IMG/VR virus record: IMGVR_UViG_3300042558_002668
Span: 16,139-80,138 of that record
Origin: a virus
DNA: 64,000 nt
Strand: one strand, 5' to 3'
Shown in pieces: positions 1 through 64,000 of this stretch. The notes beneath the pieces are model-generated. The model was not told where the DNA came from and made no database searches. It saw only the letters and a program-made list of their open reading frames with translations. The position numbers were made by a program, and so were the translations under genes. Within the stretch, counting starts at the first letter, position 1. Each line of letters begins with the position of its first letter.

Positions 1-210
1 CTTCATGGCATTCTGGCTTGCTTTGACCATTTCAGAACTGATTGTGGTAAATGTATCAATACCAACTTTTGCAGCCTTTTTGGTGTAGTCTGCTTGGGCG
101 TCAATGAACTCATTCATGGCCTTGGCTGCTGTTTCGTTTTGTACAAAAGTCTTGACAAAAGTCTTTTTACCGGTTTGAACGGTGTCGATGATTGCGTCTG
201 CTGTAAACAT
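1..210 (-). CDS. Phasin-family protein (N-terminal part; runs off the left edge)
   Basis: The visible 70 residues start MFTADAIIDTVQTGKKTF and continue with an alternating amphipathic pattern (KTFVQNETAAKAMNEF, then a segment rich in A, K and T). This resembles the phasin family of small proteins that coat polyhydroxyalkanoate storage granules in Burkholderiales. The start at 210 is supported by an AGGAGA ribosome site 7-10 bases upstream. The C-terminus lies outside the window. Phasins are bacterial genes; in a phage this one would be an acquired host gene that could act on granule surface, size or mobilisation. The family call rests on pattern recognition of a short N-terminal segment and could be wrong; another small amphipathic helical protein is the main alternative. 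Confidence 0.65.
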   Translation of the reverse strand, partial: MFTADAIIDTVQTGKKTFVKTFVQNETAAKAMNEFIDAQADYTKKAAKVGIDTFTTISSEMVKASQNAMK

Positions 211-270
211 ATAATTCTCCTATTAAGCGAGTTTACTACAGGACCCGGCCTATCCAGCGTCCTATGTACT

Positions 271-302
271 ATTATATATGATATCTATGTTGCATTGCAA
301 CA
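271..302 (-). promoter_or_regulatory. Sigma70-like promoter of the phasin gene with a 15-bp palindrome over the -35
   Basis: On the minus strand a TTGCAA -35 (295-300) is followed after 18 bases by a perfect TATAAT -10 (271-276). The palindrome TGTTGCATTGCAACA (288-302) covers the -35 box. Its core is TGC-N3-GCA, a shape compatible with a repressor of the granule regulator type (PhaR), but that link is inference. The promoter is 60 bases upstream of the phasin start. Confidence 0.6.
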
Positions 303-350
303 TAAATTTCTAGTGTTTGATCACTAATTTTTGGTATAAACCTTGTGAAC

Positions 351-358
351 AATAAATA
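351..358 (+). promoter_or_regulatory. Late promoter AATAAATA for the gene at 377
   Basis: AATAAATA fits the nATAAATA late-promoter consensus described for T4-like cyanophages. It is followed by a good ribosome site (AGGAGAA) and the start codon at 377. A chance AT-rich match is possible. Confidence 0.4.
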
Positions 359-376
359 AAAACATAGGAGAACACT

Positions 377-682
377 ATGTTTAACAAAATTAAAGAATTA
401 TTGTTTGGTAAACCAGCTCAGACTGTTGCTGAAGTACCTTACAAGGTTGAAACACCTGTGGTGGACACTGCTGATATTGCTCTGGCACAACTGCCTGCCG
501 GCGGCGCAGAAATTGCAGACCGAACTACTCAAGCAGTGGTTGAAGGATCTACAAACAGGGTAGAAAAACCTGCGGCCAAGGCAGCATCACCTGCGGCCAA
601 GGCACCTGTCAAGAAGCAACAGTTTGAAAAGAAAGCAGCGCCACCAAAACCTCGAGTACCCCGAAAACCTGTTGCAAAATAA
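377..682 (+). CDS. Small basic Ala/Pro/Lys-rich protein
   Basis: A 101-residue protein starting MFNKIKELLFGKPA, with a short acidic to neutral middle and a Lys/Pro/Ala-rich C-terminal half containing the near-repeats KPAAKAAS and SPAAKAPVK. It is preceded by AGGAGAA and followed immediately by a strong terminator, so it is a self-contained transcription unit on the opposite strand to its neighbours. Small proteins with a similar FNKIKxLF..KP start and a PYKVE.P motif are familiar to me from Burkholderiales genomes, but no function is known. The lysine-rich tail could bind nucleic acid or an acidic protein; that is inference. It is divergent from the phasin gene and may have been acquired along with it. 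Confidence 0.75.
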   Translation: MFNKIKELLFGKPAQTVAEVPYKVETPVVDTADIALAQLPAGGAEIADRTTQAVVEGSTNRVEKPAAKAASPAAKAPVKKQQFEKKAAPPKPRVPRKPVAK

Positions 683-705
683 AAAGCCCCGAAAGGGGCT
701 TTTTT
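682..705 (+). terminator. Rho-independent terminator after the gene at 377
   Basis: The inverted repeat AAAAGCCCC-GAAA-GGGGCTTTT is followed by further T residues and begins at the stop codon of the upstream gene. The four-base GAAA loop and GC-rich stem are typical of a strong intrinsic terminator. Confidence 0.9.
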
Positions 706-762
706 ATAAGTGCTGGTTACGCAAATCCAGCGACACGCTATTTTGTGTCCGATTTCTAAGTA

Positions 763-1518
763 TTAATCAATTGCTTGGCTGACTAGATGCGCCCAGGCTC
801 GATTGGTTTCAATGCCCGGATGGAATTTATCACCGTTGTAGTCGTTGGCTGCATAAGCCATTTCATAGATACCGTTGCGTTGCGAATCAGAGAAAATCCA
901 TCTTGCCCAGTCTATGTCATGAATCAAGGGCTGTAGTTCTGGATATTTCAGCACACCAAAATCTCCATTGGGACTACAATGATCTTGATGGTGCCAGTAG
1001 TTCACATAGCTCATGAAATGGTAGGGTATGCCCCGAGCTTTGAGAAAATTCTGAGTTTTAACAATCTCCAGGAGATTGGTATGAGCCAGACTGAGATTTG
1101 AGCTAACACGATACATAGGCTTGAACAAGTCTGTAGCATCTGAATTCAATGTCCAGGGACCAAGAAACCCACCACTAAAAATATAGCCTAGGGTATTAGG
1201 GCCTGACTCCATCCGTCGATAAAACTTGTATCTATCAAACAGTGCATGCAAGCTGGGTGTGCTGATGTCAGTTAAAAAATCTAACCTGCTAACGCCCGAC
1301 CACATGATCAGCACATGATCTGTTGTGCCAGGATTTTGTAACACGTGCCTAACTACACTGTTGGCTATGTACAGGTTGCCTGCGCCAGGCTCAGCTAGAT
1401 TAGTAATCTCAAAATCTGGGCGCAGTTGTTGTAATGGAGTGGGCCAACATACATTTTTCGGACTGCCTGGATGTTCGGGCCAGTGTGTAAAACTGCAACC
1501 AGATATGAGTATTTGCAT
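763..1518 (-). CDS. SGNH-hydrolase-like protein
   Basis: A 251-residue protein. The N-terminus MQILISGCSFTHW holds a block-I-like GCSF motif, with Ser where GDSL/SGNH esterases carry their nucleophile. Near the C-terminus NGDKFHPGIETN supplies the Asp-x-x-His-like pair expected of block V (here D-K-F-H). The start at 1518 was chosen because it opens directly on the conserved strand and lies just after the pstS stop (1532); a longer form would overlap pstS. SGNH proteins hydrolyse esters, for instance acetyl groups on glycans. Four such proteins occur in this window. The specific substrate cannot be read, and this copy could be a non-catalytic relative. Confidence 0.6.
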   Translation of the reverse strand: MQILISGCSFTHWPEHPGSPKNVCWPTPLQQLRPDFEITNLAEPGAGNLYIANSVVRHVLQNPGTTDHVLIMWSGVSRLDFLTDISTPSLHALFDRYKFYRRMESGPNTLGYIFSGGFLGPWTLNSDATDLFKPMYRVSSNLSLAHTNLLEIVKTQNFLKARGIPYHFMSYVNYWHHQDHCSPNGDFGVLKYPELQPLIHDIDWARWIFSDSQRNGIYEMAYAANDYNGDKFHPGIETNRAWAHLVSQAID

Positions 1519-1531
1519 TTTTGTGTTTGAT

Positions 1532-2536
1532 TTACTTGATCTGTGTCCAAACACGCTCACGGATCTGTTTTGTCAAACTGTCCGGCAATGCTACATAGTC
1601 TAAGTCTGCGGCATCTTTCTTGCCGTTCTTAAATGCCCAATCAAAGAACTTTAGTACTTCATCACTGTTAGCTTTGTTGGCAGGAGTCTTATACATGATA
1701 ATGAAACTTGCTGAACTCACAGGCCAAGCATTAGGATTCTTTTGATCCACAATACTCAGGCCCATACCAGGCACGCTAAACCAATCAGCACCATCTGCGG
1801 CTGCGGCAAATGTTAAGTCATCTGGACTAACATACTTGCCACTCTTGTTCTGTAGTTGTAGGAATGTCATATTGTTTTTCTTAACATACGCATATTCTAC
1901 ATAACCTATTGAACCTTTGATGCGGTTCACGTTGGCAGCAACACCTTCATTGCCCTTGCCACCCACTGAACTAGCAGCAGGCCATTTAACAGCAGCGCCA
2001 CGACCTACACGTTGTAGCCACTCAGGACTTACTGTGGCCAAATAGTCTGTCCAATTGAATGTTGTTCCACTACCGTCTGCACGATGTACAATGGTGATGT
2101 TTTCGTTAGGCAGGTTCTTACCTGGATTCAATGCTGCTAATTTAGGATCATTCCACTTGGTGATGTTGCCCATAAACACTTCGGCCATGACTGGTCCAGT
2201 GATGCGTAGTTCGCCTGGCTTGAAACCGTCTAAGTTGACAACAGGAACTGTTCCGCCAATGATGGCAGGAAACTGTACTTGTCCCATCTTGTCTAAGTTC
2301 TCACCACTGACAGGTGCGTCTGTAGCACCAAAGTCTACGGTCTTTGCGTTGATTTGTCTAATACCACCTGAACTACCGATGCTTTGATAGTTCATACCAG
2401 TACCTGTGGCTTTTTTGTAGCCTTCAGCCCACTTGGCATAGATCGGAAATGGGAAGGTAGCGCCTGCTCCAGTAATGTCTGCGGCTTGTGCTGACATTGT
2501 TAATGCGGCTAATAAAATTGCTAGTAATTTGTTCAC
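1532..2536 (-). CDS. pstS: Periplasmic phosphate-binding protein PstS
   Basis: A 334-residue substrate-binding protein of the high-affinity Pst phosphate ABC transporter. Residues 1-18 (MNKLLAILLAALTMSAQA) form a Sec signal peptide cleaved before ADITGAGATFPFP, the typical mature PstS N-terminus. SIGSSGGIRQI and the region HRADGSGTTFNWTDYL are family phosphate-binding motifs. The start is GTG at 2536 with AAGGAGA upstream. Full length suggests an intact protein. No pstCAB genes are present, so it would feed the host transporter; phage-borne pstS is known from marine T4-like cyanophages. A Pho-box-like promoter lies directly upstream, implying induction by host PhoB under phosphate limitation. 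Confidence 0.96.
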   Translation of the reverse strand: MNKLLAILLAALTMSAQAADITGAGATFPFPIYAKWAEGYKKATGTGMNYQSIGSSGGIRQINAKTVDFGATDAPVSGENLDKMGQVQFPAIIGGTVPVVNLDGFKPGELRITGPVMAEVFMGNITKWNDPKLAALNPGKNLPNENITIVHRADGSGTTFNWTDYLATVSPEWLQRVGRGAAVKWPAASSVGGKGNEGVAANVNRIKGSIGYVEYAYVKKNNMTFLQLQNKSGKYVSPDDLTFAAAADGADWFSVPGMGLSIVDQKNPNAWPVSSASFIIMYKTPANKANSDEVLKFFDWAFKNGKKDAADLDYVALPDSLTKQIRERVWTQIK

Positions 2537-2562
2537 GGTGAATCTCCTTGTTGTGACAAACT

Positions 2563-2597
2563 TATTTAGGCTAAATCATGTTACAATTTTGTTACAA
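2563..2597 (-). promoter_or_regulatory. Pho-box-like promoter of pstS
   Basis: On the minus strand TTGTAAC-AAAA-TTGTAAC (2580-2597) is a direct repeat of two 7-mers separated by four A residues, an 11-bp period matching the PhoB box geometry (CTGTCAT-n4-CTGTCAT). Eleven bases downstream is a -10-like TAAATA (2563-2568). The same layout occurs upstream of plcP. Confidence 0.75.
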
Positions 2598-2599
2598 AA

Positions 2600-3316
2600 C
2601 TATGACCAGTATTTAGATGAATCTAACCGGTCCCAATATGCTTTATTGTTACGGTTGACAAAATTTTTGATTAGGTATTTGCCCATGCCAAGATATCCCA
2701 TCTTTTTGAATCTACGACTATCCTGCCCAAAGTGATGACGAACAATTCTAAACTTTTTAGGACTGTATTTGCGACTTAAGAAGAAATCTTCGCTGGTGGA
2801 AAACTGTTCAGGGAAGCCGCCAAACTCTTCAAAACGATCTCTGCGTGTTAGCATAAATGCTCCAACGGCAAAAGGGGAGAAGAATTTTAGTGTGTGATTG
2901 ATTACGTTAAATGCTGTAAATCCAATCATGGCTCTTGGGTCTCGATCATAACATTTGATGTTTAATCCAATGAGGTCTAGATTCCTAGACTCTATCATAT
3001 TAACAGCATCGTGGATAACAGTATCCTTGAAGAAGCGAACATCAGCATCAATGAACAAGATGTAAGGAGTAGTGACTAGCTTGGCTCCGCGGTTCTTTGC
3101 AACAGATACAGGACCACCGTCGATAACTTCAACATTCAGTTCACCTTTCATTATTTGAATAACTTCGCGTGTGTTGTCGGTTGAGCAGTCAGCAATGATA
3201 ATTCTGGTGTTGCCTATGGATTGCTGACGCAAGTGCATTAGCAAATGTGCAATGTAGTTTTCCTCATTCTTGCAAGGAACTACAATGGTAATTTTATCGC
3301 TTATTGTCGTTTGCAT
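2600..3316 (-). CDS. Family 2 glycosyltransferase paired with the PlcP-like gene
   Basis: A 238-residue GT-A enzyme. It begins with the GT2 signature ITIVVPCKNEENYI, then IIIADCSTDNTREV, AKNRGA and the metal-binding LFIDADVRFF (DxD), and later contains FPEQFSTSEDFFLSRK, the ED motif expected for the catalytic base. No transmembrane segment is obvious. It follows the PlcP-like gene with a 21-base gap and probably shares its Pho-box promoter. In phosphate-starved heterotrophic bacteria PlcP removes phospholipid headgroups and a neighbouring glycosyltransferase (Agt) adds sugars to the resulting diacylglycerol. The pairing suggests that role, but transfer to another acceptor such as LPS is equally possible from sequence alone. 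Confidence 0.8.
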   Translation of the reverse strand: MQTTISDKITIVVPCKNEENYIAHLLMHLRQQSIGNTRIIIADCSTDNTREVIQIMKGELNVEVIDGGPVSVAKNRGAKLVTTPYILFIDADVRFFKDTVIHDAVNMIESRNLDLIGLNIKCYDRDPRAMIGFTAFNVINHTLKFFSPFAVGAFMLTRRDRFEEFGGFPEQFSTSEDFFLSRKYSPKKFRIVRHHFGQDSRRFKKMGYLGMGKYLIKNFVNRNNKAYWDRLDSSKYWS

Positions 3317-3337
3317 TGTCCTTCTACCTTAAAATTA

Positions 3338-4219
3338 TTAAACTTTAGCTGCCATTTCATTGACGCCAAGGTCATCTCGCAACTTAGTTGATCTTTGAAT
3401 GTTAGTTCTATTCTTCCGGGAATGTCCTGAGGGTTGTTCACGTGAACTGCTATCAGTATCAGTAGCCACATTGTCTTTCTCCTTGGTCCAAGTTATAATT
3501 TCCCAACGACCGTCCCAGTGTTCCACCAGTGCTGTACAGGATTCAACCCAATCACCGTCATTCATATATGCTACGCCGTTGATCTCTTTGATCTCTGCAT
3601 GATGTATGTGTCCACAGATGACACCATCAAATCCACGTTTCTTGCAGTAGTTGGCCAAGTTTTCTTCAAACTTGAACACAAAGTCTACTGCTTTTTTAAC
3701 CTTGTACTTAAGATAACGGCTAAGGCTCCAGTAGCCAAACCCCAAGCGACGACGTACCCAATTAAACTTATTGTTGAGTTCAAGAACAAAGTCATACGCT
3801 TTATCTCCCAGAAATGCTATCCATGGTGCCAGACGGGTAATGCCATCAAACAAGTCTCCGTGTACCACAAGATAGTGCTTACCGTCTGCACCTATGTGCT
3901 CTGTCTGATTGTGTATTTCTATTAGGCCAAATGAGAAACCATACGGTATCATGGGTCTTAAGAACTCATCGTGATTACCAGCAATGTACACAACGCGAGT
4001 ACCACGCTTGGCATGCCCCAGTACTCTACGTACCACATTGGTATGACTTTGTTTCCAACGCCATTTGTTTTGCTGTATCTTCCATGCATCTATTATATCA
4101 CCTACTAGATATAATGTATCACATGAGTTGTGTTTGAGAAAGTTGTTGAGACGATCGGCTTGACAATCTTTGGTTCCAAGGTGGACATCACTGACAAAGA
4201 TTGATCGATAAGTCTTCAT
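3338..4219 (-). CDS. plcP: PlcP-like calcineurin-family phosphoesterase
   Basis: A 293-residue metallophosphoesterase with the full metal-site set: SDVHLG (residues 10-15), VGDIIDAW (39-46), AGNHDEF (80-86), VVHGDLFD (about 118-125) and CGHIHHA (about 200). The WVESCTALVEHWDGRWEIITW-type end of the domain is typical of the Sinorhizobium PlcP group, often annotated as UDP-2,3-diacylglucosamine pyrophosphatase. PlcP cleaves phosphatidylcholine and other phospholipids to diacylglycerol during phosphate starvation. A Ser/Arg/Lys-rich tail of about 45 residues follows the domain. The upstream Pho-box-like promoter and the downstream glycosyltransferase favour PlcP over LpxH. True substrate specificity is inferred. 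Confidence 0.75.
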   Translation of the reverse strand: MKTYRSIFVSDVHLGTKDCQADRLNNFLKHNSCDTLYLVGDIIDAWKIQQNKWRWKQSHTNVVRRVLGHAKRGTRVVYIAGNHDEFLRPMIPYGFSFGLIEIHNQTEHIGADGKHYLVVHGDLFDGITRLAPWIAFLGDKAYDFVLELNNKFNWVRRRLGFGYWSLSRYLKYKVKKAVDFVFKFEENLANYCKKRGFDGVICGHIHHAEIKEINGVAYMNDGDWVESCTALVEHWDGRWEIITWTKEKDNVATDTDSSSREQPSGHSRKNRTNIQRSTKLRDDLGVNEMAAKV

Positions 4220-4223
4220 CTAG

Positions 4224-4258
4224 TATTTAAGACAAAGACTGTTACAACTTTGTTACAA
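4224..4258 (-). promoter_or_regulatory. Pho-box-like promoter of the plcP operon
   Basis: The minus strand reads TTGTAAC-AAAG-TTGTAAC (4241-4258), then 11 bases, then TAAATA (4224-4229), reproducing the pstS promoter layout exactly. The start codon at 4219 lies only four bases past the -10, so the transcript would be leaderless or nearly so. Confidence 0.75.
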
Positions 4259-4279
4259 ATTCACAACGTAACAGAATAT

Positions 4280-5125
4280 CTACTTTTGACTCAGGTGTTC
4301 TTTTGCCCGAGTTGCCACCCAATCAGCAGTGATTAAATCAAAGTGATGGCCATCACGTGCACGATCTCGAGATTTAACTGGCACAACTGTGGCATACACT
4401 GATTGACGTTTTGCCAAATTGTCTCTGAGTTCGTCTAGTCTTCCGTGTAAATTTTCTAGCTCGTGTAATATCCAATCCGGTAATGAATTTAATTCTTCTA
4501 CAGTAGCTGGAAAATTTACTGGCCAATCTGAGCCACGCATTGACTCCCAGGCATCAAGAATTGAATTACGGCAAAAAAAAGGTATTGCAAACTGCACAGA
4601 GTTTGCAATCAAATCAACTCTTTTTTTGCAATCTAAAAAATTTACCCAGTCGTCGTGATCAGTGCTGTCAATATTGTGAATTCTTCGAAGCTCGTCACTG
4701 AGTAACGTATTGGCATTTTCCCGACGATGCGTGTAACTCCACATTATTGCAATCTGCGTAGGATCTATAGCGTGAACAATGTTTTCTGTGATTCTTGCAA
4801 TCCATTCATTACTGGCACCATCCATTGATACATTTATGATACGTTGATTGGCAGCAGTTGACAACAGATATGGCCAGGTGTGTTCTAAAGGAGAACCCAG
4901 CCCCACAGTAAAGCTGTCACCAATACACCACACAGCGTCACGCAGGTCTTGCATGTTATCTGGCCATTCTTGATCACGAAAGCCGCGACTGTTGTAGTTG
5001 TATGTTATGCTATGTGGATAAGATAAAAAGTGATTCTTATCCTTGCAATGATCAAAAGAATCTATTCCTGAAAATTCACAGTGCTGATTTACACGACTAG
5101 ACAGTACTAAATTGTGCAATATCAT
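4280..5125 (-). CDS. SGNH-hydrolase-like protein
   Basis: A 281-residue protein. WCIGDSFTVGLGSP near residue 70 carries the block-I GDS motif with the nucleophilic Ser; NVSMDGASNEW resembles block II/III; the RDGHHFD stretch near the C-terminus supplies a D-x-H pair. The stretch YNYNSRGFRDQEWP just before the GDS motif recurs, in shorter form (YNSYGYRTREFDL), before the GCSF motif of the gene at 33698, so these two belong to one subfamily. The gene follows ahpD and a degenerate Pho-box-like repeat sits directly before its start. Likely an esterase or an inactive relative; substrate unknown. Confidence 0.65.
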   Translation of the reverse strand: MILHNLVLSSRVNQHCEFSGIDSFDHCKDKNHFLSYPHSITYNYNSRGFRDQEWPDNMQDLRDAVWCIGDSFTVGLGSPLEHTWPYLLSTAANQRIINVSMDGASNEWIARITENIVHAIDPTQIAIMWSYTHRRENANTLLSDELRRIHNIDSTDHDDWVNFLDCKKRVDLIANSVQFAIPFFCRNSILDAWESMRGSDWPVNFPATVEELNSLPDWILHELENLHGRLDELRDNLAKRQSVYATVVPVKSRDRARDGHHFDLITADWVATRAKEHLSQK

Positions 5126-5143
5126 ATCACAATTTTGTTACAA
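5126..5143 (-). promoter_or_regulatory. Degenerate Pho-box-like repeat before the gene at 4280
   Basis: The minus strand reads TTGTAAC-AAAA-TTGTGAT, the same 11-bp-period repeat as the pstS and plcP boxes with two changes in the second half. It abuts the start codon at 5125, which leaves no room for a -10 before the ORF, so its function is doubtful unless translation starts further in. Confidence 0.35.
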
Positions 5144-5146
5144 TGC

Positions 5147-5653
5147 TCAACTGTTCAACACCTTGGCAACACTATTCATAACACTGGCAATACGCCCGAT
5201 ATCACGTAGGTTTTCTACAGTATAGCCTTCTTGTTTGAGTGTTTCGTAATGTGCTTTCACACAGAAGTGACACTTGCCCACAATACTTGCTGCCAAACTG
5301 AATGCTTCAAAGTTGCTCTTAGTTGTACCGCCATGGCTAGCAATGGCATTCATTCTCAACTGTGCTGGCAAACCTTTTAGAGCAGGATCGTCAACCATCT
5401 CAATGTAGGGATACCATACATTGTTCTGTGCCATGATGCTGGCAGCAGTCATTGCTGACTCTGCATGTACTGGTGCGTCTGCTAGCAAGATGCTTAGAAC
5501 TTTGCCATTGCCAGTTGCTGCCAGTGCGGCCACAGCACAACCCATGGCCACATCAGCATCTAGAGTACTGCGAACTAGAACAGCATCCAAATTTAACTTG
5601 GTGTCCTTGGCATAATCTGGCAATGCACCTTTTACTGATTCAATAAAACTCAT
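5147..5653 (-). CDS. ahpD: AhpD-like alkylhydroperoxidase
   Basis: A 168-residue protein of the carboxymuconolactone decarboxylase/AhpD fold. The active-site signature E-x11-C-x2-C-x3-H is intact: a Glu in NFEAFSLAASIVGKC, then CHFCVKAH. In characterised AhpD the paired cysteines recycle the peroxiredoxin AhpC or reduce peroxides directly. Its partner ahpC lies about 1.7 kb upstream in the same operon. The length matches bacterial AhpD. It overlaps the preceding gene by four bases (ATGA), so translational coupling is likely. The pairing of AhpD with AhpC in one phage operon argues for a real antioxidant pathway. Confidence 0.88.
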   Translation of the reverse strand: MSFIESVKGALPDYAKDTKLNLDAVLVRSTLDADVAMGCAVAALAATGNGKVLSILLADAPVHAESAMTAASIMAQNNVWYPYIEMVDDPALKGLPAQLRMNAIASHGGTTKSNFEAFSLAASIVGKCHFCVKAHYETLKQEGYTVENLRDIGRIASVMNSVAKVLNS

Positions 5654-6282
5654 TTTCTTTCCTCTATATTATAAAACCAATCATCCCCGGCTGTCCACTT
5701 GCGTGTGCCATCCACTGTGAATATGGTCTGAGCAGCCTTGAAATCGGGGAATTTCACTGCACTGGAAATCAAACTTTGATCATACCACAAACAACGATTG
5801 TTGGGTTGGCAAGCAAACTGCCCATTTTCCAATCGGATAAAGTTAAAGCTCTTGTGTTCTTCAGCCACTTCAGTAAAGCCTGTGTCCACATCCATGCCGT
5901 CGGCACAGAAGTCTACTGTGAACAAATAGGTTCCGTGATGCCATTCTTTGTCTTTGCCCAGGAACTTCACTCCTAAATTACGCAGGCCTATTTTTTCAAT
6001 GATAGTAAAACGATAGCCCATACAATCCCAGAGCTGTAGCGTATCTATAGGCAAATTGCCTGTGTGGTTTTCTTGCCACACATAAGCATGAATAGGCAAT
6101 TTGTCGTACAGTGCTCCGTAGTTGGGTAACAAACTTTCAATACGAAACACCTGCCCTCGCAAGGCTTTGAGACTGACCCAGATAGCGGGTTCCAATTCAC
6201 CGTGACCTTTTTCAAAGTTATAAAGAAACTCACGTTTTACCCAACACTTGACAGGAGGCAATGATCCTACAATGTAACTCAT
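5650..6282 (-). CDS. Uncharacterised protein in the ahpC-ahpD operon
   Basis: A 210-residue soluble protein with no signal peptide or transmembrane helix and no family I recognise. It is rich in aromatic residues (AIWVSLKALRGQVF, DTLQLWDCMGYRF, DKEWHHGTYLFTVDF), which suggests a compact beta-rich fold. It overlaps both neighbours by four bases, so it is co-translated with the SGNH gene before it and ahpD after it. No enzymatic motif can be named. Confidence 0.75.
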   Translation of the reverse strand: MSYIVGSLPPVKCWVKREFLYNFEKGHGELEPAIWVSLKALRGQVFRIESLLPNYGALYDKLPIHAYVWQENHTGNLPIDTLQLWDCMGYRFTIIEKIGLRNLGVKFLGKDKEWHHGTYLFTVDFCADGMDVDTGFTEVAEEHKSFNFIRLENGQFACQPNNRCLWYDQSLISSAVKFPDFKAAQTIFTVDGTRKWTAGDDWFYNIEERK

Positions 6283-6689
6283 TTTGTTTTCTCCGCTATT
6301 GTTTTATAACCCTTGTATGTAGGATGCACTTGATCCAGACTGGTATCATGCTTTTTAGCATCGATTACAAAATCCTTGTACTTGTCTGCTATTGCAAGAA
6401 CTGCTCGTCTTTTATCTTCTTTTATGTTAGGCACAATCCAATAAACACGATCAGCCTCAACAAGTTGCCTGATTGTATCTAATTCTTCAAATGTGTTTAT
6501 CTTTGCTGTGTCGTTTGACCCTAAACTAATAATCACAGTTTTTGCTTTGGTGTTTCCTTGTGTGTATAACACATGACGATTCACATAGTCATAACTGTTA
6601 ATACCACCCTTAGCGTAAGTGGCACATTCAGTTCTAATCTGTCCTATACCAACTGCTAGGCTATCGCCTAGAATCAAACATTCTAACAT
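6279..6689 (-). CDS. Small SGNH-hydrolase domain protein
   Basis: A 136-residue minimal SGNH fold. ECLILGDSLAVGIG is block I with the Ser nucleophile; KTVIISLGSNDTAKI is block III with the GxND motif; DQVHPTYKGY near the end is block V with the catalytic Asp and His. All catalytic blocks are present in about two thirds of the usual family length, so it is likely active as an esterase or lipase-like enzyme. It is embedded in the ahp operon; the substrate is unknown. It resembles phage SGNH proteins that deacetylate surface polysaccharides, but that role is inferred only. Confidence 0.8.
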   Translation of the reverse strand: MLECLILGDSLAVGIGQIRTECATYAKGGINSYDYVNRHVLYTQGNTKAKTVIISLGSNDTAKINTFEELDTIRQLVEADRVYWIVPNIKEDKRRAVLAIADKYKDFVIDAKKHDTSLDQVHPTYKGYKTIAEKTK

Positions 6690-6690
6690 G

Positions 6691-7326
6691 TTAATATTTC
6701 CCTGATGCTAAAACAATTTGGCAAATGTGTTCTAATCGTTCGATGTGCTCAAACGCACGCCATGGTGTTGTGTCAATAGCAACTACACCGTGACCCTTAA
6801 TACCCACAATGTCAAAACCAATTGTTCCATCTTTTTGTAGCCACAAATTTTCATGACAACGATCAGCAAGTTCTTGACTGATAGGTGGAACATCGCCAAC
6901 GTTCTTGGCCACTCGTGTATAGCGGCTAAGTTCTGGAAAGTCATCAACAATGGTACTCAAATCAATTCCGGCGTGCATGGCTGCAACACAGTAAGTAGGA
7001 TGCAGGTGAACCACCACTCTAACATCGTTACTGTGCTGTCCCATGTTCTTCTGCAAACCAAAGTGCAATGGTAGTTCACCGCTTGGCTTTAGATTAGCAC
7101 TGATATCAGTATAAGGAAGCTCGATTGCAGTAGGAGTAGTGTGACTGCCATTGCTGATACCAATCTTCTTAAACTGATCAGGTTGCATGGTCTGCTTACG
7201 GACGCCACTGGGTGTGATATAAAAGTGATCACGGTCGTGATGACGAATACTCACATTGCCATCACGACTGGTAATCCAGTTGCGTCTATATGCTTCAACA
7301 AGTGTGTCGCATATAGTTTCTAACAT
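6691..7326 (-). CDS. Class II aldolase / sugar-phosphate epimerase-like protein
   Basis: A 211-residue member of the class II aldolase/adducin family (fuculose-1-phosphate aldolase, ribulose-5-phosphate 4-epimerase). The N-terminus has the substrate-phosphate motif ITSRDGNVSIR; PSGELPLHFGL carries the catalytic acidic position; VVHLHPTYCV gives the HxH zinc ligands and IKGHGVVAI the third His. The start at 7326 was chosen because it forms a TAATG junction with the ahpC stop; an upstream start would overlap ahpC by about 40 bases. A phage enzyme here could act on a nucleotide-sugar precursor; the substrate cannot be determined. Confidence 0.85.
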   Translation of the reverse strand: MLETICDTLVEAYRRNWITSRDGNVSIRHHDRDHFYITPSGVRKQTMQPDQFKKIGISNGSHTTPTAIELPYTDISANLKPSGELPLHFGLQKNMGQHSNDVRVVVHLHPTYCVAAMHAGIDLSTIVDDFPELSRYTRVAKNVGDVPPISQELADRCHENLWLQKDGTIGFDIVGIKGHGVVAIDTTPWRAFEHIERLEHICQIVLASGKY

Positions 7327-7865
7327 TACAGTGTCTCGCCGCCCACTGTGCGGTTGCAAGCACACAGTTCGCCTGTTTGCAATGCGTCCAATACACGAAG
7401 CGTTTCTTCTGGGCTACGACCAACGTTCAAGTTGTTAACAGTAACGTGTTGGATTTCATTGTTTGGGTCAACAATGAATGTTGCACGAAGTGCGGCACCT
7501 GCTGGAGCATAGAATACACCCAACTGCTCAATCAAGCTCAACTCACCACGCTGTGTATCAGCAAACTGGTGGTGTGTGATTTTACGCAAGTCATCGTGAC
7601 TCTTTTGCCAGGCCACTTTGCAGAACTCATTGTCTGTTGAACCTGTTAGCAACACTGCATCACGATCAGCAAAGTCTTGTGCCAACTTGTCGTAGGCCAC
7701 AATTTCTGTGGGGCAAACAAATGTGAAATCCTTGGGGTAGTACACAATTACTTTCCACTTGCCAGGGAAGCTGGTTGCGGTGATGTCATAAAATGCATCA
7801 TCAGGTTGTCCGGGCTTGACGCCTGTGACTGTGAATGGGGCCAATTTATCGCCAACTGTTTTCAT
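7326..7865 (-). CDS. ahpC: Peroxiredoxin AhpC
   Basis: A 179-residue typical 2-Cys peroxiredoxin. FTFVCPTE holds the peroxidatic Cys (residue 51) and LCACNR near the C-terminus holds the resolving Cys (168 or 170). It reduces hydrogen peroxide and organic hydroperoxides, and would be recycled by the AhpD encoded downstream. The sequence looks like the Burkholderiales AhpC group. The start at 7865 has AAGGAAA upstream. It is the first gene of a six-gene operon that ends with ahpD and an SGNH gene. Its promoter region contains a palindrome resembling an OxyR half-site pair. Confidence 0.95.
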   Translation of the reverse strand: MKTVGDKLAPFTVTGVKPGQPDDAFYDITATSFPGKWKVIVYYPKDFTFVCPTEIVAYDKLAQDFADRDAVLLTGSTDNEFCKVAWQKSHDDLRKITHHQFADTQRGELSLIEQLGVFYAPAGAALRATFIVDPNNEIQHVTVNNLNVGRSPEETLRVLDALQTGELCACNRTVGGETL

Positions 7866-7918
7866 TTTAGTTTCCTTTGTGTTAAAATGTTGAGTCTCAG
7901 TGTTTGTACTGAATGTTT

Positions 7919-7947
7919 ATTGTAATAGTATATATCTATGAAATCAA
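7919..7947 (-). promoter_or_regulatory. ahpC promoter with an OxyR-like ATAG-N7-CTAT element in the spacer
   Basis: On the minus strand TTGATT (942-947 of this kilobase block, i.e. 7942-7947) is followed after exactly 17 bases by TACAAT (7919-7924). The spacer contains ATAG-N7-CTAT (7925-7939), the half of the ATAG-N7-CTAT-N7-ATAG-N7-CTAT consensus bound by one OxyR dimer. Only one half is present, so control by OxyR or a repressor such as PerR-type regulators is a hypothesis. Confidence 0.5.
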
Positions 7948-7999
7948 GTAAATCTTAGATTTTTCCTATTGAATTTTTCTATAAGGTCAATTGGAAAAA

Positions 8000-8287
8000 T
8001 TAATACAGCATACGAATTAACCCTATGCTGTCAATTGTGGTCAGCAGAATATAGTTAGCGAGCATGCCAAAAGATTTCCTAGTCCAACTAGCCCAAGCAT
8101 ACATAGAACACCCAAGAATCCAAGCGGGATAAAGAGCAAGAAGCGGTGGAGTGGGGACTGTGAGTGCCATAGTAACACTGCAACCAATGCTAATAGCCCA
8201 AGCAAGCAACTCAATAACAAAACGAATTCTGTTAGATTTAAAGTCATCTCGAATCCAATCAACGGTGGGTTTTAAAAATTCATTCAT
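8000..8287 (-). CDS. Small membrane protein conserved in T4-like phages
   Basis: A 95-residue protein starting MNEFLKPTVDWIRDDFKSNRIRF, followed by two or three hydrophobic segments (FVIELLAWAISIGCSVTMALTV, LLALYPAWILGCSMYAWA and FGMLANYILLTTIDSIGLI). The start at 8287 was chosen for its four-base ATGA overlap with the upstream gene; a longer form would overlap that gene by 64 bases. Proteins of this form occur in T4-like marine phages. It lies at the end of a long operon; function unknown, possibly acting in the inner membrane. Confidence 0.75.
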   Translation of the reverse strand: MNEFLKPTVDWIRDDFKSNRIRFVIELLAWAISIGCSVTMALTVPTPPLLALYPAWILGCSMYAWASWTRKSFGMLANYILLTTIDSIGLIRMLY

Positions 8288-9432
8288 GTTCTGTCGGGGA
8301 AAAAATCCTGCATCACACCTTCTCGATGCAAGTCCATGGTAACACAATGTATGCCGCCATCCCAGAAATATCTATGACGGAAAGGTACTATGTGCGGAGT
8401 CATGCCATATCGGTCTAGTGCATCAAAAACTTGTTTGTTGTAGTTGAATACTATAACGTTCTTTGGGTCAATAATCAACATGTTGACATCAAACACGGTT
8501 TCTTCAACGTACCCTGTCCAATTATCCAACCAAGTCTCTACTGTTTCCACAACATCGTTGTCGTGTTCAAATCCTGGGATCCACCACTTGCCTTTGTTTT
8601 TCTCTTTGAGAATCATAAAAGGTTTTACTTTTTCCCAGCTTTGGTTTTCCAAATAAATCACTTCCCAGCCCGGGAATGTGTTTTTGTAAGTGGGCACATC
8701 ATTGAGACTGACTATCAATCCTGGACACACTGGGCAGTATACTGCATCGCCGTGGCCACCAGTGTTGACAATATGATTGCGAGTTTTGGGGAATCTTGAA
8801 TTTACAAATTTCTGTTGTTCAACAATATTGTCAGTGTAGTTTTTTGTGGCAAAATACAAATCCTTGCCAATTCGAGATATCATTGCACCGTTGATCAGTA
8901 GGGGATTGTTTGAGTAATCAATTACTGGGTTTCCTTGCTGCCGAATATGGTCAAATATATGATCGTATCCAGACCTCTGATTCATCCAGGCTCGTTCGCG
9001 ATCAAACCCAAATTGTTGTATGCATTCAAGCCGAATACGATCAGGTAATTTATCAAAGTCCTGCCAAGTCTCGCAGTCAGGCCAGCTGGCATCACGAATA
9101 GTGTTATAGAGTTTTGCAACTGTAGTTGGCGCATAAGACTGATAAAAATCATTACCAACCATGACCATAAAATCTCGTGGGGTCATTGGCGGCGGAGTAA
9201 ACTTGCCATTCACAGTTTCAATCTGCTCCGGCAAGTTGGGCCGCATCACAGTGATTCCAAAACTTTTTAATTTTTGAATAATTGCCTGGTAGTCTTCTTC
9301 AGTTTCAATTGCAATTTTTTCAAACAAGGATCGAACATGTGGTATTTGAATCCAACTGTAAAATTCCGGAGGATAGCTTTGGCCAACCACACAGACTTTG
9401 AGTGGATCCCAGTGCTGATAAACATTATACAT
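8284..9432 (-). CDS. Amidinotransferase-fold protein (first copy)
   Basis: A 382-residue protein of the glycine amidinotransferase/dimethylargininase fold. The N-terminus has YQHWDPLKVCVVGQSYPPEF, matching the opening strand of the family; VNTGGHGDAVYCP holds the catalytic His region, and FWDGGIHCVTMDLHR near the C-terminus holds the nucleophilic Cys. It could transfer an amidino group from arginine to an amine, or hydrolyse guanidino compounds. It is about 75 residues longer than its paralogue at 12211, mostly in the middle. Both lie in the same operon with sugar-modifying genes, suggesting an amidinated or guanidinated metabolite or surface sugar; that is inference. Confidence 0.75.
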   Translation of the reverse strand: MYNVYQHWDPLKVCVVGQSYPPEFYSWIQIPHVRSLFEKIAIETEEDYQAIIQKLKSFGITVMRPNLPEQIETVNGKFTPPPMTPRDFMVMVGNDFYQSYAPTTVAKLYNTIRDASWPDCETWQDFDKLPDRIRLECIQQFGFDRERAWMNQRSGYDHIFDHIRQQGNPVIDYSNNPLLINGAMISRIGKDLYFATKNYTDNIVEQQKFVNSRFPKTRNHIVNTGGHGDAVYCPVCPGLIVSLNDVPTYKNTFPGWEVIYLENQSWEKVKPFMILKEKNKGKWWIPGFEHDNDVVETVETWLDNWTGYVEETVFDVNMLIIDPKNVIVFNYNKQVFDALDRYGMTPHIVPFRHRYFWDGGIHCVTMDLHREGVMQDFFPDRT

Positions 9433-10447
9433 TTATAAATTTATTTGCAAAGGCATGACTAGCTAGATTTTTACCCTTGGCCTCGCACTGAATATCAAAC
9501 TGTTCACTAAACTCGGCAGCCCAAGTGCTCACAGCGTCATTCCAATAAAAGTCGCTGTGTGCTCGGAGCTTTTGCTTTTTATAACCTCTAGCAAGAAGTT
9601 CAGCAAGATCGGGTCTAGTTCCCCGATCATGGTCCACCAAAACGTCTTCGCGACTAACTGAGTAGTGAAGACCAGGACGAGTACCGCGCCAAGAGTCAAT
9701 AACCCGCTTGACACGATCGTCCTGCGGGGAGATGTATTCTCCTGAGTTGATCCAGTGGTGGTGTAGATCCAATACCAGAGCCACATGCTGAGCCACAGCC
9801 AAAGTAGTGTCAAGTCCATTTGTCATCTCATCATTCTCGATGGTAATTAAGTTTCTTGCTTCGGGACTGAGCCTACCCAGTGTACGCAAGAATTTAGTGG
9901 CACCACCTTTGCCACTTAAATGTACGTTGATCTTGAATCCATGATCATGCCATGTCGAACCATAGCCCATCCAACGAGCCATGTCTGCATGATACTCAAA
10001 TTCCAAGATTGAACGTTCTACAATTTCATCTGCTTCGCTTGCCAGCACACAAAATTGCCCAGGATGAAAGGATAATCTAACACCAAGTCTGCGAGCAGCT
10101 TCACCAACTGGTGCAAAAATTTTAGCACAATGATCTTGCACATCCTTTTGTTTCCACCAGTTGATCCACGAAGGCTCTGTATAGCCCTGCAACATTTCGC
10201 TGCCTAGTCGTACCATGCGCAGGTGCTCAGGTAAACTGCCCACACGCTCAACCATTTTAAGTGCGGCAGAGGCATTGTGATTCATAATGTCCCACTGGCG
10301 CTGTTCAGCTTCGTCTTTGTGCTCACGAAGCCAGCGCATTGTAGTTGATCGCCCGTTAAGGTCTCGATCTACTGCATTGACTTTCATGCCGCCACATTCA
10401 CTTGGATCATTAAGCCATTTGCAACAGAATCCAACACGAGGTACCAT
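9425..10447 (-). CDS. uvsE: UV-damage endonuclease (UvdE/UvsE family)
   Basis: A 340-residue TIM-barrel endonuclease of the UVDE family, which nicks DNA 5' to UV photoproducts and abasic sites. Family features include an N-terminal MVPRVGFCCKW, LSFHPGQFCVLAS, ITIENDEMTNGLD, VALVLDLHHHWIN and LRAHSDFYWNDAV, which together supply the His, Asp and Glu metal ligands. The start at 10447 was chosen because it opens on the conserved barrel strand and follows the upstream stop (10465) by 17 bases; an earlier start would overlap that gene. In a phage of sunlit fresh water it would provide light-independent repair, comparable in purpose to T4 DenV. Confidence 0.92.
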   Translation of the reverse strand: MVPRVGFCCKWLNDPSECGGMKVNAVDRDLNGRSTTMRWLREHKDEAEQRQWDIMNHNASAALKMVERVGSLPEHLRMVRLGSEMLQGYTEPSWINWWKQKDVQDHCAKIFAPVGEAARRLGVRLSFHPGQFCVLASEADEIVERSILEFEYHADMARWMGYGSTWHDHGFKINVHLSGKGGATKFLRTLGRLSPEARNLITIENDEMTNGLDTTLAVAQHVALVLDLHHHWINSGEYISPQDDRVKRVIDSWRGTRPGLHYSVSREDVLVDHDRGTRPDLAELLARGYKKQKLRAHSDFYWNDAVSTWAAEFSEQFDIQCEAKGKNLASHAFANKFINV

Positions 10448-10464
10448 AGCAATTCCCGGTAAAG

Positions 10465-11022
10465 TTATTTTGTTAGTAATTGTAACACGTTTTCCATTAT
10501 ATCGCAAGTGAGATTTGGCAATTCTTGGTAATGTTTACCAAGATCAACAGCGTGATCTACCAGAACGTATTGTGTAGTAGGGTTATTCTGGAACAAACTG
10601 CGCATGAGTCCATGATAATTTTGTAGTTGTTCAACTTGGTCAGATGATTCTAATTTCTGACCCAACCCAAGATCAAACCCCAACATCAGTATGATGCTGT
10701 TGGTTTGGCTGGCCAAGTGCAATGATATAATGTCATCAAATCTGTGAACTGGATGGTTGTACTCACCATCATATGCTTTGAGGCCTGGCTGGCTACCAAT
10801 TTTTAGATATACATCACGAGCAACGTAAAAATTGCACACAGCATGAAATGCCTTGGAAATTAATGCATTTGCCTCAGCTGAGTCTGAGCAAACTACATTG
10901 TCTGTTTGATTGTTTTTCCAGGTGCGCCACGATCCCCAGCTGGGACCAATTGACTTGATGGCTGCTGTGTCAACCAATATGTTTGGTTGATATGTTGATG
11001 CATATACCCAACTTATTTGCAT
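10465..11022 (-). CDS. Conserved phage protein of unknown function
   Basis: A 185-residue protein starting MQISWVYASTYQPN. The start at 11022 forms a TAATG junction with the preceding fibre-like gene. Features are GPSWGSWRTWKNNQTDNVVC and SIILMLGFDLGLGQKLE; the latter looks like a buried beta-strand of an alpha/beta fold. Proteins with this opening are familiar from T4-like cyanophages, without assigned role. Its place between a fibre-like protein and the UV endonuclease says little about function. Confidence 0.7.
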   Translation of the reverse strand: MQISWVYASTYQPNILVDTAAIKSIGPSWGSWRTWKNNQTDNVVCSDSAEANALISKAFHAVCNFYVARDVYLKIGSQPGLKAYDGEYNHPVHRFDDIISLHLASQTNSIILMLGFDLGLGQKLESSDQVEQLQNYHGLMRSLFQNNPTTQYVLVDHAVDLGKHYQELPNLTCDIMENVLQLLTK

Positions 11023-12218
11023 TATACTGCCCTTAAAGGATTCCACTGAAAGGATCCCAGGCAAACCCAAGCAAATGGTGCATCGATCTGAGGATCATTA
11101 TTCAGCACTAGATCGCCACGAGTACCAGCCCAGCCCGGCACTGCATTAGAATGAGAAATTCTCCAACGGTCAATTCGTAACTTTGGTGCTACCACAAGAC
11201 CGTCTGATTCAATACTGAGGTGGCGTCCACGGTTAACACCCAAAGACAATGTGCCCGGGCGGGCCGTTCCAATGTATGCAGTGTCTTTGGCCAGCTTGCC
11301 AACAATCACGGTGGTTTCTTCGTCCCACACTGTCAGTGCCATTTCTGGGTGGTTGGTATTGATACCAACACGTTTATTAGTCACTGCAAGAGTATCATTA
11401 AATGCTGCCGGACCAGCAACATCTAGTTCTCTCAAAATTCCAAGTGCTTGTATGTTTGTGTCAGTGATTGCCGAACTCAATTGGTTGCCAGTCACTAACG
11501 GTTGTCCATTAACAAGCACTTCAGAAAAATCAATACCTTGTGATTTACTTAATTCTAAAACCTGTACTACCAGTGACTGTTTCCAGTCCTCAGTAATTTG
11601 ATTTAGAGTTTTGGCTGCGGTCTTGTCAATAACTTCGTCCCATGCTGTGTTGTCAACATTGACTACTCCGCGAACTGCAAGATTATTCACTGATAAACTG
11701 CCGCCCACTGTGATATCTTTAGTTACATCAATGTCAGTTGCCGACACTTTGTGTGCTACATTTATACCATTGTCATCAATTGTCAATTGTAATTCTGTTG
11801 CAGTATCAGTAATACCCAGTGTTTTAAAATCTTTCTTGAACCGATCTCTCCAGCGATCAATGCCGGCGTCGATTTGACCAACTAGCAAACTGTTAAGATC
11901 AATATTACTAATTTGTGACAGCAACCTTTGTGTCATTTGTTGATTGACTTGTGTTTCAATCTTGTTGATCCAGGCTTGGTCCAAAATCAAGTTATCAATA
12001 GTGGCAGACACCATGGTCTGTACCGCGCTATCAACAGCTTGAGTCATTGTAGAGATACTAGAAAATCTAGCAGATATTTTTTCTTCTACGAATTTAGTAA
12101 TTTGTTTTTCAAGATCAGTTTGCCAATTTTTGTCAGATGTGATATCTTCAACGTGTTTATTAACTGATCGAATAAGTTCTTGTTCAACAAGCGTTGGTAA
12201 TAAGTTAGGGTCAAGCAT
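11022..12218 (-). CDS. Fibre-like structural protein
   Basis: A 398-residue protein. The first 120 residues are predicted helical and coiled-coil-like (QELIRSVNKHVEDI..., KIETQVNQQMTQRL), followed by beta-repeat segments typical of trimeric phage fibres (DITVGGSLSVNNLAVRGVVNVDN, NTLAV-type strands, KRVGINTNHPEMALTV, GTLSLGVNRGRHLSI). The C-terminus reads APFAWVCLGSFQWNPLRAV, resembling the tip of cyanophage fibre proteins. It is probably a tail or head fibre that contacts the host. The gene overlaps both its neighbours by a few bases. Confidence 0.7.
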   Translation of the reverse strand: MLDPNLLPTLVEQELIRSVNKHVEDITSDKNWQTDLEKQITKFVEEKISARFSSISTMTQAVDSAVQTMVSATIDNLILDQAWINKIETQVNQQMTQRLLSQISNIDLNSLLVGQIDAGIDRWRDRFKKDFKTLGITDTATELQLTIDDNGINVAHKVSATDIDVTKDITVGGSLSVNNLAVRGVVNVDNTAWDEVIDKTAAKTLNQITEDWKQSLVVQVLELSKSQGIDFSEVLVNGQPLVTGNQLSSAITDTNIQALGILRELDVAGPAAFNDTLAVTNKRVGINTNHPEMALTVWDEETTVIVGKLAKDTAYIGTARPGTLSLGVNRGRHLSIESDGLVVAPKLRIDRWRISHSNAVPGWAGTRGDLVLNNDPQIDAPFAWVCLGSFQWNPLRAV

Positions 12219-13131
12219 GGTTTCTCCATAAATCTAATGTTACACAATGGAACCCACCGCCCAGTGTGCGACTGTGTCGCAGTTCAAGAGGAACAACTTT
12301 AAACTTTGATAATTCTAACAACTTTATCAACGCTGTTTGGTGCTGGTCTACAATAACTGTATTGGGATCCACTACTAACATATTTAAGGCAATCCACTTG
12401 CTGGCATATGGATACTGATAAAAGTCTTGTTCAACCACTTGGTCAACCCAGATCACTTCCCAATTTTTAAAACATTTGGGCAACATTTCTGTTGAAACTC
12501 TAGTGGCGTTGATTAGCACCAGGCCTTCGCGCAAAGGCACAATTGTAGAATCAATGTGTACCCCAGAGTAAAAATTACACATTTCTATGTCAACTTCGGG
12601 AAATTGTTGACATAACCAATTGTAGGCTGCTTTGTTGCCACTGGCTGATTCTAAAAACAACATGTTGGTTGGGCCAAGACGTAGCACATTGGCAGCATCT
12701 AGTACTAATCCAGCACGTCTGGGCATTTCAATTATGGTGTCAGCTTCGTTGAATACGTCAGCAAGGCATTGACTCTCCATGTCTCGGCAAGGGTACATCA
12801 TGGCTGGATCAACTACTGTGGTTCCGTGTACTAGTAATCGGTCTCGGGGACAATAGTTGTACATACCATCATGAGTTTGAAAATTCATGGGGTCTGGCCT
12901 AACAACTTGCACTCCAAGCAACACAAGAGTATCGGCTAGACGCTGTAGATCTTGATTTGCTTCGTCGATTATCCAGTCGGGCACAGGCCCCGAAGGTACC
13001 GGTGTTTCTTTCCACAGTGTTTTTTCACTTTCTTTACTAAACACTGGATCATAGCGAGGCCAATTAGCAAAGGAAGCATCACCAACCACTACCTTGCGCA
13101 GTGGATCCCATTCATTATAAGAATTAATCAT
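12211..13131 (-). CDS. Amidinotransferase-fold protein (second copy)
   Basis: A 306-residue paralogue of the protein at 8284. It opens with the same YNEWDPLRKVVVGDASF strand; GLVLDAANVLRLG offers the catalytic Asp, FYSGVHIDSTIVPL the catalytic His, and RTLGGGFHCVTLDLWR the nucleophilic Cys. This triad matches glycine and inosamine-phosphate amidinotransferases. All catalytic positions appear intact. The gene overlaps the fibre-like gene by eight bases. Two divergent copies in one operon suggest sequential or paired modification of one product, or different acceptors. An agmatine-deiminase-like hydrolase is the main alternative. Confidence 0.82.
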   Translation of the reverse strand: MINSYNEWDPLRKVVVGDASFANWPRYDPVFSKESEKTLWKETPVPSGPVPDWIIDEANQDLQRLADTLVLLGVQVVRPDPMNFQTHDGMYNYCPRDRLLVHGTTVVDPAMMYPCRDMESQCLADVFNEADTIIEMPRRAGLVLDAANVLRLGPTNMLFLESASGNKAAYNWLCQQFPEVDIEMCNFYSGVHIDSTIVPLREGLVLINATRVSTEMLPKCFKNWEVIWVDQVVEQDFYQYPYASKWIALNMLVVDPNTVIVDQHQTALIKLLELSKFKVVPLELRHSRTLGGGFHCVTLDLWRNHA

Positions 13132-13646
13132 TTGTGTCCAGTAATCTGAAGAGTGTATCTAGGAGTAGTTCCTAGATTGGCTGCCAGGTGTGGTGTATCA
13201 TACGACCACTCAACAACATCTCCAGCACGCCAATTTATATAGGGTTTGCCATTGCCTTCAAAGTAATGCCCCGACTGCCAATCTTCTAGAAATATAATTG
13301 CTCTCCGAATTGACTGTTCTTGTCCTTGAAGATTAAACAAGTCAATATATTTCAGATATAAATCACTGTGCGTAGGAAGTATGGTGCCAGTGCCCATTCT
13401 GTAGTAACTTGTGCCAATATCTTTCCAGCCCAGTAATGTGTAAAAGTCAATAAAAAGATTGTTCCACTTTGGTTGCCGGCTACGCATATCACACATGTCA
13501 CCAGTAAACTTATTGGTGTATCCTAACGACAGCCAGTTTTCGAGACTGACCGAGTCGTTGAATGTTTCGTTGATATACTCTAAGTGTTTAAATTCATCAT
13601 CCCAAAAAGCAGGAATGTGATACTTAACTAACTCGTGTGTTGCCAT
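13128..13646 (-). CDS. 2-oxoglutarate/Fe(II) oxygenase-like cupin protein
   Basis: A 172-residue protein with a double-stranded beta-helix pattern. LPTHSDLYLKY carries an HxD metal-binding pair, YDTPHLAANLG the distal His, and PRYTLQITG the Arg expected to bind 2-oxoglutarate, as in aspartyl-beta-hydroxylase-like phage proteins. It would hydroxylate a small molecule, protein or nucleobase. It overlaps the dehydrogenase gene by 23 bases and the amidinotransferase by four. Substrate unknown; a second 2OG-like protein of different sequence is encoded at 49552. Confidence 0.7.
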   Translation of the reverse strand: MATHELVKYHIPAFWDDEFKHLEYINETFNDSVSLENWLSLGYTNKFTGDMCDMRSRQPKWNNLFIDFYTLLGWKDIGTSYYRMGTGTILPTHSDLYLKYIDLFNLQGQEQSIRRAIIFLEDWQSGHYFEGNGKPYINWRAGDVVEWSYDTPHLAANLGTTPRYTLQITGHK

Positions 13647-14874
13647 AATGAATCACAGTTATTCCTGGAATATTGGCAATTTTGCGCCAGGGGTCAACAA
13701 CAACTGATCCGGGTTTGATATCACAATACGGCTGGGTGTCTTCTTGATCACCGGTGTATTCGTAAGTGATTTTACGGTTGTGTGCCCAAAGAAACACAGC
13801 AGGAGTATCAACAGCAGTAACCACATCAGCAGGATCGTCAGCTAAAGGATCTACATATTTGACCTGTACTCCCAGTTGTTTGAGATAGTGTCCAACCAAA
13901 GTGCTGTAGCTGCCAATACAGTATGGCACATCGGGTTTGTAGGCTTTGCCGTGAATCACAATGGGCAAGATCTTTTGGTCCTGGGTGGCAGTGTCAAACA
14001 AAAATTTGGCAAGATTTTTTGCTTGAATTTCTCTAGCATGCATCACAGTATCAAATAGGTCGTAGCCGATGTCGTACTCTTGTGCCAGCCAACGCAGTGC
14101 AATGTTGTCACGTGGATGGCAAGCACCTGCATCGCCCATGCCAGCTGTCATGTACTTAGGCCCCATGATACGCATAGTACTACGAGCTAGTGCATCGGTT
14201 ACAACATCAACATTGATGTGACCAATTTTCATAGCAAAGTCTTGAATCATGTTGACCAAGCCAACCTTGGCGCTGATAAATGTGTTGTAGAATATTTTAA
14301 TGGCTTCGCATTCATCCCAGGTACCAATCTCATAGCGCGGATTGTTCTGCATTATGCTCTTGTAGATCTCCACAAGCTCGTTGGCCAATGCATTGGGATT
14401 GCCGTCCTCGGTTCCGATCATGATCATTTCTGGATTGACCATGTCCCACTTAACTGACCCCATGGCAATCAAATACGGATTGTATAAAAATTGATGTTTT
14501 TTATCCAACAATGGCACAAAGTGTTTCCGAGTAGTTCCGGGTAGTACAGTGCTGATCAGCACAATCTTCTTGGGAGTTGTTGCGTGGGCATTGATTTTCT
14601 CAATAGCATCTTTAACAGCATCATGTCCAAAGTCTTTTGGAGTCATGTGACTAGATGGAACACTGCCATCATACCCTTCTTGGTGTGGGGTTGGTACTGC
14701 TATAAAGATCCAATCACTGTTGTTTATGGTGTCTTCAATGCTGCAAACTTCTACCTGGTCACTTTGTCTTGGGTAAATATCATACCCGAAAACTTTATAT
14801 TTCTCTGCAAATACTTCTGCACAATCTAGGCCAAGTTTGCCAAGACCAATAAAACCCACTTTGATATCGTTCAT
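13624..14874 (-). CDS. UDP-glucose/GDP-mannose 6-dehydrogenase family protein
   Basis: A 416-residue enzyme. VGFIGLGKLGLDCAEVF (residues 6-22) is the NAD-binding Rossmann motif; ISTVLPGTTRKHF, LYNPYLIAMG and MGDAGACHPRDNIALRWL follow, the last with the catalytic Cys of UDP-sugar dehydrogenases. KAYKPDVPYCIGS and KYVDPLADD mark the C-terminal UDP-binding domain. It probably oxidises C6 of UDP-glucose or a related sugar to the uronic acid. It is the first gene of a long minus-strand operon down to 8000. Its ATG overlaps the ATG of the divergent plus-strand glycosyltransferase gene. Confidence 0.88.
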   Translation of the reverse strand: MNDIKVGFIGLGKLGLDCAEVFAEKYKVFGYDIYPRQSDQVEVCSIEDTINNSDWIFIAVPTPHQEGYDGSVPSSHMTPKDFGHDAVKDAIEKINAHATTPKKIVLISTVLPGTTRKHFVPLLDKKHQFLYNPYLIAMGSVKWDMVNPEMIMIGTEDGNPNALANELVEIYKSIMQNNPRYEIGTWDECEAIKIFYNTFISAKVGLVNMIQDFAMKIGHINVDVVTDALARSTMRIMGPKYMTAGMGDAGACHPRDNIALRWLAQEYDIGYDLFDTVMHAREIQAKNLAKFLFDTATQDQKILPIVIHGKAYKPDVPYCIGSYSTLVGHYLKQLGVQVKYVDPLADDPADVVTAVDTPAVFLWAHNRKITYEYTGDQEDTQPYCDIKPGSVVVDPWRKIANIPGITVIHYGNTRVS

Positions 14875-16189
14875 GAATGTTCCTCTTAATCAAATTTATA
14901 ACTACCTCGAAGGGCTCGTCGGAGTTAATAGTACATTAATTTATCGTTTTGATCCACCGGGTAGTAAAAAAATTGGCAGTCTAACTGGGTCTAAACCTGT
15001 TACCATACCCTGGACTGAATACCAACGACTTATTGTCACTGTAATGCACGATCAAGAGCCGTTGAATTTTGATTTGTACACTGAATCTAGCATTGGGTCT
15101 GAATTATTTCAATGGTTCCGCGATCATCGCAACGGTCAAGATGCATGGTTTACTTCCACTATGTATAACGAAATTTGCAATCGCAATCTTGGGTTTGTGT
15201 ATCATGGATCTACCACCTATGATCGAAACATCTTGGTACACAGTGAAAAACGCAGTACTGAATTGCAAAAGTACAGCAATATTGGGCTGGAGCCAGTGTA
15301 TTGGTGGAGTCATGCCCTAATTGCACGTGACTGGTACCGATATGCAGAAATAGATCCGTTGTTGTTGCAACTGCCCACCGATTACAAGTATGACTTTAAT
15401 GTCTACAATCGAGCTTGGTCTGGCACCCGAGAATATCGATTAAAATTTACTGATCTCGTAATTGACCAAGATTTAGTACACAATTGTAATATCGCATTTA
15501 ATCAATTTGACAACAATGTGCACTATCAGAACTATGAGCTATGCAACAAGGCGTTTGCCCCAGATCATGATTTAACAGTTTTGCCCAGCAATGCCGCTAG
15601 TTCAGCTTCTAGTGCAGATTACGATTGTTATGATTATTCAATCTCTTGGTTTGATGTGGTTCTAGAAACACTATTTGATGATCCAAGGCTTCATCTGACT
15701 GAAAAAATTCTGCGACCAATTGCATGTGGCAAACCATTTCTATTGGCTGCAACACACGGCAGCTTGCAGTATCTCAGGGACTATGGGTTCATGACGTTTG
15801 GTGACTTCATTGACGAATCGTATGATCTAATACAAGACCCAGTGCTTAGACTAAGAGCTCTAGTCGAGACCATGAAACAAATATCAGCACTGAGTCTTGC
15901 GCAAAAAAGATCACTAAAACAAAATATCAAACACATAACTCAGCATAACCGAGCTAGATTTTTCTCTCAAGACTTTTTCAATCAAGTCACTCAGGAATTT
16001 GTGCACAACCATCAACACGCACGTGAAATCTGCCAGAGCCACAATCTAGGCCAAAACTACGTTGATTATCGAAAAGTAGCAAAAACTGTGCCAGCCTTGC
16101 GTGATATACTAACCTCAGACGATCAATATCGTAGCCGGACTGATCTAGCAGTGCTGTTACAAGAAATACGAAAACACCAGGGACGTTAA
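14873..16189 (+). CDS. Putative glycosyltransferase of a phage-specific family
   Basis: A 438-residue protein. The N-terminal part has LIYRFDPPGSKKIG and VTVMHDQEPLNFDLY; the C-terminal part has HLTEKILRPIACGKPFLLAATHGSLQYLRDYGF, which looks like the nucleotide-sugar-binding region of GT-B enzymes, as in fucosyltransferase-type proteins. The ATG at 14873 overlaps the start of the divergent dehydrogenase gene and lacks a clear ribosome site. The neighbourhood of UDP-sugar dehydrogenase and amidinotransferases supports a role in glycan assembly. The assignment rests on local motifs and is moderate. Confidence 0.65.
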   Translation: MNVPLNQIYNYLEGLVGVNSTLIYRFDPPGSKKIGSLTGSKPVTIPWTEYQRLIVTVMHDQEPLNFDLYTESSIGSELFQWFRDHRNGQDAWFTSTMYNEICNRNLGFVYHGSTTYDRNILVHSEKRSTELQKYSNIGLEPVYWWSHALIARDWYRYAEIDPLLLQLPTDYKYDFNVYNRAWSGTREYRLKFTDLVIDQDLVHNCNIAFNQFDNNVHYQNYELCNKAFAPDHDLTVLPSNAASSASSADYDCYDYSISWFDVVLETLFDDPRLHLTEKILRPIACGKPFLLAATHGSLQYLRDYGFMTFGDFIDESYDLIQDPVLRLRALVETMKQISALSLAQKRSLKQNIKHITQHNRARFFSQDFFNQVTQEFVHNHQHAREICQSHNLGQNYVDYRKVAKTVPALRDILTSDDQYRSRTDLAVLLQEIRKHQGR

Positions 16190-16542
16190 CTTCTTGTCAC
16201 AATTCCAGTCCAGTCACTGCCTGGGTCAACAATTTCAAAATCTTTAATTCGATCCAGCAATGTATCATAGAAGCTGTCCAATTCACCTCGCCATTTGCCT
16301 TGCAAATGTTCAATTGCATCACGACAGTATTTCCAATTCTTCAATCGATAATTGATCATGAGATTATGGTGCAAGTCGGTGAATTGCGTAATGGTCAACA
16401 TTTCAGTCAGCGGTATCTGTTCCATCACACAATACGCTGTGACTGGTGCATCGCTGTTGGGGAATTGCATGGTATCTAATTCTAATACCATGTAGCGATC
16501 ATCTAGTGATGAAAAATTCTCTTTGCCAAAAATTATATTCAT
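16186..16542 (-). CDS. Conserved hypothetical protein
   Basis: A 118-residue soluble protein with an AAAGGAAAT ribosome site. It contains TMQFPNSDAPVTAYCVMEQIPL and helical segments ending FYDTLLDRIKDFEIVDPGSDW. I recognise no enzymatic motif. It ends convergently with the glycosyltransferase gene (four-base overlap) and is divergent from the metallophosphoesterase gene at 16570. Similar-looking small proteins are common in T4-like cyanophages. Confidence 0.65.
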   Translation of the reverse strand: MNIIFGKENFSSLDDRYMVLELDTMQFPNSDAPVTAYCVMEQIPLTEMLTITQFTDLHHNLMINYRLKNWKYCRDAIEHLQGKWRGELDSFYDTLLDRIKDFEIVDPGSDWTGIVTRS

Positions 16543-16569
16543 GTGTAATTTCCTTTTAAATATGTATTG

Positions 16570-17349
16570 ATGAAACTAGCCTTTGACCTTATTTCTGACT
16601 TGCATGTCAGCTCGCATACCGAGTTTGATTGGACCAGTCAAGCCACCAGCCCCATTTGTGTAGTCGCCGGAGATGTAGCGCATGATCACAGCGAACTTAG
16701 ACGAGTGCTTAAACATTTGGGTAAAAATTACCAAGCAGTATTTTATATTGACGGGAACGATGAACATCGACATGCACTTGAGACACTAGACACTAACTAC
16801 GCTGCCGTGCGAGCCGCAGTTGAAGGTATTGATAACGTCACATACATGCATGATCATGTTGTTATCATCAATGGGGTAGCAATTATTGCCACCAATGGTT
16901 GGTGGAGCTTTGATTGGTCCAAGCAATTCACAGTTGAGGAAACCAAGGCAGGTGTTGAGAATCATTATGGCATAACCAATATTGGAACATCGTTGATAGA
17001 ATCTATTGCCAACAGTGATTCATTGTATCTGGATCGAAGCATAGCTAGATTACAAACCTTTAATGATGTCAAACGAATAGTTATAGTAACACACACTGTT
17101 CCCCGGGGAATATTTTTACAACACGACCCTGATCTCGCAAACTACAGAATCAATTCTTCTATCAATAGCAACATCACCATGGGATTGAGTAGTGACACTG
17201 AGAAAAAAGTAACCACCTGGTGCTTTGGGCACTATCACTGGCCTGTTGACCAAGTGATTGACAATGTCAGATACGTGTCTAATCCACGTGGCAGAATAGA
17301 CTCGCCCTGGCATCGTAACCCATATTTTCCCATACGGATAGAAGTTTAA
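16570..17349 (+). CDS. Calcineurin-like metallophosphoesterase
   Basis: A 259-residue phosphoesterase: FDLISDLHVSS (D-x-H), VVAGDVAHD (GD), YIDGNDEHR (GNxE in place of GNHD), IVTHTVPRG and CFGHYHWPVD (GHxH). These supply the two-metal site; the change from GNHD to GNDE is unusual because the residue normally is His, which may shift activity. It might act on cyclic nucleotides, nucleotide 5' ends or phosphoproteins. It is on the plus strand and ends convergently with clpS (four-base overlap). It is unrelated in detail to the PlcP-like protein at 3338. Confidence 0.8.
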   Translation: MKLAFDLISDLHVSSHTEFDWTSQATSPICVVAGDVAHDHSELRRVLKHLGKNYQAVFYIDGNDEHRHALETLDTNYAAVRAAVEGIDNVTYMHDHVVIINGVAIIATNGWWSFDWSKQFTVEETKAGVENHYGITNIGTSLIESIANSDSLYLDRSIARLQTFNDVKRIVIVTHTVPRGIFLQHDPDLANYRINSSINSNITMGLSSDTEKKVTTWCFGHYHWPVDQVIDNVRYVSNPRGRIDSPWHRNPYFPIRIEV

Positions 17350-17660
17350 CCACCATCTGGCTCAAGTTTGATTTGCAACGGAAATCCTTTTTCCCTTGCA
17401 CTAACTGTGATTTCAATTCCCTTTTGTTCGGCAATCTCGTAGGGCAACACTGCCACTGTGGCTGCACCAGCTTCGTGAATACTTTGTGTTATATTCTCTG
17501 CTGTTGTAACAGAATAATCAAAATGTTCGATCAAACTTTCAATTACAAAATCCACTGGAGTTGAATTGTCATTGATATAGATCACTCGATACAACGGTGG
17601 TTCTTTAAGAGATAAGTTGGTTTTTACTCGTACTCGAGTTTTAGGGTCAGCTTGTGACAT
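17346..17660 (-). CDS. clpS: ClpS-like N-degron adaptor
   Basis: A 104-residue ClpS protein. The core YRVIYINDNSTPVDFVIESLIEHF matches the ClpS domain with the DN.TP motif of the N-degron pocket; TTAENITQSIHEAGAATVAVLPYEIAEQKG covers the second half. In bacteria ClpS delivers N-end-rule substrates to ClpA and modulates ClpAP. The phage carries ClpX but no ClpA or ClpP here, so the adaptor would have to act on host ClpAP. It follows the Hsp20 gene on the same strand but after a terminator, so its expression may rely on read-through or a separate signal not seen. Confidence 0.9.
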   Translation of the reverse strand: MSQADPKTRVRVKTNLSLKEPPLYRVIYINDNSTPVDFVIESLIEHFDYSVTTAENITQSIHEAGAATVAVLPYEIAEQKGIEITVSAREKGFPLQIKLEPDGG

Positions 17661-17671
17661 AATATTCCTTG

Positions 17672-17698
17672 AAAAACTGGGGGCAATGCGCCCCCAGT
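17672..17698 (-). terminator. Rho-independent terminator after hsp20
   Basis: The hairpin CTGGGGGC (677-684) / GCCCCCAG (690-697) with a five-base loop is followed, reading the minus strand, by TTTTTC. It sits six bases past the Hsp20 stop codon and before clpS. Confidence 0.88.
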
Positions 17699-17703
17699 GT
17701 TAT

Positions 17704-18162
17704 TTACGTTGGTGAAGAGTTTTCGTAAGCAATAGCAATGCTCTTGGGTTTCATTGCTTCTGGCACACGTTGCTCCAATCGTACAGTTAGGATACCGTCA
17801 CGTGCGATAGCGTCCACAACTTCAACGTAATCGCCTAGTGGCCAACTACGTAAAAATTTGCGAGCACTGATGCCTTGATAATAGTACTCATGCCCAGCTG
17901 GCAATGTAGATACACGTTTTTCGCCCACAATATTAATAACGCCTTCGCGCACAGTGATATCAATTTCACCCTGAGTAAAACCAGCCACAGCCAGTTGTAA
18001 TTCAAAAGTGTGTTCACCAGTCTTGATGATGTTATAAGGGGGATAGTTTGTACCCGATGTTGCCGATGTTTCAATTTGATTGATAATTCTATCAAACAAG
18101 CGATCAACACCAATAGAAGTACGATACAAGGGGGATAGATCGAAAGCTGTAATTTTAGTCAT
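17704..18162 (-). CDS. hspA: Small heat-shock protein (Hsp20/IbpA family)
   Basis: A 152-residue alpha-crystallin-domain chaperone. The N-terminus (DLSPLYRTSIGVDRLFDRII) resembles IbpA; NIIKTGEHTFELQLAVAGFTQGEIDITV starts the alpha-crystallin domain, and DGILTVRLEQRVPEAMKPKSIAI ends it, with the usual C-terminal extension. It would hold unfolding proteins, plausibly virion or replication proteins during infection. It is transcribed alone: a TATAAATA late promoter and a hairpin leader lie upstream, a strong terminator downstream. Hsp20 genes are widespread in T4-like cyanophages. Confidence 0.95.
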   Translation of the reverse strand: MTKITAFDLSPLYRTSIGVDRLFDRIINQIETSATSGTNYPPYNIIKTGEHTFELQLAVAGFTQGEIDITVREGVINIVGEKRVSTLPAGHEYYYQGISARKFLRSWPLGDYVEVVDAIARDGILTVRLEQRVPEAMKPKSIAIAYENSSPT

Positions 18163-18195
18163 TTGTTTTCTCCTTTAATAAGCAAGTTGACTTTT

Positions 18196-18221
18196 TGTAG
18201 CCCGACTGTCGGCACTACAAG
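18196..18221 (-). promoter_or_regulatory. Hairpin in the hsp20 5' leader
   Basis: The minus strand carries TTGTAG ... CTACAA as outer arms and CCGA-CAG-TCGG as inner arms, making an imperfect but stable hairpin between the late promoter and the ribosome site. The AAGGAGAA Shine-Dalgarno at about 18170 lies outside it. It could stabilise the mRNA or respond to temperature; no known thermosensor family is recognised. Confidence 0.45.
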
Positions 18222-18224
18222 TGT

Positions 18225-18232
18225 ATTTATAA
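18225..18232 (-). promoter_or_regulatory. T4-type late promoter TATAAATA of hsp20
   Basis: A perfect TATAAATA on the minus strand, 62 bases upstream of the hsp20 start. It lies between the stop of the gene at 18245 and the hsp20 leader. T4-like phages recognise this element with a phage late sigma factor (gp55). Confidence 0.7.
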
Positions 18233-18244
18233 CACATTTTTTAA

Positions 18245-18514
18245 TTATGTACGATTGTTTAGGTCTGACACCACACGAAAATTTATCCAATCATGCGCTT
18301 GATTCCAACTTTTGGGATTCCAGGTCAGCACAAATAATGTGTAGTTACGGTCGTCCTCAAATGTCAATCTGTGTTTGTTTTTTATTGTTTTTTGCTTGGA
18401 TGACACTGGGTATTTTTCCAACCAACTGTGTATTTCTTCACGTATGATCGTCAAGGCATAGTAGGTATATTGATTGTCCTTGCCCGACTGTGGCAAACTG
18501 AATTCGATGTACAT
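18245..18514 (-). CDS. Conserved hypothetical protein following clpX
   Basis: An 89-residue protein starting [15 protein letters not shown]. The start forms a TAATG junction with the clpX stop, so the two are translationally coupled. It has an alternating pattern (YTYYALTIIREEIHSWLEKY, RLTFEDDRNYTLFVLTW) compatible with a small alpha/beta fold. No family is recognised. Its coupling to clpX could mean it is an adaptor or partner of ClpX; that is speculation. Confidence 0.7.
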   Translation of the reverse strand: MYIEFSLPQSGKDNQYTYYALTIIREEIHSWLEKYPVSSKQKTIKNKHRLTFEDDRNYTLFVLTWNPKSWNQAHDWINFRVVSDLNNRT

Positions 18515-19701
18515 TAAAGTGCATTGGGAATCTTGACTAGCTCAGCATCAATAGTAAGCGATCCGCGCCCTTCATCTCTATAACGAATCAAATCAAACAT
18601 GTGCGGCATAAGCACACGTTCAAGTTCACTGTGCAATGCTCGGGCCCCGGTGCCGGATACTATGGCTCGATCAACCAATGCTTCTAGTGCATCAGGTGTG
18701 ATAATGACTTCAACATTGTCTTTTTTGAATAGCCATTTGTACTGATCAATGTAGTTGTTGCGCACTTCAGTCAACACCCGAATCAAATCCTTACGATCAA
18801 GATGGTTGAGTGTGACCATTGTTGGAAATCGACCTACAAATTCTGGAATAAGACCAAAGCGAACCAAATCGTCAGGTACCACTTGTGTCAGTTCAACATC
18901 TCTTGTGGTTGTTACTGGGGAAGTGAATCCCATAGACGAGCCGTTGACTCTATTTTTAATAACTTGTTCTAGGCCAACAAATGCGCCTCCGGCAATAAAC
19001 AATATATTGCTTGTGTCAATTTCAATTATTTCGCCTGCAGGATTTTTACGACCTCCCCCAGACGGTATACGACAAACTGTGCCTTCAACCAATTTAAGCA
19101 GTGCTTGTTGAACACCTTCTCCGGATACATCTCGAGTGATGCTGGAGCTTTCGCTTTTGCGAGCAATTTTATCAATTTCATCCACAAAAACAATGCCACG
19201 TTGTGTTTTTTCAACACTGTTGCCCGATGCTGTGTACAATCGACCTATCAAGCTTTCCACATCATCGCCCACGTAACCTGCTTCGGTGATGCTGGTGGCA
19301 TCAGCAATCACAAATGGTACGTCGAGGTATCGTGCCACACTTCGTGCCAGCAATGTTTTGCCCGACCCAGTGGGGCCTAGCACAAGAATGTTTGCCTTGG
19401 TAACTTCAGGATCACTGTCCAGTCGTTGAATACGTTTGTAGTGGTTGATTACTGCAACCCCCAAAACTATTTTGGCATTTTCTTGACCAATAACATACTG
19501 ATCTAGATATTTCTTTAATAGTCTTGGATCAGTCAACTCTTGATCTAATTTTAAAACTTCCTCTGCTGGGTCAAGTAATAAATCCTGACACAGCTGAACG
19601 CATTCGTTGCATATTGCACTGCGATCACTAACAATGAGTTTTTGCACACTATCTTTGTGCTTGTTGCAAAAGCTACATGTATCGGTAATATTATCTGCCA
19701 T
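18514..19701 (-). CDS. clpX: ClpX unfoldase
   Basis: A 395-residue full-length ClpX. The N-terminal zinc domain has two Cys pairs (CSFCNKH and ICNECVQLC). The AAA+ module has GPTGSGKT (Walker A), the pore loop EAGYVGDD and FVDEIDKIA (Walker B). The ClpP-docking loop is retained as SMGF (IGF in E. coli). It would unfold selected proteins and deliver them to host ClpP, since no clpP is visible. It is coupled by TAATG to the membrane-protein gene upstream. A phage ClpX could redirect proteolysis during infection; targets are unknown. Confidence 0.97.
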
Positions 19702-21236
19702 TAAATTTCCTGTCGAAGTCGTTGTTCAATTTGTAAACGTTCACTATCTGTTAAGAGTTCAGGGTCGTATTCGCCCGAACTCACTCGATCAATTAAGCTT
19801 GTGATATATGCAGAATTGTAAGAATAAGTATCGCTGTTGTTTTTGTCAACCTCTATCCATGATGTACCATTGTATTTGTAAAGCTTGGTTGGGATAGACA
19901 CAGTGTCTATAAACATATCTCCCTTGATTGGGAATTCTGGAAATTCTTTTCCGTAAGACATTTCAGGACCGTCAAGGTATACCTCCCACGGCAATCTTTT
20001 GATAATGCCACGTGCCAATAACTGTCTCTGAACTTTTAATGTATCAGTTGGATGCAATGATTTCCAACGATTTTTAGCTGCCTTGACTTCGGGTTCATCG
20101 GACTCCTCGTCATGATCAACTTCATTGTTGTGTGTGTTGGCAGTTACTTCTTGACTGGGACTAGGCTGTGCTGTTGCTGGTGGGGGATACACCATGGGCT
20201 TGAGATCTTCAAAATGCTTGAATGGTTGATTCAAGTATGGGTGTTGTTCAAGTAACGATTTCTCAGGTTCTACTTTTTCTACTGGATCTGGTTCAGGAAG
20301 AGGTTGTTCAACAACAGAGTCTTGAGTTATCTTGTCATCAAAATCTTTAGGATGCTCACCTGGGTCAACAAACTTCATTCCTGTTTCTTTTATTTCTTCA
20401 ACTGGTTCTTGTATATTTTTTGGTGGTTCAGGCACTTGTGCAACATGAGTGGGTTGAGGAAGTTCTATTTCCTCTTTTGGTTTTCTGTACCACTTGCGAC
20501 TTTCTGTTGCTGCCAACAACATCATGATAGCCAAAGGATCAAACACAGCAACAATGATGATGATAACCCAGGTCACTGCCTTTTCCAACAAGTTAGCATC
20601 GGGATCGTTCCCGTAGATAAACGCCGCAATGTATTTTAACGGACCAACTTCTGCTTCCACCTTGCGTACTTCAGCGGCGATGGGTGCCCGTTCTTCACTA
20701 AGTTGAGTAATTGTTTTCTGTTCGGCTGTAATCTCAGAAAGTAGTCTAGTGCGTTCTTTGGCCTGCGCCTTGCGCAACGCAACTGCTTTGTCCGCACCTT
20801 TTTCATCTTGACTTCGACCCATAACTTGGTCCACAGACTCATCCATCTGTTTGAGTACTCGGCGATTAGCATCAATGTTTTCCTTTGCTACTTTAATCTT
20901 TTCGTCATACACAGCAATCTTTGCCTGTACATCTCCACCCACCAGACTTTGATCTGAGTGTGCTTTGCTCAAGAAGCCAAAGATGCCCATGCTGGTAATC
21001 AACATCAGCATGCCCACAGCAGGCACTAGATACACCTTCATTGTGAGTCTGCATCGATCCCAGTACTCGTGTAACCACACAGTTACAACAAGCTTGGCCA
21101 CTTCCAAGATACTGCCCATGATAACAATAGGAACCACAGCCGCGGCAAAGATAGCGGTTAAACCCACTATAGAATAAAAAGCAGCCACAGCAGATAAGCA
21201 TATGGCAACTATAAACATCAATGCAGTTAGTATCAT
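19701..21236 (-). CDS. Large membrane protein conserved in T4-like phages
   Basis: A 511-residue protein. Two or three N-terminal helices ([64 protein letters not shown]) precede a coiled-coil-like region of about 120 residues, then a further membrane helix ([23 protein letters not shown]). The C-terminal half is Pro/Glu-rich, probably cytoplasmic, and ends in a folded domain with [12 protein letters not shown]. The N-terminal region is familiar from T4-like cyanophages. It precedes clpX with a TAATG junction. It may tether a complex to the membrane. A GATAAATA motif at 21243-21250 is compatible with a late promoter but overlaps the upstream stop codon. Confidence 0.8.
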
Positions 21237-21241
21237 TTGAA

Positions 21242-21529
21242 TTATTTATCGACTCCGTTAGGGGCTCTGATAGTGATTTGCACTGCCATCTTGGTAGCTA
21301 CCCAAGTGGCCCATCTCGGGTCTGGTACATCAAACCAAACATAAATGCCTGCTTTGCTAGTGCTTGCTTGTAACCTTCTTTTAACTTTGGGCTGACAGCG
21401 CCAGTTCCTGTGGAACCATTGCTGTGCTTCGTGAATTATCTGATACCACTGATTGGTAGAGTTAACCTTTATCCAGAATCGGTGTAGCTCGGGGGTCGTT
21501 TCTTTAAGCGGATCAATTATCGTTGACAT
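21242..21529 (-). CDS. Conserved hypothetical protein
   Basis: A 95-residue basic protein from MSTIIDPLKETTPELHRF to APNGVDK. The ATG at 21529 is preferred over an upstream GTG because the extra residues look non-homologous and the region upstream seems to be RNA-coding or non-coding. It contains TNQWYQIIHEAQQWFHRNWRCQPKVKRRL and AGIYVWFDVPDPRWATWV. Many Trp and basic residues suggest a nucleic-acid or membrane contact; no family recognised. Confidence 0.6.
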   Translation of the reverse strand: MSTIIDPLKETTPELHRFWIKVNSTNQWYQIIHEAQQWFHRNWRCQPKVKRRLQASTSKAGIYVWFDVPDPRWATWVATKMAVQITIRAPNGVDK

Positions 21530-21598
21530 AAAATTTAGAGATCTCTGAATTGATACATCGTAATACGTTGCTTTACACCTCACTGCACTTTTATTGGC

Positions 21599-21692
21599 CT
21601 ACCAATCAGTAGCGGTACCCTAAAGGTACATTTCTGAAGTTTTAACACAGAATTCAGCAGTTGTTTTTCTGCATCAAGCAGGTGCCGCACCT
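21599..21692. ncRNA. Candidate structured RNA: five tandem hairpins in a 300-base gene-free gap
   Basis: The gap between 21530 and 21825 has no convincing ORF. Within 94 bases five short inverted repeats follow one another: CTAC/GTAG (599-602/609-612), GTACC/GGTAC (615-619/625-629), TTCTG/CAGAA (632-636/648-652), GCAG/CTGC (657-660/669-672) and AGGTG/CACCT (680-684/688-692). They do not form a tRNA cloverleaf and I match no known RNA family. The strand cannot be told, since the stems are symmetric. The flanking part 21693-21825 holds nothing I recognise. Individual stems are short, so chance is possible. Confidence 0.35.
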
Positions 21693-21825
21693 CGAGGAAT
21701 TAAACAGTACTTGCCACGGTCTCTTACCTCTTTTGATTCGAATAATAAGACCTAACTACCACCCCAGTTCCCCTTTGCTACACTCACATAATAACAGAAT
21801 GTAATAAATTTAACAATACTTTTGG

Positions 21826-22068
21826 TTAATTGTTTTTGTTTCTCAGCAAGTACATTGTGACTTCGCTGCCGGATACCTTGACCAGTTCTTGCGGATACTT
21901 GTTGCAGTCGGCCCACCGATTGCTCACGCCTTTGACCCCTACCATTTTGGGATTGAGTTTGGCCACGGTGCCCACGTTCATGCTGTTGCTTCGCGGGTAA
22001 ACCACACAGTCGCCTATGTCCAAGGGTTGGCCAAACAGGTCTGAATGTTGAACCGGCACTTTAGACAT
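21826..22068 (-). CDS. Small conserved hypothetical protein (SH3/KOW-like)
   Basis: An 80-residue protein with LFGQPLDIGDCVVYPRSNSMNVGTVAKL and a second half MVGVKGVSNRWADCNKYPQELVKV. The alternating short strands around a GD turn suggest a small SH3-like or KOW-like barrel. It overlaps the next upstream gene (22061) by eight bases and lies in the early ligase operon. Function unknown; small barrels of this kind are often phage early proteins that bind host factors. Confidence 0.65.
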   Translation of the reverse strand: MSKVPVQHSDLFGQPLDIGDCVVYPRSNSMNVGTVAKLNPKMVGVKGVSNRWADCNKYPQELVKVSGSEVTMYLLRNKNN

Positions 22069-22327
22069 CTGTGTCCTTTAGAAGTTCTTTGAGTTTTCTG
22101 ACATCTTTGTGCTTGGGGAAAATAAAAGTATGATGCCAGACGTTGTTGTATTTGATAGGCAAGTCGTTGAACACTGTTAATCTTGGCCCTTCTGTTTCAT
22201 TGATCACCGTATCATTACCTACTGTGCCAACAAAAGGAATCTTGTTCCATGTGCCAGCCACGCGATCGCCAATCTGATATCTTGCTTTGTATCTATTTGC
22301 GGCAAAGTATTCGGCTAGATTTGCCAT
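22061..22327 (-). CDS. Small conserved hypothetical protein
   Basis: An 88-residue protein starting MANLAEYFAANRYKARYQIGDRVAG. The segment IPFVGTVGNDTVINETEGPRLTVFNDLPIKY looks beta-rich with the same GD-type opening as the gene downstream, so the two may be distant relatives. It sits 17 bases after the DNA ligase gene and shares its operon. No catalytic motif is visible. Confidence 0.65.
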   Translation of the reverse strand: MANLAEYFAANRYKARYQIGDRVAGTWNKIPFVGTVGNDTVINETEGPRLTVFNDLPIKYNNVWHHTFIFPKHKDVRKLKELLKDTDV

Positions 22328-22344
22328 GCTATTTTACCTTTTGA

Positions 22345-23718
22345 TTAGAGTTTTTCGCCAGCTTCAAATCCACGGAATCGCTTGTGACGGGGGAATCTCA
22401 GTGAGTATGTTCCGTCTTGGTTTTGCGTAACTGCATCAGCTTCGACTTCACCGATGACACCAAGTAACTGATCCCGTGCGGCCCAAAACTCATCGCGATC
22501 GCTATCGCTATAACCAGTACCAACATTAACCCGAATATTTCGTTCATTGTCAACTCCTTCGTAAATTATAGCACCCAACCGGCCCTGATTGCGACCAGTA
22601 CCTTCTTCAAAACCCACAATGGTCAAGTCCACAGTGATAGTGGGTTTCCATTTCATCCATGAGTCGCTACGCTTGCAGATGTAAGGTGCATCCAGATTCT
22701 TGATCATGATGCCTTCGTAGCCCTGTTCCACCGATGCTTCGGCAAAACGGCGCATGACGTCATGCCCTTCTGCTGTGTCCAGGTCCACATCCATGCCCGG
22801 CATGATACGCAGGTTGTCAGTCTCTTCTAGAGCTGATTTGGCACTGTCAAGCCACTCCAGCCGTTTGTGCTGTTGCACATTCCAGTGACCTTCTTTAAGG
22901 GCATCCAAGGGCAACACATCAAAAATGTGATACACCATGCCCGAAGTTTCAGCATCACTCTTGCGGTGTGCCTGTTTCATGAGCTTTTGAAAAGTCTCGC
23001 CCACAATCTCACCGTCCAGCACAAATTGGCCACCAGTACCGCGCCCGTATTGAAACGCCTTGCGGTTGACTTCAATGGCTTCGGCAATCTGCGGAAAGTT
23101 TTCAAACACCTTGCCATTGCGGCTGTACAGTGTGCAAACATCACCTTGTACCACAGCCACCACACGAACACCGTCCAGTTTGACTTCCAGGCGCTTGATG
23201 CCCTTCATCTTTTTGGGTTGATCAGCACTGTCCTGTGCCAACTGCACACTGAACACTGGAATCCGCCACTCTGTATTGCCCACAACTTTGTTGATGGTCT
23301 TTTCAGAGATACCGCAACGCAGGTCCTTGATGATCACTCTGCGGGCCAAGTTATTCCACTCGTCTGAGTCAAACTGTTCGGCTACTTCTTGAATACGATC
23401 ACGAGCACGGTGTCCTGTGATACCACGGGTACGTAGATTTTCCAACAGGGCCCAGAACACTGGCCAAGGATTGTCGCGGCCAGTGAGGCCCGACGTTTCT
23501 GGCACTTGCCTTACATTGAATGTGTAGAAAGGATTGTAGGCCTGATAGCAGTTGAACAAGAAAATCTGTGCGTTGGCGCTCCCCAGCTGAGAGGCCATTA
23601 ATGCTTTCTCGATCACTTTTTCTTTATGAAGTCTGCTGTCGCTACTTTCTAGGTCGCGAATCCAATCTGCCGCCACTTTGATCCCATTATATTCTGGTGA
23701 TGTTAAATCACGTATCAT
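22345..23718 (-). CDS. ATP-dependent DNA ligase (T4 gp30-like)
   Basis: A 457-residue ligase. EVKLDGVRVVAVV is nucleotidyltransferase motif I with the AMP-accepting Lys; LYSRNGKVFENFP motif Ia/II; FVLDGEIV motif III; MVYHIFDVLP motif IIIa; EGIMIKN motif IV; SWMKWKP motif V. An N-terminal helical domain of about 170 residues precedes the core, as in T4 gp30, and the C-terminal part is an OB domain. It seals nicks in Okazaki fragments and during recombination. A TTGATT-17-TATAAT promoter with a perfect palindrome lies 38 bases upstream. Confidence 0.95.
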   Translation of the reverse strand: MIRDLTSPEYNGIKVAADWIRDLESSDSRLHKEKVIEKALMASQLGSANAQIFLFNCYQAYNPFYTFNVRQVPETSGLTGRDNPWPVFWALLENLRTRGITGHRARDRIQEVAEQFDSDEWNNLARRVIIKDLRCGISEKTINKVVGNTEWRIPVFSVQLAQDSADQPKKMKGIKRLEVKLDGVRVVAVVQGDVCTLYSRNGKVFENFPQIAEAIEVNRKAFQYGRGTGGQFVLDGEIVGETFQKLMKQAHRKSDAETSGMVYHIFDVLPLDALKEGHWNVQQHKRLEWLDSAKSALEETDNLRIMPGMDVDLDTAEGHDVMRRFAEASVEQGYEGIMIKNLDAPYICKRSDSWMKWKPTITVDLTIVGFEEGTGRNQGRLGAIIYEGVDNERNIRVNVGTGYSDSDRDEFWAARDQLLGVIGEVEADAVTQNQDGTYSLRFPRHKRFRGFEAGEKL

Positions 23719-23756
23719 TTCAAGCTCCTGTAATACTTACTCAATTTGCAACAACT

Positions 23757-23786
23757 ATTATACAACATGTTGATTTTAAAATCAAC
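23757..23786 (-). promoter_or_regulatory. Sigma70-like promoter of the ligase operon with a perfect 18-bp palindrome
   Basis: Minus strand: TTGATT (23780-23785), 17 bases, TATAAT (23757-23762). GTTGATTTTAAAATCAAC (23769-23786) is perfectly palindromic and covers the -35 and half the spacer, as an operator would. It also lies two bases before the stop of the upstream gene, so an alternative role as a weak hairpin is possible. Confidence 0.65.
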
Positions 23787-23787
23787 C

Positions 23788-24078
23788 TTAATCACCACTG
23801 TCAATTTGATACTGGTCATCGCAGTGACTGCATCGATAATTGGTCAAACAACGACCAGCATTAGAGCTTTGGTAAAGATGTGTGCAAGGTTCGCCTTGTT
23901 TGTTTAGACGAACGTCACCTCGCGGGTTTCCAAACATGTACTGGCCACCACAATTGTTGCAAGCAAGGGTATCGGTAGATTTATCATACCCTGAATAAAC
24001 ATGTTTGTATTTTTGTTGCTCTGGACTGAGAGGTACTCGGCAAGAGCCGTTGCAAACTGGACAAATTCCTCGAGACAT
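23788..24078 (-). CDS. Small zinc-ribbon protein
   Basis: A 96-residue protein with three CxxC pairs: CPVCNGSC, ACNNCGG and YRCSHCDDQY, plus a fourth Cys in GRCLTNY and His in CTHLYQ. This arrangement resembles a DnaJ-type or RNA-polymerase-type zinc ribbon. It follows the gene at 24089 by ten bases in the same early unit driven by the strong promoter at 24384. Probable role in nucleic-acid or protein binding; target unknown. Confidence 0.75.
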   Translation of the reverse strand: MSRGICPVCNGSCRVPLSPEQQKYKHVYSGYDKSTDTLACNNCGGQYMFGNPRGDVRLNKQGEPCTHLYQSSNAGRCLTNYRCSHCDDQYQIDSGD

Positions 24079-24088
24079 TTTTATCCTT

Positions 24089-24352
24089 TCAGCGGCTAAG
24101 ATTCATAACACGAGCATCAAATTCCATAAAGCTGACTTCGAATGGCACAAAGACTTCTTTACCAACGCGGCCCTTGTCTTCGCTGTCACTCCAACTGTCC
24201 TTGGTGACTACAATCACAAAGCAGTCGTAACCTTTGTTGTCAATTTTTTCAACAACACCCTCAACAAAACAATCATCTCGGCCCAACATGGGTTTGAAAT
24301 CGTATGCACGGATTGTGTCGCCAACTCGGGCAATATTTGCAAATTTCAGCAT
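24089..24352 (-). CDS. Small early protein of unknown function
   Basis: An 87-residue beta-rich protein (VGDTIRAYDFKPMLGRDDCFVEGVVEKIDNKGYDCFVIVVTKD) of the small phage SH3/OB-like type. It is the first gene behind one of the strongest promoters in the window and has GGAGC as ribosome site. Its expression immediately after infection is likely. No homologue is recognised by me. Confidence 0.7.
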   Translation of the reverse strand: MLKFANIARVGDTIRAYDFKPMLGRDDCFVEGVVEKIDNKGYDCFVIVVTKDSWSDSEDKGRVGKEVFVPFEVSFMEFDARVMNLSR

Positions 24353-24383
24353 CTTCAGCTCCTTTGTTTCTTACTATACTTGT

Positions 24384-24441
24384 ATTATAGCAAATGGAGC
24401 ATTTCTGGTCAACCAGAATTAGGTGTTGTATTTTTACAACA
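24384..24441 (-). promoter_or_regulatory. Strong early-type promoter with two palindromes (copy A)
   Basis: Minus strand: TTGACC (24407-24412), 17 bases, TATAAT (24384-24389). TTCTGG-TTGA-CCAGAA (24403-24418) is a palindrome around the -35, and TGTTGTA-AAAA-TACAACA (24424-24441) is a second palindrome in the UP-element position. The same two palindromes and spacer recur at 54575-54631. Confidence 0.85.
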
Positions 24442-24494
24442 AAATTGTGTATTTTTATCCTAAAAAAGTAGTACTTTGTATTACTTTTTAAAAA

Positions 24495-26501
24495 TCAAGT
24501 GCCCGGAAGCTGTGTGTCCATGTCAATGTTGGCGTCTTGTAGAGCCGCTAGATTGCGACCTTCTCGCAAGCTTGCAATTATACATTGACCACTCAGCGTA
24601 GACATGTTGGCCAGTGCAGTCAAAACCTCGTTGGCCTGGCCTGGTTCAACTTCAGTTCCGTATTGATGCAACCCGCTGGCAAAACTCAGTCCTGATGAAT
24701 TTGAACTTTGTGAACTATAAATTGTACCAAAGTTTATCAAAGCTTTTTGTTGATTGCTAGCTTCACGTGCCAATTCAGTAGTTATATCAGTCCAGGTAGT
24801 ATTAGTAGAGCTCACTGTAGCTGGATTGGCATTTGCTATGTTTGCAATTGCAGAGTTTGCTGCCGGTATTAGTCCTGCAGAAAATGCATCATCTAAACTG
24901 CTATAGGTTCCGGCTGCTGGCCCAGTTGGAATTGTGATTGTGGTTGCTGGATCTGGATCATTGTAATCGCCGGCTTGGGTGTTGGCCATGTACTGGTAGA
25001 CGCTTGACAAGGCAGCTGTGTTTGTGTTTGTGATTGAATTAGCCGCAGATGTAAATCCCAGGGTAAAAATTGAACTTGTTAACACTCCCAGGACATCAGT
25101 TAACAGCAGTGTTCCGCGAGGTCCCGAGCCGCTGCCTAGCCCAGATGTATATGTTGTTTTTACTGAATCTGGAACTGGAGTGGTCAGTGCATTCACAGCC
25201 GGCAAATCTGTATTGGTTTCTACCAGAGCCATTGCTTTAGAAAATGTTGGCAAAGTAGAATTGGTGATTCCTTTAATTTGCTGTAGTCCACGAGTGAAGG
25301 CCTTGGCAGCTAGAGCCTGGTCAGGTGGTATCACAAACTTCATCACTTGGTAACTGTCTTGATTGTTGGGACCAGTGTAGGCTTGAACAATGCTGTTGTC
25401 AACTACTGGTATTAGATCTGAATTGACTGTGTTGTTGGCTAGATATACCGGCAGTAACACATCGTTATTGGGGCATACTAGTGTGCGATAACTACCGGGC
25501 AAAATGTAAACCAGATTCAACAACTGTGCCATATTGGTTAACCCAGTTGTGGTCACTCCTAGCAATGCGAGCATCTGATCCAGTGCGCTTCCAACAATTT
25601 TTTCCATTGCTGAATATGCCAACTTCTCCTCGCTAGGGCTCAATGGATTTACACCGGATGCCAATAACAATATTTGAGATTCAGAAATACCAGCGCCAAT
25701 CAATAAAACCGCAATTGATGGTGGAATGCCACCGCATGTTTTACCCACCTGTGCCAACAGTGTGCCAGGCAAGCCAAAACTGTTGAGTGCTGTTAAATCT
25801 ATCAATTTTCCTAGTTTGATTAGGTCAGCTGACAGTGCCACTAGATCAGTGCTTACTTGATTGAGTGCCCCAGTGGTCAATGTTGTCATTCCGCCCTTGG
25901 CCACATCAAATGTTGTGACCAATATATCACTATTGTTTACAGCATTTATGTTGTAATTGGATTGTGAAACATATCCCTGGGCACCACTAAACACCTGACA
26001 GAACACATCAAGGTCGCCATTGCCCAACAAGGCATTTGCATCTGTTGTTACTATGCCTGGCAGAGAGTAAACATCAATGTTGATATCCCAGAAAGCTGAA
26101 TTTGCAGTTGGTGTTTCATCTTGCGATTCAGCAGTTGCCACAAACACATTGCCAGTATAGGACACTGTATTTCCAACTACATATTTTACAGTATTATCGT
26201 ATCCAAGATACAATCCATTGACCACTAGACTCAGCAGTGGGGTAGAGGATGGTACCACACCAGTGACTGCCGGAAAATTATTGGCGCCCATGGTCAACAA
26301 AGATACAAATGTGGATTGTGTTAGAGAATTGCCAACATTGCCCCAGATGCCTTGCAATTGCGAAATAATCGGCACACTGGTGTATGCGCTGACAGCATTG
26401 GCAAGTGCTGTGGGAATGGCCAATGCAACTCCCACATCAGCCGGGGGGTTAGGCAAGAGGCCGGCCCCTGCAATAGTCATAACTGGAGATAATACAGACA
26501 C
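24495..26501 (-). CDS. Large structural-type protein next to the PAAR spike gene
   Basis: A 668-residue protein rich in Ala, Ser, Thr, Asn and Val, without signal peptide. It opens MSVLSPVMTIAGAGLLPNPP and contains a short carbohydrate-binding-like block (VGNTVSYTGNVFVATAESQDETP), a shape common in tail and fibre proteins. It ends NIDMDTQLPGT. It lies four bases after the PAAR gene, so a baseplate or tail-tip component is the best guess. Similar large proteins adjoin PAAR genes in T4-like cyanophages. Exact role is unknown. Confidence 0.65.
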   Translation of the reverse strand: MSVLSPVMTIAGAGLLPNPPADVGVALAIPTALANAVSAYTSVPIISQLQGIWGNVGNSLTQSTFVSLLTMGANNFPAVTGVVPSSTPLLSLVVNGLYLGYDNTVKYVVGNTVSYTGNVFVATAESQDETPTANSAFWDINIDVYSLPGIVTTDANALLGNGDLDVFCQVFSGAQGYVSQSNYNINAVNNSDILVTTFDVAKGGMTTLTTGALNQVSTDLVALSADLIKLGKLIDLTALNSFGLPGTLLAQVGKTCGGIPPSIAVLLIGAGISESQILLLASGVNPLSPSEEKLAYSAMEKIVGSALDQMLALLGVTTTGLTNMAQLLNLVYILPGSYRTLVCPNNDVLLPVYLANNTVNSDLIPVVDNSIVQAYTGPNNQDSYQVMKFVIPPDQALAAKAFTRGLQQIKGITNSTLPTFSKAMALVETNTDLPAVNALTTPVPDSVKTTYTSGLGSGSGPRGTLLLTDVLGVLTSSIFTLGFTSAANSITNTNTAALSSVYQYMANTQAGDYNDPDPATTITIPTGPAAGTYSSLDDAFSAGLIPAANSAIANIANANPATVSSTNTTWTDITTELAREASNQQKALINFGTIYSSQSSNSSGLSFASGLHQYGTEVEPGQANEVLTALANMSTLSGQCIIASLREGRNLAALQDANIDMDTQLPGT

Positions 26502-26504
26502 TAG

Positions 26505-26795
26505 TTATCCACCAATAAAGGTATTAAAGCTACCAGATGCAATGGCTGTGCACATCAGCAACTTGTCTCCAAGTCTGGCAGCCGGCCTGCCTTCAATAAA
26601 CACTGTTGCACTGCCGGATATGATAGATGCAGTGTGAGGACGACATCTTCTAGCAGGTTGAAGATGAGGTGTTACACTGTCACCAAGTCTGGCTGCTGGT
26701 CTGCCATTGATAAGGACAGTTGTTGCCCCTGTCATAATAGACATTGGGCTACAGTGCGGAATGCACGAATCGCCTAATCTTGCTGCTGGACGCAT
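26505..26795 (-). CDS. PAAR-repeat spike-tip protein
   Basis: A 96-residue PAAR protein with the repeating signature RPAARLGDS / GRPAARLGDSVTPH / GRPAARLGDKL and conserved His and Cys (CIPHC, TPHLQPARRCRPH, MCTA) that bind a metal at the cone tip. PAAR proteins cap the central spike of contractile tails (T4 gp5.4) and help pierce the host envelope. It overlaps the upstream gene by 22 bases. Length is typical for the single-domain form. Confidence 0.93.
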   Translation of the reverse strand: MRPAARLGDSCIPHCSPMSIMTGATTVLINGRPAARLGDSVTPHLQPARRCRPHTASIISGSATVFIEGRPAARLGDKLLMCTAIASGSFNTFIGG

Positions 26796-26986
26796 GTGGC
26801 TCTCTCCAATAATTGTTCAAACTTACTATTCCACGAATCAATTTCTTCGTGTTGTTCATGAGTATGCGGTCCAGGGGGTATTTCGGGCAAAAATGCAACC
26901 AGGTGTTCAAACACCTGCGGTACATCGTCATACCTGGTGTAGGTACAGAGTTTGCCATTTAAAATAATGTCAAACCGGTGTGCCAT
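26774..26986 (-). CDS. Small conserved phage protein
   Basis: A 70-residue protein, MAHRFDIILNGKLCTYTRYDDVPQVF..., with a beta-hairpin-like opening and an acidic helical C-terminal part rich in Glu and His (PGPHTHEQHEEID). The His-rich stretch might bind metal. It overlaps the PAAR gene by 22 bases and follows the gene at 26988 by one base, which fits a structural operon. No function assigned. Confidence 0.65.
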   Translation of the reverse strand: MAHRFDIILNGKLCTYTRYDDVPQVFEHLVAFLPEIPPGPHTHEQHEEIDSWNSKFEQLLERATCVQQQD

Positions 26987-26987
26987 T

Positions 26988-27284
26988 TTAACCAGTTAAT
27001 ATTTGTTTGCCCACGGCAATTCCTGTTGTGGCTTGAATATAGCTATTGGCCACATCCTCACGAGTTTCGGCCACCATGGCCCAACTAGAATTATTTAGCC
27101 TTACAGTTTTGTCAATATTTGAGCTAAACAAGCTGGGCATCATTTGTAGACCCTGTGGACTAACAACACAGCAAATTGGCTGCTTGATCATCATGTAAGT
27201 GTCGTGAAGTTCTATAATTTTGGCAACAATTTCTTCGCCAGTGATAAGTTTGAAAGTGTAAATTTCATTGCATGCAGGTGTCAT
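26988..27284 (-). CDS. Sm-like-fold hypothetical protein
   Basis: A 98-residue protein with EIYTFKLITGEEIVAKIIELHDTYMMIKQPICCVV, the strand-turn-strand with GEE seen in Lsm/Hfq-like small phage proteins. It overlaps the glutaredoxin gene by four bases. The fold suggestion rests on one motif. If correct, it might bind RNA or act as a small ring in the virion or replisome. Confidence 0.65.
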   Translation of the reverse strand: MTPACNEIYTFKLITGEEIVAKIIELHDTYMMIKQPICCVVSPQGLQMMPSLFSSNIDKTVRLNNSSWAMVAETREDVANSYIQATTGIAVGKQILTG

Positions 27285-27544
27285 GGTGTTCCTAAGTTAG
27301 AGTTTAAACGTGCTTGAAGTTCATCAACGCTAAGTTTACTTAACCCCTCAAAGCCACCCTCAACAAATAATTTGCCGTCTTTGTAAATTTGAGGCACAGT
27401 TCGATGTCCTGCACCCACAATAAATTCACGAGCATCACTGTCCTCGTCAATTTTAATTTCTTCAAACGCAATGCCTTTTTGATCTAATAGATATTTTGCC
27501 TTGACGCAAAAAGGACAATTATTTTTACTGTAAACTGTTAACAT
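27281..27544 (-). CDS. nrdC: Glutaredoxin
   Basis: An 87-residue glutaredoxin with the CPFC dithiol active site (NNCPFCVKAKYLL), the cis-Pro loop TVPQIYKDG and the glutathione-binding GGFEGL. It would provide electrons to the NrdAB reductase encoded directly upstream, as T4 NrdC does. It abuts nrdB (shared base at 27544) and overlaps the next gene by four bases, so the three form one translational unit. Confidence 0.94.
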   Translation of the reverse strand: MLTVYSKNNCPFCVKAKYLLDQKGIAFEEIKIDEDSDAREFIVGAGHRTVPQIYKDGKLFVEGGFEGLSKLSVDELQARLNSNLGTP

Positions 27545-28671
27545 TATAAACTAAATCCTGTAAATGTATTGCTATCCACATCTTGTTTGGTACCACCAAT
27601 GATGTAGCTGGAAATTTCTGTTTCTTGTGGAGCCACTTGTACATCTGCTCCTGCGATCCATTTGGCTGTCCACGGTAATGGGTTTGAGCCGGTCTTGACT
27701 GTGGTTGGGAGACCAATTGCAGTCATGCGTTTGTGTGCAATCCAATCCACGTAGTCGCACAACAACTGTTTGTTGAGTCCAATCATGGACCCATCTTTAA
27801 ACAAGTATTCAGCCCATTTTTTCTCCTGGGCCACAGCACCATTGAACATTGCTACCAACTCATCTCGAGTTTCTTCCTTGATTCGAGCAAAATCAGGATC
27901 ATCAGATGGCAATAGTTTGATCAGTGTCTGTGTACTAGCCAAGTGCACATTTTCATCACGTGCAATCAATTTGATAATCTTGGCGTTGCCTTCCATTTTT
28001 TTCAATTCAGCAAATGCCCATGAGCAAGCAAACGACACATAAAATCTTATACCTTCAAGAGCGTTGACAGAATTTATTGCCAACCACAACTTTTTCTTGA
28101 GATCATACAAGTTGACGACAATTTCCTTTCCGTTGACCTTGTGGGTTCCTTCGCCTAAGGTTTGATACCACAGACTGGATTCAATTAGTGAATCATAATA
28201 TTTGGTGATATCAATGGCACACTCTGAAATTTCTTCAATGTCCAACATCTCATCAAAGATTTTGCTTGGGTCACTGTACACATTGCGAATAATGTGTGTG
28301 TAACTACGACTATGAATTGTTTCGTTAAACGTCCATGTTGTGATCCATGTTTCTAACTCGGGTATGGATACCAGTGGTCCAAATGCTAAATTGGGACTGC
28401 GGCCTTGAACACTGTCTAGCAGTATCTGTCGTTTTAGATTGCTGGTAAAAATGTGTTGTTCAAAATCTGTCAAGTCCTTGAAGTCCTTGGCATCACGCAA
28501 CACATCTACTTCTTCTGGTCGCCAAAAAAACCCCAACTGCTTGTCAGTCAGTTTGTCAAATTGTCGATATTTAAGTGTGTCAAATCGTTGCATACCAACT
28601 GACCCTTGTGGGTCAAGGAAAGCAAGACTGGTGGTATGATCGCGATTTTTCCGTAAATTTAATGTGCTCAT
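27544..28671 (-). CDS. nrdB: Class Ia ribonucleotide reductase beta subunit NrdB
   Basis: A 375-residue small subunit. FNETIHSRSYTHII has E-x2-H-x3-Y, giving iron ligands and the radical Tyr; FAELKKMEGN and ARDENVHL give the remaining Glu and His ligands. It holds the diiron-tyrosyl radical cofactor that activates NrdA. The start at 28671 was chosen because it follows the nrdA stop (28683) by 11 bases; an eight-residue longer form would overlap nrdA. The intact Tyr favours class Ia over the metal-only class Ic. Confidence 0.95.
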   Translation of the reverse strand: MSTLNLRKNRDHTTSLAFLDPQGSVGMQRFDTLKYRQFDKLTDKQLGFFWRPEEVDVLRDAKDFKDLTDFEQHIFTSNLKRQILLDSVQGRSPNLAFGPLVSIPELETWITTWTFNETIHSRSYTHIIRNVYSDPSKIFDEMLDIEEISECAIDITKYYDSLIESSLWYQTLGEGTHKVNGKEIVVNLYDLKKKLWLAINSVNALEGIRFYVSFACSWAFAELKKMEGNAKIIKLIARDENVHLASTQTLIKLLPSDDPDFARIKEETRDELVAMFNGAVAQEKKWAEYLFKDGSMIGLNKQLLCDYVDWIAHKRMTAIGLPTTVKTGSNPLPWTAKWIAGADVQVAPQETEISSYIIGGTKQDVDSNTFTGFSL

Positions 28672-28682
28672 TTTTATCTTTC

Positions 28683-30995
28683 TTAAATCTTGCAACTGTC
28701 ACAGTCTGCATCATCTGCCAGAGTGTTATCAACTGATTCTGATAGAACAGCGCGACCAGTCATGCGATCAATGTCAATCTCGCCCTGTCCATCATATGTG
28801 TTAAAGTAATACAACTGTTTGCCACCGTATTTGTAAAAAGTAATCACGTGCTTTAGCATTTCACTCATTGGTATCTTTTCATCCTCGTAGAATTGAGGAT
28901 TGTAGCTGGTGTTTACGCTGATGCCCTGGTCGATATATTTTTGCAAAATTGCCATGATGTTCAAGTAGCCTTCGGGGCTTTTTTGATCCCACAACAACTC
29001 GTACTTGTTTTTTAGTCTTCTATACTCTGGCACCACTTGTTTTAACACACCATCCTTGCTTTGTTTGATTGATACATAGCTACGGGGAGGCTCGATACCA
29101 TTGGTACTGTTGCTAATTTGTGCGCTGGTCTCAGCTGGCATCAGAGCCATTAGTGTGCTGTTTCGAATCCCTGTTCGGCGCAATTGTTCGCGGAGACCTT
29201 CCCAATCCACACAATCAGTATGCGGTAACAACTCATCAACTTCTTGCTTGTACGTGTCAACTGGCAACACGCCATCATGATATTTTGTTTCGTTGCTCTT
29301 GGGACATGCACCAAATTCTGCTGCCAGGTCAGCACTGGCCTTGATCAAATAATAACTCCAGTGCTGGGCCCAACGATCTACTTCAGCTAGAGATGCAGGA
29401 TTGCTGTAACTTAGATCATGCTTGGCCAACCAGTAAGCAAAGTTAATAATACCAACGCCAAGTGGCCTACGTGCTTCGGTGGCCATCTGTGCTGCCAGAA
29501 TTGGATAATGTTGATAACTCAACAGTGCATCAAGACCGCGCACTGCTAGATTGCAGGCCTTTTGCATGTCCTCGGGATTACGAAACACACCCCAATTCAA
29601 TGCACTAAGAGTACACAATGCAATTTCACCATCGGTGTCATTGACATCATTTAACGGCTTGGTTGGCAGTGTGATTTCACAGCAGAGATTGCTCATTTTA
29701 ACTGGTGCCAAATCAGACTTGAAGCTGCTGTGAGTGTTGGCATGATCAACGTTTTGTAAATATACTCGTCCGGTATCCTTGCGCTCTTGCATGAAAGTAG
29801 TAAACAGATCAATTGCCTTGAGTTTTTTCTTTCTTAGCTTGGTACTGCGTTCAGCTGACTCGTACAATTCACGGAATCGATCTTGATCGTTAAAAAATGC
29901 TTCGTACATTTCTGGCACATCATGTGGGCTGAACAATGTGATATCTCCACCTGACAGCAAGCGTTCGTACATTAACTTGTTGAACTGCACACCGTAATCC
30001 ATGTGGCGCACACGATTATCTTCTGTACCTTTGTTGTTTTTTAACACCATCAAGTCTTCAACTTCAAGGTGCCATATGGGATAATACATGGTGGCAGCAC
30101 CGTTACGAACCCCACCCTGACTGCAACTACGAGTGGCGGCTTGGAACATCTTGTAAAAAGGAACCACGCCAGTGTGATAAGCATCGCCGTTGCGTATGGG
30201 ACTTCCAAGTGCTCGGATGCGCCCGCCCCCGATGCCAATGCCGGCTTTTTGGCTCACATACTTGACAATGCTAGAAGTTGTGGCATTGATGCTGTCTAGG
30301 CTATCACCAGTTTCAATCAACACACATGAACTGAATTGACGTTGCGGAGTTCGCACACCTGCCATGACTGGAGTTGGTAAACTGATTTGATGTGTGCTAA
30401 TTGCATCGTAATAGTCTCTGACGTAGGCCAAGCGGGTGCTGGCTGGATACTTACTGAACAATGTGGCAGCAATCAACACATACGCCACTTGTGGGGTTTC
30501 GTATATGGTTTTGGTAACACGATTTTGCACCAGGTACTTGCCACGGAATTGTTCCATGGCAGCATAGGTAAGATTTTCGTCACGTTCGTGGCGTACAAAA
30601 CTATTGATGCGATCCCACTCGTCTGCTGAGTAAGTGGTCAATAGTTCAGCATCGTAGAACCCACGCTCAACATTGAGCTTGACCAGTTCATGCAAATGGC
30701 ATGGAGTGAATGTGTTGTACACTTGTTTGCGTATGTGATAGCAAATCAAGCGGCCAGCAACATACTGATAATTTGGAGTATCCTCGCTGATTAGATCAGC
30801 TGCACTTTTGATCAAGGTCTCTTGAATGTTTGCAGTTGGGATACCATTATAAAATTGCAGTTGGCTTTTGATTTCAACTTCAGATGCTGATACTCCTGTG
30901 ATTCCTTGTGTGGCCCAAAATACCACTTTATGTAATTTTTCAATGTTTAATGGCTCGCGATTGCCGTTGCGTTTTTGTACTTGTGTTTGTGTCAT
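28683..30995 (-). CDS. nrdA: Class Ia ribonucleotide reductase alpha subunit NrdA
   Basis: A 770-residue large subunit that makes dNDPs for phage replication. An ATP-cone starts it (VQKRNGNREPLNIEKLHKVV). FSSCVLIE holds the first active-site Cys, MSNLCCEITLP the Asn/Cys/Glu trio, EIALCTLSALN the second redox Cys, QLYYFNTYDG the tyrosine pair of the radical path, and CDSCKI the C-terminal shuttle cysteines. Every key residue is present. It is four bases after the gene at 31000. An active ATP-cone suggests allosteric activity control, which T4 NrdA also carries. Confidence 0.97.
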   Translation of the reverse strand: MTQTQVQKRNGNREPLNIEKLHKVVFWATQGITGVSASEVEIKSQLQFYNGIPTANIQETLIKSAADLISEDTPNYQYVAGRLICYHIRKQVYNTFTPCHLHELVKLNVERGFYDAELLTTYSADEWDRINSFVRHERDENLTYAAMEQFRGKYLVQNRVTKTIYETPQVAYVLIAATLFSKYPASTRLAYVRDYYDAISTHQISLPTPVMAGVRTPQRQFSSCVLIETGDSLDSINATTSSIVKYVSQKAGIGIGGGRIRALGSPIRNGDAYHTGVVPFYKMFQAATRSCSQGGVRNGAATMYYPIWHLEVEDLMVLKNNKGTEDNRVRHMDYGVQFNKLMYERLLSGGDITLFSPHDVPEMYEAFFNDQDRFRELYESAERSTKLRKKKLKAIDLFTTFMQERKDTGRVYLQNVDHANTHSSFKSDLAPVKMSNLCCEITLPTKPLNDVNDTDGEIALCTLSALNWGVFRNPEDMQKACNLAVRGLDALLSYQHYPILAAQMATEARRPLGVGIINFAYWLAKHDLSYSNPASLAEVDRWAQHWSYYLIKASADLAAEFGACPKSNETKYHDGVLPVDTYKQEVDELLPHTDCVDWEGLREQLRRTGIRNSTLMALMPAETSAQISNSTNGIEPPRSYVSIKQSKDGVLKQVVPEYRRLKNKYELLWDQKSPEGYLNIMAILQKYIDQGISVNTSYNPQFYEDEKIPMSEMLKHVITFYKYGGKQLYYFNTYDGQGEIDIDRMTGRAVLSESVDNTLADDADCDSCKI

Positions 30996-30999
30996 TTAT

Positions 31000-31425
31000 T
31001 CAGCCTAGATGTTGATGTAAAATTGAACTATCCAGCTGGCGTTGGATGGTGAGTTGTGTGGATTCGATATTTAACACTACCCTGGGTGCCCAATTCATTA
31101 TATATTTCCCATGTTCAATTAGGACTAAATTATCAGTTTTTGTTTGAACAAGTGATGCGTGTATGTCTGTTAGGTTGTTAATCATCAACATAGTATACAG
31201 CATTCCAAGCCCGCGAGCAAGCTCACAATAGGTGTTGTCGGCCAATAGATCCCAGGGGCCGGGCCAGTTTTTGACCTCGTCCCATTTTAAATGTCTAGCA
31301 ACTATTGGTACGCGAAACCACCAGTCATTGATCACTGCCACTTGAGTTGCAATGTCAGCGGTGGCAAGATTAGTACGCAGTTGGTGCCAATCTGCCAACT
31401 GTTCTTCAAACGTGTTTGGCCACAT
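31000..31425 (-). CDS. Conserved phage protein
   Basis: A 141-residue protein starting MWPNTFEEQLADWHQLRTNLATADIAT, mostly helical, with WWFRVPIVARHLKWDEVKNWPGPWDLLADNTYCELARGLGMLYT. It shares a one-base junction with the tail-spike gene upstream. Proteins of this type occur next to fibre genes in T4-like cyanophages, where their role is unassigned; a chaperone or assembly role is possible. Confidence 0.7.
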   Translation of the reverse strand: MWPNTFEEQLADWHQLRTNLATADIATQVAVINDWWFRVPIVARHLKWDEVKNWPGPWDLLADNTYCELARGLGMLYTMLMINNLTDIHASLVQTKTDNLVLIEHGKYIMNWAPRVVLNIESTQLTIQRQLDSSILHQHLG

Positions 31426-32981
31426 TAGGATAGGTGTGAAATAGAGTAAGTTAAAGTTCCGTCTACACCAGTGTTAGATGATGTAAACAACACCGATATC
31501 TGATTTCCAGCTTGTGTAGCCGACAAAGTGATGCCGGTGCTAGAATTTTCAGTATAGTCGTCGTTGTAATTACCACCGTTGCCGGTCACGGTCAAAATAC
31601 CGTAACGAATATTGCTGTCGCGTTGAATAGAGTACTGCATTTGAAACGCCTTGGTATACAATTGATTAACAGATAAAATAGTCTGATTGACCACGTTGTT
31701 GACCAATGTGACTGTTTTACCTGTTTCTCTAGTGTATGCTCCCATCTGCAACTGAGTGCCACCCGACATGGTCTGCCCAGCTGTAATAATTTCTATTCGG
31801 GGGATTGTGTAGGCATCTGCATCTGATCTAGTGAACAAGTCATGCACCGACACATTGTTGTCATTGTTAAAGGTAATAACCGGTGATATTGGACCAGTGT
31901 TGCTGATACCAAAGCCTACATTGTTAAACGCATTATACGCCGACACGTTGAGATTGATATCTCCATATGAAATTGCTTCTGCGTAGATATTGTCAAACAC
32001 ATTGTGTAGTGCACGGAAGTTGCTGGGGTTGACGTCTAGTACAATGCCTTGATATAATATGTTAAACAAACTGTTGGACACAGTGATTCCGTACATGCCT
32101 GCGGTGGTGTTAAATGCATAAGTGGTATTAGTAAATCCGCATTTGTCAAATGTAATGTCAGTACAGGTTAACACTCCGTCGCTGGCGAATCTCACCGCAG
32201 CATTGTTTGGTAATGGGGTAATTCCTGAGTTCTCAACGTCTGTCAAGGACAAGGCACCAACAAAATACACACTGTCAAACCAACACTGCGATGCGCGATC
32301 AACTAGGAAAACATCAGTTGATTCAGCTGATTGAAAAGTCATTGAATTTATCTCAATGTGCTTTGGCGGCGTTGCTCCGTTGGTGCCAATGTTTACCCCA
32401 GTCTGTTGTAAACTATCACCATACTGTGCCACATACGCAGGTACACTGCTGTCTTGTGTGTCTAAATAAATGATTGAACAGTCGGCGCCTTCACCAATTA
32501 GTTTGGCATAGGTAGGAATTACAATGGGTGAACTGGTTCTATAAGTACCGGCTGGGAAAAACAAACTTCGACGAATCTGCGTATTGGTCTCTCGGCAATA
32601 CAATTGAAACAAGGCTCGGTTGATTGCCGCAGTGTCATCAGCTAGTCCGTCACCAATAGCACCAAAATCTCGCACACTAGCATAGTCATCCAGCGTGGCT
32701 TGTAGTGTACGCACAATCGGGCTTGATGGTGACTCGCCGGTTTGAGCCTCGTATCCCACTGCTATGTCTTTGTAGGTGTAATTGGTGAGAACTGTGATGT
32801 CTGAGAATTCAGTCAGTACCTCGGTGTTGCCAATAACCGGGGCACCATCTTGTAAGGTACCGTTACCAATGAATAGCTGGCGTGTGTCTAGGCACCAGCC
32901 CAATTCAGCGCCGGCCAACTGCGGCAGGTCTTCGGAGTACCCTTTTCTTTGCGTAATCTGGGAGATTTGTACTATAGCCAC
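31425..32981 (-). CDS. Pectin-lyase-fold tail fibre or spike protein
   Basis: A 518-residue protein. The N-terminal 60 residues (MAIVQISQITQRKGYSEDLPQ, AGAELGWCLDTRQLFIGNG) are an attachment domain common to T4-like cyanophage fibres. ASVRDFGAIGDGLADDTAAINRAL is the pectate-lyase-type opening of a right-handed beta-helix, followed by many parallel-strand repeats and a beta-rich C-terminal domain. It would bind, and perhaps degrade, host surface polysaccharide. Catalytic residues cannot be assigned. Confidence 0.82.
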   Translation of the reverse strand: MAIVQISQITQRKGYSEDLPQLAGAELGWCLDTRQLFIGNGTLQDGAPVIGNTEVLTEFSDITVLTNYTYKDIAVGYEAQTGESPSSPIVRTLQATLDDYASVRDFGAIGDGLADDTAAINRALFQLYCRETNTQIRRSLFFPAGTYRTSSPIVIPTYAKLIGEGADCSIIYLDTQDSSVPAYVAQYGDSLQQTGVNIGTNGATPPKHIEINSMTFQSAESTDVFLVDRASQCWFDSVYFVGALSLTDVENSGITPLPNNAAVRFASDGVLTCTDITFDKCGFTNTTYAFNTTAGMYGITVSNSLFNILYQGIVLDVNPSNFRALHNVFDNIYAEAISYGDINLNVSAYNAFNNVGFGISNTGPISPVITFNNDNNVSVHDLFTRSDADAYTIPRIEIITAGQTMSGGTQLQMGAYTRETGKTVTLVNNVVNQTILSVNQLYTKAFQMQYSIQRDSNIRYGILTVTGNGGNYNDDYTENSSTGITLSATQAGNQISVLFTSSNTGVDGTLTYSISHLS

Positions 32982-33006
32982 TTGGAATTCCTCTATTTGT
33001 CAGTAT

Positions 33007-33717
33007 TTAGCTGACCAAGTAATACATTTCAACCCGTTTGAGCCACTCGTTATGCCAGTGTGCAAATTCATCGTCTTTGATCACATACTCTGTATACACA
33101 GGTTTATCCAGTGATCCGTCGGGTAACTCAGCTGGCTGCATGGCCATCATGATCACCCCTGTTTTTATGTCTGTGCCATGAGTGTGATTGTGTGCGGCTG
33201 CATAGGCTGCAAGTTGAATAAAATAGTCGTCAATCCACTCACGTTTTTTGGGCTTGTTTGTTTGCTTAAAATCAATAATTGCAGGTTGCCCTTTCCAAAT
33301 ACCAAGGCAGTCTGTTGTGCCAGCGTAAAGCCCACTGTAGTACACAGGAACTTCTACTCCCCAAAATTCATCCACATTGCACAAGCCTTGTAGAATAACT
33401 TCTGCGGCCATGAACCAACTGGGATGAGCAAAGGGATTACCAGGCAAGGGCTTCATATCTGTTTGCAATGCATAGTGCTCAAGATAAGCATGCATTCGTG
33501 TGCCTCGGCTGGCTGCTTCTGTGGTAATTTCTTGCGCCTTGACTTCGCCTACTCTCTTTTTCCAGTTAGCAAGAGCTTGACGTTTTTCCTCAGGCTTGGT
33601 GCGATCTAGGATGGTAGTAACGCTGGGCACTTTAGAACCGTCAGGCAAACAATAGTGTCGCTTTCCTTCAACAGTTGTTCGATTAAGCGGTGCATAGTTA
33701 TATCTTGTGTTGATCAT
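33007..33717 (-). CDS. PD-(D/E)XK exonuclease
   Basis: A 236-residue nuclease of the RecB/Cas4-like superfamily. KVPSVTTILDRTKP opens the fold; RGTRMHAYLEHYAL gives the conserved His in motif I; YAGTTDCLGIWKGQPAIIDFKQTNKPKK gives the D...D-x-K metal site (IDFKQ). YFIQLAAYAAAHN is the QxxxY motif. It may process DNA ends in recombination or degrade host DNA. The classic Cas4 C-terminal Cys cluster is not seen. It overlaps the SGNH gene by 20 bases. Confidence 0.85.
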   Translation of the reverse strand: MINTRYNYAPLNRTTVEGKRHYCLPDGSKVPSVTTILDRTKPEEKRQALANWKKRVGEVKAQEITTEAASRGTRMHAYLEHYALQTDMKPLPGNPFAHPSWFMAAEVILQGLCNVDEFWGVEVPVYYSGLYAGTTDCLGIWKGQPAIIDFKQTNKPKKREWIDDYFIQLAAYAAAHNHTHGTDIKTGVIMMAMQPAELPDGSLDKPVYTEYVIKDDEFAHWHNEWLKRVEMYYLVS

Positions 33718-34396
33718 ATTTTTTTAAAAAAGTTCTGGCCATTTCAGCATGCCATTGTGGTCCCGGGTGGTCGTCTCGTCCTTGGTCATGAATGCTCATG
33801 TCAAAGTCATGTATGTTGTGTTCGTAGACTGTGTAATTATTAACTGTGGCAAGTAGTCCTACCATGGCACGATTTCTCTGTCGTATGTTATTAAAATTTT
33901 CATCTGTTAACATTGTTGGAGTGTATCCATTTTGCACATGTGGATACACTGTTGCTATTTTTAATTCTTGATATTGTTCGTACCTGTAGATATCTGTCCA
34001 TAGCACAAATACAATGCTGGGAGTGATTACTCCACTGATATTGTATAATGTGCGAGCAACTGCATCACCTGAGCTTCCGCCAACCCCAAAATTATAAACT
34101 ACGTGTTGTGGGAAATTCTTTTCAATCTGTGCAACCCAACTGTCTTCGTAGTTTATTCCTATTGCTTCAGTAAAGCTACATCCTATGCAAATAATACTTG
34201 GAATTGAATTGGTTAGGTCAAACTCTCTAGTACGATATCCATAGCTGTTGTATTTGTAAACAATGGAGGTTTTGGTGTATCCAGGCTTGGGAGATTTTTT
34301 AAAGTTTTCCTCAGTATCAGTTCCAGACCAAAACAAAGTGGCACCGCACCTAGAAGATATTTTGGGTATATATCCGCGTTGCCAGTAATTGTTCAT
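33698..34396 (-). CDS. SGNH-hydrolase-like protein
   Basis: A 232-residue protein. YNSYGYRTREFDL precedes IICIGCSFTEAIG, the nucleophile block (Ser in GCSF); FGVGGSSGDAV resembles block II; DDHPGPQWH near the end provides the D-x-H-like pair. It is a relative of the proteins at 4280 and 763. The start at 34396 was chosen for its four-base overlap with the iscA gene. Substrate unknown. Confidence 0.7.
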   Translation of the reverse strand: MNNYWQRGYIPKISSRCGATLFWSGTDTEENFKKSPKPGYTKTSIVYKYNSYGYRTREFDLTNSIPSIICIGCSFTEAIGINYEDSWVAQIEKNFPQHVVYNFGVGGSSGDAVARTLYNISGVITPSIVFVLWTDIYRYEQYQELKIATVYPHVQNGYTPTMLTDENFNNIRQRNRAMVGLLATVNNYTVYEHNIHDFDMSIHDQGRDDHPGPQWHAEMARTFLKKYDQHKI

Positions 34397-34719
34397 TTCA
34401 CTCGAAAACTTTCTCCACAGCCACAACGGTCACGTTCATTTGGATTGCTAAATTCAAATCCCTCATTTAGTCCGTTGCGCACAAAATCAATAACTGTTCC
34501 GTCAAGATACGGCTTGTTTTTGGGATCTATAAAAATTCTCACACCATTGCTGTCATAATGTTGAACACAGTGCAAATGAGGATTGTCCACGTATTCCAAC
34601 ACATAGGCAAGGCCCGAACAACCAGTAGTGCGGACGCCAACTTGTATGCCCAGGCCTGATCCACGCTTGGCCAAAGATGTTTTAATTTTGCAAGCTGCCT
34701 TGTCAGTTATTGAAATCAT
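34393..34719 (-). CDS. A-type iron-sulfur carrier (IscA/ErpA family)
   Basis: A 108-residue Fe-S carrier with the three conserved cysteines: RTTGCSGLAYV and DRCGCGESF. FIDPKNKPYLDGTVIDF is the family core. It would receive Fe-S clusters from the IscU encoded just upstream (one shared base at 34719) and pass them to target proteins. The phage lacks IscS, HscA and HscB in this window and must use host sulfur donors and chaperones. Confidence 0.93.
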   Translation of the reverse strand: MISITDKAACKIKTSLAKRGSGLGIQVGVRTTGCSGLAYVLEYVDNPHLHCVQHYDSNGVRIFIDPKNKPYLDGTVIDFVRNGLNEGFEFSNPNERDRCGCGESFRVK

Positions 34720-35096
34720 CAGTGTTTGCTTCTGTAATCGGCCACTGCGGCCTTGATAGCATCTTCTGCTAGAATACTACAATGTATCTTGACTGGGGGA
34801 AGGGCTAGTTCTTCGGCGATTTGGGAATTTTTGATTGATCCTGCTTCGTCGAGTGTTTTTCCTTTGACCCATTCTGTAACGAGGCTTGAGCTCGCGATAG
34901 CCGATCCGCAGCCATACGTTTTAAATTTTGCATCTGTAATAACACCTGTAACATGGTCAACCTTTATCTGTAGTTTCATTACATCACCGCAAGCAGGTGC
35001 ACCAACCATGCCAGTGCCCACAGTATCATCAATATCCATTTTGCCCACATTGCGTGGGTTTTCGTAATGATCAACTACTTTTTCACTGTAAGCCAT
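34719..35096 (-). CDS. iscU: Fe-S cluster scaffold protein IscU
   Basis: A 125-residue scaffold: MAYSEKVVDHYENPRNVG is the family N-terminus; APACGDVMKL, TYGCGSAIA and KIHCSILAEDA hold the three cluster cysteines with the adjacent Asp; LPPVK is the HscA recognition motif. All functional positions are intact, so it should interact with host IscS and HscA. AGGAG is upstream of the start. Phage IscU presumably boosts Fe-S supply during infection; possible clients in the window are the radical SAM protein at 35608 and other host or phage Fe-S enzymes. Confidence 0.96.
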   Translation of the reverse strand: MAYSEKVVDHYENPRNVGKMDIDDTVGTGMVGAPACGDVMKLQIKVDHVTGVITDAKFKTYGCGSAIASSSLVTEWVKGKTLDEAGSIKNSQIAEELALPPVKIHCSILAEDAIKAAVADYRSKH

Positions 35097-35111
35097 TGTG
35101 CTCTCCTGTTA

Positions 35112-35516
35112 TTAGTTACTGTTAAATGTTTGAGTAAACATTCGTCCGCGATAGTTAAATGTAACTATTTCACCTTGTTGAATTTGAACAGGAGTAAATC
35201 GGCACACTTGTCTTTGTTCTATTCTATTTGAATCTCGCCCAACTTCATTGCCAATGGCGCCGCCTATCAATGCTCCAATCACAGTGCCTGCCACTTGATC
35301 ATTTCGATTGCTACCAAGTGTGCTGCCTAGCAATCCTCCAGCCACGGCTCCAATGGTACCAGAGCCTGTGTTGCTTTCGCGATAAAATTCCTGAACATGA
35401 CATTGTTGTTGTTGCACAGTGACAAATCTTGGTTGCACGTTTACCACATAGACATCTTGTGCTGTTGCCAGTGATGCAGATACCAATAATGACAATGCTA
35501 AAAGTATTTTTTTCAT
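35112..35516 (-). CDS. Exported glycine-zipper protein
   Basis: A 134-residue protein with a clear Sec signal peptide (MKKILLALSLLVSASLATAQ). The mature part contains a glycine-zipper double helix (GTIGAVAGGLLGSTLGSN and AGTVIGALIGGAIGNEVG) of the 17-kDa antigen/SlyB type, framed by Gln-rich strands and two Cys (QCHVQEF, RQVCRFTPV). Such proteins insert in or bridge the bacterial envelope. Without a lipobox it is likely periplasmic. A phage copy could alter envelope integrity or block superinfection; that is inference. Confidence 0.85.
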   Translation of the reverse strand: MKKILLALSLLVSASLATAQDVYVVNVQPRFVTVQQQQCHVQEFYRESNTGSGTIGAVAGGLLGSTLGSNRNDQVAGTVIGALIGGAIGNEVGRDSNRIEQRQVCRFTPVQIQQGEIVTFNYRGRMFTQTFNSN

Positions 35517-35607
35517 AACGTTTCCTTTAAAAGGCTGCTAGCTACAAGTATACTACCTGCCGACTACAAAGTCAACCATCTTGGGCGACAATCAGTATGT
35601 GTATTTA

Positions 35608-36555
35608 CTACTTGGGTCGTTTGGATTTTTGTACTGGGTGAATCATTATTGATTTGCCAGCAACTGGGCAAAATTTGCATTGAGGTATTACGTTATCAAT
35701 GTTGGCCAAAAACTCACGCCCAGACTGGTCAAATTCATCAATGGTAAGGGGCCGGTAGCTGTGTAACAATTCCCGGTCCGAATCTGACAATGTTAGTTTG
35801 TGTTGAAGGTCAAATTCTGGCATCAGTGCCACTGGGCCGCATTTGTACAACGCACCGCGTATGAAATGATAATTTTTGTTCGTAGCAAACCCACATCCGT
35901 CATGTGCCTGAATTGGGTTGTTGTTGCAAACTGAATAACTACCGTCAGGATGTTTGGTTATTGCACTTGGCAAAAACTCATTCTGAATCCAGACTGGAAT
36001 TCTAATCTTATTCTCATTATCTACGTAACAGTAGTCGGCATTGAAGGGATTTAAATCACGCCCAATAAGAACCTCAGCCCGACCTTGCAGAAATTGTCTA
36101 ATTATTTTATCAATGTCGTCAAATTCTGCCATGTTGTGTAAACTGACACCTAGCCAGTTGCCCATGGTGTGATTGGATCGAGTGTGTAGGTTACGCACTG
36201 CTGAATACTCACTTTTGTTTTTTAAAAACAATTGATATAACCCACTGACATGATTGAGACGATACCCGTTTGTTAATATTTGTACGTTGCAATCCCAAAT
36301 AGCATTGATTCCAGTTACCCACTTGATTAGAGATGGGTTTAGCAAAGGCTCGCCACCGAGTATGACTATTTGCTCAGGTTTGATTTTGGTGGCCCATTTA
36401 GAGTAAGTCTCAGCATAGTCATCCCAGTTTTGCCAACCTTTGAAATCAAAGTCGTTGAAACGATTACAACTTGGACAAGCCAAGTTGCAAACATTTGTGA
36501 TATAAAATTCTAATTTGGGTATTATTACCCGGTCTGCGTCAAGATTTAGCTGCAC
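35608..36555 (-). CDS. Radical SAM protein
   Basis: A 315-residue radical SAM enzyme. KLEFYITNVCNLACPSCNRF carries the CxxxCxxC [4Fe-4S] motif; VILGGEPLLNPSL is the GGEP SAM-binding motif; VQILTNGYRLN follows. A C-terminal region has further cysteines (SVCNNNP, DGCGFA, YKCGPV and QCKFC), suggesting an auxiliary cluster as in SPASM or twitch enzymes. It may modify a peptide, tRNA or sugar nucleotide. It lies a few hundred bases from the iscU/iscA pair, so shared Fe-S supply is plausible. Substrate unknown. Confidence 0.88.
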   Translation of the reverse strand: MQLNLDADRVIIPKLEFYITNVCNLACPSCNRFNDFDFKGWQNWDDYAETYSKWATKIKPEQIVILGGEPLLNPSLIKWVTGINAIWDCNVQILTNGYRLNHVSGLYQLFLKNKSEYSAVRNLHTRSNHTMGNWLGVSLHNMAEFDDIDKIIRQFLQGRAEVLIGRDLNPFNADYCYVDNENKIRIPVWIQNEFLPSAITKHPDGSYSVCNNNPIQAHDGCGFATNKNYHFIRGALYKCGPVALMPEFDLQHKLTLSDSDRELLHSYRPLTIDEFDQSGREFLANIDNVIPQCKFCPVAGKSIMIHPVQKSKRPK

Positions 36556-36871
36556 GTTTGGCCATCTTATCTACCGTGGCCCGGGCTTGGTCAACACTCA
36601 TGTCAGAATCGTCAACCTCGGGTTCGGCACCACGAAACTGTATTTCATTTGGTTCAACATTGGCTATCACCCCACTCAGCGGAGGTTGTTGGCTCAATGT
36701 CATCAGTTGCTGACGTGATAAACTAATACCCATGCCGTGAGCCAATTGAATAAATGCATCAGTTGAAATTGTTTTGGGGGCATCTGAATCAGATGCTCTT
36801 CCTAGCAAAAATTCAGCTAATGCAGCCAGTCTGGCAGAATCAACAGGGGCTGTTAGTTCATCTATTCGCAT
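36539..36871 (-). CDS. Conserved phage protein
   Basis: A 110-residue soluble protein starting MRIDELTAPVDSARLAALAEFLLGRA, helical with an acidic and Ala-rich tail (DDSDMSVDQARATVDKMAKRAAK). It shares one base with the start of the gene upstream and overlaps the radical SAM gene by 17 bases. The SADAFIQLAHGMGISLSRQQLMTL-type helical core may be an adaptor. Found next to the gene at 36871, with which it probably acts. Confidence 0.65.
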   Translation of the reverse strand: MRIDELTAPVDSARLAALAEFLLGRASDSDAPKTISTDAFIQLAHGMGISLSRQQLMTLSQQPPLSGVIANVEPNEIQFRGAEPEVDDSDMSVDQARATVDKMAKRAAKS

Positions 36872-37707
36872 TATCGGCGCTCACGACCTAGTGACGATTT
36901 AACTTCGGTGTTGTCATCAGGTTCAGGCTCAACATCAACATCAACTTCTGCGTCAATTTCTGCATCAGGGGCTGCCATAGGATCCAATGCAGAAAAATCA
37001 GTATCTCCCGCGGCGTCATCCTCACCAGGTACAATTGGAGCTGTACCAGTAATTGATGCTTGAGCTGCTTCAAGTTGTGTTTTGCCTTGCTGTACTGCGC
37101 TGAGCAATGTACTAAGTGCCGCACTTGCTTGTGCTTGGAATGCAGTGGCCTGTTCAGTGCCCATGTCGTTTTTGATACTATCAGTCAATGCTGGCAAGTC
37201 TTTAAACTGCATTTCAGAAATTTCTTCAGTCATTTTTTGCACACGATCCAACATGTCCTGACTGGCCAAAACAACTTGTGCAGTTTGAATTTCGCTTTCC
37301 TTGACCATGCGCTTTGTTTTTGCGCCTTCCTTTTTCATGAGAGCAATTGCAGTCATGGTTTTTTGCTCTTCAGGATTTAGCGTTTGACCATTGCTGGCTT
37401 TTTGTATAGTCTGCTTGGTCTTGGCATCGTTGACATCAATTGCCATTGGTGCTTCTCCCACTTCAGCTAGATGACTTTGCAGAGCTTGCTCCATCATGAT
37501 TAGCTTTAGGTAGCTAGGATCTTGTTGACTTTGATAAAAGTCCGGAGTAGATCTGGCTTCTTTCACCAGTGAACGTACACGGCGCAACATGTGTTGTGCC
37601 TGCATAGGGTTCATAGATTCGACCGCCAGGCGTTTACCTAGGTGTGTTTCGAATACTTTGGCGATTGTCTTTGTTTGACGCAGGGCGCCTAGTTCGTTCA
37701 ATTTCAT
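36871..37707 (-). CDS. Helical acidic protein, probably virion-associated
   Basis: A 278-residue protein, largely helical. The start at 37707 is supported by AGAGGAT upstream. The segment MNPMQAQHMLRRVRSLVKEARS precedes Gln/Lys/Ala-rich helices and an acidic C-terminal tail rich in Asp and Glu (DAEIDAEVDVDVEPEPDDN). The acidic tail is reminiscent of phage scaffold or internal proteins. It overlaps the gene at 37634 by 74 bases. Function not assigned. Confidence 0.65.
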   Translation of the reverse strand: MKLNELGALRQTKTIAKVFETHLGKRLAVESMNPMQAQHMLRRVRSLVKEARSTPDFYQSQQDPSYLKLIMMEQALQSHLAEVGEAPMAIDVNDAKTKQTIQKASNGQTLNPEEQKTMTAIALMKKEGAKTKRMVKESEIQTAQVVLASQDMLDRVQKMTEEISEMQFKDLPALTDSIKNDMGTEQATAFQAQASAALSTLLSAVQQGKTQLEAAQASITGTAPIVPGEDDAAGDTDFSALDPMAAPDAEIDAEVDVDVEPEPDDNTEVKSSLGRERR

Positions 37708-38161
37708 CGTTAAATCCTCTTATTTGCCAATATTTAGCCAAATCGGCACATTTGTCTAGTCCGATTTCAACTGTCTTTAAAAGCCCTTTTTTAGCTTCTA
37801 ATTTGGTTAGTGCAGTTTCGCGTATTTCTGGATTACGAAACGTTTTTGTTAACTGGGAAGAAAAACTCACATCGTCTCTGAGACGGCGGCGTTTAGTGTC
37901 TAGCAGAGTGATTTCATCTGCTAGACGATGTTGTCTATATTTGTCTGCAATGCACCAGCTCAGGGCTGTTCTGATATTGTTAAAACACAGTGTCTCACCG
38001 TGACGTTTTTTAACTTCAACTGTGTCGATATTTTTAATAATAGTATATCGATCAAAGACTTCGTATCCTTGACCAGTGTTGATAATCATGTTGTTCTTGG
38101 CCAACTCATAGTCGGCAGACAAAAGCTGTTCTAGGCGGTTGAATGTTGTCTGAGTGATCAT
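37634..38161 (-). CDS. Conserved phage protein
   Basis: A 175-residue basic protein. It starts MITQTTFNRLEQLLSADYELAKNN, and has YEVFDRYTIIKNI and a positively charged helical C-terminal half (LRDDVSFSSQLTKTF, then RRPASNKDNRQSIR). Its 3' end overlaps the following gene by 74 bases, a longer overlap than elsewhere, yet both reading frames have typical codon use and supported starts. Function unknown; likely structural or DNA-associated. Confidence 0.65.
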   Translation of the reverse strand: MITQTTFNRLEQLLSADYELAKNNMIINTGQGYEVFDRYTIIKNIDTVEVKKRHGETLCFNNIRTALSWCIADKYRQHRLADEITLLDTKRRRLRDDVSFSSQLTKTFRNPEIRETALTKLEAKKGLLKTVEIGLDKCADLAKYWQIRGFNDEIERTRRPASNKDNRQSIRNTPR

Positions 38162-38169
38162 TGGTGTGA

Positions 38170-38433
38170 TTATTTAAACACGTACTGGGTCAACAGATAT
38201 GAACATGCTGCAACCAAAATGCCAATGATACCAACTCCCCAGGTAACAACACGATCATTGTTTTTAGATGCCATTGCTTCAACTGTATGTTGTACTGACG
38301 ATATAGACGCTACCAAACTTGAAATTTTTCCTTCAAGAGACTCTAGTTTTTCTTCAATAAACCGATACCTCTCGGCACAGAGCTCAACATGGGCTTCAAG
38401 GTTTTTCTTCTCTATTTCTGTAGCATCAGACAT
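38170..38433 (-). CDS. Small coiled-coil protein with a C-terminal membrane anchor
   Basis: An 87-residue protein. The first 60 residues are a charged helix or coiled coil (EKKNLEAHVELCAERYRFIEEKLESLEGKISSLV), followed by one membrane helix (VVTWGVGIIGILVAACSYLLTQYVF). This layout resembles the XhlA/haemolysin-type and holin-accessory proteins of phages. A lysis-related role is possible but not shown; no endolysin is adjacent. Confidence 0.65.
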   Translation of the reverse strand: MSDATEIEKKNLEAHVELCAERYRFIEEKLESLEGKISSLVASISSVQHTVEAMASKNNDRVVTWGVGIIGILVAACSYLLTQYVFK

Positions 38434-38447
38434 ACAAATCCTTTTTT

Positions 38448-38885
38448 TTATTTAGCGGGATTACACCAGAACCATATATTCGGATTGACACCGTCGGGTA
38501 CTAGAGTAGAGACAATTTGACTAGATTCTGTTAGATCCAGAATCATAGGAACATCACGGCAGTCTTGAATCAGTGCGCCCACTGGATTGTCTGCTAATGT
38601 AATGGTTTCAATTGATTCAATAACAAAATCAAATTGCCAGTATTGTGTGGTATCGTGCGTGACAATCACCGGATTTGTTATGTCATCTGGTAACACTCGC
38701 AACGAGATCAATTGGTTTAATGTTTCCCAATTTCGTTGTTGATTTCTAGCATGATGCCAGTCATCGATATTGCTGATGGTGGTTCCGCTATCATCAACAA
38801 AGGGTATGCGTGAACTTTTGTAGTGACTTCTCACCCCGGTTGCGGTGATGTCAAAAAGTGTTTTGCATTTTATTTGATGGGCCAT
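38448..38885 (-). CDS. Conserved T4-like phage protein
   Basis: A 145-residue protein starting MAHQIKCKTLFDITATGVRSHYKSSRIPF, with a beta-rich middle (YWQFDFVIESIETITLADNP). It ends NPNIWFWCNPAK. Similar proteins with this opening occur in T4-like cyanophages, adjacent to virion protein genes. The upstream GTTAAATA at 38886 resembles the late promoter but is one base from consensus. Structural role is likely. Confidence 0.7.
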   Translation of the reverse strand: MAHQIKCKTLFDITATGVRSHYKSSRIPFVDDSGTTISNIDDWHHARNQQRNWETLNQLISLRVLPDDITNPVIVTHDTTQYWQFDFVIESIETITLADNPVGALIQDCRDVPMILDLTESSQIVSTLVPDGVNPNIWFWCNPAK

Positions 38886-38906
38886 GGCCTGTATTTAACG
38901 GCCAAG

Positions 38907-38936
38907 AAAAACCCTGGAATTAATCCAGGGTTTTTT
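38907..38936 (-). terminator. Rho-independent terminator after the gene at 38953
   Basis: Arms CCCTGG (912-917) and CCAGGG (925-930) with flanking A and T runs form a hairpin with oligo-A on one side and TTTTTT on the other. It ends the transcript of the gene at 38953 on the minus strand and could work in both directions. Confidence 0.88.
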
Positions 38937-38952
38937 ATCAATTTAGAATTGA

Positions 38953-39417
38953 TTAGGCTAGTTTGAAGCCTGGGTTTGTGACCAATGTGCCGGACACGTT
39001 AACACCAGTAACTGTGCCATCGCTAGAAGTGATCTGCACGTTGCCCAATGCCTGCAGGCTGGTTTGCAATGTGGCCGCAGTCCAAGCACCGCTTGGGTAC
39101 ACGCCAACAGAGATTTGACCTGTGTTGTCGCCTTCGACCTGGTACATAGCAATAGTAGCTGTCTTCTGAATGTCTTGGTTGATTTGAACCACAACACCCG
39201 GAGTGAACACGCCGCCCGAATAGGTACCAAGTTGGTCACGCAAATCAATTGCGCCAGCAGAACCGTCTTTGACTAGAATTTTGAAAAAGTCTAGTTTAGG
39301 ACCAGCCATCTGCACTAGTGCATCAGTAGCGCCGATGTTACCGGTCTGAGGACCGTTGTTGATGTCTAGCGCAAATACTGGTTGCGCATCACCATTGAAA
39401 GGTGGAAAATATGCCAT
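38953..39417 (-). CDS. Probable abundant virion protein
   Basis: A 154-residue acidic, beta-rich protein: MAYFPPFNGDAQPVFALDINN, then repeated short strands (GAIDLRDQLGTYSGGVFTPGVVVQIN; ISVGVYPSGAWTAATLQTSL). It has a perfect TATAAATA late promoter, a strong ribosome site (TAGGAGAT) and its own terminator, so it is a separate, highly expressed late unit. This matches a head decoration or tail-tube-like protein, but the sequence alone does not say which. Confidence 0.75.
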   Translation of the reverse strand: MAYFPPFNGDAQPVFALDINNGPQTGNIGATDALVQMAGPKLDFFKILVKDGSAGAIDLRDQLGTYSGGVFTPGVVVQINQDIQKTATIAMYQVEGDNTGQISVGVYPSGAWTAATLQTSLQALGNVQITSSDGTVTGVNVSGTLVTNPGFKLA

Positions 39418-39457
39418 TTTGAATCTCCTAATTGTTAATGGGCCTTAGCCCTACACT

Positions 39458-39465
39458 TATTTATA
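39458..39465 (-). promoter_or_regulatory. T4-type late promoter TATAAATA of the gene at 38953
   Basis: A perfect TATAAATA on the minus strand, 40 bases upstream of the start codon, with AGGAGA between them. It is in the intergenic gap before the gene at 39484's stop. The spacing leaves a leader of about 35 bases. Confidence 0.75.
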
Positions 39466-39483
39466 CCAGATATCAAAAAACAC

Positions 39484-41427
39484 TTACTTGGGGTTGTTTT
39501 GTGCGGCGTTTCCTGCTGAAAATACGCCACGATTTACTAACTTTACCAATCCAGTTTTTGTTGGCACAACAAAGCCCTCACCCTCGGCAGCACCAGCTGT
39601 GCTTTGGCCAAGTCCTTGCACTTGTTGTTCCAGTTGCTGGGCTAGATTCAATTTTAAATTATAAATTGCATTCCATATAGCCAACAACCCTACATGGGCT
39701 TGACTTGGTACCGGTTTATTTGCTGCATCTAGTGTGTATAACTTGCCTGGAACATTATTAGTTTTGGCATTGTATTGCCCACTTGCATCTGGGTTACCTG
39801 TAACCAGGTCGCTGTATTGTTTAGCACTGGATTTTGTTTTTAACCAGTTGGGCATGCTGAGAGTTGTGCCCCCAATGATGCGCTGATTAAAGTATGTTTG
39901 CATTTGAGCTCGTGTGCTGGCTGGAAGAGAATTCAACAAGTTGTCCACTGCTGTGCCATAGGTGCTGACTGCTTGCTTGGCCGAGTTGATCAATCCAGGT
40001 GGTGCAGTTAATTTGAATGTGATACCAACATTGGGCTTGATAATATCAACGCCACCTTGCACATTTTGCAGACCCTTGCCGTCCCAAACTTGCGCTGTTT
40101 GATCGCCGAGATTGGCAAACTGTTGGTGTACAACTATGCCCCCAGTTTTGCCGGGGATAGTCTGCCCAAGTTCGCTATTAGCGGGCACTGTGTATTGCAC
40201 AAGATTGGGTTTGAATGTGTAGTTGCCACCTTGTGGTTTCAACTCGCCGGCCCACATTAGATCGCCCCAGTAGAATCCTGGACCCACTGTGGCTGCATCC
40301 AGGCCTGGCCATATTGCTTTGAGTTTGGGATACAGGTCTGTTCTTAAGTTGCCAGATTTTTTCTGTTGATCATACTTGACCCAGTCCTCGGGACTCTGTG
40401 CCGGATACTTGGCATCAAACATGTACTTGTCCATTACAGCCAAGCGGCCATTGGGCAATCGTCCCCAGATCAAGGCAGGTTTACCGTCCCACTTGATGGT
40501 AGTTTTGCTGGCATTGGCAATTGCCCCTTGAAGGTCTTGTATGGCTTTGCTGGCCGCAGTACTGCCGCCTAGAAAAAACGCATCTTCGGGGTGTGGTATT
40601 CTAGGGTCTTTTTTCTTGACAGGTGCTTCATCTTCAATGATAATGTGGTATCCTTGATTGATAATTCTGTCACGCAGACGTGCCATGAAACCGCCTTCAC
40701 TCTCTTGTACCTGTCCGGGTTCTTTCAATCCCTCACGAGCAAGATATTCGCGGAAGTCTGTTAACTTGGCATCTCGATTTGGATCCTTGTCTAGAGTGGC
40801 GTAGATACTCTCAACATTTTTAAGATTATCTTTTGTGGCATTGTTGCCCAGTATGGTTCGAGCCAATTGATCAGGATCCAGCGACACCACTTGATTTGTT
40901 TGTCGATCAATCACTCCATTAGCGCCAACCTTGAGTCCGCTGTGCTTGGCTAGGCTACTCAACAACACGTTTCGAGTCATGCCCTTGTAGACTGAATTTG
41001 TGCCGCCACCATAGTAGAACACTCCCCAGTCTACGTTGGGGAAAAACATAAAATCTGTTTGAACATACCCTTGCTTGGGGTCTCCATTGATGGGAGTTCT
41101 CAAATGAACCTCGCCACCTTTTTTGATCCAAAGCTTGGGATCTTGACCCATGCTTGTGACCCATTTGTTTAGTCTTGCAAATACTTCATCTTTAGAGATT
41201 TCGTTGCTGTCTACAGCAAGATCCATGTCGCCTGATGTGGGTGCTTTTCCAGTACTGCCCAACCACTTGACTGGCATCTGTGTTTCTTGATCAATTGCAC
41301 TGGAAAAATCAAGACCGCTTATTTTTTCCAACCAGTTGACTGTGCCCGGTACATCGGCTTTGTTGATGCGCTGTGTCAGTGGCTGACCGCTTGCGTCTTT
41401 AAATACATTTCCGCCTTCAGCTAGCAT
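39484..41427 (-). CDS. Fusion-like protein: polymerase-beta-type nucleotidyltransferase plus ligase-like domain
   Basis: A 647-residue conserved phage protein. Residues about 55-85 contain GSTGKAPTSGDMDLAVDS, the GS-x8-DxD pattern of Pol-beta-type nucleotidyltransferases, with a plausible third acid in YVQTDFMFFP. Further on TTIKWDGKPALIWGR resembles ligase motif I (KxDG), LMWAGELKPQ motif III, KTGGIVVHQQ motif IV and GITFKL motif V. The start at 41427 is preferred because AGGAAAAGTG precedes it. Possible roles are RNA repair or end modification. The two-domain reading is my own and should be checked structurally. Confidence 0.6.
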   Translation of the reverse strand: MLAEGGNVFKDASGQPLTQRINKADVPGTVNWLEKISGLDFSSAIDQETQMPVKWLGSTGKAPTSGDMDLAVDSNEISKDEVFARLNKWVTSMGQDPKLWIKKGGEVHLRTPINGDPKQGYVQTDFMFFPNVDWGVFYYGGGTNSVYKGMTRNVLLSSLAKHSGLKVGANGVIDRQTNQVVSLDPDQLARTILGNNATKDNLKNVESIYATLDKDPNRDAKLTDFREYLAREGLKEPGQVQESEGGFMARLRDRIINQGYHIIIEDEAPVKKKDPRIPHPEDAFFLGGSTAASKAIQDLQGAIANASKTTIKWDGKPALIWGRLPNGRLAVMDKYMFDAKYPAQSPEDWVKYDQQKKSGNLRTDLYPKLKAIWPGLDAATVGPGFYWGDLMWAGELKPQGGNYTFKPNLVQYTVPANSELGQTIPGKTGGIVVHQQFANLGDQTAQVWDGKGLQNVQGGVDIIKPNVGITFKLTAPPGLINSAKQAVSTYGTAVDNLLNSLPASTRAQMQTYFNQRIIGGTTLSMPNWLKTKSSAKQYSDLVTGNPDASGQYNAKTNNVPGKLYTLDAANKPVPSQAHVGLLAIWNAIYNLKLNLAQQLEQQVQGLGQSTAGAAEGEGFVVPTKTGLVKLVNRGVFSAGNAAQNNPK

Positions 41428-41674
41428 CACTTTTCCTAACACTGCGGGTAAATTTTGTTGAATCACGATCCCGGATAGCATTCAACAACTTTCGAACTAG
41501 ATTCTCGGCTTGATCTTCCGAGTAAGATTCCTCAATCTGTTCAATTAATCGTATGGCCGAGGCAATAACATTACTCGCACGACTTTCAATGATGTATTGG
41601 CGATCTCGATTTGCATTGCGTTCAACGTAAATAGCGTCTAGTTCTTCTAGAATGCTGCGAGTTTTCTTTTGCAT
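41417..41674 (-). CDS. Small conserved phage protein
   Basis: An 85-residue helical basic protein starting MQKKTRSILEELDAIYVERNANRDRQYII. The start at 41674 was chosen over two upstream in-frame codons because it begins at a charged helix and lies downstream of a CATAAATA motif. It ends by overlapping the next gene's start by 11 bases, so the two are coupled; it may be a small partner of the fused protein. Confidence 0.65.
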   Translation of the reverse strand: MQKKTRSILEELDAIYVERNANRDRQYIIESRASNVIASAIRLIEQIEESYSEDQAENLVRKLLNAIRDRDSTKFTRSVRKSDAS

Positions 41675-41694
41675 AATAACCAAAACCTTTTTTT

Positions 41695-41702
41695 TATTTA
41701 TG
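41695..41702 (-). promoter_or_regulatory. Late promoter CATAAATA for the gene at 41417
   Basis: CATAAATA on the minus strand fits the nATAAATA late consensus and lies 20 bases upstream of the chosen start. The intergenic gap to the helicase gene (41734) supports a promoter here. Confidence 0.5.
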
Positions 41703-41733
41703 GGATAATATTTAATATTAGGAATTGTTTAAA

Positions 41734-43185
41734 TTATGATTGTTTGATTTGTCCCAGCAATTGTTTGAGCTTGCTGCTCTGCACTTCGGCTGCAACTTTG
41801 GGTGCTTGTTCCCAGGCCGGTGTGCCTGTTGCCTTTTCCCAGGTTGATTTACTACTAGCATTGCCTTCAACTTCATCGGCGGCCTTGGCTTGACTCTTGG
41901 CCTTGATAGACTCGTATATGCTGGGTTTATTAAAAAATCCGCCACTGTTTTCTTGGTCGCCGCCTTCGTCTGTAATGCGCATGGTTTCAATGTTGTATTC
42001 CAAATCAATTTTTTGTCCTACACCTGTTGAACTACGACTCTTCATACACTGAATCTGATACTTGCCACGTTCTTTCATGGCACGTGACGTAAAGATGCCA
42101 AACACATTATCTGCTGTGTTAATCTTTGAAATGCCGCCTGAAATGTGTGAGTGATCAAACTCAATTTCTTCCACCGCACTACGATTCAACTGACTTGCTG
42201 TGACCAGCAATATGCCAAGTTCCTTGGCCAAGTTTCGTAATTCCTCACTTACATATTTGTCCTTGACAAACAAGTCGTTGGGACTGACCTTTGCACTCAC
42301 TGGCATCAACAAATCAAGATAGTCAACCATCACAAAGTCCACTTTGATACCAGTTTGCACTTGTACTTCTTTCAAGTAACTGCGCACATCATTGATGTTG
42401 CTTTGTGCTGGCAAACCTTTTACTCGATACTGCCCCGACTTCTTCCCCACCATTTTAACCTTGAGTTCGGTGGTATCAATGTCTTTGCGAATGTCTTTGG
42501 TGCTCATACTGGTCAACATAGCGTCAGTTCTCAGAGAAGTTAACTCTTCTGACAGTTCCAGCGTGATGTACACACCGCTGAGTCCTTGTTGCAACCAGTT
42601 CAGCGCAATGTTCATCATCACAAGTGACTTGCCTGATCCAGAGCCACCTGCAAAAATATTCAACTCGCCTCGACTAAAGCCACCGTACAACAATCTGTCT
42701 AGTTGTGGCCAACCTGTGCTAACTTGGCCGCCTGAGTTGAAATACTTTTCAATACGGGCCTTGGGGTCAGCAAAATAATCTGTACCCATGTCCTTGGTAA
42801 GCGAAATTTGCACTGCGTCTTTGATTAGTTTCTCAACAGGATCAAAGTCTCCTTTCTCAAGCATGTCTGCTGCCTTGAGAATCGCACGTTCTAACTCTTG
42901 TCGTTTGGTAAATGATTCAAATTCTGCCATGAACCATTCAAAATGCCCCTCGTTCAAGTCGGGCACATGTGCCAACGTTACATTGCATGCGGCTGCAATT
43001 TGTGATCGGTCAGGTAATGTCTTGTATGTGTTGCTGTGTTCTTTAATAAACTCTGCGGCTTTGCGCAAACTTTTATCAAAGTTTTCTGGGTTGTAGATAT
43101 TTTGTACGCGAACATAACTGGCCGCATCCTCTAACATCATTTCTAAAAATAATTTTTGGACATCAAGTCCGTACTCTTTTAACAA
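41734..43185 (-). CDS. Replicative DNA helicase (T4 gp41 / DnaB-like)
   Basis: A 483-residue helicase. An N-terminal helical domain of about 150 residues is followed by the RecA-like motor: FAGGSGSGKSLVMMNI is Walker A, FVMVDYLDLLMP Walker B, and VTASQLNRS the Gln/Arg sensor region. It unwinds DNA at the fork and recruits the primase encoded upstream. A low-complexity Ala/Lys/Glu C-terminal tail of about 65 residues is not typical of the family core. It is 13 bases after the sulfotransferase-like gene. Confidence 0.95.
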   Translation of the reverse strand: MLKEYGLDVQKLFLEMMLEDAASYVRVQNIYNPENFDKSLRKAAEFIKEHSNTYKTLPDRSQIAAACNVTLAHVPDLNEGHFEWFMAEFESFTKRQELERAILKAADMLEKGDFDPVEKLIKDAVQISLTKDMGTDYFADPKARIEKYFNSGGQVSTGWPQLDRLLYGGFSRGELNIFAGGSGSGKSLVMMNIALNWLQQGLSGVYITLELSEELTSLRTDAMLTSMSTKDIRKDIDTTELKVKMVGKKSGQYRVKGLPAQSNINDVRSYLKEVQVQTGIKVDFVMVDYLDLLMPVSAKVSPNDLFVKDKYVSEELRNLAKELGILLVTASQLNRSAVEEIEFDHSHISGGISKINTADNVFGIFTSRAMKERGKYQIQCMKSRSSTGVGQKIDLEYNIETMRITDEGGDQENSGGFFNKPSIYESIKAKSQAKAADEVEGNASSKSTWEKATGTPAWEQAPKVAAEVQSSKLKQLLGQIKQS

Positions 43186-43198
43186 GTTGTTTCCTTAA

Positions 43199-43831
43199 TC
43201 AAGTCAACCCAAGCACATGGGTATCTATTATTGTTTTTACTTCCTGATAATTTGTGCACAAATTAGAGTAATTTATGTCTGCATGCACAAAATTAAAATT
43301 CTGTTGAACTACAGTTTTTCCCAAAATTAGTTGTGGAACATTGTTCAAATATAAATCGTAGTCAAATATATCGTATGGTATCTGGTGTGATTTTAAATCA
43401 GCAATAACTTGATGATACCGACGATGTTCAGCAAGCCAAGAATTTAAAAAATTCATGTTGACGGTAAATTCAACTGGTTCAACTGTTTCAAATCGCGAGT
43501 AGTGAAACTTATCAACCACCTGCTCAGCATAGTAAAGACTGGCACAACAATCAACTAGATTATTTCGTGTTGTTACTACTAACTGCATTGGTACTTCTGC
43601 AAGCAACTTAATTATGTCAACAGCAGTGGTATTGTGTTGATATAAATTGGTGCTCAATAGTTTCATCACTGAAGATTTTTGTCCGGCTGCCCAGGTATAG
43701 ACATCATGTGCAATTTCGTCTCCACAGAACGGTTCGTTTAAATTTTTAAAATTAAACAATCTAGCCAATGTAAGCTGTAGCACCGTTGTGGCAGTTCTTG
43801 GCAATCCAAAGATTAGTATGCTAGCTGTCAT
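43199..43831 (-). CDS. Sulfotransferase-like P-loop protein
   Basis: A 210-residue protein. ILIFGLPRTATTVLQLTLARL resembles the 5'-phosphosulfate-binding P-loop of sulfotransferases (PR.GTT), and VTTRNNLVDCCASLYYA resembles the 3'-phosphate loop with its Arg and Ser. It may transfer sulfate from PAPS to a surface sugar, or it may be a fold relative with another role. It overlaps the primase gene by 11 bases, an unexpected place for a metabolic enzyme between two core replisome genes. Confidence 0.7.
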   Translation of the reverse strand: MTASILIFGLPRTATTVLQLTLARLFNFKNLNEPFCGDEIAHDVYTWAAGQKSSVMKLLSTNLYQHNTTAVDIIKLLAEVPMQLVVTTRNNLVDCCASLYYAEQVVDKFHYSRFETVEPVEFTVNMNFLNSWLAEHRRYHQVIADLKSHQIPYDIFDYDLYLNNVPQLILGKTVVQQNFNFVHADINYSNLCTNYQEVKTIIDTHVLGLT

Positions 43832-44816
43832 GCTGTGTCAACTTTTTCAACAGTTGCTTTTTGCGCATTTCAATTTTGATCTTGCTAGTTTCTCTAGCTT
43901 GCATGATCATTACCAATGTTGCCAGCTTACCATGTGCTATTACAGAATCGTTTACATCTTTGCAATTGCCCCAGTTGGGAATACTAACTGCCCAGCCCAG
44001 TTCCACTGCACGGTCAATCAAGTCAATCCCGGCCTTGTCCTGGTCAGGGATCACAGTGACTTGTTTACCCAAATTGCGTATAAGCCTTGCCTGTGTATCA
44101 CTGATTGTGCTGTGCATCACAGCCAAGCCCGATATAGATAGTGCACAAAACACACCTTCCATGACCAGCACATGTTCCCAATCAGAATGTTGTAAGTCAG
44201 TACCAAATACATATCCCGGTTGTGTATGATTGATGTACTTAGGGATTTTGTTATCCAGCATCCTAGCACTCCACCCAACTACTGTGTTATCCCATGTAAA
44301 GGGAATGATCACTTGTGGGCGTGTCCAGTGGATGTTGTCGTTTTGCACTGCTGTTAAAAACGGGTAATCATCTGGTGCACATCTTGATCTCAGGTACTCC
44401 CACTGAACCTGATGCTCGGGGCTCACTGGTTCGGCATAGGGAGGAAACTCGTCAAACTCTTCAAATTTGATGTCTGCTAGATTGTTAACTATGCGTTGGC
44501 GATCTTCCAGTATGCCATGTATATTTTTATACTTCAAACTTTCAAGATTCAAATGCTCAATCTCGCTGTCGGGCACTCCCAGCCAACTCAACAGTTTCTT
44601 GGCCTTGTATGATACGTTGCGTCCCAGAATAAAACTGGCTTTGTAGCCACAGTTGAAACAATGATAACTCCAGCCTTGCTCATTAGCTTTGAGCCCACCA
44701 CGTTGACGCTTGTCTTGTTTTTCCCCGTTATGGGAACAACAAACTGCATTGAAACTAATCCAGCCCGATGGAGTTTGCTTTCTCTTACCTGGCAAGTATT
44801 GGACTATATCTATCAT
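43821..44816 (-). CDS. DNA primase (T4 gp61-like)
   Basis: A 331-residue primase. The N-terminal zinc-binding domain has CCSHNGE and YHCFNCGYKA; the TOPRIM core has HVLVMEGVFCALSIS and VTVIPDQDKAGIDLID, with the metal-binding Glu and Asp residues. It makes RNA primers for lagging-strand synthesis and works with the gp41-like helicase. The start at 44816 was chosen since the residues before it are unlike the family and the promoter upstream would start transcription there. Confidence 0.92.
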   Translation of the reverse strand: MIDIVQYLPGKRKQTPSGWISFNAVCCSHNGEKQDKRQRGGLKANEQGWSYHCFNCGYKASFILGRNVSYKAKKLLSWLGVPDSEIEHLNLESLKYKNIHGILEDRQRIVNNLADIKFEEFDEFPPYAEPVSPEHQVQWEYLRSRCAPDDYPFLTAVQNDNIHWTRPQVIIPFTWDNTVVGWSARMLDNKIPKYINHTQPGYVFGTDLQHSDWEHVLVMEGVFCALSISGLAVMHSTISDTQARLIRNLGKQVTVIPDQDKAGIDLIDRAVELGWAVSIPNWGNCKDVNDSVIAHGKLATLVMIMQARETSKIKIEMRKKQLLKKLTQHDS

Positions 44817-44822
44817 CAAACA

Positions 44823-44851
44823 AGTATAACACACTTGCCCCGGGAAATCAA
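44823..44851 (-). promoter_or_regulatory. Sigma70-like promoter of the primase gene, likely leaderless
   Basis: Minus strand: TTGATT (44846-44851), 17 bases, TATACT (44823-44828). The start codon at 44816 lies six bases past the -10, about where transcription would begin, and no ribosome site is visible. Confidence 0.6.
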
Positions 44852-44866
44852 CTCCTCTCGGGCAAA

Positions 44867-45652
44867 TTATCTATATGTGATGAGATCAACGTTGCCGTTG
44901 TTGATTCCAAGTTCCAATCGCAAATAAGGATGATATCCTTCAACGTTGATGCCGCGACGATCAGTAGCATTGGTAAATGTTAATTCGGACACAGTATTGC
45001 CAGATTGCAAGTCTTCAAAGGGAATAGAATACCATTCCACAGTGTTTGAAGTTGCATCTGTTGCACCCTGAACTGCAACTGTCCCAGTAAAATCAACTGG
45101 ATCCAGTTGGAATGTGGTCAAGCTAGAGCCATCGGTGGTCAAGGTACTGGTGTAGTAAATTGAGCTGTCAGGTGCTTGACTGGGAATAGTCAGCACTTGA
45201 CTTGCAACAAACGCTGGGAATACAGAATTAACAATGTTGATGTCTCCCCTGGCTCCACTGTAGTCATCAGTAAACACTGCTTGGTTTAACACCCCCGATG
45301 AAATTTCAATGCTCCAGCTTGCTGGTTGTGCTTGAAAATACGCTGTGTCCGCAGCTGGTATGGTTACTTTGGATCGACCCAGCGTGTTGCTGAGACTTAC
45401 AAGTTCTTTTGCGTACAAAAGATTTTGCCCATCCTGACTGATAATACGGAACGTGAAAGTCGCTCCGGTGATGTTCACGGGCTTTTGATCTTGATTTTGG
45501 AACTGGAACAATATCACATTGTCCACCCCAAGGTTAAGGGTTAATGATTTTGCGTACACTGGCTTCCATCTCCGATCGAAATAGGCCCCCGTAACGTCAA
45601 CCAAAAGTACGGTCTGAATTTGCTGATATAAATAGGCTGTGGTTGCATACAT
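44867..45652 (-). CDS. Phage structural protein
   Basis: A 261-residue beta-rich protein starting MYATTAYLYQQIQTVLLVD and YFDRRWKPVYAKSLTLNLGVDNVILFQFQNQDQKPVNITGATFTFRI; that latter motif, describing a BppU-type or immunoglobulin-like strand set, is typical of baseplate or fibre-associated proteins. The start at 45652 follows GGAGA. The divergent gene at 45673 begins 20 bases away. Likely a tail or fibre connector component. Confidence 0.72.
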   Translation of the reverse strand: MYATTAYLYQQIQTVLLVDVTGAYFDRRWKPVYAKSLTLNLGVDNVILFQFQNQDQKPVNITGATFTFRIISQDGQNLLYAKELVSLSNTLGRSKVTIPAADTAYFQAQPASWSIEISSGVLNQAVFTDDYSGARGDINIVNSVFPAFVASQVLTIPSQAPDSSIYYTSTLTTDGSSLTTFQLDPVDFTGTVAVQGATDATSNTVEWYSIPFEDLQSGNTVSELTFTNATDRRGINVEGYHPYLRLELGINNGNVDLITYR

Positions 45653-45667
45653 AGGAATCTCCAACAA

Positions 45668-45675
45668 TATTTATG
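45668..45675 (-). promoter_or_regulatory. Late promoter CATAAATA for the gene at 44867
   Basis: CATAAATA on the minus strand precedes GGAGA and the start at 45652. It overlaps the first bases of the divergent gene at 45673. Confidence 0.5.
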
Positions 45676-46050
45676 GGCGAAAATGTCTTTAAGACTCTAA
45701 CAGAGCGATACCCTTTTATCACGCTATGCGTGTACGCAGACGCTGAATATCTGGGTGTGGTACAAAACCGAGACGAGGTGGTTACCACCATCTATGACTT
45801 TGGTATGATAGTTGATCCAGTTCAGAAAAAAGTGTTTCTTGAGCTGGCATCTGTCTGGTGGTGGGAAAGCAATCGTAGCATACCTATCAATATATTTCTT
45901 AAAAATGAGTGGGATCCGTTCCGTTTGTATCTAAGAACGTTTGCCAACAAGGATCTTGAAATCTTGCATGGGCCAGTGTGCAGCCTTAACGATATCTCTC
46001 GTAGAAAAAGCAAACGCAGATCCATTACTCTGGTCAAACGCCCAGATTAA
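45673..46050 (+). CDS. Conserved phage protein
   Basis: A 125-residue protein on the plus strand starting MGENVFKTLTERYPFITLCVYADAEYLG. The central part (VVTTIYDFGMIVDPVQKKVFLELASVWWWESNRSIPINIFL) is alternating alpha/beta, the end basic (RRKSKRRSITLVKRP). No ribosome site is seen before the ATG. Similar proteins are found in T4-like cyanophages; function unknown. It stands alone between two minus-strand genes. Confidence 0.7.
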   Translation: MGENVFKTLTERYPFITLCVYADAEYLGVVQNRDEVVTTIYDFGMIVDPVQKKVFLELASVWWWESNRSIPINIFLKNEWDPFRLYLRTFANKDLEILHGPVCSLNDISRRKSKRRSITLVKRPD

Positions 46051-46061
46051 CAACGCTACCA

Positions 46062-46622
46062 TCAATTAAGCAGATTCATGTGCAAAGCCACCAAGGCTGC
46101 ATAACTCACTGCATGCGACTTTTTAAAAGTATACCCTCGGGTAGAGTTGCCGTCCCAAACTTCATCAAAAATTTGATCCCAGCTTTTGTTTTGTAAATGT
46201 GCTTTGCCCGGGCGTATCAACGAGATAAATGCTGCCATTCTAGGGATACTGTCCGGTTTCATGCTCTGTAATAAATTGGTATAATTTCCCACGTGCACCA
46301 GCTGCTGACTCCATTCGGGATCTAGCCATAGCCTAGTCCACGGGGGTGTGGCTGTTAACATTTGTTGATAGTGCGCAGGGCTGTTTATCAATTGATACAC
46401 ACCCATGTTTAAAAAATCTATTTTAAAATACCCACGGTGTTCAGCTTCCTCATATTCAATTGCCGAACACTGGTTCACAGGATCATAAGGTATGTCTGTT
46501 ACATACACCCCGGAGTTGTGACGTCGCACCTGCTCCTGCACAACTTGCGCGGCTGGAGTGTGCTGAATCAAGGACAATATCTTGTTTCTGTCAGCAAAAT
46601 CAATGTCAATGTCTGCGCTCAT
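46062..46622 (-). CDS. Miniature DnaE-like protein (DNA polymerase III alpha palm/fingers motifs)
   Basis: A 186-residue protein with several DnaE landmarks in order: ADIDIDF (residues 3-9) matches the PDxDxDF catalytic motif; RRHNSGVYVT (33-42) matches the KHxAGV loop; GYFKIDFLNMGVYQL (64-78) matches the KFDFLGL motif with the third catalytic Asp; FISLIRPGKA matches the LYRPGP motif; FKKSHAVSYAALVAL near the end matches the KSHA.AY motif of the fingers. The intervening regions are greatly shortened, as E. coli alpha has about 1160 residues. It could be a compact nucleotidyltransferase or a degenerate non-catalytic form. Confidence 0.7.
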   Translation of the reverse strand: MSADIDIDFADRNKILSLIQHTPAAQVVQEQVRRHNSGVYVTDIPYDPVNQCSAIEYEEAEHRGYFKIDFLNMGVYQLINSPAHYQQMLTATPPWTRLWLDPEWSQQLVHVGNYTNLLQSMKPDSIPRMAAFISLIRPGKAHLQNKSWDQIFDEVWDGNSTRGYTFKKSHAVSYAALVALHMNLLN

Positions 46623-47614
46623 GGTGTCTTATTAAAGTACTGGTGTATTTGACTGCTGTGAGTAAACCACTGTGTTTGCTCAAATGGCAACTCTTTGTTG
46701 TAATGTAGTTCTAGTTTAGCACTTAGATAACTTTCTTGCAAGAGGTCCAGGCCAGATATCACAAAACTTTCACCAGTTACTATACTGTTAAACAAAAAGT
46801 CACACTCGGTCTTGGTGTACTTGTAGGGCTGTCGTTTTAGGAACTCGTTGTGTACAGATATAAATTCATGACTGGGAACAAAGTCAAACCCAAAAGTTTG
46901 GGCAACTTTTTTTAATTGTTCTGCAAACAAATCAGTTTTGTAAAAACTTGTGTATGGAATTACAAAAACATTACCGTTTGTGTTGTAATTCATTTGCTGT
47001 TGTATTAACATTGGCCATGACTGATCTGGGATCTTGAATGCCAGCTTAAAAAATTCTCGTAGAATATATCTAGGACAGTCTGGCTGCTCACTGGTCAGTG
47101 TCAACAATTTCAAGTTGTGTGTGGTCATACACTCGGTTTGTATCCAGGCCGGCAACTGATTGAATTCATCTACAGTAGCAATATCTGGCCAGGATTCATC
47201 TTTGACTGCTTGATAACTATCTCGAAGTTGATTTTTAAAAAACTTGTCAATAATGTTATCCAGGGCGGGTTTGTAACTAGAGTTGTTGAGCTTGTGGAAT
47301 GTGTTTTGTTCCAGCAACTCATTGTCAATGCCAAGCCCGCCTGCTCGCAACAAACATATAGACATCAACGGCAATAGGTCATCGGGCAATAGCTGAATTG
47401 ACAACATGTTGTAGTCATTGGGCAAGATTGATAAATCAGTGTAATGGTGCCCTGACAAAAATTCCACTGGTGATCCCGGTATGTGCCAGCTGCCATGCGA
47501 TGATCCTTTTGTATCAAAGGGCGGTCCATTTGTGTCCAGGCCAGCAATAAAGTGATTGCACACATACTCTAGATAAGCGCCATGGGCACCTGGTTGGAAG
47601 TCGATATAAATCAT
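46619..47614 (-). CDS. Large conserved phage protein of unknown function
   Basis: A 331-residue protein. The start at 47614 makes a TGATG junction with the previous stop; a GTG one codon earlier is possible. It opens MIYIDFQPGAHGAYLEYVCN and contains helical, aromatic-rich segments (ITGESFVISGLDLL-like near residue 290). The opening has been seen in other large phages without function. It overlaps the DnaE-like gene by four bases, so they are co-translated and could act together. Confidence 0.7.
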   Translation of the reverse strand: MIYIDFQPGAHGAYLEYVCNHFIAGLDTNGPPFDTKGSSHGSWHIPGSPVEFLSGHHYTDLSILPNDYNMLSIQLLPDDLLPLMSICLLRAGGLGIDNELLEQNTFHKLNNSSYKPALDNIIDKFFKNQLRDSYQAVKDESWPDIATVDEFNQLPAWIQTECMTTHNLKLLTLTSEQPDCPRYILREFFKLAFKIPDQSWPMLIQQQMNYNTNGNVFVIPYTSFYKTDLFAEQLKKVAQTFGFDFVPSHEFISVHNEFLKRQPYKYTKTECDFLFNSIVTGESFVISGLDLLQESYLSAKLELHYNKELPFEQTQWFTHSSQIHQYFNKTP

Positions 47615-48288
47615 CACCAGCCTGTTTGTTTTAAAATATTTCGCACATAGTCAACTTCATCTGGATTGTCCTTGAACTTTTTGCTCCAAAAGTCTGTATC
47701 AATGCATGACCATATTATGGCCAATTGACTTGGATTTATACGTGCTAGAAATTCGTTGCCCGAATCACAATTGTACAAAATCCAGGCACTAACACGCCCG
47801 GTACTCACCGCATAACACAAGGCATTGTCATTGCCATACCGCAAGTAGTCTGCTAGTGGGTTTTGTGTTTTTTCTTGCCATATCTGGGCTTCTTCAATTG
47901 CACGAGTCAATGCATCAGCTATGTTTTCCACACGCAAGTACTCGTTCAAGTACTCGGTATACACTGCATCATTGCACCAGTTGTCAATCTTTTTGTTCTG
48001 TCTCACAACCCACTCTATAAATCTTGGTGGGTTTACAGCACGAATGGCCTGTATGTGCCGGCCAAACTTTACAAACGCACGATAAAACGAACTGCCAGCA
48101 AAGTCATCAAATGTTTTGGCCTTGGCAGATCCTTGGGTTATCTCATAGAATCGCAAGTATGCGCGAAGTCCAAGTTGTACTCCAACTTCTTTCTGCTCTA
48201 GAAAGCGTCTCTTTTGTTCACATACGTGCACAGCCAGCGTTTTTTCTTTTACAAAACTACGGCTACAATGTTGGCAAACAAATGACAT
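47614..48288 (-). CDS. Zinc-finger protein conserved in T4-like phages
   Basis: A 224-residue protein starting MSFVCQHCSRSFVKEKTLAVHVC, a C2H2-like or C2HC zinc finger. The rest is helical and aromatic-rich (GLRAYLRFYEITQGSAKAKTFDDFAGS, YLRYGNDNALCYAVSTGRVSAWILYN). The start at 48288 places the finger at the N-terminus; an earlier start adds 13 unlikely residues. I recall homologues in cyanophages with unassigned function. A role in DNA or transcription is plausible because of the finger. Confidence 0.75.
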   Translation of the reverse strand: MSFVCQHCSRSFVKEKTLAVHVCEQKRRFLEQKEVGVQLGLRAYLRFYEITQGSAKAKTFDDFAGSSFYRAFVKFGRHIQAIRAVNPPRFIEWVVRQNKKIDNWCNDAVYTEYLNEYLRVENIADALTRAIEEAQIWQEKTQNPLADYLRYGNDNALCYAVSTGRVSAWILYNCDSGNEFLARINPSQLAIIWSCIDTDFWSKKFKDNPDEVDYVRNILKQTGW

Positions 48289-48327
48289 GTTGTTGGGTGC
48301 GTGATCCAGTGTTGATAGTAAGAACAA

Positions 48328-48777
48328 TTACAGTGCTCCGTCAATGCCCATGTCCTTGAGATATGACGATAGTTCTTTTTTAGAATTAAGCTGACTCATG
48401 AGTTCAATTTCATCCATCTTCATATTTGGGTACAACTTCATCAAAAGTTTTTTAACATCGGTGGTGCCTTTGTCTTTTTTCTTGGGAGAGATCCAATTGT
48501 GTGTATGGCATCCTGTATCAGGGCTTACTGCTGTGGCTCCCAGCCATTGCAACTTTGGATGTTTGTTGATAGAGAAAAAATGTTTGTTGAGATAATGGTT
48601 GCAACTTTGTACATAATACTCTTGCAACTCTCTAGGACCTGTAACTTGACTGCTCCACCGTATCATCAAAAAATTGCTGAACTTCTTGAGTTCGTCAACA
48701 GTCAGGCTATCATAGAAGTCTCGATCCTTGGTATCAAGTCTTGCCATCTCGTATCGTATGTTAAGTCTATCGCTCAC
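48328..48777 (-). CDS. Conserved T4-like phage protein (replication-region type)
   Basis: A 149-residue protein starting MSDRLNIRYEMARLDTKDRDFYDSLTVDELKKFSNFLMIRWSS. The KKFSNFLMIRW segment recalls the FLMNRW-type motif of the T4 clamp-loader small subunit gp62, but the match is too short to assign. A basic Lys-rich loop (SPKKKDKGTTDVKKLL) follows. It lies among zinc-finger and coiled-coil genes. Function not assigned. Confidence 0.7.
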   Translation of the reverse strand: MSDRLNIRYEMARLDTKDRDFYDSLTVDELKKFSNFLMIRWSSQVTGPRELQEYYVQSCNHYLNKHFFSINKHPKLQWLGATAVSPDTGCHTHNWISPKKKDKGTTDVKKLLMKLYPNMKMDEIELMSQLNSKKELSSYLKDMGIDGAL

Positions 48778-48982
48778 GACGAACTCCTGTGACCACTGTG
48801 TTAAGATTGTTTTTCAAACGAAGAAATTCTTTTTGTAACTTCTCAATTGTTTTTTGTTGTTCCACTAGTTTTTCTTCCAGGATGTCAATTTTCTGCATTG
48901 CAGATTTAAGTGCAGTATCCACAACTGGTTTAACTGGGGCTACCACTCGTTCAGCCGATTCATCTTGTTTGTATTGATCCAT
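48767..48982 (-). CDS. Small coiled-coil protein
   Basis: A 71-residue protein with an N-terminal disordered part (MDQYKQDESAERVVAPVKPV) and a long charged coiled coil (DILEEKLVEQQKTIEKLQKEFLRLKNNL). The start at 48982 was chosen because it avoids overlap with the upstream gene. It overlaps the next gene by 11 bases. Likely an oligomeric adaptor; no function known. Confidence 0.65.
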   Translation of the reverse strand: MDQYKQDESAERVVAPVKPVVDTALKSAMQKIDILEEKLVEQQKTIEKLQKEFLRLKNNLNTVVTGVRRER

Positions 48983-48986
48983 TATA

Positions 48987-49487
48987 TCACCATGCTTGAT
49001 TGTAGTCAACTATTTCACAGTTGCGACTTACGTCTTTGACAAAATACACACATTCAGGTTCTATGTTGTCATTCAACGGCACACACAGCATTTGGCCATT
49101 CTTGAGTTTGGGTGCGTACCAAGTGACTTCATGATATACGTCAACAATCTCGATTGTGGGGAAGCTGGGTCGAAATCCAGTTAGTGGATTGAATTGAAAT
49201 ACTCTAAACCCCCTGTCGTTGATTGCTGTCAACGGCAGAACCTCTAGGTCTCCCAGGTCTGGCTCACCAATTAGAATTTGCCAATCCATGGGCATTTTAA
49301 TTGTGTACTCGCCAATTTTGAGAACCAATGCTGGAGCATTAAAGCTTTCAAGAAAGATGAGTGGAATATAGTGATAATCAACATTGTTTGGATCCGAGTT
49401 GTCTAGAATTGAAAATCGCATGTCGTCGACTTCTTCAGGCAGGGTGTCCAAATCGTATGCAATGTTGTTTAAAGTTAGTATTCTCAT
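48987..49487 (-). CDS. Conserved phage protein
   Basis: A 166-residue beta-rich protein: MRILTLNNIAYDLDTLPEEVDDM, PALVLKIGEYTIKMPMDWQILIGEP and CVYFVKDVSRNCEIVDY. A strong promoter lies so close to the start that the mRNA would be leaderless. Resembles small T4-like phage proteins of unknown function; no motif recognised. Confidence 0.72.
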   Translation of the reverse strand: MRILTLNNIAYDLDTLPEEVDDMRFSILDNSDPNNVDYHYIPLIFLESFNAPALVLKIGEYTIKMPMDWQILIGEPDLGDLEVLPLTAINDRGFRVFQFNPLTGFRPSFPTIEIVDVYHEVTWYAPKLKNGQMLCVPLNDNIEPECVYFVKDVSRNCEIVDYNQAW

Positions 49488-49494
49488 AAAGTAT

Positions 49495-49523
49495 ATTATA
49501 TATGGTTATTGTCTGTTAGTCAA
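49495..49523 (-). promoter_or_regulatory. Sigma70-like promoter of the gene at 48987, likely leaderless
   Basis: Minus strand: TTGACT (49518-49523), 17 bases, TATAAT (49495-49500), seven bases, then ATG at 49487. This leaves about no leader. Confidence 0.75.
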
Positions 49524-49551
49524 GACTTAGCTGATTTTATTTTTAGCAATA

Positions 49552-50202
49552 TCAAAATAGCTGTACTGCATGTGCAATCAATGTGTCTGGACTTGCAGAA
49601 AGATTGTCTACCGATTGCTGTGTAAACAAATCAAATGCCACCGACAGTCTTACTGGTTCAGTCACAATGCCGACTTCGTGATCGGCCCAGCAGGGAAAAA
49701 TTGTGATGCCGCCAAGGCTGTTTTTGATGACTTCGTTACGAGCAGGATAATGAAACGTGGTTGATGTGTTGTCTGTCAAACTGATAAATCCACTCAAGTG
49801 ATAATGAGGAGAATGCCAATGCATGCTCAAACTTACCCCAGCTTCTAGGATATTGATCCATCCCGATATCCAAAGAGATTTCTCTGGCTCAAACTCATAT
49901 GCTTGTGAAAAATCATGATAGGCTCTGGCAATATCTTGCTTGAACCTGTGTACACTGGGCATGTCAAACTTGAAAAAATTATAACTGTCCCAGGGCACAT
50001 GTCCCGGTGGAATATTTTGCCAATCCCAGTTGTGAGGTCTAACATACTGTGCATAGTTGTCATTCACAAACTGGTGAATATCCGCAAAGTCTGTGGTGCT
50101 GACTTGATCTTTCCAAATAGGCACTCGCATATCCAATGCAAAAGGGCCCGGCATTTGTATGCGTCTAACAATTAGCCTAGGATCTACTTGATGGTCATCC
50201 AC
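49552..50202 (-). CDS. 2-oxoglutarate/Fe(II) oxygenase-like protein
   Basis: A 216-residue protein. HWHSPHYHLSGFISLTDNTSTTFHYP looks like the HxD/E-type metal site and first strands of the 2OG oxygenase jelly roll, and ITIFPCWADHEVGIVTEPVRLSVAF provides the distal His and the Arg. It overlaps the UvsW helicase gene by 19 bases. It may hydroxylate a nucleobase, sugar or protein. The fold is likely, the catalytic residues less certain. Confidence 0.7.
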   Translation of the reverse strand: MDDHQVDPRLIVRRIQMPGPFALDMRVPIWKDQVSTTDFADIHQFVNDNYAQYVRPHNWDWQNIPPGHVPWDSYNFFKFDMPSVHRFKQDIARAYHDFSQAYEFEPEKSLWISGWINILEAGVSLSMHWHSPHYHLSGFISLTDNTSTTFHYPARNEVIKNSLGGITIFPCWADHEVGIVTEPVRLSVAFDLFTQQSVDNLSASPDTLIAHAVQLF

Positions 50203-51653
50203 TCTAGTTTCTCCTGTGTAAACGGATAATTGGCTTCTTTATAAAATTGTTTACGCTTGGTAAGGTGGCGTTTTGCAAACTTGCACGTTGACGTGATGTC
50301 CCAGATTTGGACATGGTCTTTGTCTTCTGCTTTTCTAATGCCTCGCCCAATACTTTGTATAACGCGGACAAAGCTTTTTCCGGGCTCCAAAAGAACCAAA
50401 TTAAAAATACGGGGGATATTAATACCCACAGCGGCCACACCGTAAGTCGCCACAATAATCTTGCCAGTAGATTCTGCCACTTGATCATAATGTTCTTGCC
50501 TTTCTGTTCCTTTGGTTGCACCTGATACAAACACTGCCTGATCTCCCAGTCTCTTGACTAGTTCATGACCCGATGCCACTCGATCCACAAGCACCAGGGT
50601 GTTGCCGGTTTCATTGACCCTGGCAACCAAATTGGATATAGTATCCAATCTTCCAGACTCTTCAAGCAAGTATTTTAACTCGCTTTGATAATCTTTGTAT
50701 TCCACATGGTCCACAAGTTGCACAACATTCACGTGACATTGAGCCAATACTCCCATGTCTTGCAAGGTGCTGGCAGCAAGTTTGCTGATCACTGGACCAA
50801 GACTAACATGCAATGCTTCTGATTCAAACTTTTCTTTTGGCACAGTGCCAGTTAGACCCCAGCGAATTGGGATATGAGCCATTACTCCAGTCAATAGAGT
50901 TTTCAATGCATCAGCTTTGGCCATGTGCACTTCGTCGACCATGACACAAACCACATCCTCAATAAAGTCTTGAATTGTCACTTCCCCGACTCCAGCCTTG
51001 GTGTTCTTTAACAACACATTCAAGCTTTGCCAAGTGCAAATGGTATGTGTTCGACCATGTTCTTTTCTATCACCAAAGTACACGCCCACATCTAGTCCTA
51101 GATTGATATAGTCCTTTTCAGTTTGTCGCACAAGATCTTTGTTGGGCACAATAACAATACTGCGCCCGTAATCTTGTACACTCCAGCTCAAGGCAGCTGT
51201 CATGATTGTCTTGCCTGCGCCAGTGGCCACTTCCTGAATACATTGAGGATTATTTAAAAAATCATTAATGATATCAATTTGATAGTCACGCAACACAATT
51301 GGTTGTCCTTCTGCCACATGACCCTTGGGCCACAAGTGATTGACAAATGTGTTTTCAGAAGTCAGTGCAAATTCAAATGTGGTTTTGTAATTGCGTTGAT
51401 CATCTAGTTCAACATCATATCCTTCAGCCTCAAGCACCGGGATAATCTCTGGCAGCAAGTTTACAAATGTGCTGCCACCCATTTGAAAATAGCTGACCTT
51501 GCCATCCCATCGACCCAGTCGCACAGCCGGAAGATATCTTGCATACGGAATGTCATATTTGAATTTGTTAACTAGACGCTTGCGAGTGTCTAGGTCAAGT
51601 CCTTCAATTTTAACATTGACCTCGTCGTTTAGTATAAGGGTTGCTTGTTTCAT
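50184..51653 (-). CDS. uvsW: UvsW-type DNA/RNA helicase
   Basis: A 489-residue superfamily 2 helicase. EVATGAGKTIMTAAL is motif I, VMVDEVHMA motif II (DEVH), GLTGTVP motif III, and VRVIQSIGRGIRKAED motif VI. The N-terminal domain of about 110 residues fits T4 UvsW. It unwinds R-loops and branched recombination intermediates and drives the switch from origin- to recombination-dependent replication. It overlaps the gene before it by four bases. Confidence 0.95.
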   Translation of the reverse strand: MKQATLILNDEVNVKIEGLDLDTRKRLVNKFKYDIPYARYLPAVRLGRWDGKVSYFQMGGSTFVNLLPEIIPVLEAEGYDVELDDQRNYKTTFEFALTSENTFVNHLWPKGHVAEGQPIVLRDYQIDIINDFLNNPQCIQEVATGAGKTIMTAALSWSVQDYGRSIVIVPNKDLVRQTEKDYINLGLDVGVYFGDRKEHGRTHTICTWQSLNVLLKNTKAGVGEVTIQDFIEDVVCVMVDEVHMAKADALKTLLTGVMAHIPIRWGLTGTVPKEKFESEALHVSLGPVISKLAASTLQDMGVLAQCHVNVVQLVDHVEYKDYQSELKYLLEESGRLDTISNLVARVNETGNTLVLVDRVASGHELVKRLGDQAVFVSGATKGTERQEHYDQVAESTGKIIVATYGVAAVGINIPRIFNLVLLEPGKSFVRVIQSIGRGIRKAEDKDHVQIWDITSTCKFAKRHLTKRKQFYKEANYPFTQEKLEWMTIK

Positions 51654-52507
51654 TTAAAATATATGTTTGTTATGAGTTGTCTGCGTCTAATGTTATCAAT
51701 TATTTCTTCTCTATTGCCAATGTTGATCAATTTTGCCACCTTGTATCTGTATGGATGTGCTAGTGGATGATTAATGCTGTCAATTCCCTGTTTGATAAAA
51801 AAGTCCTGGCAAGATTCAAAATAATTCTGCATGCGATCTAGATCCGGTACAGCATCACCAAATGTAACAACAAAGTCAGCCGAGTACTTACGGAATGGCT
51901 GAAATGCCAATTCGCCAATATACTCGTCGTTGTCAACCGACAAGTCCTCAAGAGTCTTGCCAATTTCAACGTAGTTTAAATACACAGCGCCAAACTCAGT
52001 AGCAGTTGTACCGTACTGCACCATCTGATCAATAGTCAAACTTGATAACTTGGGCATGCCATACCAAGTGCAAACAAACCTTGGAATTGACTGTCTGCTG
52101 GCACTCTCGGCGCGATGCACCAGTGTGTTTAAATCAGCCAATGCCTGCTGTACTGTTGCTGGCGCTGTGTTCCACCAGTCGCTTGTTTGACTATCCAATA
52201 GTCCGTGATAGATTTCAAAAATGTTGTGCAAATAATTCAACAAATCTTGATCATCAATTGTGGTGAACTCTCTGTTTACAATAGTCTCATATTTATTAAT
52301 AACAGCAATACACTCACGTAACCGAGATTCAGCTTGTGCTCTTTCAGAGTTGCCACTATCAAATCCGTAAAATCGTCTAGCATCATCCATGGGCCATTTG
52401 TTGCGTAAATGCATTTTTCGCAACCATAGATCTGCTACAGGCGTGGGCTCTACAGCAAACTCCATTTCAAAATCATTGTCAAATTCAATTACTAACACAG
52501 TGGTCAT
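51650..52507 (-). CDS. Conserved phage protein upstream of uvsW
   Basis: A 285-residue protein starting MTTVLVIEFDNDFEMEFAVEPTPVADLWLRKM; mostly helical, with a segment FVCTWYGMPKLSSLTIDQMVQY. It overlaps uvsW by four bases. Found beside uvsW in T4-like cyanophages as far as I recall, but no function is known. Possible recombination accessory factor. Confidence 0.72.
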   Translation of the reverse strand: MTTVLVIEFDNDFEMEFAVEPTPVADLWLRKMHLRNKWPMDDARRFYGFDSGNSERAQAESRLRECIAVINKYETIVNREFTTIDDQDLLNYLHNIFEIYHGLLDSQTSDWWNTAPATVQQALADLNTLVHRAESASRQSIPRFVCTWYGMPKLSSLTIDQMVQYGTTATEFGAVYLNYVEIGKTLEDLSVDNDEYIGELAFQPFRKYSADFVVTFGDAVPDLDRMQNYFESCQDFFIKQGIDSINHPLAHPYRYKVAKLINIGNREEIIDNIRRRQLITNIYFK

Positions 52508-52540
52508 TTAACTAGTATAACAGATACAAACACAGAAGTC

Positions 52541-52570
52541 AAAAAAAGAGGCACCGATTAAGGTACCTCT
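52541..52570 (-). terminator. Rho-independent terminator ending the AAA+ operon
   Basis: Minus strand: AGAGGTACC - TTAATC - GGTGCCTCT (one G-T pair) followed by seven T residues. It sits 50 bases past the stop of the gene at 52620. Confidence 0.88.
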
Positions 52571-52619
52571 AAACAGATTGTCCAAGGAGCTAGCTTGATA
52601 AATGACAACCCGGAAACTG

Positions 52620-53066
52620 TTAAGAATATTCCTTGTCTATCTTGGTGTTGGTCAACCCAGCTAGTGTTTGAAACTGATCCCATGCTGCCTTGACAGCTGG
52701 GCGAGTTTCCAACTCTGAATCAGGCAATACTGCTTCCAGCCAAATCTCTGGACGGCGCCTTGGGTGTGCGCCAAACTTGCGTGGCTGATGCATTTTACCA
52801 GAGTCGTACAAGTCAATGCTGACACCGCGGAACCGATCTTCATCTTCGTCGGAGTATCCTGCCCATTCTGGATTGCTACCACCAAAAAAGCCTCGCATCA
52901 AGTTCGCATCTGATCCGCCAGCATAGCCTTGCCAAATGCCTTGCCATTGGTCATCATCATGTGGGTCAAAGTCTGTGCGGGCAATAACCACTAAGACATC
53001 GTCGATATCTACTTTTCCATCAACAATATCTCTTACGCAACGACTGTAACTAAGTCCAATTTTCAT
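52620..53066 (-). CDS. Conserved phage protein
   Basis: A 148-residue acidic protein starting MKIGLSYSRCVRDIVDGKVDIDDVLVVIARTDFDPHDDDQW; it continues GGSNPEWAGYSDEDEDRFRGVSI. The start at 53066 is adjacent to the previous stop. It looks like one of the conserved T4-like cyanophage proteins; function unknown. Last gene of the early operon that starts near 54373. Confidence 0.72.
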   Translation of the reverse strand: MKIGLSYSRCVRDIVDGKVDIDDVLVVIARTDFDPHDDDQWQGIWQGYAGGSDANLMRGFFGGSNPEWAGYSDEDEDRFRGVSIDLYDSGKMHQPRKFGAHPRRRPEIWLEAVLPDSELETRPAVKAAWDQFQTLAGLTNTKIDKEYS

Positions 53067-53067
53067 G

Positions 53068-53283
53068 TTATCCTTTTGCAGTAACTGTGGTCTTAAAAAG
53101 AAAACCACACAACACAGTGATACCCCAGGCCTGCAACCAAGTTACCTCAGCTACACCTGCAATGGCGCCAACCAAGCAACCATTCCAAAGCATGTACACG
53201 GGCCAACTCATTAAAAAACTCAGGGCCACTAGACTCACAAGAGCCAAAACACCTGCACCAATAACTACTATAATTTTTTCCAT
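53068..53283 (-). CDS. Small two-helix membrane protein
   Basis: A 71-residue protein with two membrane helices (IIVVIGAGVLALVSLVALSFLMSW and YMLWNGCLVGAIAGVAEVTWLQAWGITVLCGFLF). The start at 53283 lies just after the stop of the AAA+ gene. Early expression and small size suggest an inner-membrane protein that could affect superinfection or membrane state; this is speculation. Confidence 0.75.
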   Translation of the reverse strand: MEKIIVVIGAGVLALVSLVALSFLMSWPVYMLWNGCLVGAIAGVAEVTWLQAWGITVLCGFLFKTTVTAKG

Positions 53284-53284
53284 A

Positions 53285-54313
53285 TTAGGCACTCTTCATG
53301 CAAGTTGTCTCAGCCATCAATCTCCACTTAGCAGGGAAGCTCTTGACCAAGTCTGCAATCTTGAGAGCCATACGCAAGCTCATCTCACGCAAGCGAGCCT
53401 GGTTGGTGTTCATGAACTCAATGATGTCATCTTGTTGCATCTCTGAAAAGTCATAGTCTTGGAACAGCACACCGTCCTTGGCAATCTGCTTGATACGCAG
53501 GATCTTGTCACGCATGGTGTCCAAGGTCAAGTCCAGATAGTGGCATCGGCTTTGCAATGCATCCAAGTGATCCCGCAATTTTTGCGACTTCATTTGATCA
53601 AACTTCAAGTTAGTGATAAAAATCACACTGCCTTTGAATTCAAATTGATCCGGGATGCCTTCGCGACGCAGAGTGCTGGACTCGCTCAACCAGGAGATCT
53701 TGCGCTTCTTGCCTGAGTCAAGAGCACCCTTGAGCAAGTTAAGAGCAACGTCATCCAGCAAGATGCTGTCGCAGTCATCAAACACCAGTACGCAATTGGC
53801 ATCTGAATACTTGTACAGTGTCTGGTACAAACCAATTGGGGTGGCACTGCCTTTAACAACCTCGGCACGCAGTCGTTTGCCACTCAGTTTGTCAAACAAA
53901 CAAGCTTTGTCAACTTCAGCTTCGACACCAAAACTCTTGCCCACACCAGGGGGGCCGCTCACAATCATGGCACGGATGTCACCTGCTGTGGCTGCTTTGG
54001 TCATCTCAGTAAGAATCTCAAATCGCTCACGGATCCGAGTCATTGCTTGCTCTTCAGTTTCTACTACCACTGGTTGTTTAACCTCTACAGTCTTGGGCTG
54101 GGCTGTCACAGTGTCTCCTCCAACAATTTCAATATCTTCAATGCCGTCAACACGCACACGCACCACGTCAAATTCGGGACCAAAATGCCCATCGCTTTGT
54201 ACAGTTACAAAGCCGCCGCGGGCGCCTTTTGTAAAATCTTTAACAAGAGTAAACGCAACACCACGCACGTTTTGATTGCGATAAGTGCCTTTGTGTATTA
54301 CAACTTGGGTCAT
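53285..54313 (-). CDS. AAA+ ATPase conserved in T4-like phages
   Basis: A 342-residue protein. An N-terminal beta domain (residues 1-80) precedes the ATPase: IVSGPPGVGKSFGVEAEV is Walker A, VLVFDDCDSILLDDVA Walker B, IFITNLKF sensor 1. The C-terminal part contains ARLREMSLRMALKIADLV. The protein recalls cyanophage early ATPases. Substrates are unknown; perhaps a remodelling factor. It is driven by a TTGACC-17-TATAAT promoter. Confidence 0.85.
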   Translation of the reverse strand: MTQVVIHKGTYRNQNVRGVAFTLVKDFTKGARGGFVTVQSDGHFGPEFDVVRVRVDGIEDIEIVGGDTVTAQPKTVEVKQPVVVETEEQAMTRIRERFEILTEMTKAATAGDIRAMIVSGPPGVGKSFGVEAEVDKACLFDKLSGKRLRAEVVKGSATPIGLYQTLYKYSDANCVLVFDDCDSILLDDVALNLLKGALDSGKKRKISWLSESSTLRREGIPDQFEFKGSVIFITNLKFDQMKSQKLRDHLDALQSRCHYLDLTLDTMRDKILRIKQIAKDGVLFQDYDFSEMQQDDIIEFMNTNQARLREMSLRMALKIADLVKSFPAKWRLMAETTCMKSA

Positions 54314-54344
54314 TCCTAGCTCCTTTTTTAGTTTCTATACAAGT

Positions 54345-54373
54345 ATTATAGCAAAGTTCAAATTATTGGTCAA
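54345..54373 (-). promoter_or_regulatory. Strong early-type promoter of the AAA+ operon
   Basis: Minus strand: TTGACC (54368-54373), 17 bases, TATAAT (54345-54350). It shares TTGC-TATAATA with copies A and B but lacks the palindromes. It lies inside the 3' end of the gene at 54363. Confidence 0.85.
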
Positions 54374-54545
54374 CCGGGGCAAACAGTTCTTGACCTTGTT
54401 GCATAAAAACAACAAAGGCTTGCATTGTGCGCTCACTGTAGACCATACGACCATGCTTCTTGATATCTTGCAGTGTTTCCAACAGGCCCATGCCCAAGAA
54501 TTCTGCTTCTTTTTGTAACTGGTTAATTGCTGTAGCTATCTGCAT
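54363..54545 (-). CDS. Very small early helical protein
   Basis: A 60-residue protein starting MQIATAINQLQKEAEFLGMGLLETLQDIKKHGRMVYSERTMQ. It is a two-helix, largely hydrophilic protein. It has AAGGAG as ribosome site and is the first gene behind promoter copy B, so it is likely expressed at the onset of infection. Small early proteins of this kind often inhibit a host enzyme; nothing in the sequence names a target. Confidence 0.7.
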   Translation of the reverse strand: MQIATAINQLQKEAEFLGMGLLETLQDIKKHGRMVYSERTMQAFVVFMQQGQELFAPVDQ

Positions 54546-54574
54546 TTCTGCTCCTTGTTTCTTACAATACTTCT

Positions 54575-54631
54575 ATTATAGCAAATGGAGCATTTCTGGT
54601 CAACCAGAATTTGTGTTGTATTTTTACAACA
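54575..54631 (-). promoter_or_regulatory. Strong early-type promoter with two palindromes (copy B)
   Basis: Minus strand: TTGACC (54598-54603), 17 bases, TATAAT (54575-54580). The palindromes TTCTGG-TTGA-CCAGAA (54594-54609) and TGTTGTA-AAAA-TACAACA (54614-54631) match copy A at 24384, including the spacer. The rest of the gap (54632-54782) is AT-rich with no gene seen. Confidence 0.85.
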
Positions 54632-54782
54632 ATTTGAGATATTTTCAGTATTATTAGCTGATTTTTGGCTCATATTCAAATGGCTATATTGGATATTTGA
54701 TTTTATAAACATTATAATACTCCATTTAATAACCAATTAATTAGTACAGCGAATTGATAATTTCTAGTCAACTGTTAGCCAT

Positions 54783-54809
54783 AAAAAAACCCGCATAATG
54801 CGGGTTTTT
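54783..54809. terminator. Bidirectional rho-independent terminator
   Basis: CCCGCA-TAA-TGCGGG (790-804) flanked by A and T runs. It ends the gene at 54829 on the minus strand and could stop transcripts from the other side. It separates it from the early promoter of copy B. Confidence 0.88.
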
Positions 54810-54828
54810 ATGAGATTATAATGATATT

Positions 54829-55452
54829 TTAATATTCTAAAATTTCAAAATCAAATTCTATAGTGGACCCTGATCCAACTGCCCAGCGCCATTCGCCGCC
54901 AATTGGGAATGTTGCAGTGTCGCGAATTTGCGGAATACCGTCAATTTTAATATTGGTCTTGCCGTCCGACTCAAAAGAATTGACGTTTGGATCTGCAAAA
55001 AATTCATCTGGTGGTGTTACCAATGTGGGAGTACAGTTTGCAGATGCTTGTTCTTTAGTCAATCCATATTTGGACTCAAATGCAGGGTTGGCCAATAATT
55101 GTATATCTGTTGACACTTCGTTGCCGGTAGTCGGCACATGTGCAGGCCAAGTAGCACCTGAGTTTAGCGCAAACGAATGGGAACCACGATAGTGGGTCAC
55201 AGCAATATGACTCACTAACAAACTGCCGTTTAACACTGTGACACTGCAAGGAATTTGACCAGTTACCGATGTATCACTAGACCATTGGCATAGCGTGTCT
55301 AATTCGCCAAGATACGGTGATTCTAATACCCCTGCCACTGTGGGGGCAGTTCCAGTATACACTTGTGCCCCGTTAAAGTTCACTGTGATAGTTGCTGGAT
55401 TTGCTGGGTCTCCCCATATTCTGCCAAGTAATCTGTTGCTTCGAGTAGTCAT
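54829..55452 (-). CDS. Structural or attachment-type phage protein
   Basis: A 207-residue beta-rich protein starting MTTRSNRLLGRIWGDPANPATITVNFNGAQVYTG. It has ESPYLGELDTLCQWSSDTSV and PIGGEWRWAVGSGSTIEFDFEIL; repeated short strands suggest a jelly roll or beta-sandwich. With a GATAAATA promoter, AGAGGAT ribosome site and its own terminator it is an isolated late unit. A virion protein of unknown position is likely. Confidence 0.65.
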   Translation of the reverse strand: MTTRSNRLLGRIWGDPANPATITVNFNGAQVYTGTAPTVAGVLESPYLGELDTLCQWSSDTSVTGQIPCSVTVLNGSLLVSHIAVTHYRGSHSFALNSGATWPAHVPTTGNEVSTDIQLLANPAFESKYGLTKEQASANCTPTLVTPPDEFFADPNVNSFESDGKTNIKIDGIPQIRDTATFPIGGEWRWAVGSGSTIEFDFEILEY

Positions 55453-55472
55453 TTTTGTTTATCCTCTTTTGT

Positions 55473-55480
55473 TTATTTAT
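55473..55480 (-). promoter_or_regulatory. Late promoter GATAAATA for the gene at 54829
   Basis: GATAAATA on the minus strand fits nATAAATA and lies 20 bases before the start, with AGAGGAT between. The other late promoters in this window lie at a comparable distance. Confidence 0.5.
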
Positions 55481-55487
55481 CGGAAAG

Positions 55488-56216
55488 TTACAATCTCCAA
55501 TGTTGCAATATATATTTATCCTGAACTTCGTGTGGCTTAGGGGTTCCGTGAAACACAATAACCCGCACCTTGGGATCAATCCTGCAACCTGTACCGGGGC
55601 TGTGATATTTACGTGTTTTCATGTTTTGACCGCCGTCGTTCATTTGCCATCTCCAGCTTTGTATCATGTCTGCATCAAACAAATTGCGGTGACGCTCGTC
55701 AATCACAGCTGAAAGAAAATCCTGGTCCCCCGGGTATCGTGCAGTTACTGTAGATGGCCCTTGACTCATAAATGATTCCCAAACATTGCTAAATCTAGTG
55801 GTATCCCAAAGCATGACACTGGAGTTAATACCAGCCCAGGCAGGACGTTGCAGATACCTAAAATCACGAATAGTAGAAAAATGACTTGGGGGAGCTTGTA
55901 ACATCCAATCAATATTGCCAGTAATCACAACGTCAAGATCAAAATACAACAATTGGCCCGAAAAGTGATCAGGGTTAAACATCTGTATTTTGTACCACCA
56001 AGCACTTTTTGGTCCAGCTATGCCAGGCCAAGTGTCTAGCGTGTGCTTGATAAAAGGATCAGGAACCTCTCGTTCTTCTTCTGTGAATACATGCAGTTTT
56101 ACAGGAAACGTTAAATTTCGACACAGCATGGCATAAAGTTTTTGAACATACGTCCATTGATAAGCGTCACCATGAATCACACATGCACAGTTTACTGTAT
56201 AAGTTTGGTTTATCAT
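55488..56216 (-). CDS. GT8-like glycosyltransferase
   Basis: A 242-residue GT-A enzyme. LLYFDLDVVITGNIDWML carries the DxD-type motif (DLD); GPKSAWWYKIQMFNPDHF resembles the sugar-binding region; RYPGDQDFLSAVI and VIVFHGTPKPHE supply the later acidic and His residues. It probably transfers a hexose. It opens the glycan island and is divergent from the gene at 56259. Family level is clear, substrate not. Confidence 0.8.
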   Translation of the reverse strand: MINQTYTVNCACVIHGDAYQWTYVQKLYAMLCRNLTFPVKLHVFTEEEREVPDPFIKHTLDTWPGIAGPKSAWWYKIQMFNPDHFSGQLLYFDLDVVITGNIDWMLQAPPSHFSTIRDFRYLQRPAWAGINSSVMLWDTTRFSNVWESFMSQGPSTVTARYPGDQDFLSAVIDERHRNLFDADMIQSWRWQMNDGGQNMKTRKYHSPGTGCRIDPKVRVIVFHGTPKPHEVQDKYILQHWRL

Positions 56217-56245
56217 AAGGATTAATATTTACCGTTATGTACATA

Positions 56246-56253
56246 CATAAATA
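56246..56253 (+). promoter_or_regulatory. Late promoter CATAAATA, predicted leaderless start at 56259
   Basis: CATAAATA ends six bases before the ATG. In T4 late promoters the last A of TATAAATA is at -6, so transcription would begin at the A of the start codon. No ribosome site is present. Confidence 0.55.
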
Positions 56254-56258
56254 TCTTT

Positions 56259-57017
56259 ATGAAAATCGTACTTGTTACAGGTGGGTTTGATCCCATACAC
56301 TCCGGACATCTTGCTTACTTCCAGTCAGCAAAACAACTAGGTGACAAACTCATCGTTGGGCTCAATAGTGATGCCTGGCTAGAACGCAAGAAAGGTCGTG
56401 CGTTCATGCCCTGGTCAGAACGTGCTGCCATTGTTGCTGCCTTGCATGTGGTTGATCGTGTGATTGATTTTGACGACCAGGATGGCACAGCAATCGATGC
56501 TATTCGTAAAGCCAAAGAGATATTTCCCAATCATGAGATTGTGTTTGCCAATGGTGGAGACAGAACTCAAGACAACATACCCGAGATGGTGTTCGATGAT
56601 GTGGAATTTGTGTTTGGTGTGGGTGGAGAAGATAAGAAAAACAGTTCTAGCTGGATTCTTGAAGACTGGAAGAAACCCCGAACAGATCGCGCCTGGGGGT
56701 ACTATCGTGTGCTACACGAAGTAGGCGGCCACGTCAAGCTAAAAGAACTCACAGTAAATCCCAAGACATGTTTAAGCATGCAACGACACGAAAAACGTGC
56801 AGAGTTTTGGTTTGTAGCCGAGGGTGAAGCCACAGTGTACACAGTGGATCCACACAGCACAGATCGTGAGCTGGCATCAAGCCCTGCCCGGCATCAGTCA
56901 ACTTGGATTAGACTAAATGAATGGCACCAGTTGTGCAACGAAACTAACGAGCCGTTAAAGCTGATCGAAATCCAATATGGCGAAAATTGTGTTGAAGAGG
57001 ACATCGAACGCAAATGA
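56259..57017 (+). CDS. Bifunctional cytidylyltransferase / phosphomannose isomerase-type cupin
   Basis: A 252-residue fusion. Residues 1-135 are a nucleotidyltransferase with TGGFDPIHSGHLAY (HxGH) and MPWSERAAIVAALHVVDRV, as in RfaE and TagD. Residues 150-252 are a type II mannose-6-phosphate isomerase cupin with LSMQRHEKRAEFWFVAEG (His and Glu metal ligands) and EWHQLCNETNEPLKLIEIQYGENC. The combination suggests one protein that makes an activated sugar. It overlaps the next gene by four bases. Confidence 0.85.
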   Translation: MKIVLVTGGFDPIHSGHLAYFQSAKQLGDKLIVGLNSDAWLERKKGRAFMPWSERAAIVAALHVVDRVIDFDDQDGTAIDAIRKAKEIFPNHEIVFANGGDRTQDNIPEMVFDDVEFVFGVGGEDKKNSSSWILEDWKKPRTDRAWGYYRVLHEVGGHVKLKELTVNPKTCLSMQRHEKRAEFWFVAEGEATVYTVDPHSTDRELASSPARHQSTWIRLNEWHQLCNETNEPLKLIEIQYGENCVEEDIERK

Positions 57018-57694
57018 AGCCAATACCAGTGTTTGTTGGTTATGACCCCAGAGAGGCAGTGGCTTATCACACCTGCGCTAATTCAATTATACGGCAGGCA
57101 TCAAAACCAGTTGCAATAATTCCGTTGGCATTGAATCTGTTTGAGGACTACACAGAAACACACACTGACGGAAGCAATCAGTTTATCTACAGCAGATTTC
57201 TTGTGCCGCATCTAATGGACTATGCTGGGTGGGCTATCTTTATTGATGGCGACATGATAGTGCGCGACGACATTGTCAAGTTGTGGCAGTTACAAGATCC
57301 CATGCACGATGTCATGGTTGTTAAACACAATTACAAAACTCGAATGCCGGTAAAATATCTTGGCGCCAAGAATGAAGACTATCCACGTAAAAATTGGAGT
57401 AGTGTTATTTTGTGGAACTGCAACAGTGAGTCAAACAAACAACTCACTCCAGATTTTGTACAGCAGGCCACTGGTGCTGCATTACACCGGTTTACATGGT
57501 TAGAAGATCAGCATGTTGGTGAGTTGCCAGTGGAGTGGAATTGGTTACCTGATGAATACGGGCCAAACCCTGATGCCAAGCTCTTGCATTATACCCTGGG
57601 CACTCCATGCTTTCACGAGTTTGCCACTACGCCACAAGGTGATGAGTGGCACCGGGAGCACATGCTAGCCGATTATTGTTTACAAAAATCATGA
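57014..57694 (+). CDS. GT8-type glycosyltransferase
   Basis: A 226-residue GT-A enzyme. PVFVGYDPREAVAYHTCANSI is the typical N-terminal strand; WAIFIDGDMIVRDDI has the D-G-D metal motif; TWLEDQHVGELPVEWNWLPDEY contains the catalytic-site Gln/Asp region. It would add a hexose to a lipid- or protein-linked acceptor. ATGA overlap couples it with both neighbours. Acceptor unknown. Confidence 0.85.
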   Translation: MKPIPVFVGYDPREAVAYHTCANSIIRQASKPVAIIPLALNLFEDYTETHTDGSNQFIYSRFLVPHLMDYAGWAIFIDGDMIVRDDIVKLWQLQDPMHDVMVVKHNYKTRMPVKYLGAKNEDYPRKNWSSVILWNCNSESNKQLTPDFVQQATGAALHRFTWLEDQHVGELPVEWNWLPDEYGPNPDAKLLHYTLGTPCFHEFATTPQGDEWHREHMLADYCLQKS

Positions 57695-58632
57695 CTCAAC
57701 CGTTGTCAATTGTAGCCTACAGATCTTGTTTGCCATCAAAAAATAAAAAACAAGAAAAAGTTGATGCACTGATTAAATTCTGCCTGGGCGTACATGCCAA
57801 CGGGGACAATGCGTACATGCATGAAGGCCAGGACACAGTGCCATGCGATGTTGCAGTAATACTGGGATGGGTTCACGAGGATTCAAAAAATTCACCTCAC
57901 TTGCAAATGCGCAAAAGAGTGGCTGCTGAACAAGCGGCAAAAAATAAACATTTGGTCATAATTGACAGCAACTTATTTCTTTACAAAAATACCAAAAACC
58001 CATTGAACTATTTGCGTTATAGTTTCAATGGAGTTTTTCCCAACACTGGAATATACTGCGATTCTAATCCAACACTGGATCGATGGTTTGACTTTGAGTC
58101 ACAACTTGATTTAAAGTTGCAGCCTTATCGTGTCAACGGAAATCACATACTGTTGTGCTTGCAAAGGCAAGGTGGATGGAGCATGGGAGGGATTGATGTG
58201 CAGTCTTGGATTGCCAGCACTGTGTCTTCTATTCGTATGCACAGCAGTCGCCCCATTAGGTTACGAGCTCATCCAGGTGATAAAACTCAGCATGACTTTG
58301 GTCGAATAATTAATCAATTTCCCAATGTACATGTGTCCAGCCCAGGCAGTTCACTACTAGACGATCTAGCCAATTGCTGGGCTGTGGTCAATCACAATTC
58401 CAGTCCAGCAGTTGGTGCAGCCATTGAAGGTTATCCAATTTTTATCACCGACCCAGAACGCAGTCAATGCAAAGAAATTGCCAACACCGACTTTGCCAAA
58501 ATTGAAGATCCAGTGCTGTACGATCGACAACTGTGGCTAACCAGACTGTCAATGTTTCATTGGAATTTTAACGAGGTTCAGTCTGGGCAATGCTGGGCTC
58601 ACATGCGCCGTTACTTGCCCGGTATTCCATAA
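57691..58632 (+). CDS. KpsS-like glycosyltransferase (first copy)
   Basis: A 313-residue protein of a phage GT-B-like family. HILLCLQRQGGWSMGGIDVQ, RPIRLRAHPGDKT and CWAVVNHNSSPAVGAAIEGYPIF resemble KpsS/KpsC capsule proteins: a His in RAHPGD and the region NHNSSPAVGA near the nucleotide site. The start at 57691 was chosen for its ATGA overlap with the previous gene. It is paralogous to the protein at 60873. Donor and acceptor are unknown. Confidence 0.7.
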   Translation: MTQPLSIVAYRSCLPSKNKKQEKVDALIKFCLGVHANGDNAYMHEGQDTVPCDVAVILGWVHEDSKNSPHLQMRKRVAAEQAAKNKHLVIIDSNLFLYKNTKNPLNYLRYSFNGVFPNTGIYCDSNPTLDRWFDFESQLDLKLQPYRVNGNHILLCLQRQGGWSMGGIDVQSWIASTVSSIRMHSSRPIRLRAHPGDKTQHDFGRIINQFPNVHVSSPGSSLLDDLANCWAVVNHNSSPAVGAAIEGYPIFITDPERSQCKEIANTDFAKIEDPVLYDRQLWLTRLSMFHWNFNEVQSGQCWAHMRRYLPGIP

Positions 58633-59302
58633 AACGCAAGGCCCACTCATGCCGTGTTTGTCGCATGGCGTCAGACTTGTAGATCTTTTTTTGATATCTG
58701 CGATTTTGGTATGTGTCATCGCCGTTGTTGCCGGTAACGTCAAACCTATCATGTATGACATTTACCGGCAACTCTTTAACTGCTCCTGCTTCGTGACAAA
58801 TATCCTGTATCCACGAATCATTGCAGTTGCACAAACTCAATGTCCCAAATATGTCTATCCATGTGCGTGGGATAAAGGGAAATAAAGTTAATTTTTTATC
58901 AAAATTCGTAGTGGTCATGTGTAGCATGCCAACAAAGTCACTTTGTTCTGCCAAGCAAACATCCCAAGACTTGGTTTGCATCAACGCATCATCATTCCAA
59001 AGCAGTAGCCATTTGCCCTGTGCTTTGCTGGCCAACAAGTTGTAATAATTGTGCAATTCAATATAGCCCCAGGCTGGTGTTTCAAACACCTGTGTGCTTG
59101 CACCGTACCTGTTGATAAAATCTGTCCAGGCTGTTGAATTAAAATAATCTTTACTGGGCTGATCATCATGATCGTACGCAATTGATATCTCAATTGATGT
59201 GGGGTCAGCGGCACACTCTAACAATGTTTGCACACTGCGATTGACCAATTCCACTCTGTTTCGAGTGGGTAGCATAACTGTAACTAATGTATTTGATGTC
59301 AT
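58568..59302 (-). CDS. Family 2 glycosyltransferase
   Basis: A 244-residue GT-A enzyme. LVTVMLPTRNRVELVNRSVQTL is the nucleotide-binding opening; WLLLWNDDALMQTKSW has the DD motif; EAGAVKELPVNVIHDRFD follows. It lies antiparallel to the KpsS-like gene, overlapping its 3' end by 65 bases. The start at 59302 (ATG) is preferred over a GTG six codons upstream. Function: sugar transfer in the glycan island. Confidence 0.8.
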   Translation of the reverse strand: MTSNTLVTVMLPTRNRVELVNRSVQTLLECAADPTSIEISIAYDHDDQPSKDYFNSTAWTDFINRYGASTQVFETPAWGYIELHNYYNLLASKAQGKWLLLWNDDALMQTKSWDVCLAEQSDFVGMLHMTTTNFDKKLTLFPFIPRTWIDIFGTLSLCNCNDSWIQDICHEAGAVKELPVNVIHDRFDVTGNNGDDTYQNRRYQKKIYKSDAMRQTRHEWALRFMEYRASNGACEPSIAQTEPR

Positions 59303-59335
59303 GTTGTACTTAGTAACCACACCGGCAGTCTAGTC

Positions 59336-59343
59336 TATAAATA
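59336..59343 (+). promoter_or_regulatory. T4-type late promoter TATAAATA, predicted leaderless start at 59349
   Basis: A perfect TATAAATA ends six bases before the ATG, placing +1 on the A of the start codon, exactly as for the promoter at 56246. Both are followed by ATCT-type sequence and no ribosome site. Confidence 0.65.
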
Positions 59344-59348
59344 TCTAC

Positions 59349-60056
59349 ATGAACATTCCAGCATTTGTCATTGGCCTCAGCCAAATCCCAAGCTCAGCAG
59401 AGAGCTCTAAACGAGTAGTACAAGCTCTTGAAGATTTTGGAATTCATGCGCAACACTGGGAAGGCACATATGGCAACGATGCCATTGAATTGTTCAAGAG
59501 ACTTGGACGCGAAATCCAACCCACCAGCTTTAAAGGAAATCCAATTGATGCTGATTACATCAAATCATGTTCGCGTCCAGGGGTAATGGGCTGTTTCCAT
59601 AGCCACTACAGGTTGTGGCAACACTGTGTTGATCTTGATACAAATATATTAATTTTTGAAGATGATGTTATATTTGAGCGTGGGTTTGAACCAGTTGAGT
59701 GGACTGATGTATTGTTAGTTGCAACTGGCAAGAGTGTGCACACACATGAATTTTATTCTGAAAAATTATACTCTCCTAGTGGTGATCCAGCGGCTGTTGG
59801 TTTCAAGGGAAAAGTCATGCCGGGTGCTGTGGGCTACGGACTCACGCCTGCTGGCGCAACCAAATTGGTCACTCAATATTCACGCTATTATTTGCCCGCC
59901 GACAATGCCATGAATGCTACTGTGGTAGAACTGCAATGTCACAATTATCTAATGGGTAGAGCTGCCATTGACGTCGATGGCAAAAAAAGTCTTACCAAAA
60001 CCAGCATGTGGCATAAAATGCTCAAACGCTCTGCCAATACTGCTCAGTCCGGGTAA
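59349..60056 (+). CDS. GT25-like LPS glycosyltransferase
   Basis: A 235-residue enzyme with IPAFVIGLSQIPSSAESSKR, the family-25 opening; SRPGVMGCFHSHYRLWQHCVD; and ILIFEDDVIFERGF, the EDD motif of GT25 enzymes. GAVGYGLTPAGATKLV follows. GT25 enzymes include LPS galactosyltransferases. It converges on the gene at 60022, overlapping by 35 bases. Likely modifies an LPS or glycan acceptor. Confidence 0.83.
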   Translation: MNIPAFVIGLSQIPSSAESSKRVVQALEDFGIHAQHWEGTYGNDAIELFKRLGREIQPTSFKGNPIDADYIKSCSRPGVMGCFHSHYRLWQHCVDLDTNILIFEDDVIFERGFEPVEWTDVLLVATGKSVHTHEFYSEKLYSPSGDPAAVGFKGKVMPGAVGYGLTPAGATKLVTQYSRYYLPADNAMNATVVELQCHNYLMGRAAIDVDGKKSLTKTSMWHKMLKRSANTAQSG

Positions 60057-60834
60057 CTTTTAAATCCTTGGGTTTACTGTGGCCCAGTTGTTTTCTATCA
60101 CCTTTGAGGTGATCTAGGTATGCTCCCCAGGAAGTGTTGATCAAGGGATGGCCTTCACCCTGCACAATACCTTCACTCCAGTTGAGTTCCCGCACTGACA
60201 CCAAGGAACGCACATGGTCAAATACAAAACTATCATGCCATTCGTCAAGAGCAAATATATCTCCTTGGTCATACAGTGCTTGGAACTTTGCCAAGAACCG
60301 ACGGCCTGTGCTTGACCCAATATTGATTGCATATAATCCACATTCGGTGTACTTGCCAGTTCGTCCCAGAAAGCACAGATCATAATCGTTGCTGATCATT
60401 CGATTGAGATACTCAGTAGTGATCTCTGAGTGGCATACCATGTCGGCATCCATCCATATTAACCAGTCACTTTTGCAACACTGAGCTGCCGCAAAAATTG
60501 CATATACCTTGTGTGCAAATCTCACCGCATCCCATTTAAATCCTTTGCCAGCATCTCGTCGTTTTGAACGTACTGGGTCTGTTGATACATCACCGTTGGC
60601 CATGGGAACATGTTGCCACTTTTGTTTGAATGCACACAGTTCCGGACTGGCTTTTTCTAGATCAATTACCGCCAGGTTTGGCGCATGCTGTGTTACAACA
60701 CAATTTTCAGCATAGGCCAACATGTTTACATCCGATGGCCATGTGTTTAAAAATGTTTCAATCATGCGCTGACCGTAGTCTAGATATCCTTTATGATTGA
60801 AAGTGGTAACAACTGAAAATTTATGTTGACTCAT
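60022..60834 (-). CDS. GT-A glycosyltransferase-like protein
   Basis: A 270-residue protein starting MSQHKFSVVTTFNHKGYLDYGQRMIETFL, with DWLIWMDADMVCHSEI carrying the DxD motif. DLCFLGRTGKYTECGLYAINIGS follows. The start at 60834 was chosen since the next 33 codons upstream look like translated intergenic sequence. The gene diverges from that at 60873. Substrate unknown. Confidence 0.78.
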   Translation of the reverse strand: MSQHKFSVVTTFNHKGYLDYGQRMIETFLNTWPSDVNMLAYAENCVVTQHAPNLAVIDLEKASPELCAFKQKWQHVPMANGDVSTDPVRSKRRDAGKGFKWDAVRFAHKVYAIFAAAQCCKSDWLIWMDADMVCHSEITTEYLNRMISNDYDLCFLGRTGKYTECGLYAINIGSSTGRRFLAKFQALYDQGDIFALDEWHDSFVFDHVRSLVSVRELNWSEGIVQGEGHPLINTSWGAYLDHLKGDRKQLGHSKPKDLKVTRTEQYWQSV

Positions 60835-60872
60835 GCGTTTGCCTGTTAAGTATAATAAAGTATTTACACACA

Positions 60873-61712
60873 ATGAAATTCTCCATTTATAATAATTTTG
60901 GTGCTGGTAATAGTGCACCTGTGTTTGCCGCATTTGAGCAAGGATTAACTAGACTTGGGCACACAGTTACACATCACGACAACTCTGCAGATGTTGCTGT
61001 GATATGGAGTCAACTCTGGGCTGGCACCATGCAACAAAATCTCCCAGTATGGCAATTGTATCGCAATAGCAATCGACCAGTTGTGGTACTTGAAGTTGGG
61101 GCAATAAACCGTGGACATACCTGGAAAATATTGCCAAATGGTGTTAATCGCATTGTACTCAGTGGCAACAGCTCTAGTCGTAGTCAACAGTTGGGCATAA
61201 ACTCCTTGCCCTGGACCAACTCAGGAGAGCATGTGTTGATTGCGTTGCAGAGGCCAGAAAGCAATCAGTGGCACGGACAACCACAGATGCAATCTTGGCT
61301 AAACACTGTGGTGGATGAAATACAACAACACACTGATCGACCCATTGTGATCAGAAAGCATCCTAGATTTCGTGCTGTGACTATTCCCAGTGGATGTTCA
61401 GAGCAATTACCAACAAAAATTGCCAACACATACGACACGTTTGACTTTGATCAGTCACTGCGCAATGCCTGGGCAGTTGTTAACTGGAATAGCAATCCCG
61501 GTATTAATGCAGTGCTTAACGGAGTACCAGCCTTTGTTGGGCCTTCTAGTATTGCAGTGTCGGTGGCCAATACCAGCTTTGATAATCTTGACAATCCAGC
61601 AAGACCTGATCGAACACAATGGATTAATGATTTGGCTTGGACTGAATGGACTACTCACGAAATTGCCACTGGAGAACCAGTGGCAATTTACTTGTCCGAG
61701 ATCAACGATTAA
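60873..61712 (+). CDS. KpsS-like glycosyltransferase (second copy)
   Basis: A 279-residue protein related to the one at 57691: HVLIALQRPESNQWHGQPQMQ, RPIVIRKHPRFR and AWAVVNWNSNPGINAVLNGVPAF are the corresponding blocks. The N-terminal part (MKFSIYNNFGAGNSAPVFAAF) differs. The end overlaps the gene at 61709 convergently by four bases. No ribosome site is seen. Probably a GT-B glycosyltransferase acting on the same glycan as its paralogue. Confidence 0.7.
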   Translation: MKFSIYNNFGAGNSAPVFAAFEQGLTRLGHTVTHHDNSADVAVIWSQLWAGTMQQNLPVWQLYRNSNRPVVVLEVGAINRGHTWKILPNGVNRIVLSGNSSSRSQQLGINSLPWTNSGEHVLIALQRPESNQWHGQPQMQSWLNTVVDEIQQHTDRPIVIRKHPRFRAVTIPSGCSEQLPTKIANTYDTFDFDQSLRNAWAVVNWNSNPGINAVLNGVPAFVGPSSIAVSVANTSFDNLDNPARPDRTQWINDLAWTEWTTHEIATGEPVAIYLSEIND

Positions 61713-62161
61713 ACTTGAATGTCTTCCATGCCGGCTGTGCGTAGTCGAACCACATGCCCCATTTGCCATTGCTTGGTATCAAGACCTTTCATGATTCCCA
61801 ACCATTTGTTACGCAACAGTGCCACTTCGTTGATGATAGTTTCAAAGTCGATAACCTCATCCTCACCATCCACGTACTTTTCGGCGTCACGAGCAGTGAG
61901 TGCTCGTGCATAATTTTCTAAGTACTTTTGAAAATGGCGTCGACGGATTTTGCGTAGTTGTATGTTTAGGAGATTGAGTACTGCCTCAATCTCCTGTAAC
62001 TGGTTAAATCTATGTTCGGTAATACCAGGTAATGCTGTGATGTTGCGTTCAACCACACCGGAAATACGGCATTCGGATTTGGCAGACAATAGTTCTTTTT
62101 CGTAATGTGAGATAAAGTCTGGTATCGTCCCAAGGTCAGCAACCACACGGCTATACCACAT
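61709..62161 (-). CDS. Conserved T4-like phage protein beside uvsX
   Basis: A 150-residue helical protein starting MWYSRVVADLGTIPDFISHYEKELLSAKSECRISG and ending RTAGMEDIQV. The block LNIQLRKIRRRHFQKYLENYARALTARDAEKYVDGEDEVIDFE is very conserved in cyanophages in my memory. It is the third gene in the uvsX operon, so a mediator role such as UvsY is conceivable, but UvsY identity cannot be shown. TAATG couples it to the preceding gene. Confidence 0.75.
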   Translation of the reverse strand: MWYSRVVADLGTIPDFISHYEKELLSAKSECRISGVVERNITALPGITEHRFNQLQEIEAVLNLLNIQLRKIRRRHFQKYLENYARALTARDAEKYVDGEDEVIDFETIINEVALLRNKWLGIMKGLDTKQWQMGHVVRLRTAGMEDIQV

Positions 62162-62424
62162 TAGTTTTCCCAGTCTTCGTTTTCGTCGTAGTCTTCATCT
62201 ATGTCTTCGTCATCCTCTTCATCAAGGTCTTCACCATTGTCGAGATATGAAGCCAAGGCACGTTTGATGTCGCTATCGCCTTTAAAGGCATCACGAATGC
62301 CATCAGCGTCACTGTCGTTCTCCATTAGGATTTGAACCACAGTGTCTGCTGCCTCTGCGCGATCCACAGTATTGATATACCGTTTTAGTTCGCCCCAAAT
62401 TTCACTAGTTACACGTTCGCTCAT
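62161..62424 (-). CDS. Small acidic protein
   Basis: An 87-residue protein with a helical N-terminal half (MSERVTSEIWGELKRYINTVDRAEAADTVVQILMEND) and an extremely acidic tail (DLDEEDDEDIDEDYDENEDW). It overlaps uvsX by four bases. Acidic phage proteins of this type may mimic DNA or regulate the recombinase. Function unproven. Confidence 0.75.
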   Translation of the reverse strand: MSERVTSEIWGELKRYINTVDRAEAADTVVQILMENDSDADGIRDAFKGDSDIKRALASYLDNGEDLDEEDDEDIDEDYDENEDWEN

Positions 62425-63476
62425 TCAGCGTCCTCCTCCACGATACTTACCTCTTCCTTCTGATTTCCAAAATCGCTCATTACAGTATCCAGGCAAGCAT
62501 CATCATTGCGTTCCCAACCTTTGCGGAACTTCTTGATGATTTCGCCTTGGCTTGATGTGAACACTAGGCTATTGCCTTCTTTCTTGAGCAGGCCTTTTTT
62601 CTCAATCAAGTCTGTCAATCCCGAGTAAGGACTCATACCCGTAGTGTAAGGAATCTTGACCTGAACGCCTTCAAAAGGCTTGGCATAGCGTGTTTTCATA
62701 ACTTTACAGCCTGCACGGATACCGTTGACTTCAGAGACTTTGTTGCCGTCCTCGTCTTCTTTGAGCTTCATCTTTTTCATTGCTACCACGATACTGCTGG
62801 CGTAGATGAAACCTTGACCACCGGAGATCTTGTCATCAGGATCAAACATGTCCTGACTTGCGTATGTGTGGTTGGTACATACCAAGCCCACGTTATAGCT
62901 ACCAAACATGTTCACACAGTTACGCACCAAAGCGGTAAGTGCTTTGGGCTTGCGACCCAAGTCACCCTTCATTTCGCCTGCTTCAAACTGGTTGACGTCT
63001 GTGGGAGTCAACAACATACCCAGGCTGTCAATCACAAACAATACCTTGGGACGCTCGCCGTCTGCCAGTGCTTTGTAGTCACTCATAAATGTTGAAATTG
63101 TTTTAGCAACGTCATCAATCATGGCCATACTGAGTTTAAGAAGTTTGTCTGGACCTGTGTCAACCCCAAGTGCTTTGAGCCAGTCTTCATCCAGTGCGTT
63201 TTCACTGTCAATCAACACCACAAAGATACCTTGTTCTTGTGCGTGTTTAACAATGTTGCCTGAACAGATGTAGCTTTTGCCTGCACCCGAGTCACCAGCA
63301 AACACAGTGACTTTGCCCAAAGGAATGCCACGGTTAAAGTCGCCGCTGATCAAATAGTTTAAGGCAAAGTTGCCCGTGGAGATCCAGTCTGTCGGATCAT
63401 TAAAGCCAATACTAAGGCCTTCGATACTTTTTGTAATTTCCTTACGAAATTTACTTACGTCAAATGGTTTTCCCAT
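62421..63476 (-). CDS. uvsX: UvsX recombinase (T4 RecA-like)
   Basis: A 351-residue RecA-fold recombinase. VTVFAGDSGAGKSYICSGNI is Walker A; FVVLIDSENALDEDW and KVLFVIDSLGMLLTP give Walker B; VGLVCTNHTYASQDMF covers motif and loop L1; KISGGQGFIYASSIVVAMKK is the L2-like region. It forms filaments on single-stranded DNA and drives recombination-dependent replication. A terminator precedes it from the gp32 gene. SD AAGGAAC before the start. Confidence 0.96.
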   Translation of the reverse strand: MGKPFDVSKFRKEITKSIEGLSIGFNDPTDWISTGNFALNYLISGDFNRGIPLGKVTVFAGDSGAGKSYICSGNIVKHAQEQGIFVVLIDSENALDEDWLKALGVDTGPDKLLKLSMAMIDDVAKTISTFMSDYKALADGERPKVLFVIDSLGMLLTPTDVNQFEAGEMKGDLGRKPKALTALVRNCVNMFGSYNVGLVCTNHTYASQDMFDPDDKISGGQGFIYASSIVVAMKKMKLKEDEDGNKVSEVNGIRAGCKVMKTRYAKPFEGVQVKIPYTTGMSPYSGLTDLIEKKGLLKKEGNSLVFTSSQGEIIKKFRKGWERNDDACLDTVMSDFGNQKEEVSIVEEDAE

Positions 63477-63498
63477 ACTTGTTCCTTGAAGATGATAA

Positions 63499-63523
63499 AG
63501 AGAGAGCTGATTCAGCTCTCTCT
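63499..63523 (-). terminator. Hairpin terminator between gp32 and uvsX
   Basis: The near-perfect palindrome AGAGAGAGCTGA (499-510) / TCAGCTCTCTCT (512-523) is followed on the minus strand by a short TTTATC. The T tract is weak, so partial read-through into uvsX is likely. Confidence 0.7.
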
Positions 63524-63531
63524 AGTGCAGA

Positions 63532-64000
63532 TTACTGCTTTTGACGGCTACGAATCATAGCCAGGATGTCTTCGGCTTTTTGTGTAGGCTTGGCTGCGCT
63601 GACCGGAGCCGATGCCATTGGAGTGTCATCTTCGTCATCAAAACCAGATGCTGGTGCCGGTGCTGGTGCTGCCTTGGCAGGCTGTGAATCACTGTTGCTG
63701 TCAGCAGTGCTACCGGCTGGAGCATTAACGCCTGCAGGGCGGAAGTACTGCCCCCAACGTTCTGTGTCGTATGGTTGACCATCTACTGATGCTTCAAACA
63801 TCTCTTTCATCACACGCAACTCAACATCGGTTGGCTTCTTGGGCAAGAATGTACTGAGATCAAACAAACCATGTGTTTCCACAGCAGCCTGTTCAGCTTC
63901 AGTCAAGGCAGATTCTTTACGAGCCCACTTGCTTGAGTTGTAGTCAGCAAAGCCACCCTTGCTTGTTTTAGTGATACGGAAGTCTAGACCACGTTGTAAA
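63532..64000 (-). CDS. gp32 single-stranded-DNA-binding protein, C-terminal part
   Basis: The last 156 codons of a protein continuing beyond the right edge. The visible part starts LQRGLDFRITKTSKGGFADYN and runs through STFLPKKPTDVELRVMKEMFEASVDGQPYD to an Ala/Pro/Ser/Asp-rich linker and a conserved C-terminal tip DILAMIRSRQKQ. This fits the C-terminal region of T4-like gp32, where the acidic tail binds replication partners; here the tail ends in basic residues, which is unlike T4. It is upstream of uvsX, as in T4-like phages. Confidence 0.85.
   Translation of the reverse strand, partial: LQRGLDFRITKTSKGGFADYNSSKWARKESALTEAEQAAVETHGLFDLSTFLPKKPTDVELRVMKEMFEASVDGQPYDTERWGQYFRPAGVNAPAGSTADSNSDSQPAKAAPAPAPASGFDDEDDTPMASAPVSAAKPTQKAEDILAMIRSRQKQ

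Follow-up and report, generated by a model that had tools for sequence, protein, structure and literature searches.

The window analysed here comprises 64,000 nucleotides (positions 16,139 to 80,138) of the 80,138-base virus record IMGVR_UViG_3300042558_002668 from IMG/VR, and contains, at 55488-61712, an island of eight glycan-related genes (g1 to g8) lying on both strands of a jumbo T4-superfamily phage. The lineage was placed through its UvsX protein, which is 67% identical to that of Sinorhizobium phage Phosso and 64% identical to that of Agrobacterium phage Atu_ph07, both jumbo phages. The wider window also carries replication, nucleotide and tail-spike genes, and the island-bearing phage is a large virus of aquatic bacteria. 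Fixed flanks bound the island: on one side an AAA ATPase gene (f1; 53285..54313, minus strand; PHROG 1250, E = 3.1e-86), 58-89% identical in relatives, and on the other a conserved 150-aa gene (f3; 61709..62161, minus strand) that is 76-89% identical in relatives, where it adjoins uvsX; the window's uvsX/RecA-like gene lies at 62421..63476 (minus strand).

All eight open reading frames proposed in the initial annotation are present at the stated coordinates, and its assignment of GT2, GT8, GT25 and other transferases is borne out by Pfam matches for g7, g3 and g6 and by PHROG matches for g1 and g5. The GT-A-type glycosyltransferase g1 (55488..56216, minus strand, 242 aa) matches the glycosyltransferase PHROG 1962 (E = 2.7e-27) and lies on the AAA ATPase side of the island in relatives. 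It is followed by g2 (56259..57017, plus strand, 252 aa), a nucleotidyltransferase-phosphomannose isomerase fusion, and by the GT8-like g3 (57014..57694, plus strand, 226 aa; PF01501, 29.8 bits against a cut-off of 24.3, E = 5.9e-7), for which WbbM is the sole credible PDB relative (E 7.6e-6). The start of g3 overlaps the stop of g2 through an ATGA, and the start of g4 (57691..58632, plus strand, 313 aa) in turn overlaps the stop of g3. Downstream lie the GT2-like g5 (58568..59320, minus strand, 250 aa; glycosyltransferase PHROG 14945, E = 2.1e-8) and the GT25-family g6 (59349..60056, plus strand, 235 aa), whose match to PF01755 (60.7 bits, cut-off 24, E = 2.4e-16) has a best stretch spanning 37 positions only. 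The GT2/GT-A gene g7 (minus strand; PF00535, E = 6.7e-6) was called as 60022-60933, with a start that overlaps g8 (60873..61712, plus strand, 279 aa). Since its relatives begin near residue 38, Met34 (about 60834) is the likelier start, which gives a product of about 270 aa (60022..60834) and removes the overlap.

The initial annotation had further described a pair of KpsS-like paralogues, g4 and g8. The paralogy is clear (hhalign probability 100, E 2.6e-38), and the AlphaFold model of g4 (pLDDT 89.7) finds its best Foldseek matches in KpsC (8fux/6mgc), WbbB (5fa1) and KrkA (9yfx), with E-values of 2e-9 to 1e-6. It thus shares the overall fold of these retaining Kdo transferases, at 10-15% identity and TM 0.42-0.56. 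The likeness does not extend to a KpsC/KpsS sequence family: neither protein has a convincing family match in Pfam, PHROGs or NCBIfam, and no PDB relative of g4 is detectable by sequence. We therefore refer to g4 as a KpsC/WbbB-fold glycosyltransferase-like protein and to g8 as its KpsC/KpsS-fold paralogue.

A search of IMG/VR with the fusion gene returned 571 related stretches, the best 80 of which were taken. Wherever the contigs of these relatives were long enough, the island site lay between f3/uvsX and the AAA ATPase gene, and most island genes recurred there. The fixed pair is g2 and g3, about 80% identical across dozens of contigs, g3 ranging from 73 to 84% with D78-G-D80 invariant. Lower identities are seen for g1 (45-55% in 22 representatives, mean column identity 56%, D93-L-D95 invariant), g7 (50-65%, mean column identity 62%) and g8 (31-52%), the mean column identity of g4 and g8 being 48-54%; g5 and g6 are variable and present in few relatives. 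Because g2 and g3 are so strongly kept and g1, g4, g7 and g8 recur, the reading frames represent genuine genes, and chance or mis-called frames can be ruled out. The g2-g8 block is found in opposite orientations in different lineages; phase-variable inversion of the island was considered and set aside, as no boundary inverted repeat was found in the window. A sugar-activating step and one transferase thus appear to stay constant while the rest diversifies, a pattern suggestive of a surface-exposed glycan.

The fusion protein consists of a HIGH-superfamily nucleotidyltransferase (residues 1-137; PF01467, 53.2 bits, cut-off 21, E = 4.6e-14) followed by a type II phosphomannose-isomerase (PMI) cupin (residues 141-251; PF01050, 75.4 bits, gathering cut-off 23.6, E = 5.3e-21), the initial annotation having described an HxGH cytidylyltransferase joined to such a cupin. 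The HxGH motif (H14-S-G-H17) is invariant among phages, as are N98-GGDR and S129SSWI, and the cupin keeps its Q-x-H, R-x-E, later H, W and C-terminal E-x-D-I-x-R; the type II PMI residues are invariant across the aligned cupins from phages, bacteria and Pseudomonas phage records. The domain order is that of AlgA/ManC, in which a C-terminal type II PMI cupin also stands behind a nucleotidyltransferase, and the proposed role, supply of GDP-mannose, is the same. However, g2 is about half as long (252 versus about 470 aa), and its HIGH-superfamily Rossmann domain takes the place of the GT-A-like NTP_transferase half of AlgA/ManC. In keeping with this difference, the ManC/AlgA model TIGR01479 matches the cupin part of g2 alone (positions 358-460, 62.8 bits, cut-off 372.95), its NTP_transferase-type guanylyltransferase domain not being found in g2 in the NCBIfam search.

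Which nucleotide sugar such a domain might produce is less readily read from its closest relatives. Its best NCBIfam matches are rfaE_dom_II (5e-21) and HldE, its PHROG (7878) is named heptose adenylyltransferase, and HldC is among its closest folds, all of which favour an enzyme that makes ADP- (or GDP-) D-glycero-manno-heptose as HldE/HldC do, with the cupin isomerising the sugar phosphate of that pathway. HldC and the C-terminal domain of HldE belong to the HIGH superfamily, share the HxGH motif and act on a manno-configured sugar-1-phosphate, but g2 scores 75.1 bits against the HldE/HldC model TIGR02199, well below its equivalog cut-off of 181.5, and carries as its partner domain a mannose rather than a heptose isomerase with its residues intact. 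The nearest solved structures by both sequence and fold include, besides HldC, the CTP enzymes glycerol-3-phosphate cytidylyltransferase (GCT), ECT and CCT; the fold comparison is confined to the nucleotidyltransferase half, the cupin half of the AlphaFold model being mostly below pLDDT 50 with a narrow alignment. Such neighbours would fit a true cytidylyltransferase-type enzyme making CDP- or ADP-activated mannose or polyol for the sole use of dedicated transferases g3/g4. Nevertheless, the top structural match, the GCT TagD (1coz, 2b7l), is 25-30% identical to g2, the corresponding model (TIGR01518) yields 48.2 bits against an equivalog cut-off of 165.4, and no teichoic-acid context was seen.

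With g2 scoring well short of the cut-off for either family, we turned to genomic context. A gene for GDP-mannose 4,6-dehydratase (GMD) lies near the nucleotidyltransferase, fused or alone, in 12 of 80 bacterial loci, and a ManC motif was found at none of 80 nucleotidyltransferase loci. GMD exceeds its curated cut-off in 19 of the 46 genomes that carry the nucleotidyltransferase gene, and the ManC guanylyltransferase domain is absent from 17 of these 19, most carriers being draft genomes that come without completeness data. In one carrier (G044) the nucleotidyltransferase gene ends about 15 bp before GMD, and no PF00483 NTP_transferase protein was found in that genome; some other GMD-positive carriers have NTP_transferases of 230-240 aa or about 350 aa, among which an atypical guanylyltransferase could be hidden. 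For a control sample, 115 alphaproteobacterial genomes were screened for all three genes: ManC was present in 0 of 5 GMD-positive carriers versus 39 of 44 GMD-positive non-carriers (Fisher p=1.3e-4, uncorrected for kinship). Among the phage relatives, a GMD-like gene sits between g8 and f3 in at least nine; in two of them (L031 and L069) the encoded SDR protein scores 393.6 and 387.5 bits against the GMD model TIGR01472, whose equivalog cut-off is 415 and whose nearest competitor reaches 116. The window's own island is without GMD, a point against the GDP-mannose reading.

These associations provide evidence, at the level of gene content, that the nucleotidyltransferase gene may displace ManC. 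They also bear on the alternatives, both of which have less support than GDP-mannose. A heptose enzyme appears unlikely: the recurrent neighbour of the nucleotidyltransferase in bacteria is GMD with full equivalog scores, rather than heptose genes, and a heptose kinase motif was found near none of 80 loci, set against a GmhA-like SIS protein near two of the 80 (L133 and L140). A CDP- or ADP-forming enzyme, for its part, would leave both the GMD adjacency and the absence of ManC from GMD-positive genomes unexplained, and we consider it doubtful. The term cytidylyltransferase in the initial annotation is accordingly best read as a superfamily name; it probably specifies the wrong nucleotide, given the sub-threshold scores and the genomic associations that point to GDP-mannose.

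Taken together, we favour, with a probability of roughly 0.55, a reading in which g2 joins a PMI to a HIGH-superfamily mannose-1-phosphate guanylyltransferase and so leads to GDP-mannose, from which the island would build a mannose-containing or mannose-derived glycan. The cupin would convert fructose-6-P to mannose-6-P, a host phosphomannomutase would convert this to mannose-1-P, and the HIGH domain would combine mannose-1-P with a nucleotide, most likely GTP, to form GDP-mannose. Assembly of the glycan, on the virion or on the host surface, would then fall to g3 together with the variable transferases (g1 and g4-g8). A glycan-synthesis island with a sugar-activating fusion had been proposed at the outset, and the family matches and KpsS/KpsC-fold paralogues uphold that outline. 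The suggestion that the fusion yields an activated sugar in one step does not hold, since the isomerisation of fructose-6-P to mannose-6-P and the conversion of sugar-1-P to NDP-sugar are non-consecutive and require a mutase between them. A phage-encoded mutase was considered for this middle step, but a search of eight phage records found no gene of the PGM/PMM family, so mannose-1-P would be provided by the host.

Known members of the HIGH superfamily use ATP or CTP, and HldE/HldC act on the beta-anomer of heptose-1-P; we know of no HIGH-superfamily enzyme that uses GTP or mannose-1-P, and a search of the open-access literature returned nothing relevant on such a fusion or on ManC replacement. 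It is about an even chance that the HIGH domain of g2 represents a new class of mannose-1-phosphate guanylyltransferase and stands in for ManC, the fusion with PMI being a convergent re-invention of AlgA. If so, the HIGH superfamily would gain both a sugar and a base, and a missing step would be filled in the GDP-mannose synthesis of ManC-less SAR11, SAR86 and related bacteria. The core enzyme, which abundant ocean bacteria also carry, probably makes GDP-mannose by a route that has gone unrecognised, and the phage may in this way supply the building block for its own surface glycan; widespread jumbo phages would then bring their own sugar activation, with the supply step fixed as the glycan transferases diversify. 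What this analysis adds is the bacterial distribution of the gene, together with the evidence for displacement of ManC.

For the target of the glycan, glycosylation of the virion or the host surface fits best and is likelier than that of DNA; between virion and host surface, the sequence cannot choose. Glycosylation of virion proteins by phage-encoded transferases in mycobacteriophages (Freeman et al. 2023, as cited in PMC12619734) offers a model for one possible target. That the island instead glycosylates phage DNA, on which phage glycosyltransferases often act (discussed in PMC12619734) and which its position beside uvsX might suggest, is very unlikely: no thymidylate-synthase/hydroxymethylase family gene was found in six phage records, one of them a 343-kb contig, which weakens this explanation, the variable transferase content and KpsC-fold members resemble surface-polysaccharide loci, and in Caulobacter phage CcrColossus the adjacent g3 and g4 homologues have a tail gene on one side and the lysis cassette on the other. 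Pelagibacter phage Mosig likewise has an adjacent g3/g4 homologue pair, whereas the full-length g2 fusion was not found in any isolate record. The moraphages described in PMC12619734 were considered as a candidate for this lineage, but their predicted hosts are among the Bacteroidota and the text of that paper mentions neither mannose nor Agrobacterium/Rak2-like relatives, so the two are not equated here.

A fusion specific to phages is ruled out by its bacterial homologues. In a scan of genome contigs, SAR11, SAR86 and other bacteria have full-length fusions of 50-55% identity as genes of their own, and candidate-phylum bacteria have more distant ones. The SAR11 gene is flanked by polA and an MFS transporter gene, outside any glycan cluster, a setting that counts against the GDP-mannose reading. 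The nucleotidyltransferase without the cupin is found in gut alphaproteobacteria, Elusimicrobia and others, and at one locus (L155) a PMI cupin and the nucleotidyltransferase are encoded by separate neighbouring genes, with GMD and then a GDP-fucose-synthase-like gene next in order. The gene was detected in 2 of 120 Elusimicrobiota genomes, too few for a phylum-level replicate. Carriers of the nucleotidyltransferase may be phylogenetically clustered; the range proposed for the ManC-replacing class takes in SAR11, SAR86, gut alphaproteobacteria, Elusimicrobia, some candidate-phylum bacteria and jumbo phages.

Five of the matches labelled bacterial (L084, L086, L094, L128 and L132) lie on contigs that resemble mis-binned phages. 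One of these, L094, carries g2 with g3-like, g4-like, g7-like and g8-like genes, all in one orientation. Distant from the island, the window encodes a nucleotide-sugar 6-dehydrogenase (13624..14874, minus strand; PF03721/PF00984), which scores 141.7 bits, below the cut-off, against TIGR03026 and is a possible further consumer of activated sugar. In L086, a 57%-identical homologue of this dehydrogenase lies immediately before the fusion gene and overlaps it.

The block that runs from g2, the fusion of a HIGH-superfamily nucleotidyltransferase to a type II phosphomannose-isomerase cupin (NT-cupin), to g8, a KpsC-fold paralogue (window 56259-61712), is oriented oppositely between lineages with respect to f3 (a 150-aa flanking gene) and uvsX and to the glycosyltransferase gene g1 and the AAA ATPase gene f1, with relatives L006-L018 and L032 forming one group and L019, L031 and L056 the other. 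An inverted repeat was sought at the ends of this block in the window, and none was found. The same glycan island, in its co-oriented form, is present on a 335-kb contig (L094) which, like L084, L086, L128 and L132, was assigned to a bacterial MAG; all five look like mis-binned phage.

In two contigs (L057:9600-10045 and L077:5078-5870), an additional T at codon 10 of g2 (GGN TTT TGA) brings the frame opened by the ATG to a stop, and the fusion carries on in +1. The UUUU-GA context is like that of the prfB frameshift site, and in both an ORF for an HNH homing endonuclease, or what remains of one, is inserted between f3 and g2, just upstream of g2. The extra T may point to genuine frameshifting, to loss of a working gene, or to a sequencing error common to both. 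Cyanophages S-SSM7 and P-TIM68 encode the nucleotidyltransferase domain alone, near uvsX (L082:14983-15447 and L083:9986-10447), with 51-55% identity to g2.

Nine relatives (L022, L029, L031, L046, L056, L069, L070, L072 and L073) have a GDP-mannose 4,6-dehydratase-like gene between g8 and f3, where the window has none. The window encodes a nucleotide-sugar dehydrogenase elsewhere (13624-14874, minus strand); in L086, the homologue of this gene (659-1885; 57% identity) extends into the start of the NT-cupin gene. Also on the minus strand are genes for a tail-spike-like protein (window 31425-32981; matches: pectate-lyase-like, Mtd N-terminal) and a phosphate-transporter-subunit-like protein (window 1532-2536; PHROG 5385).
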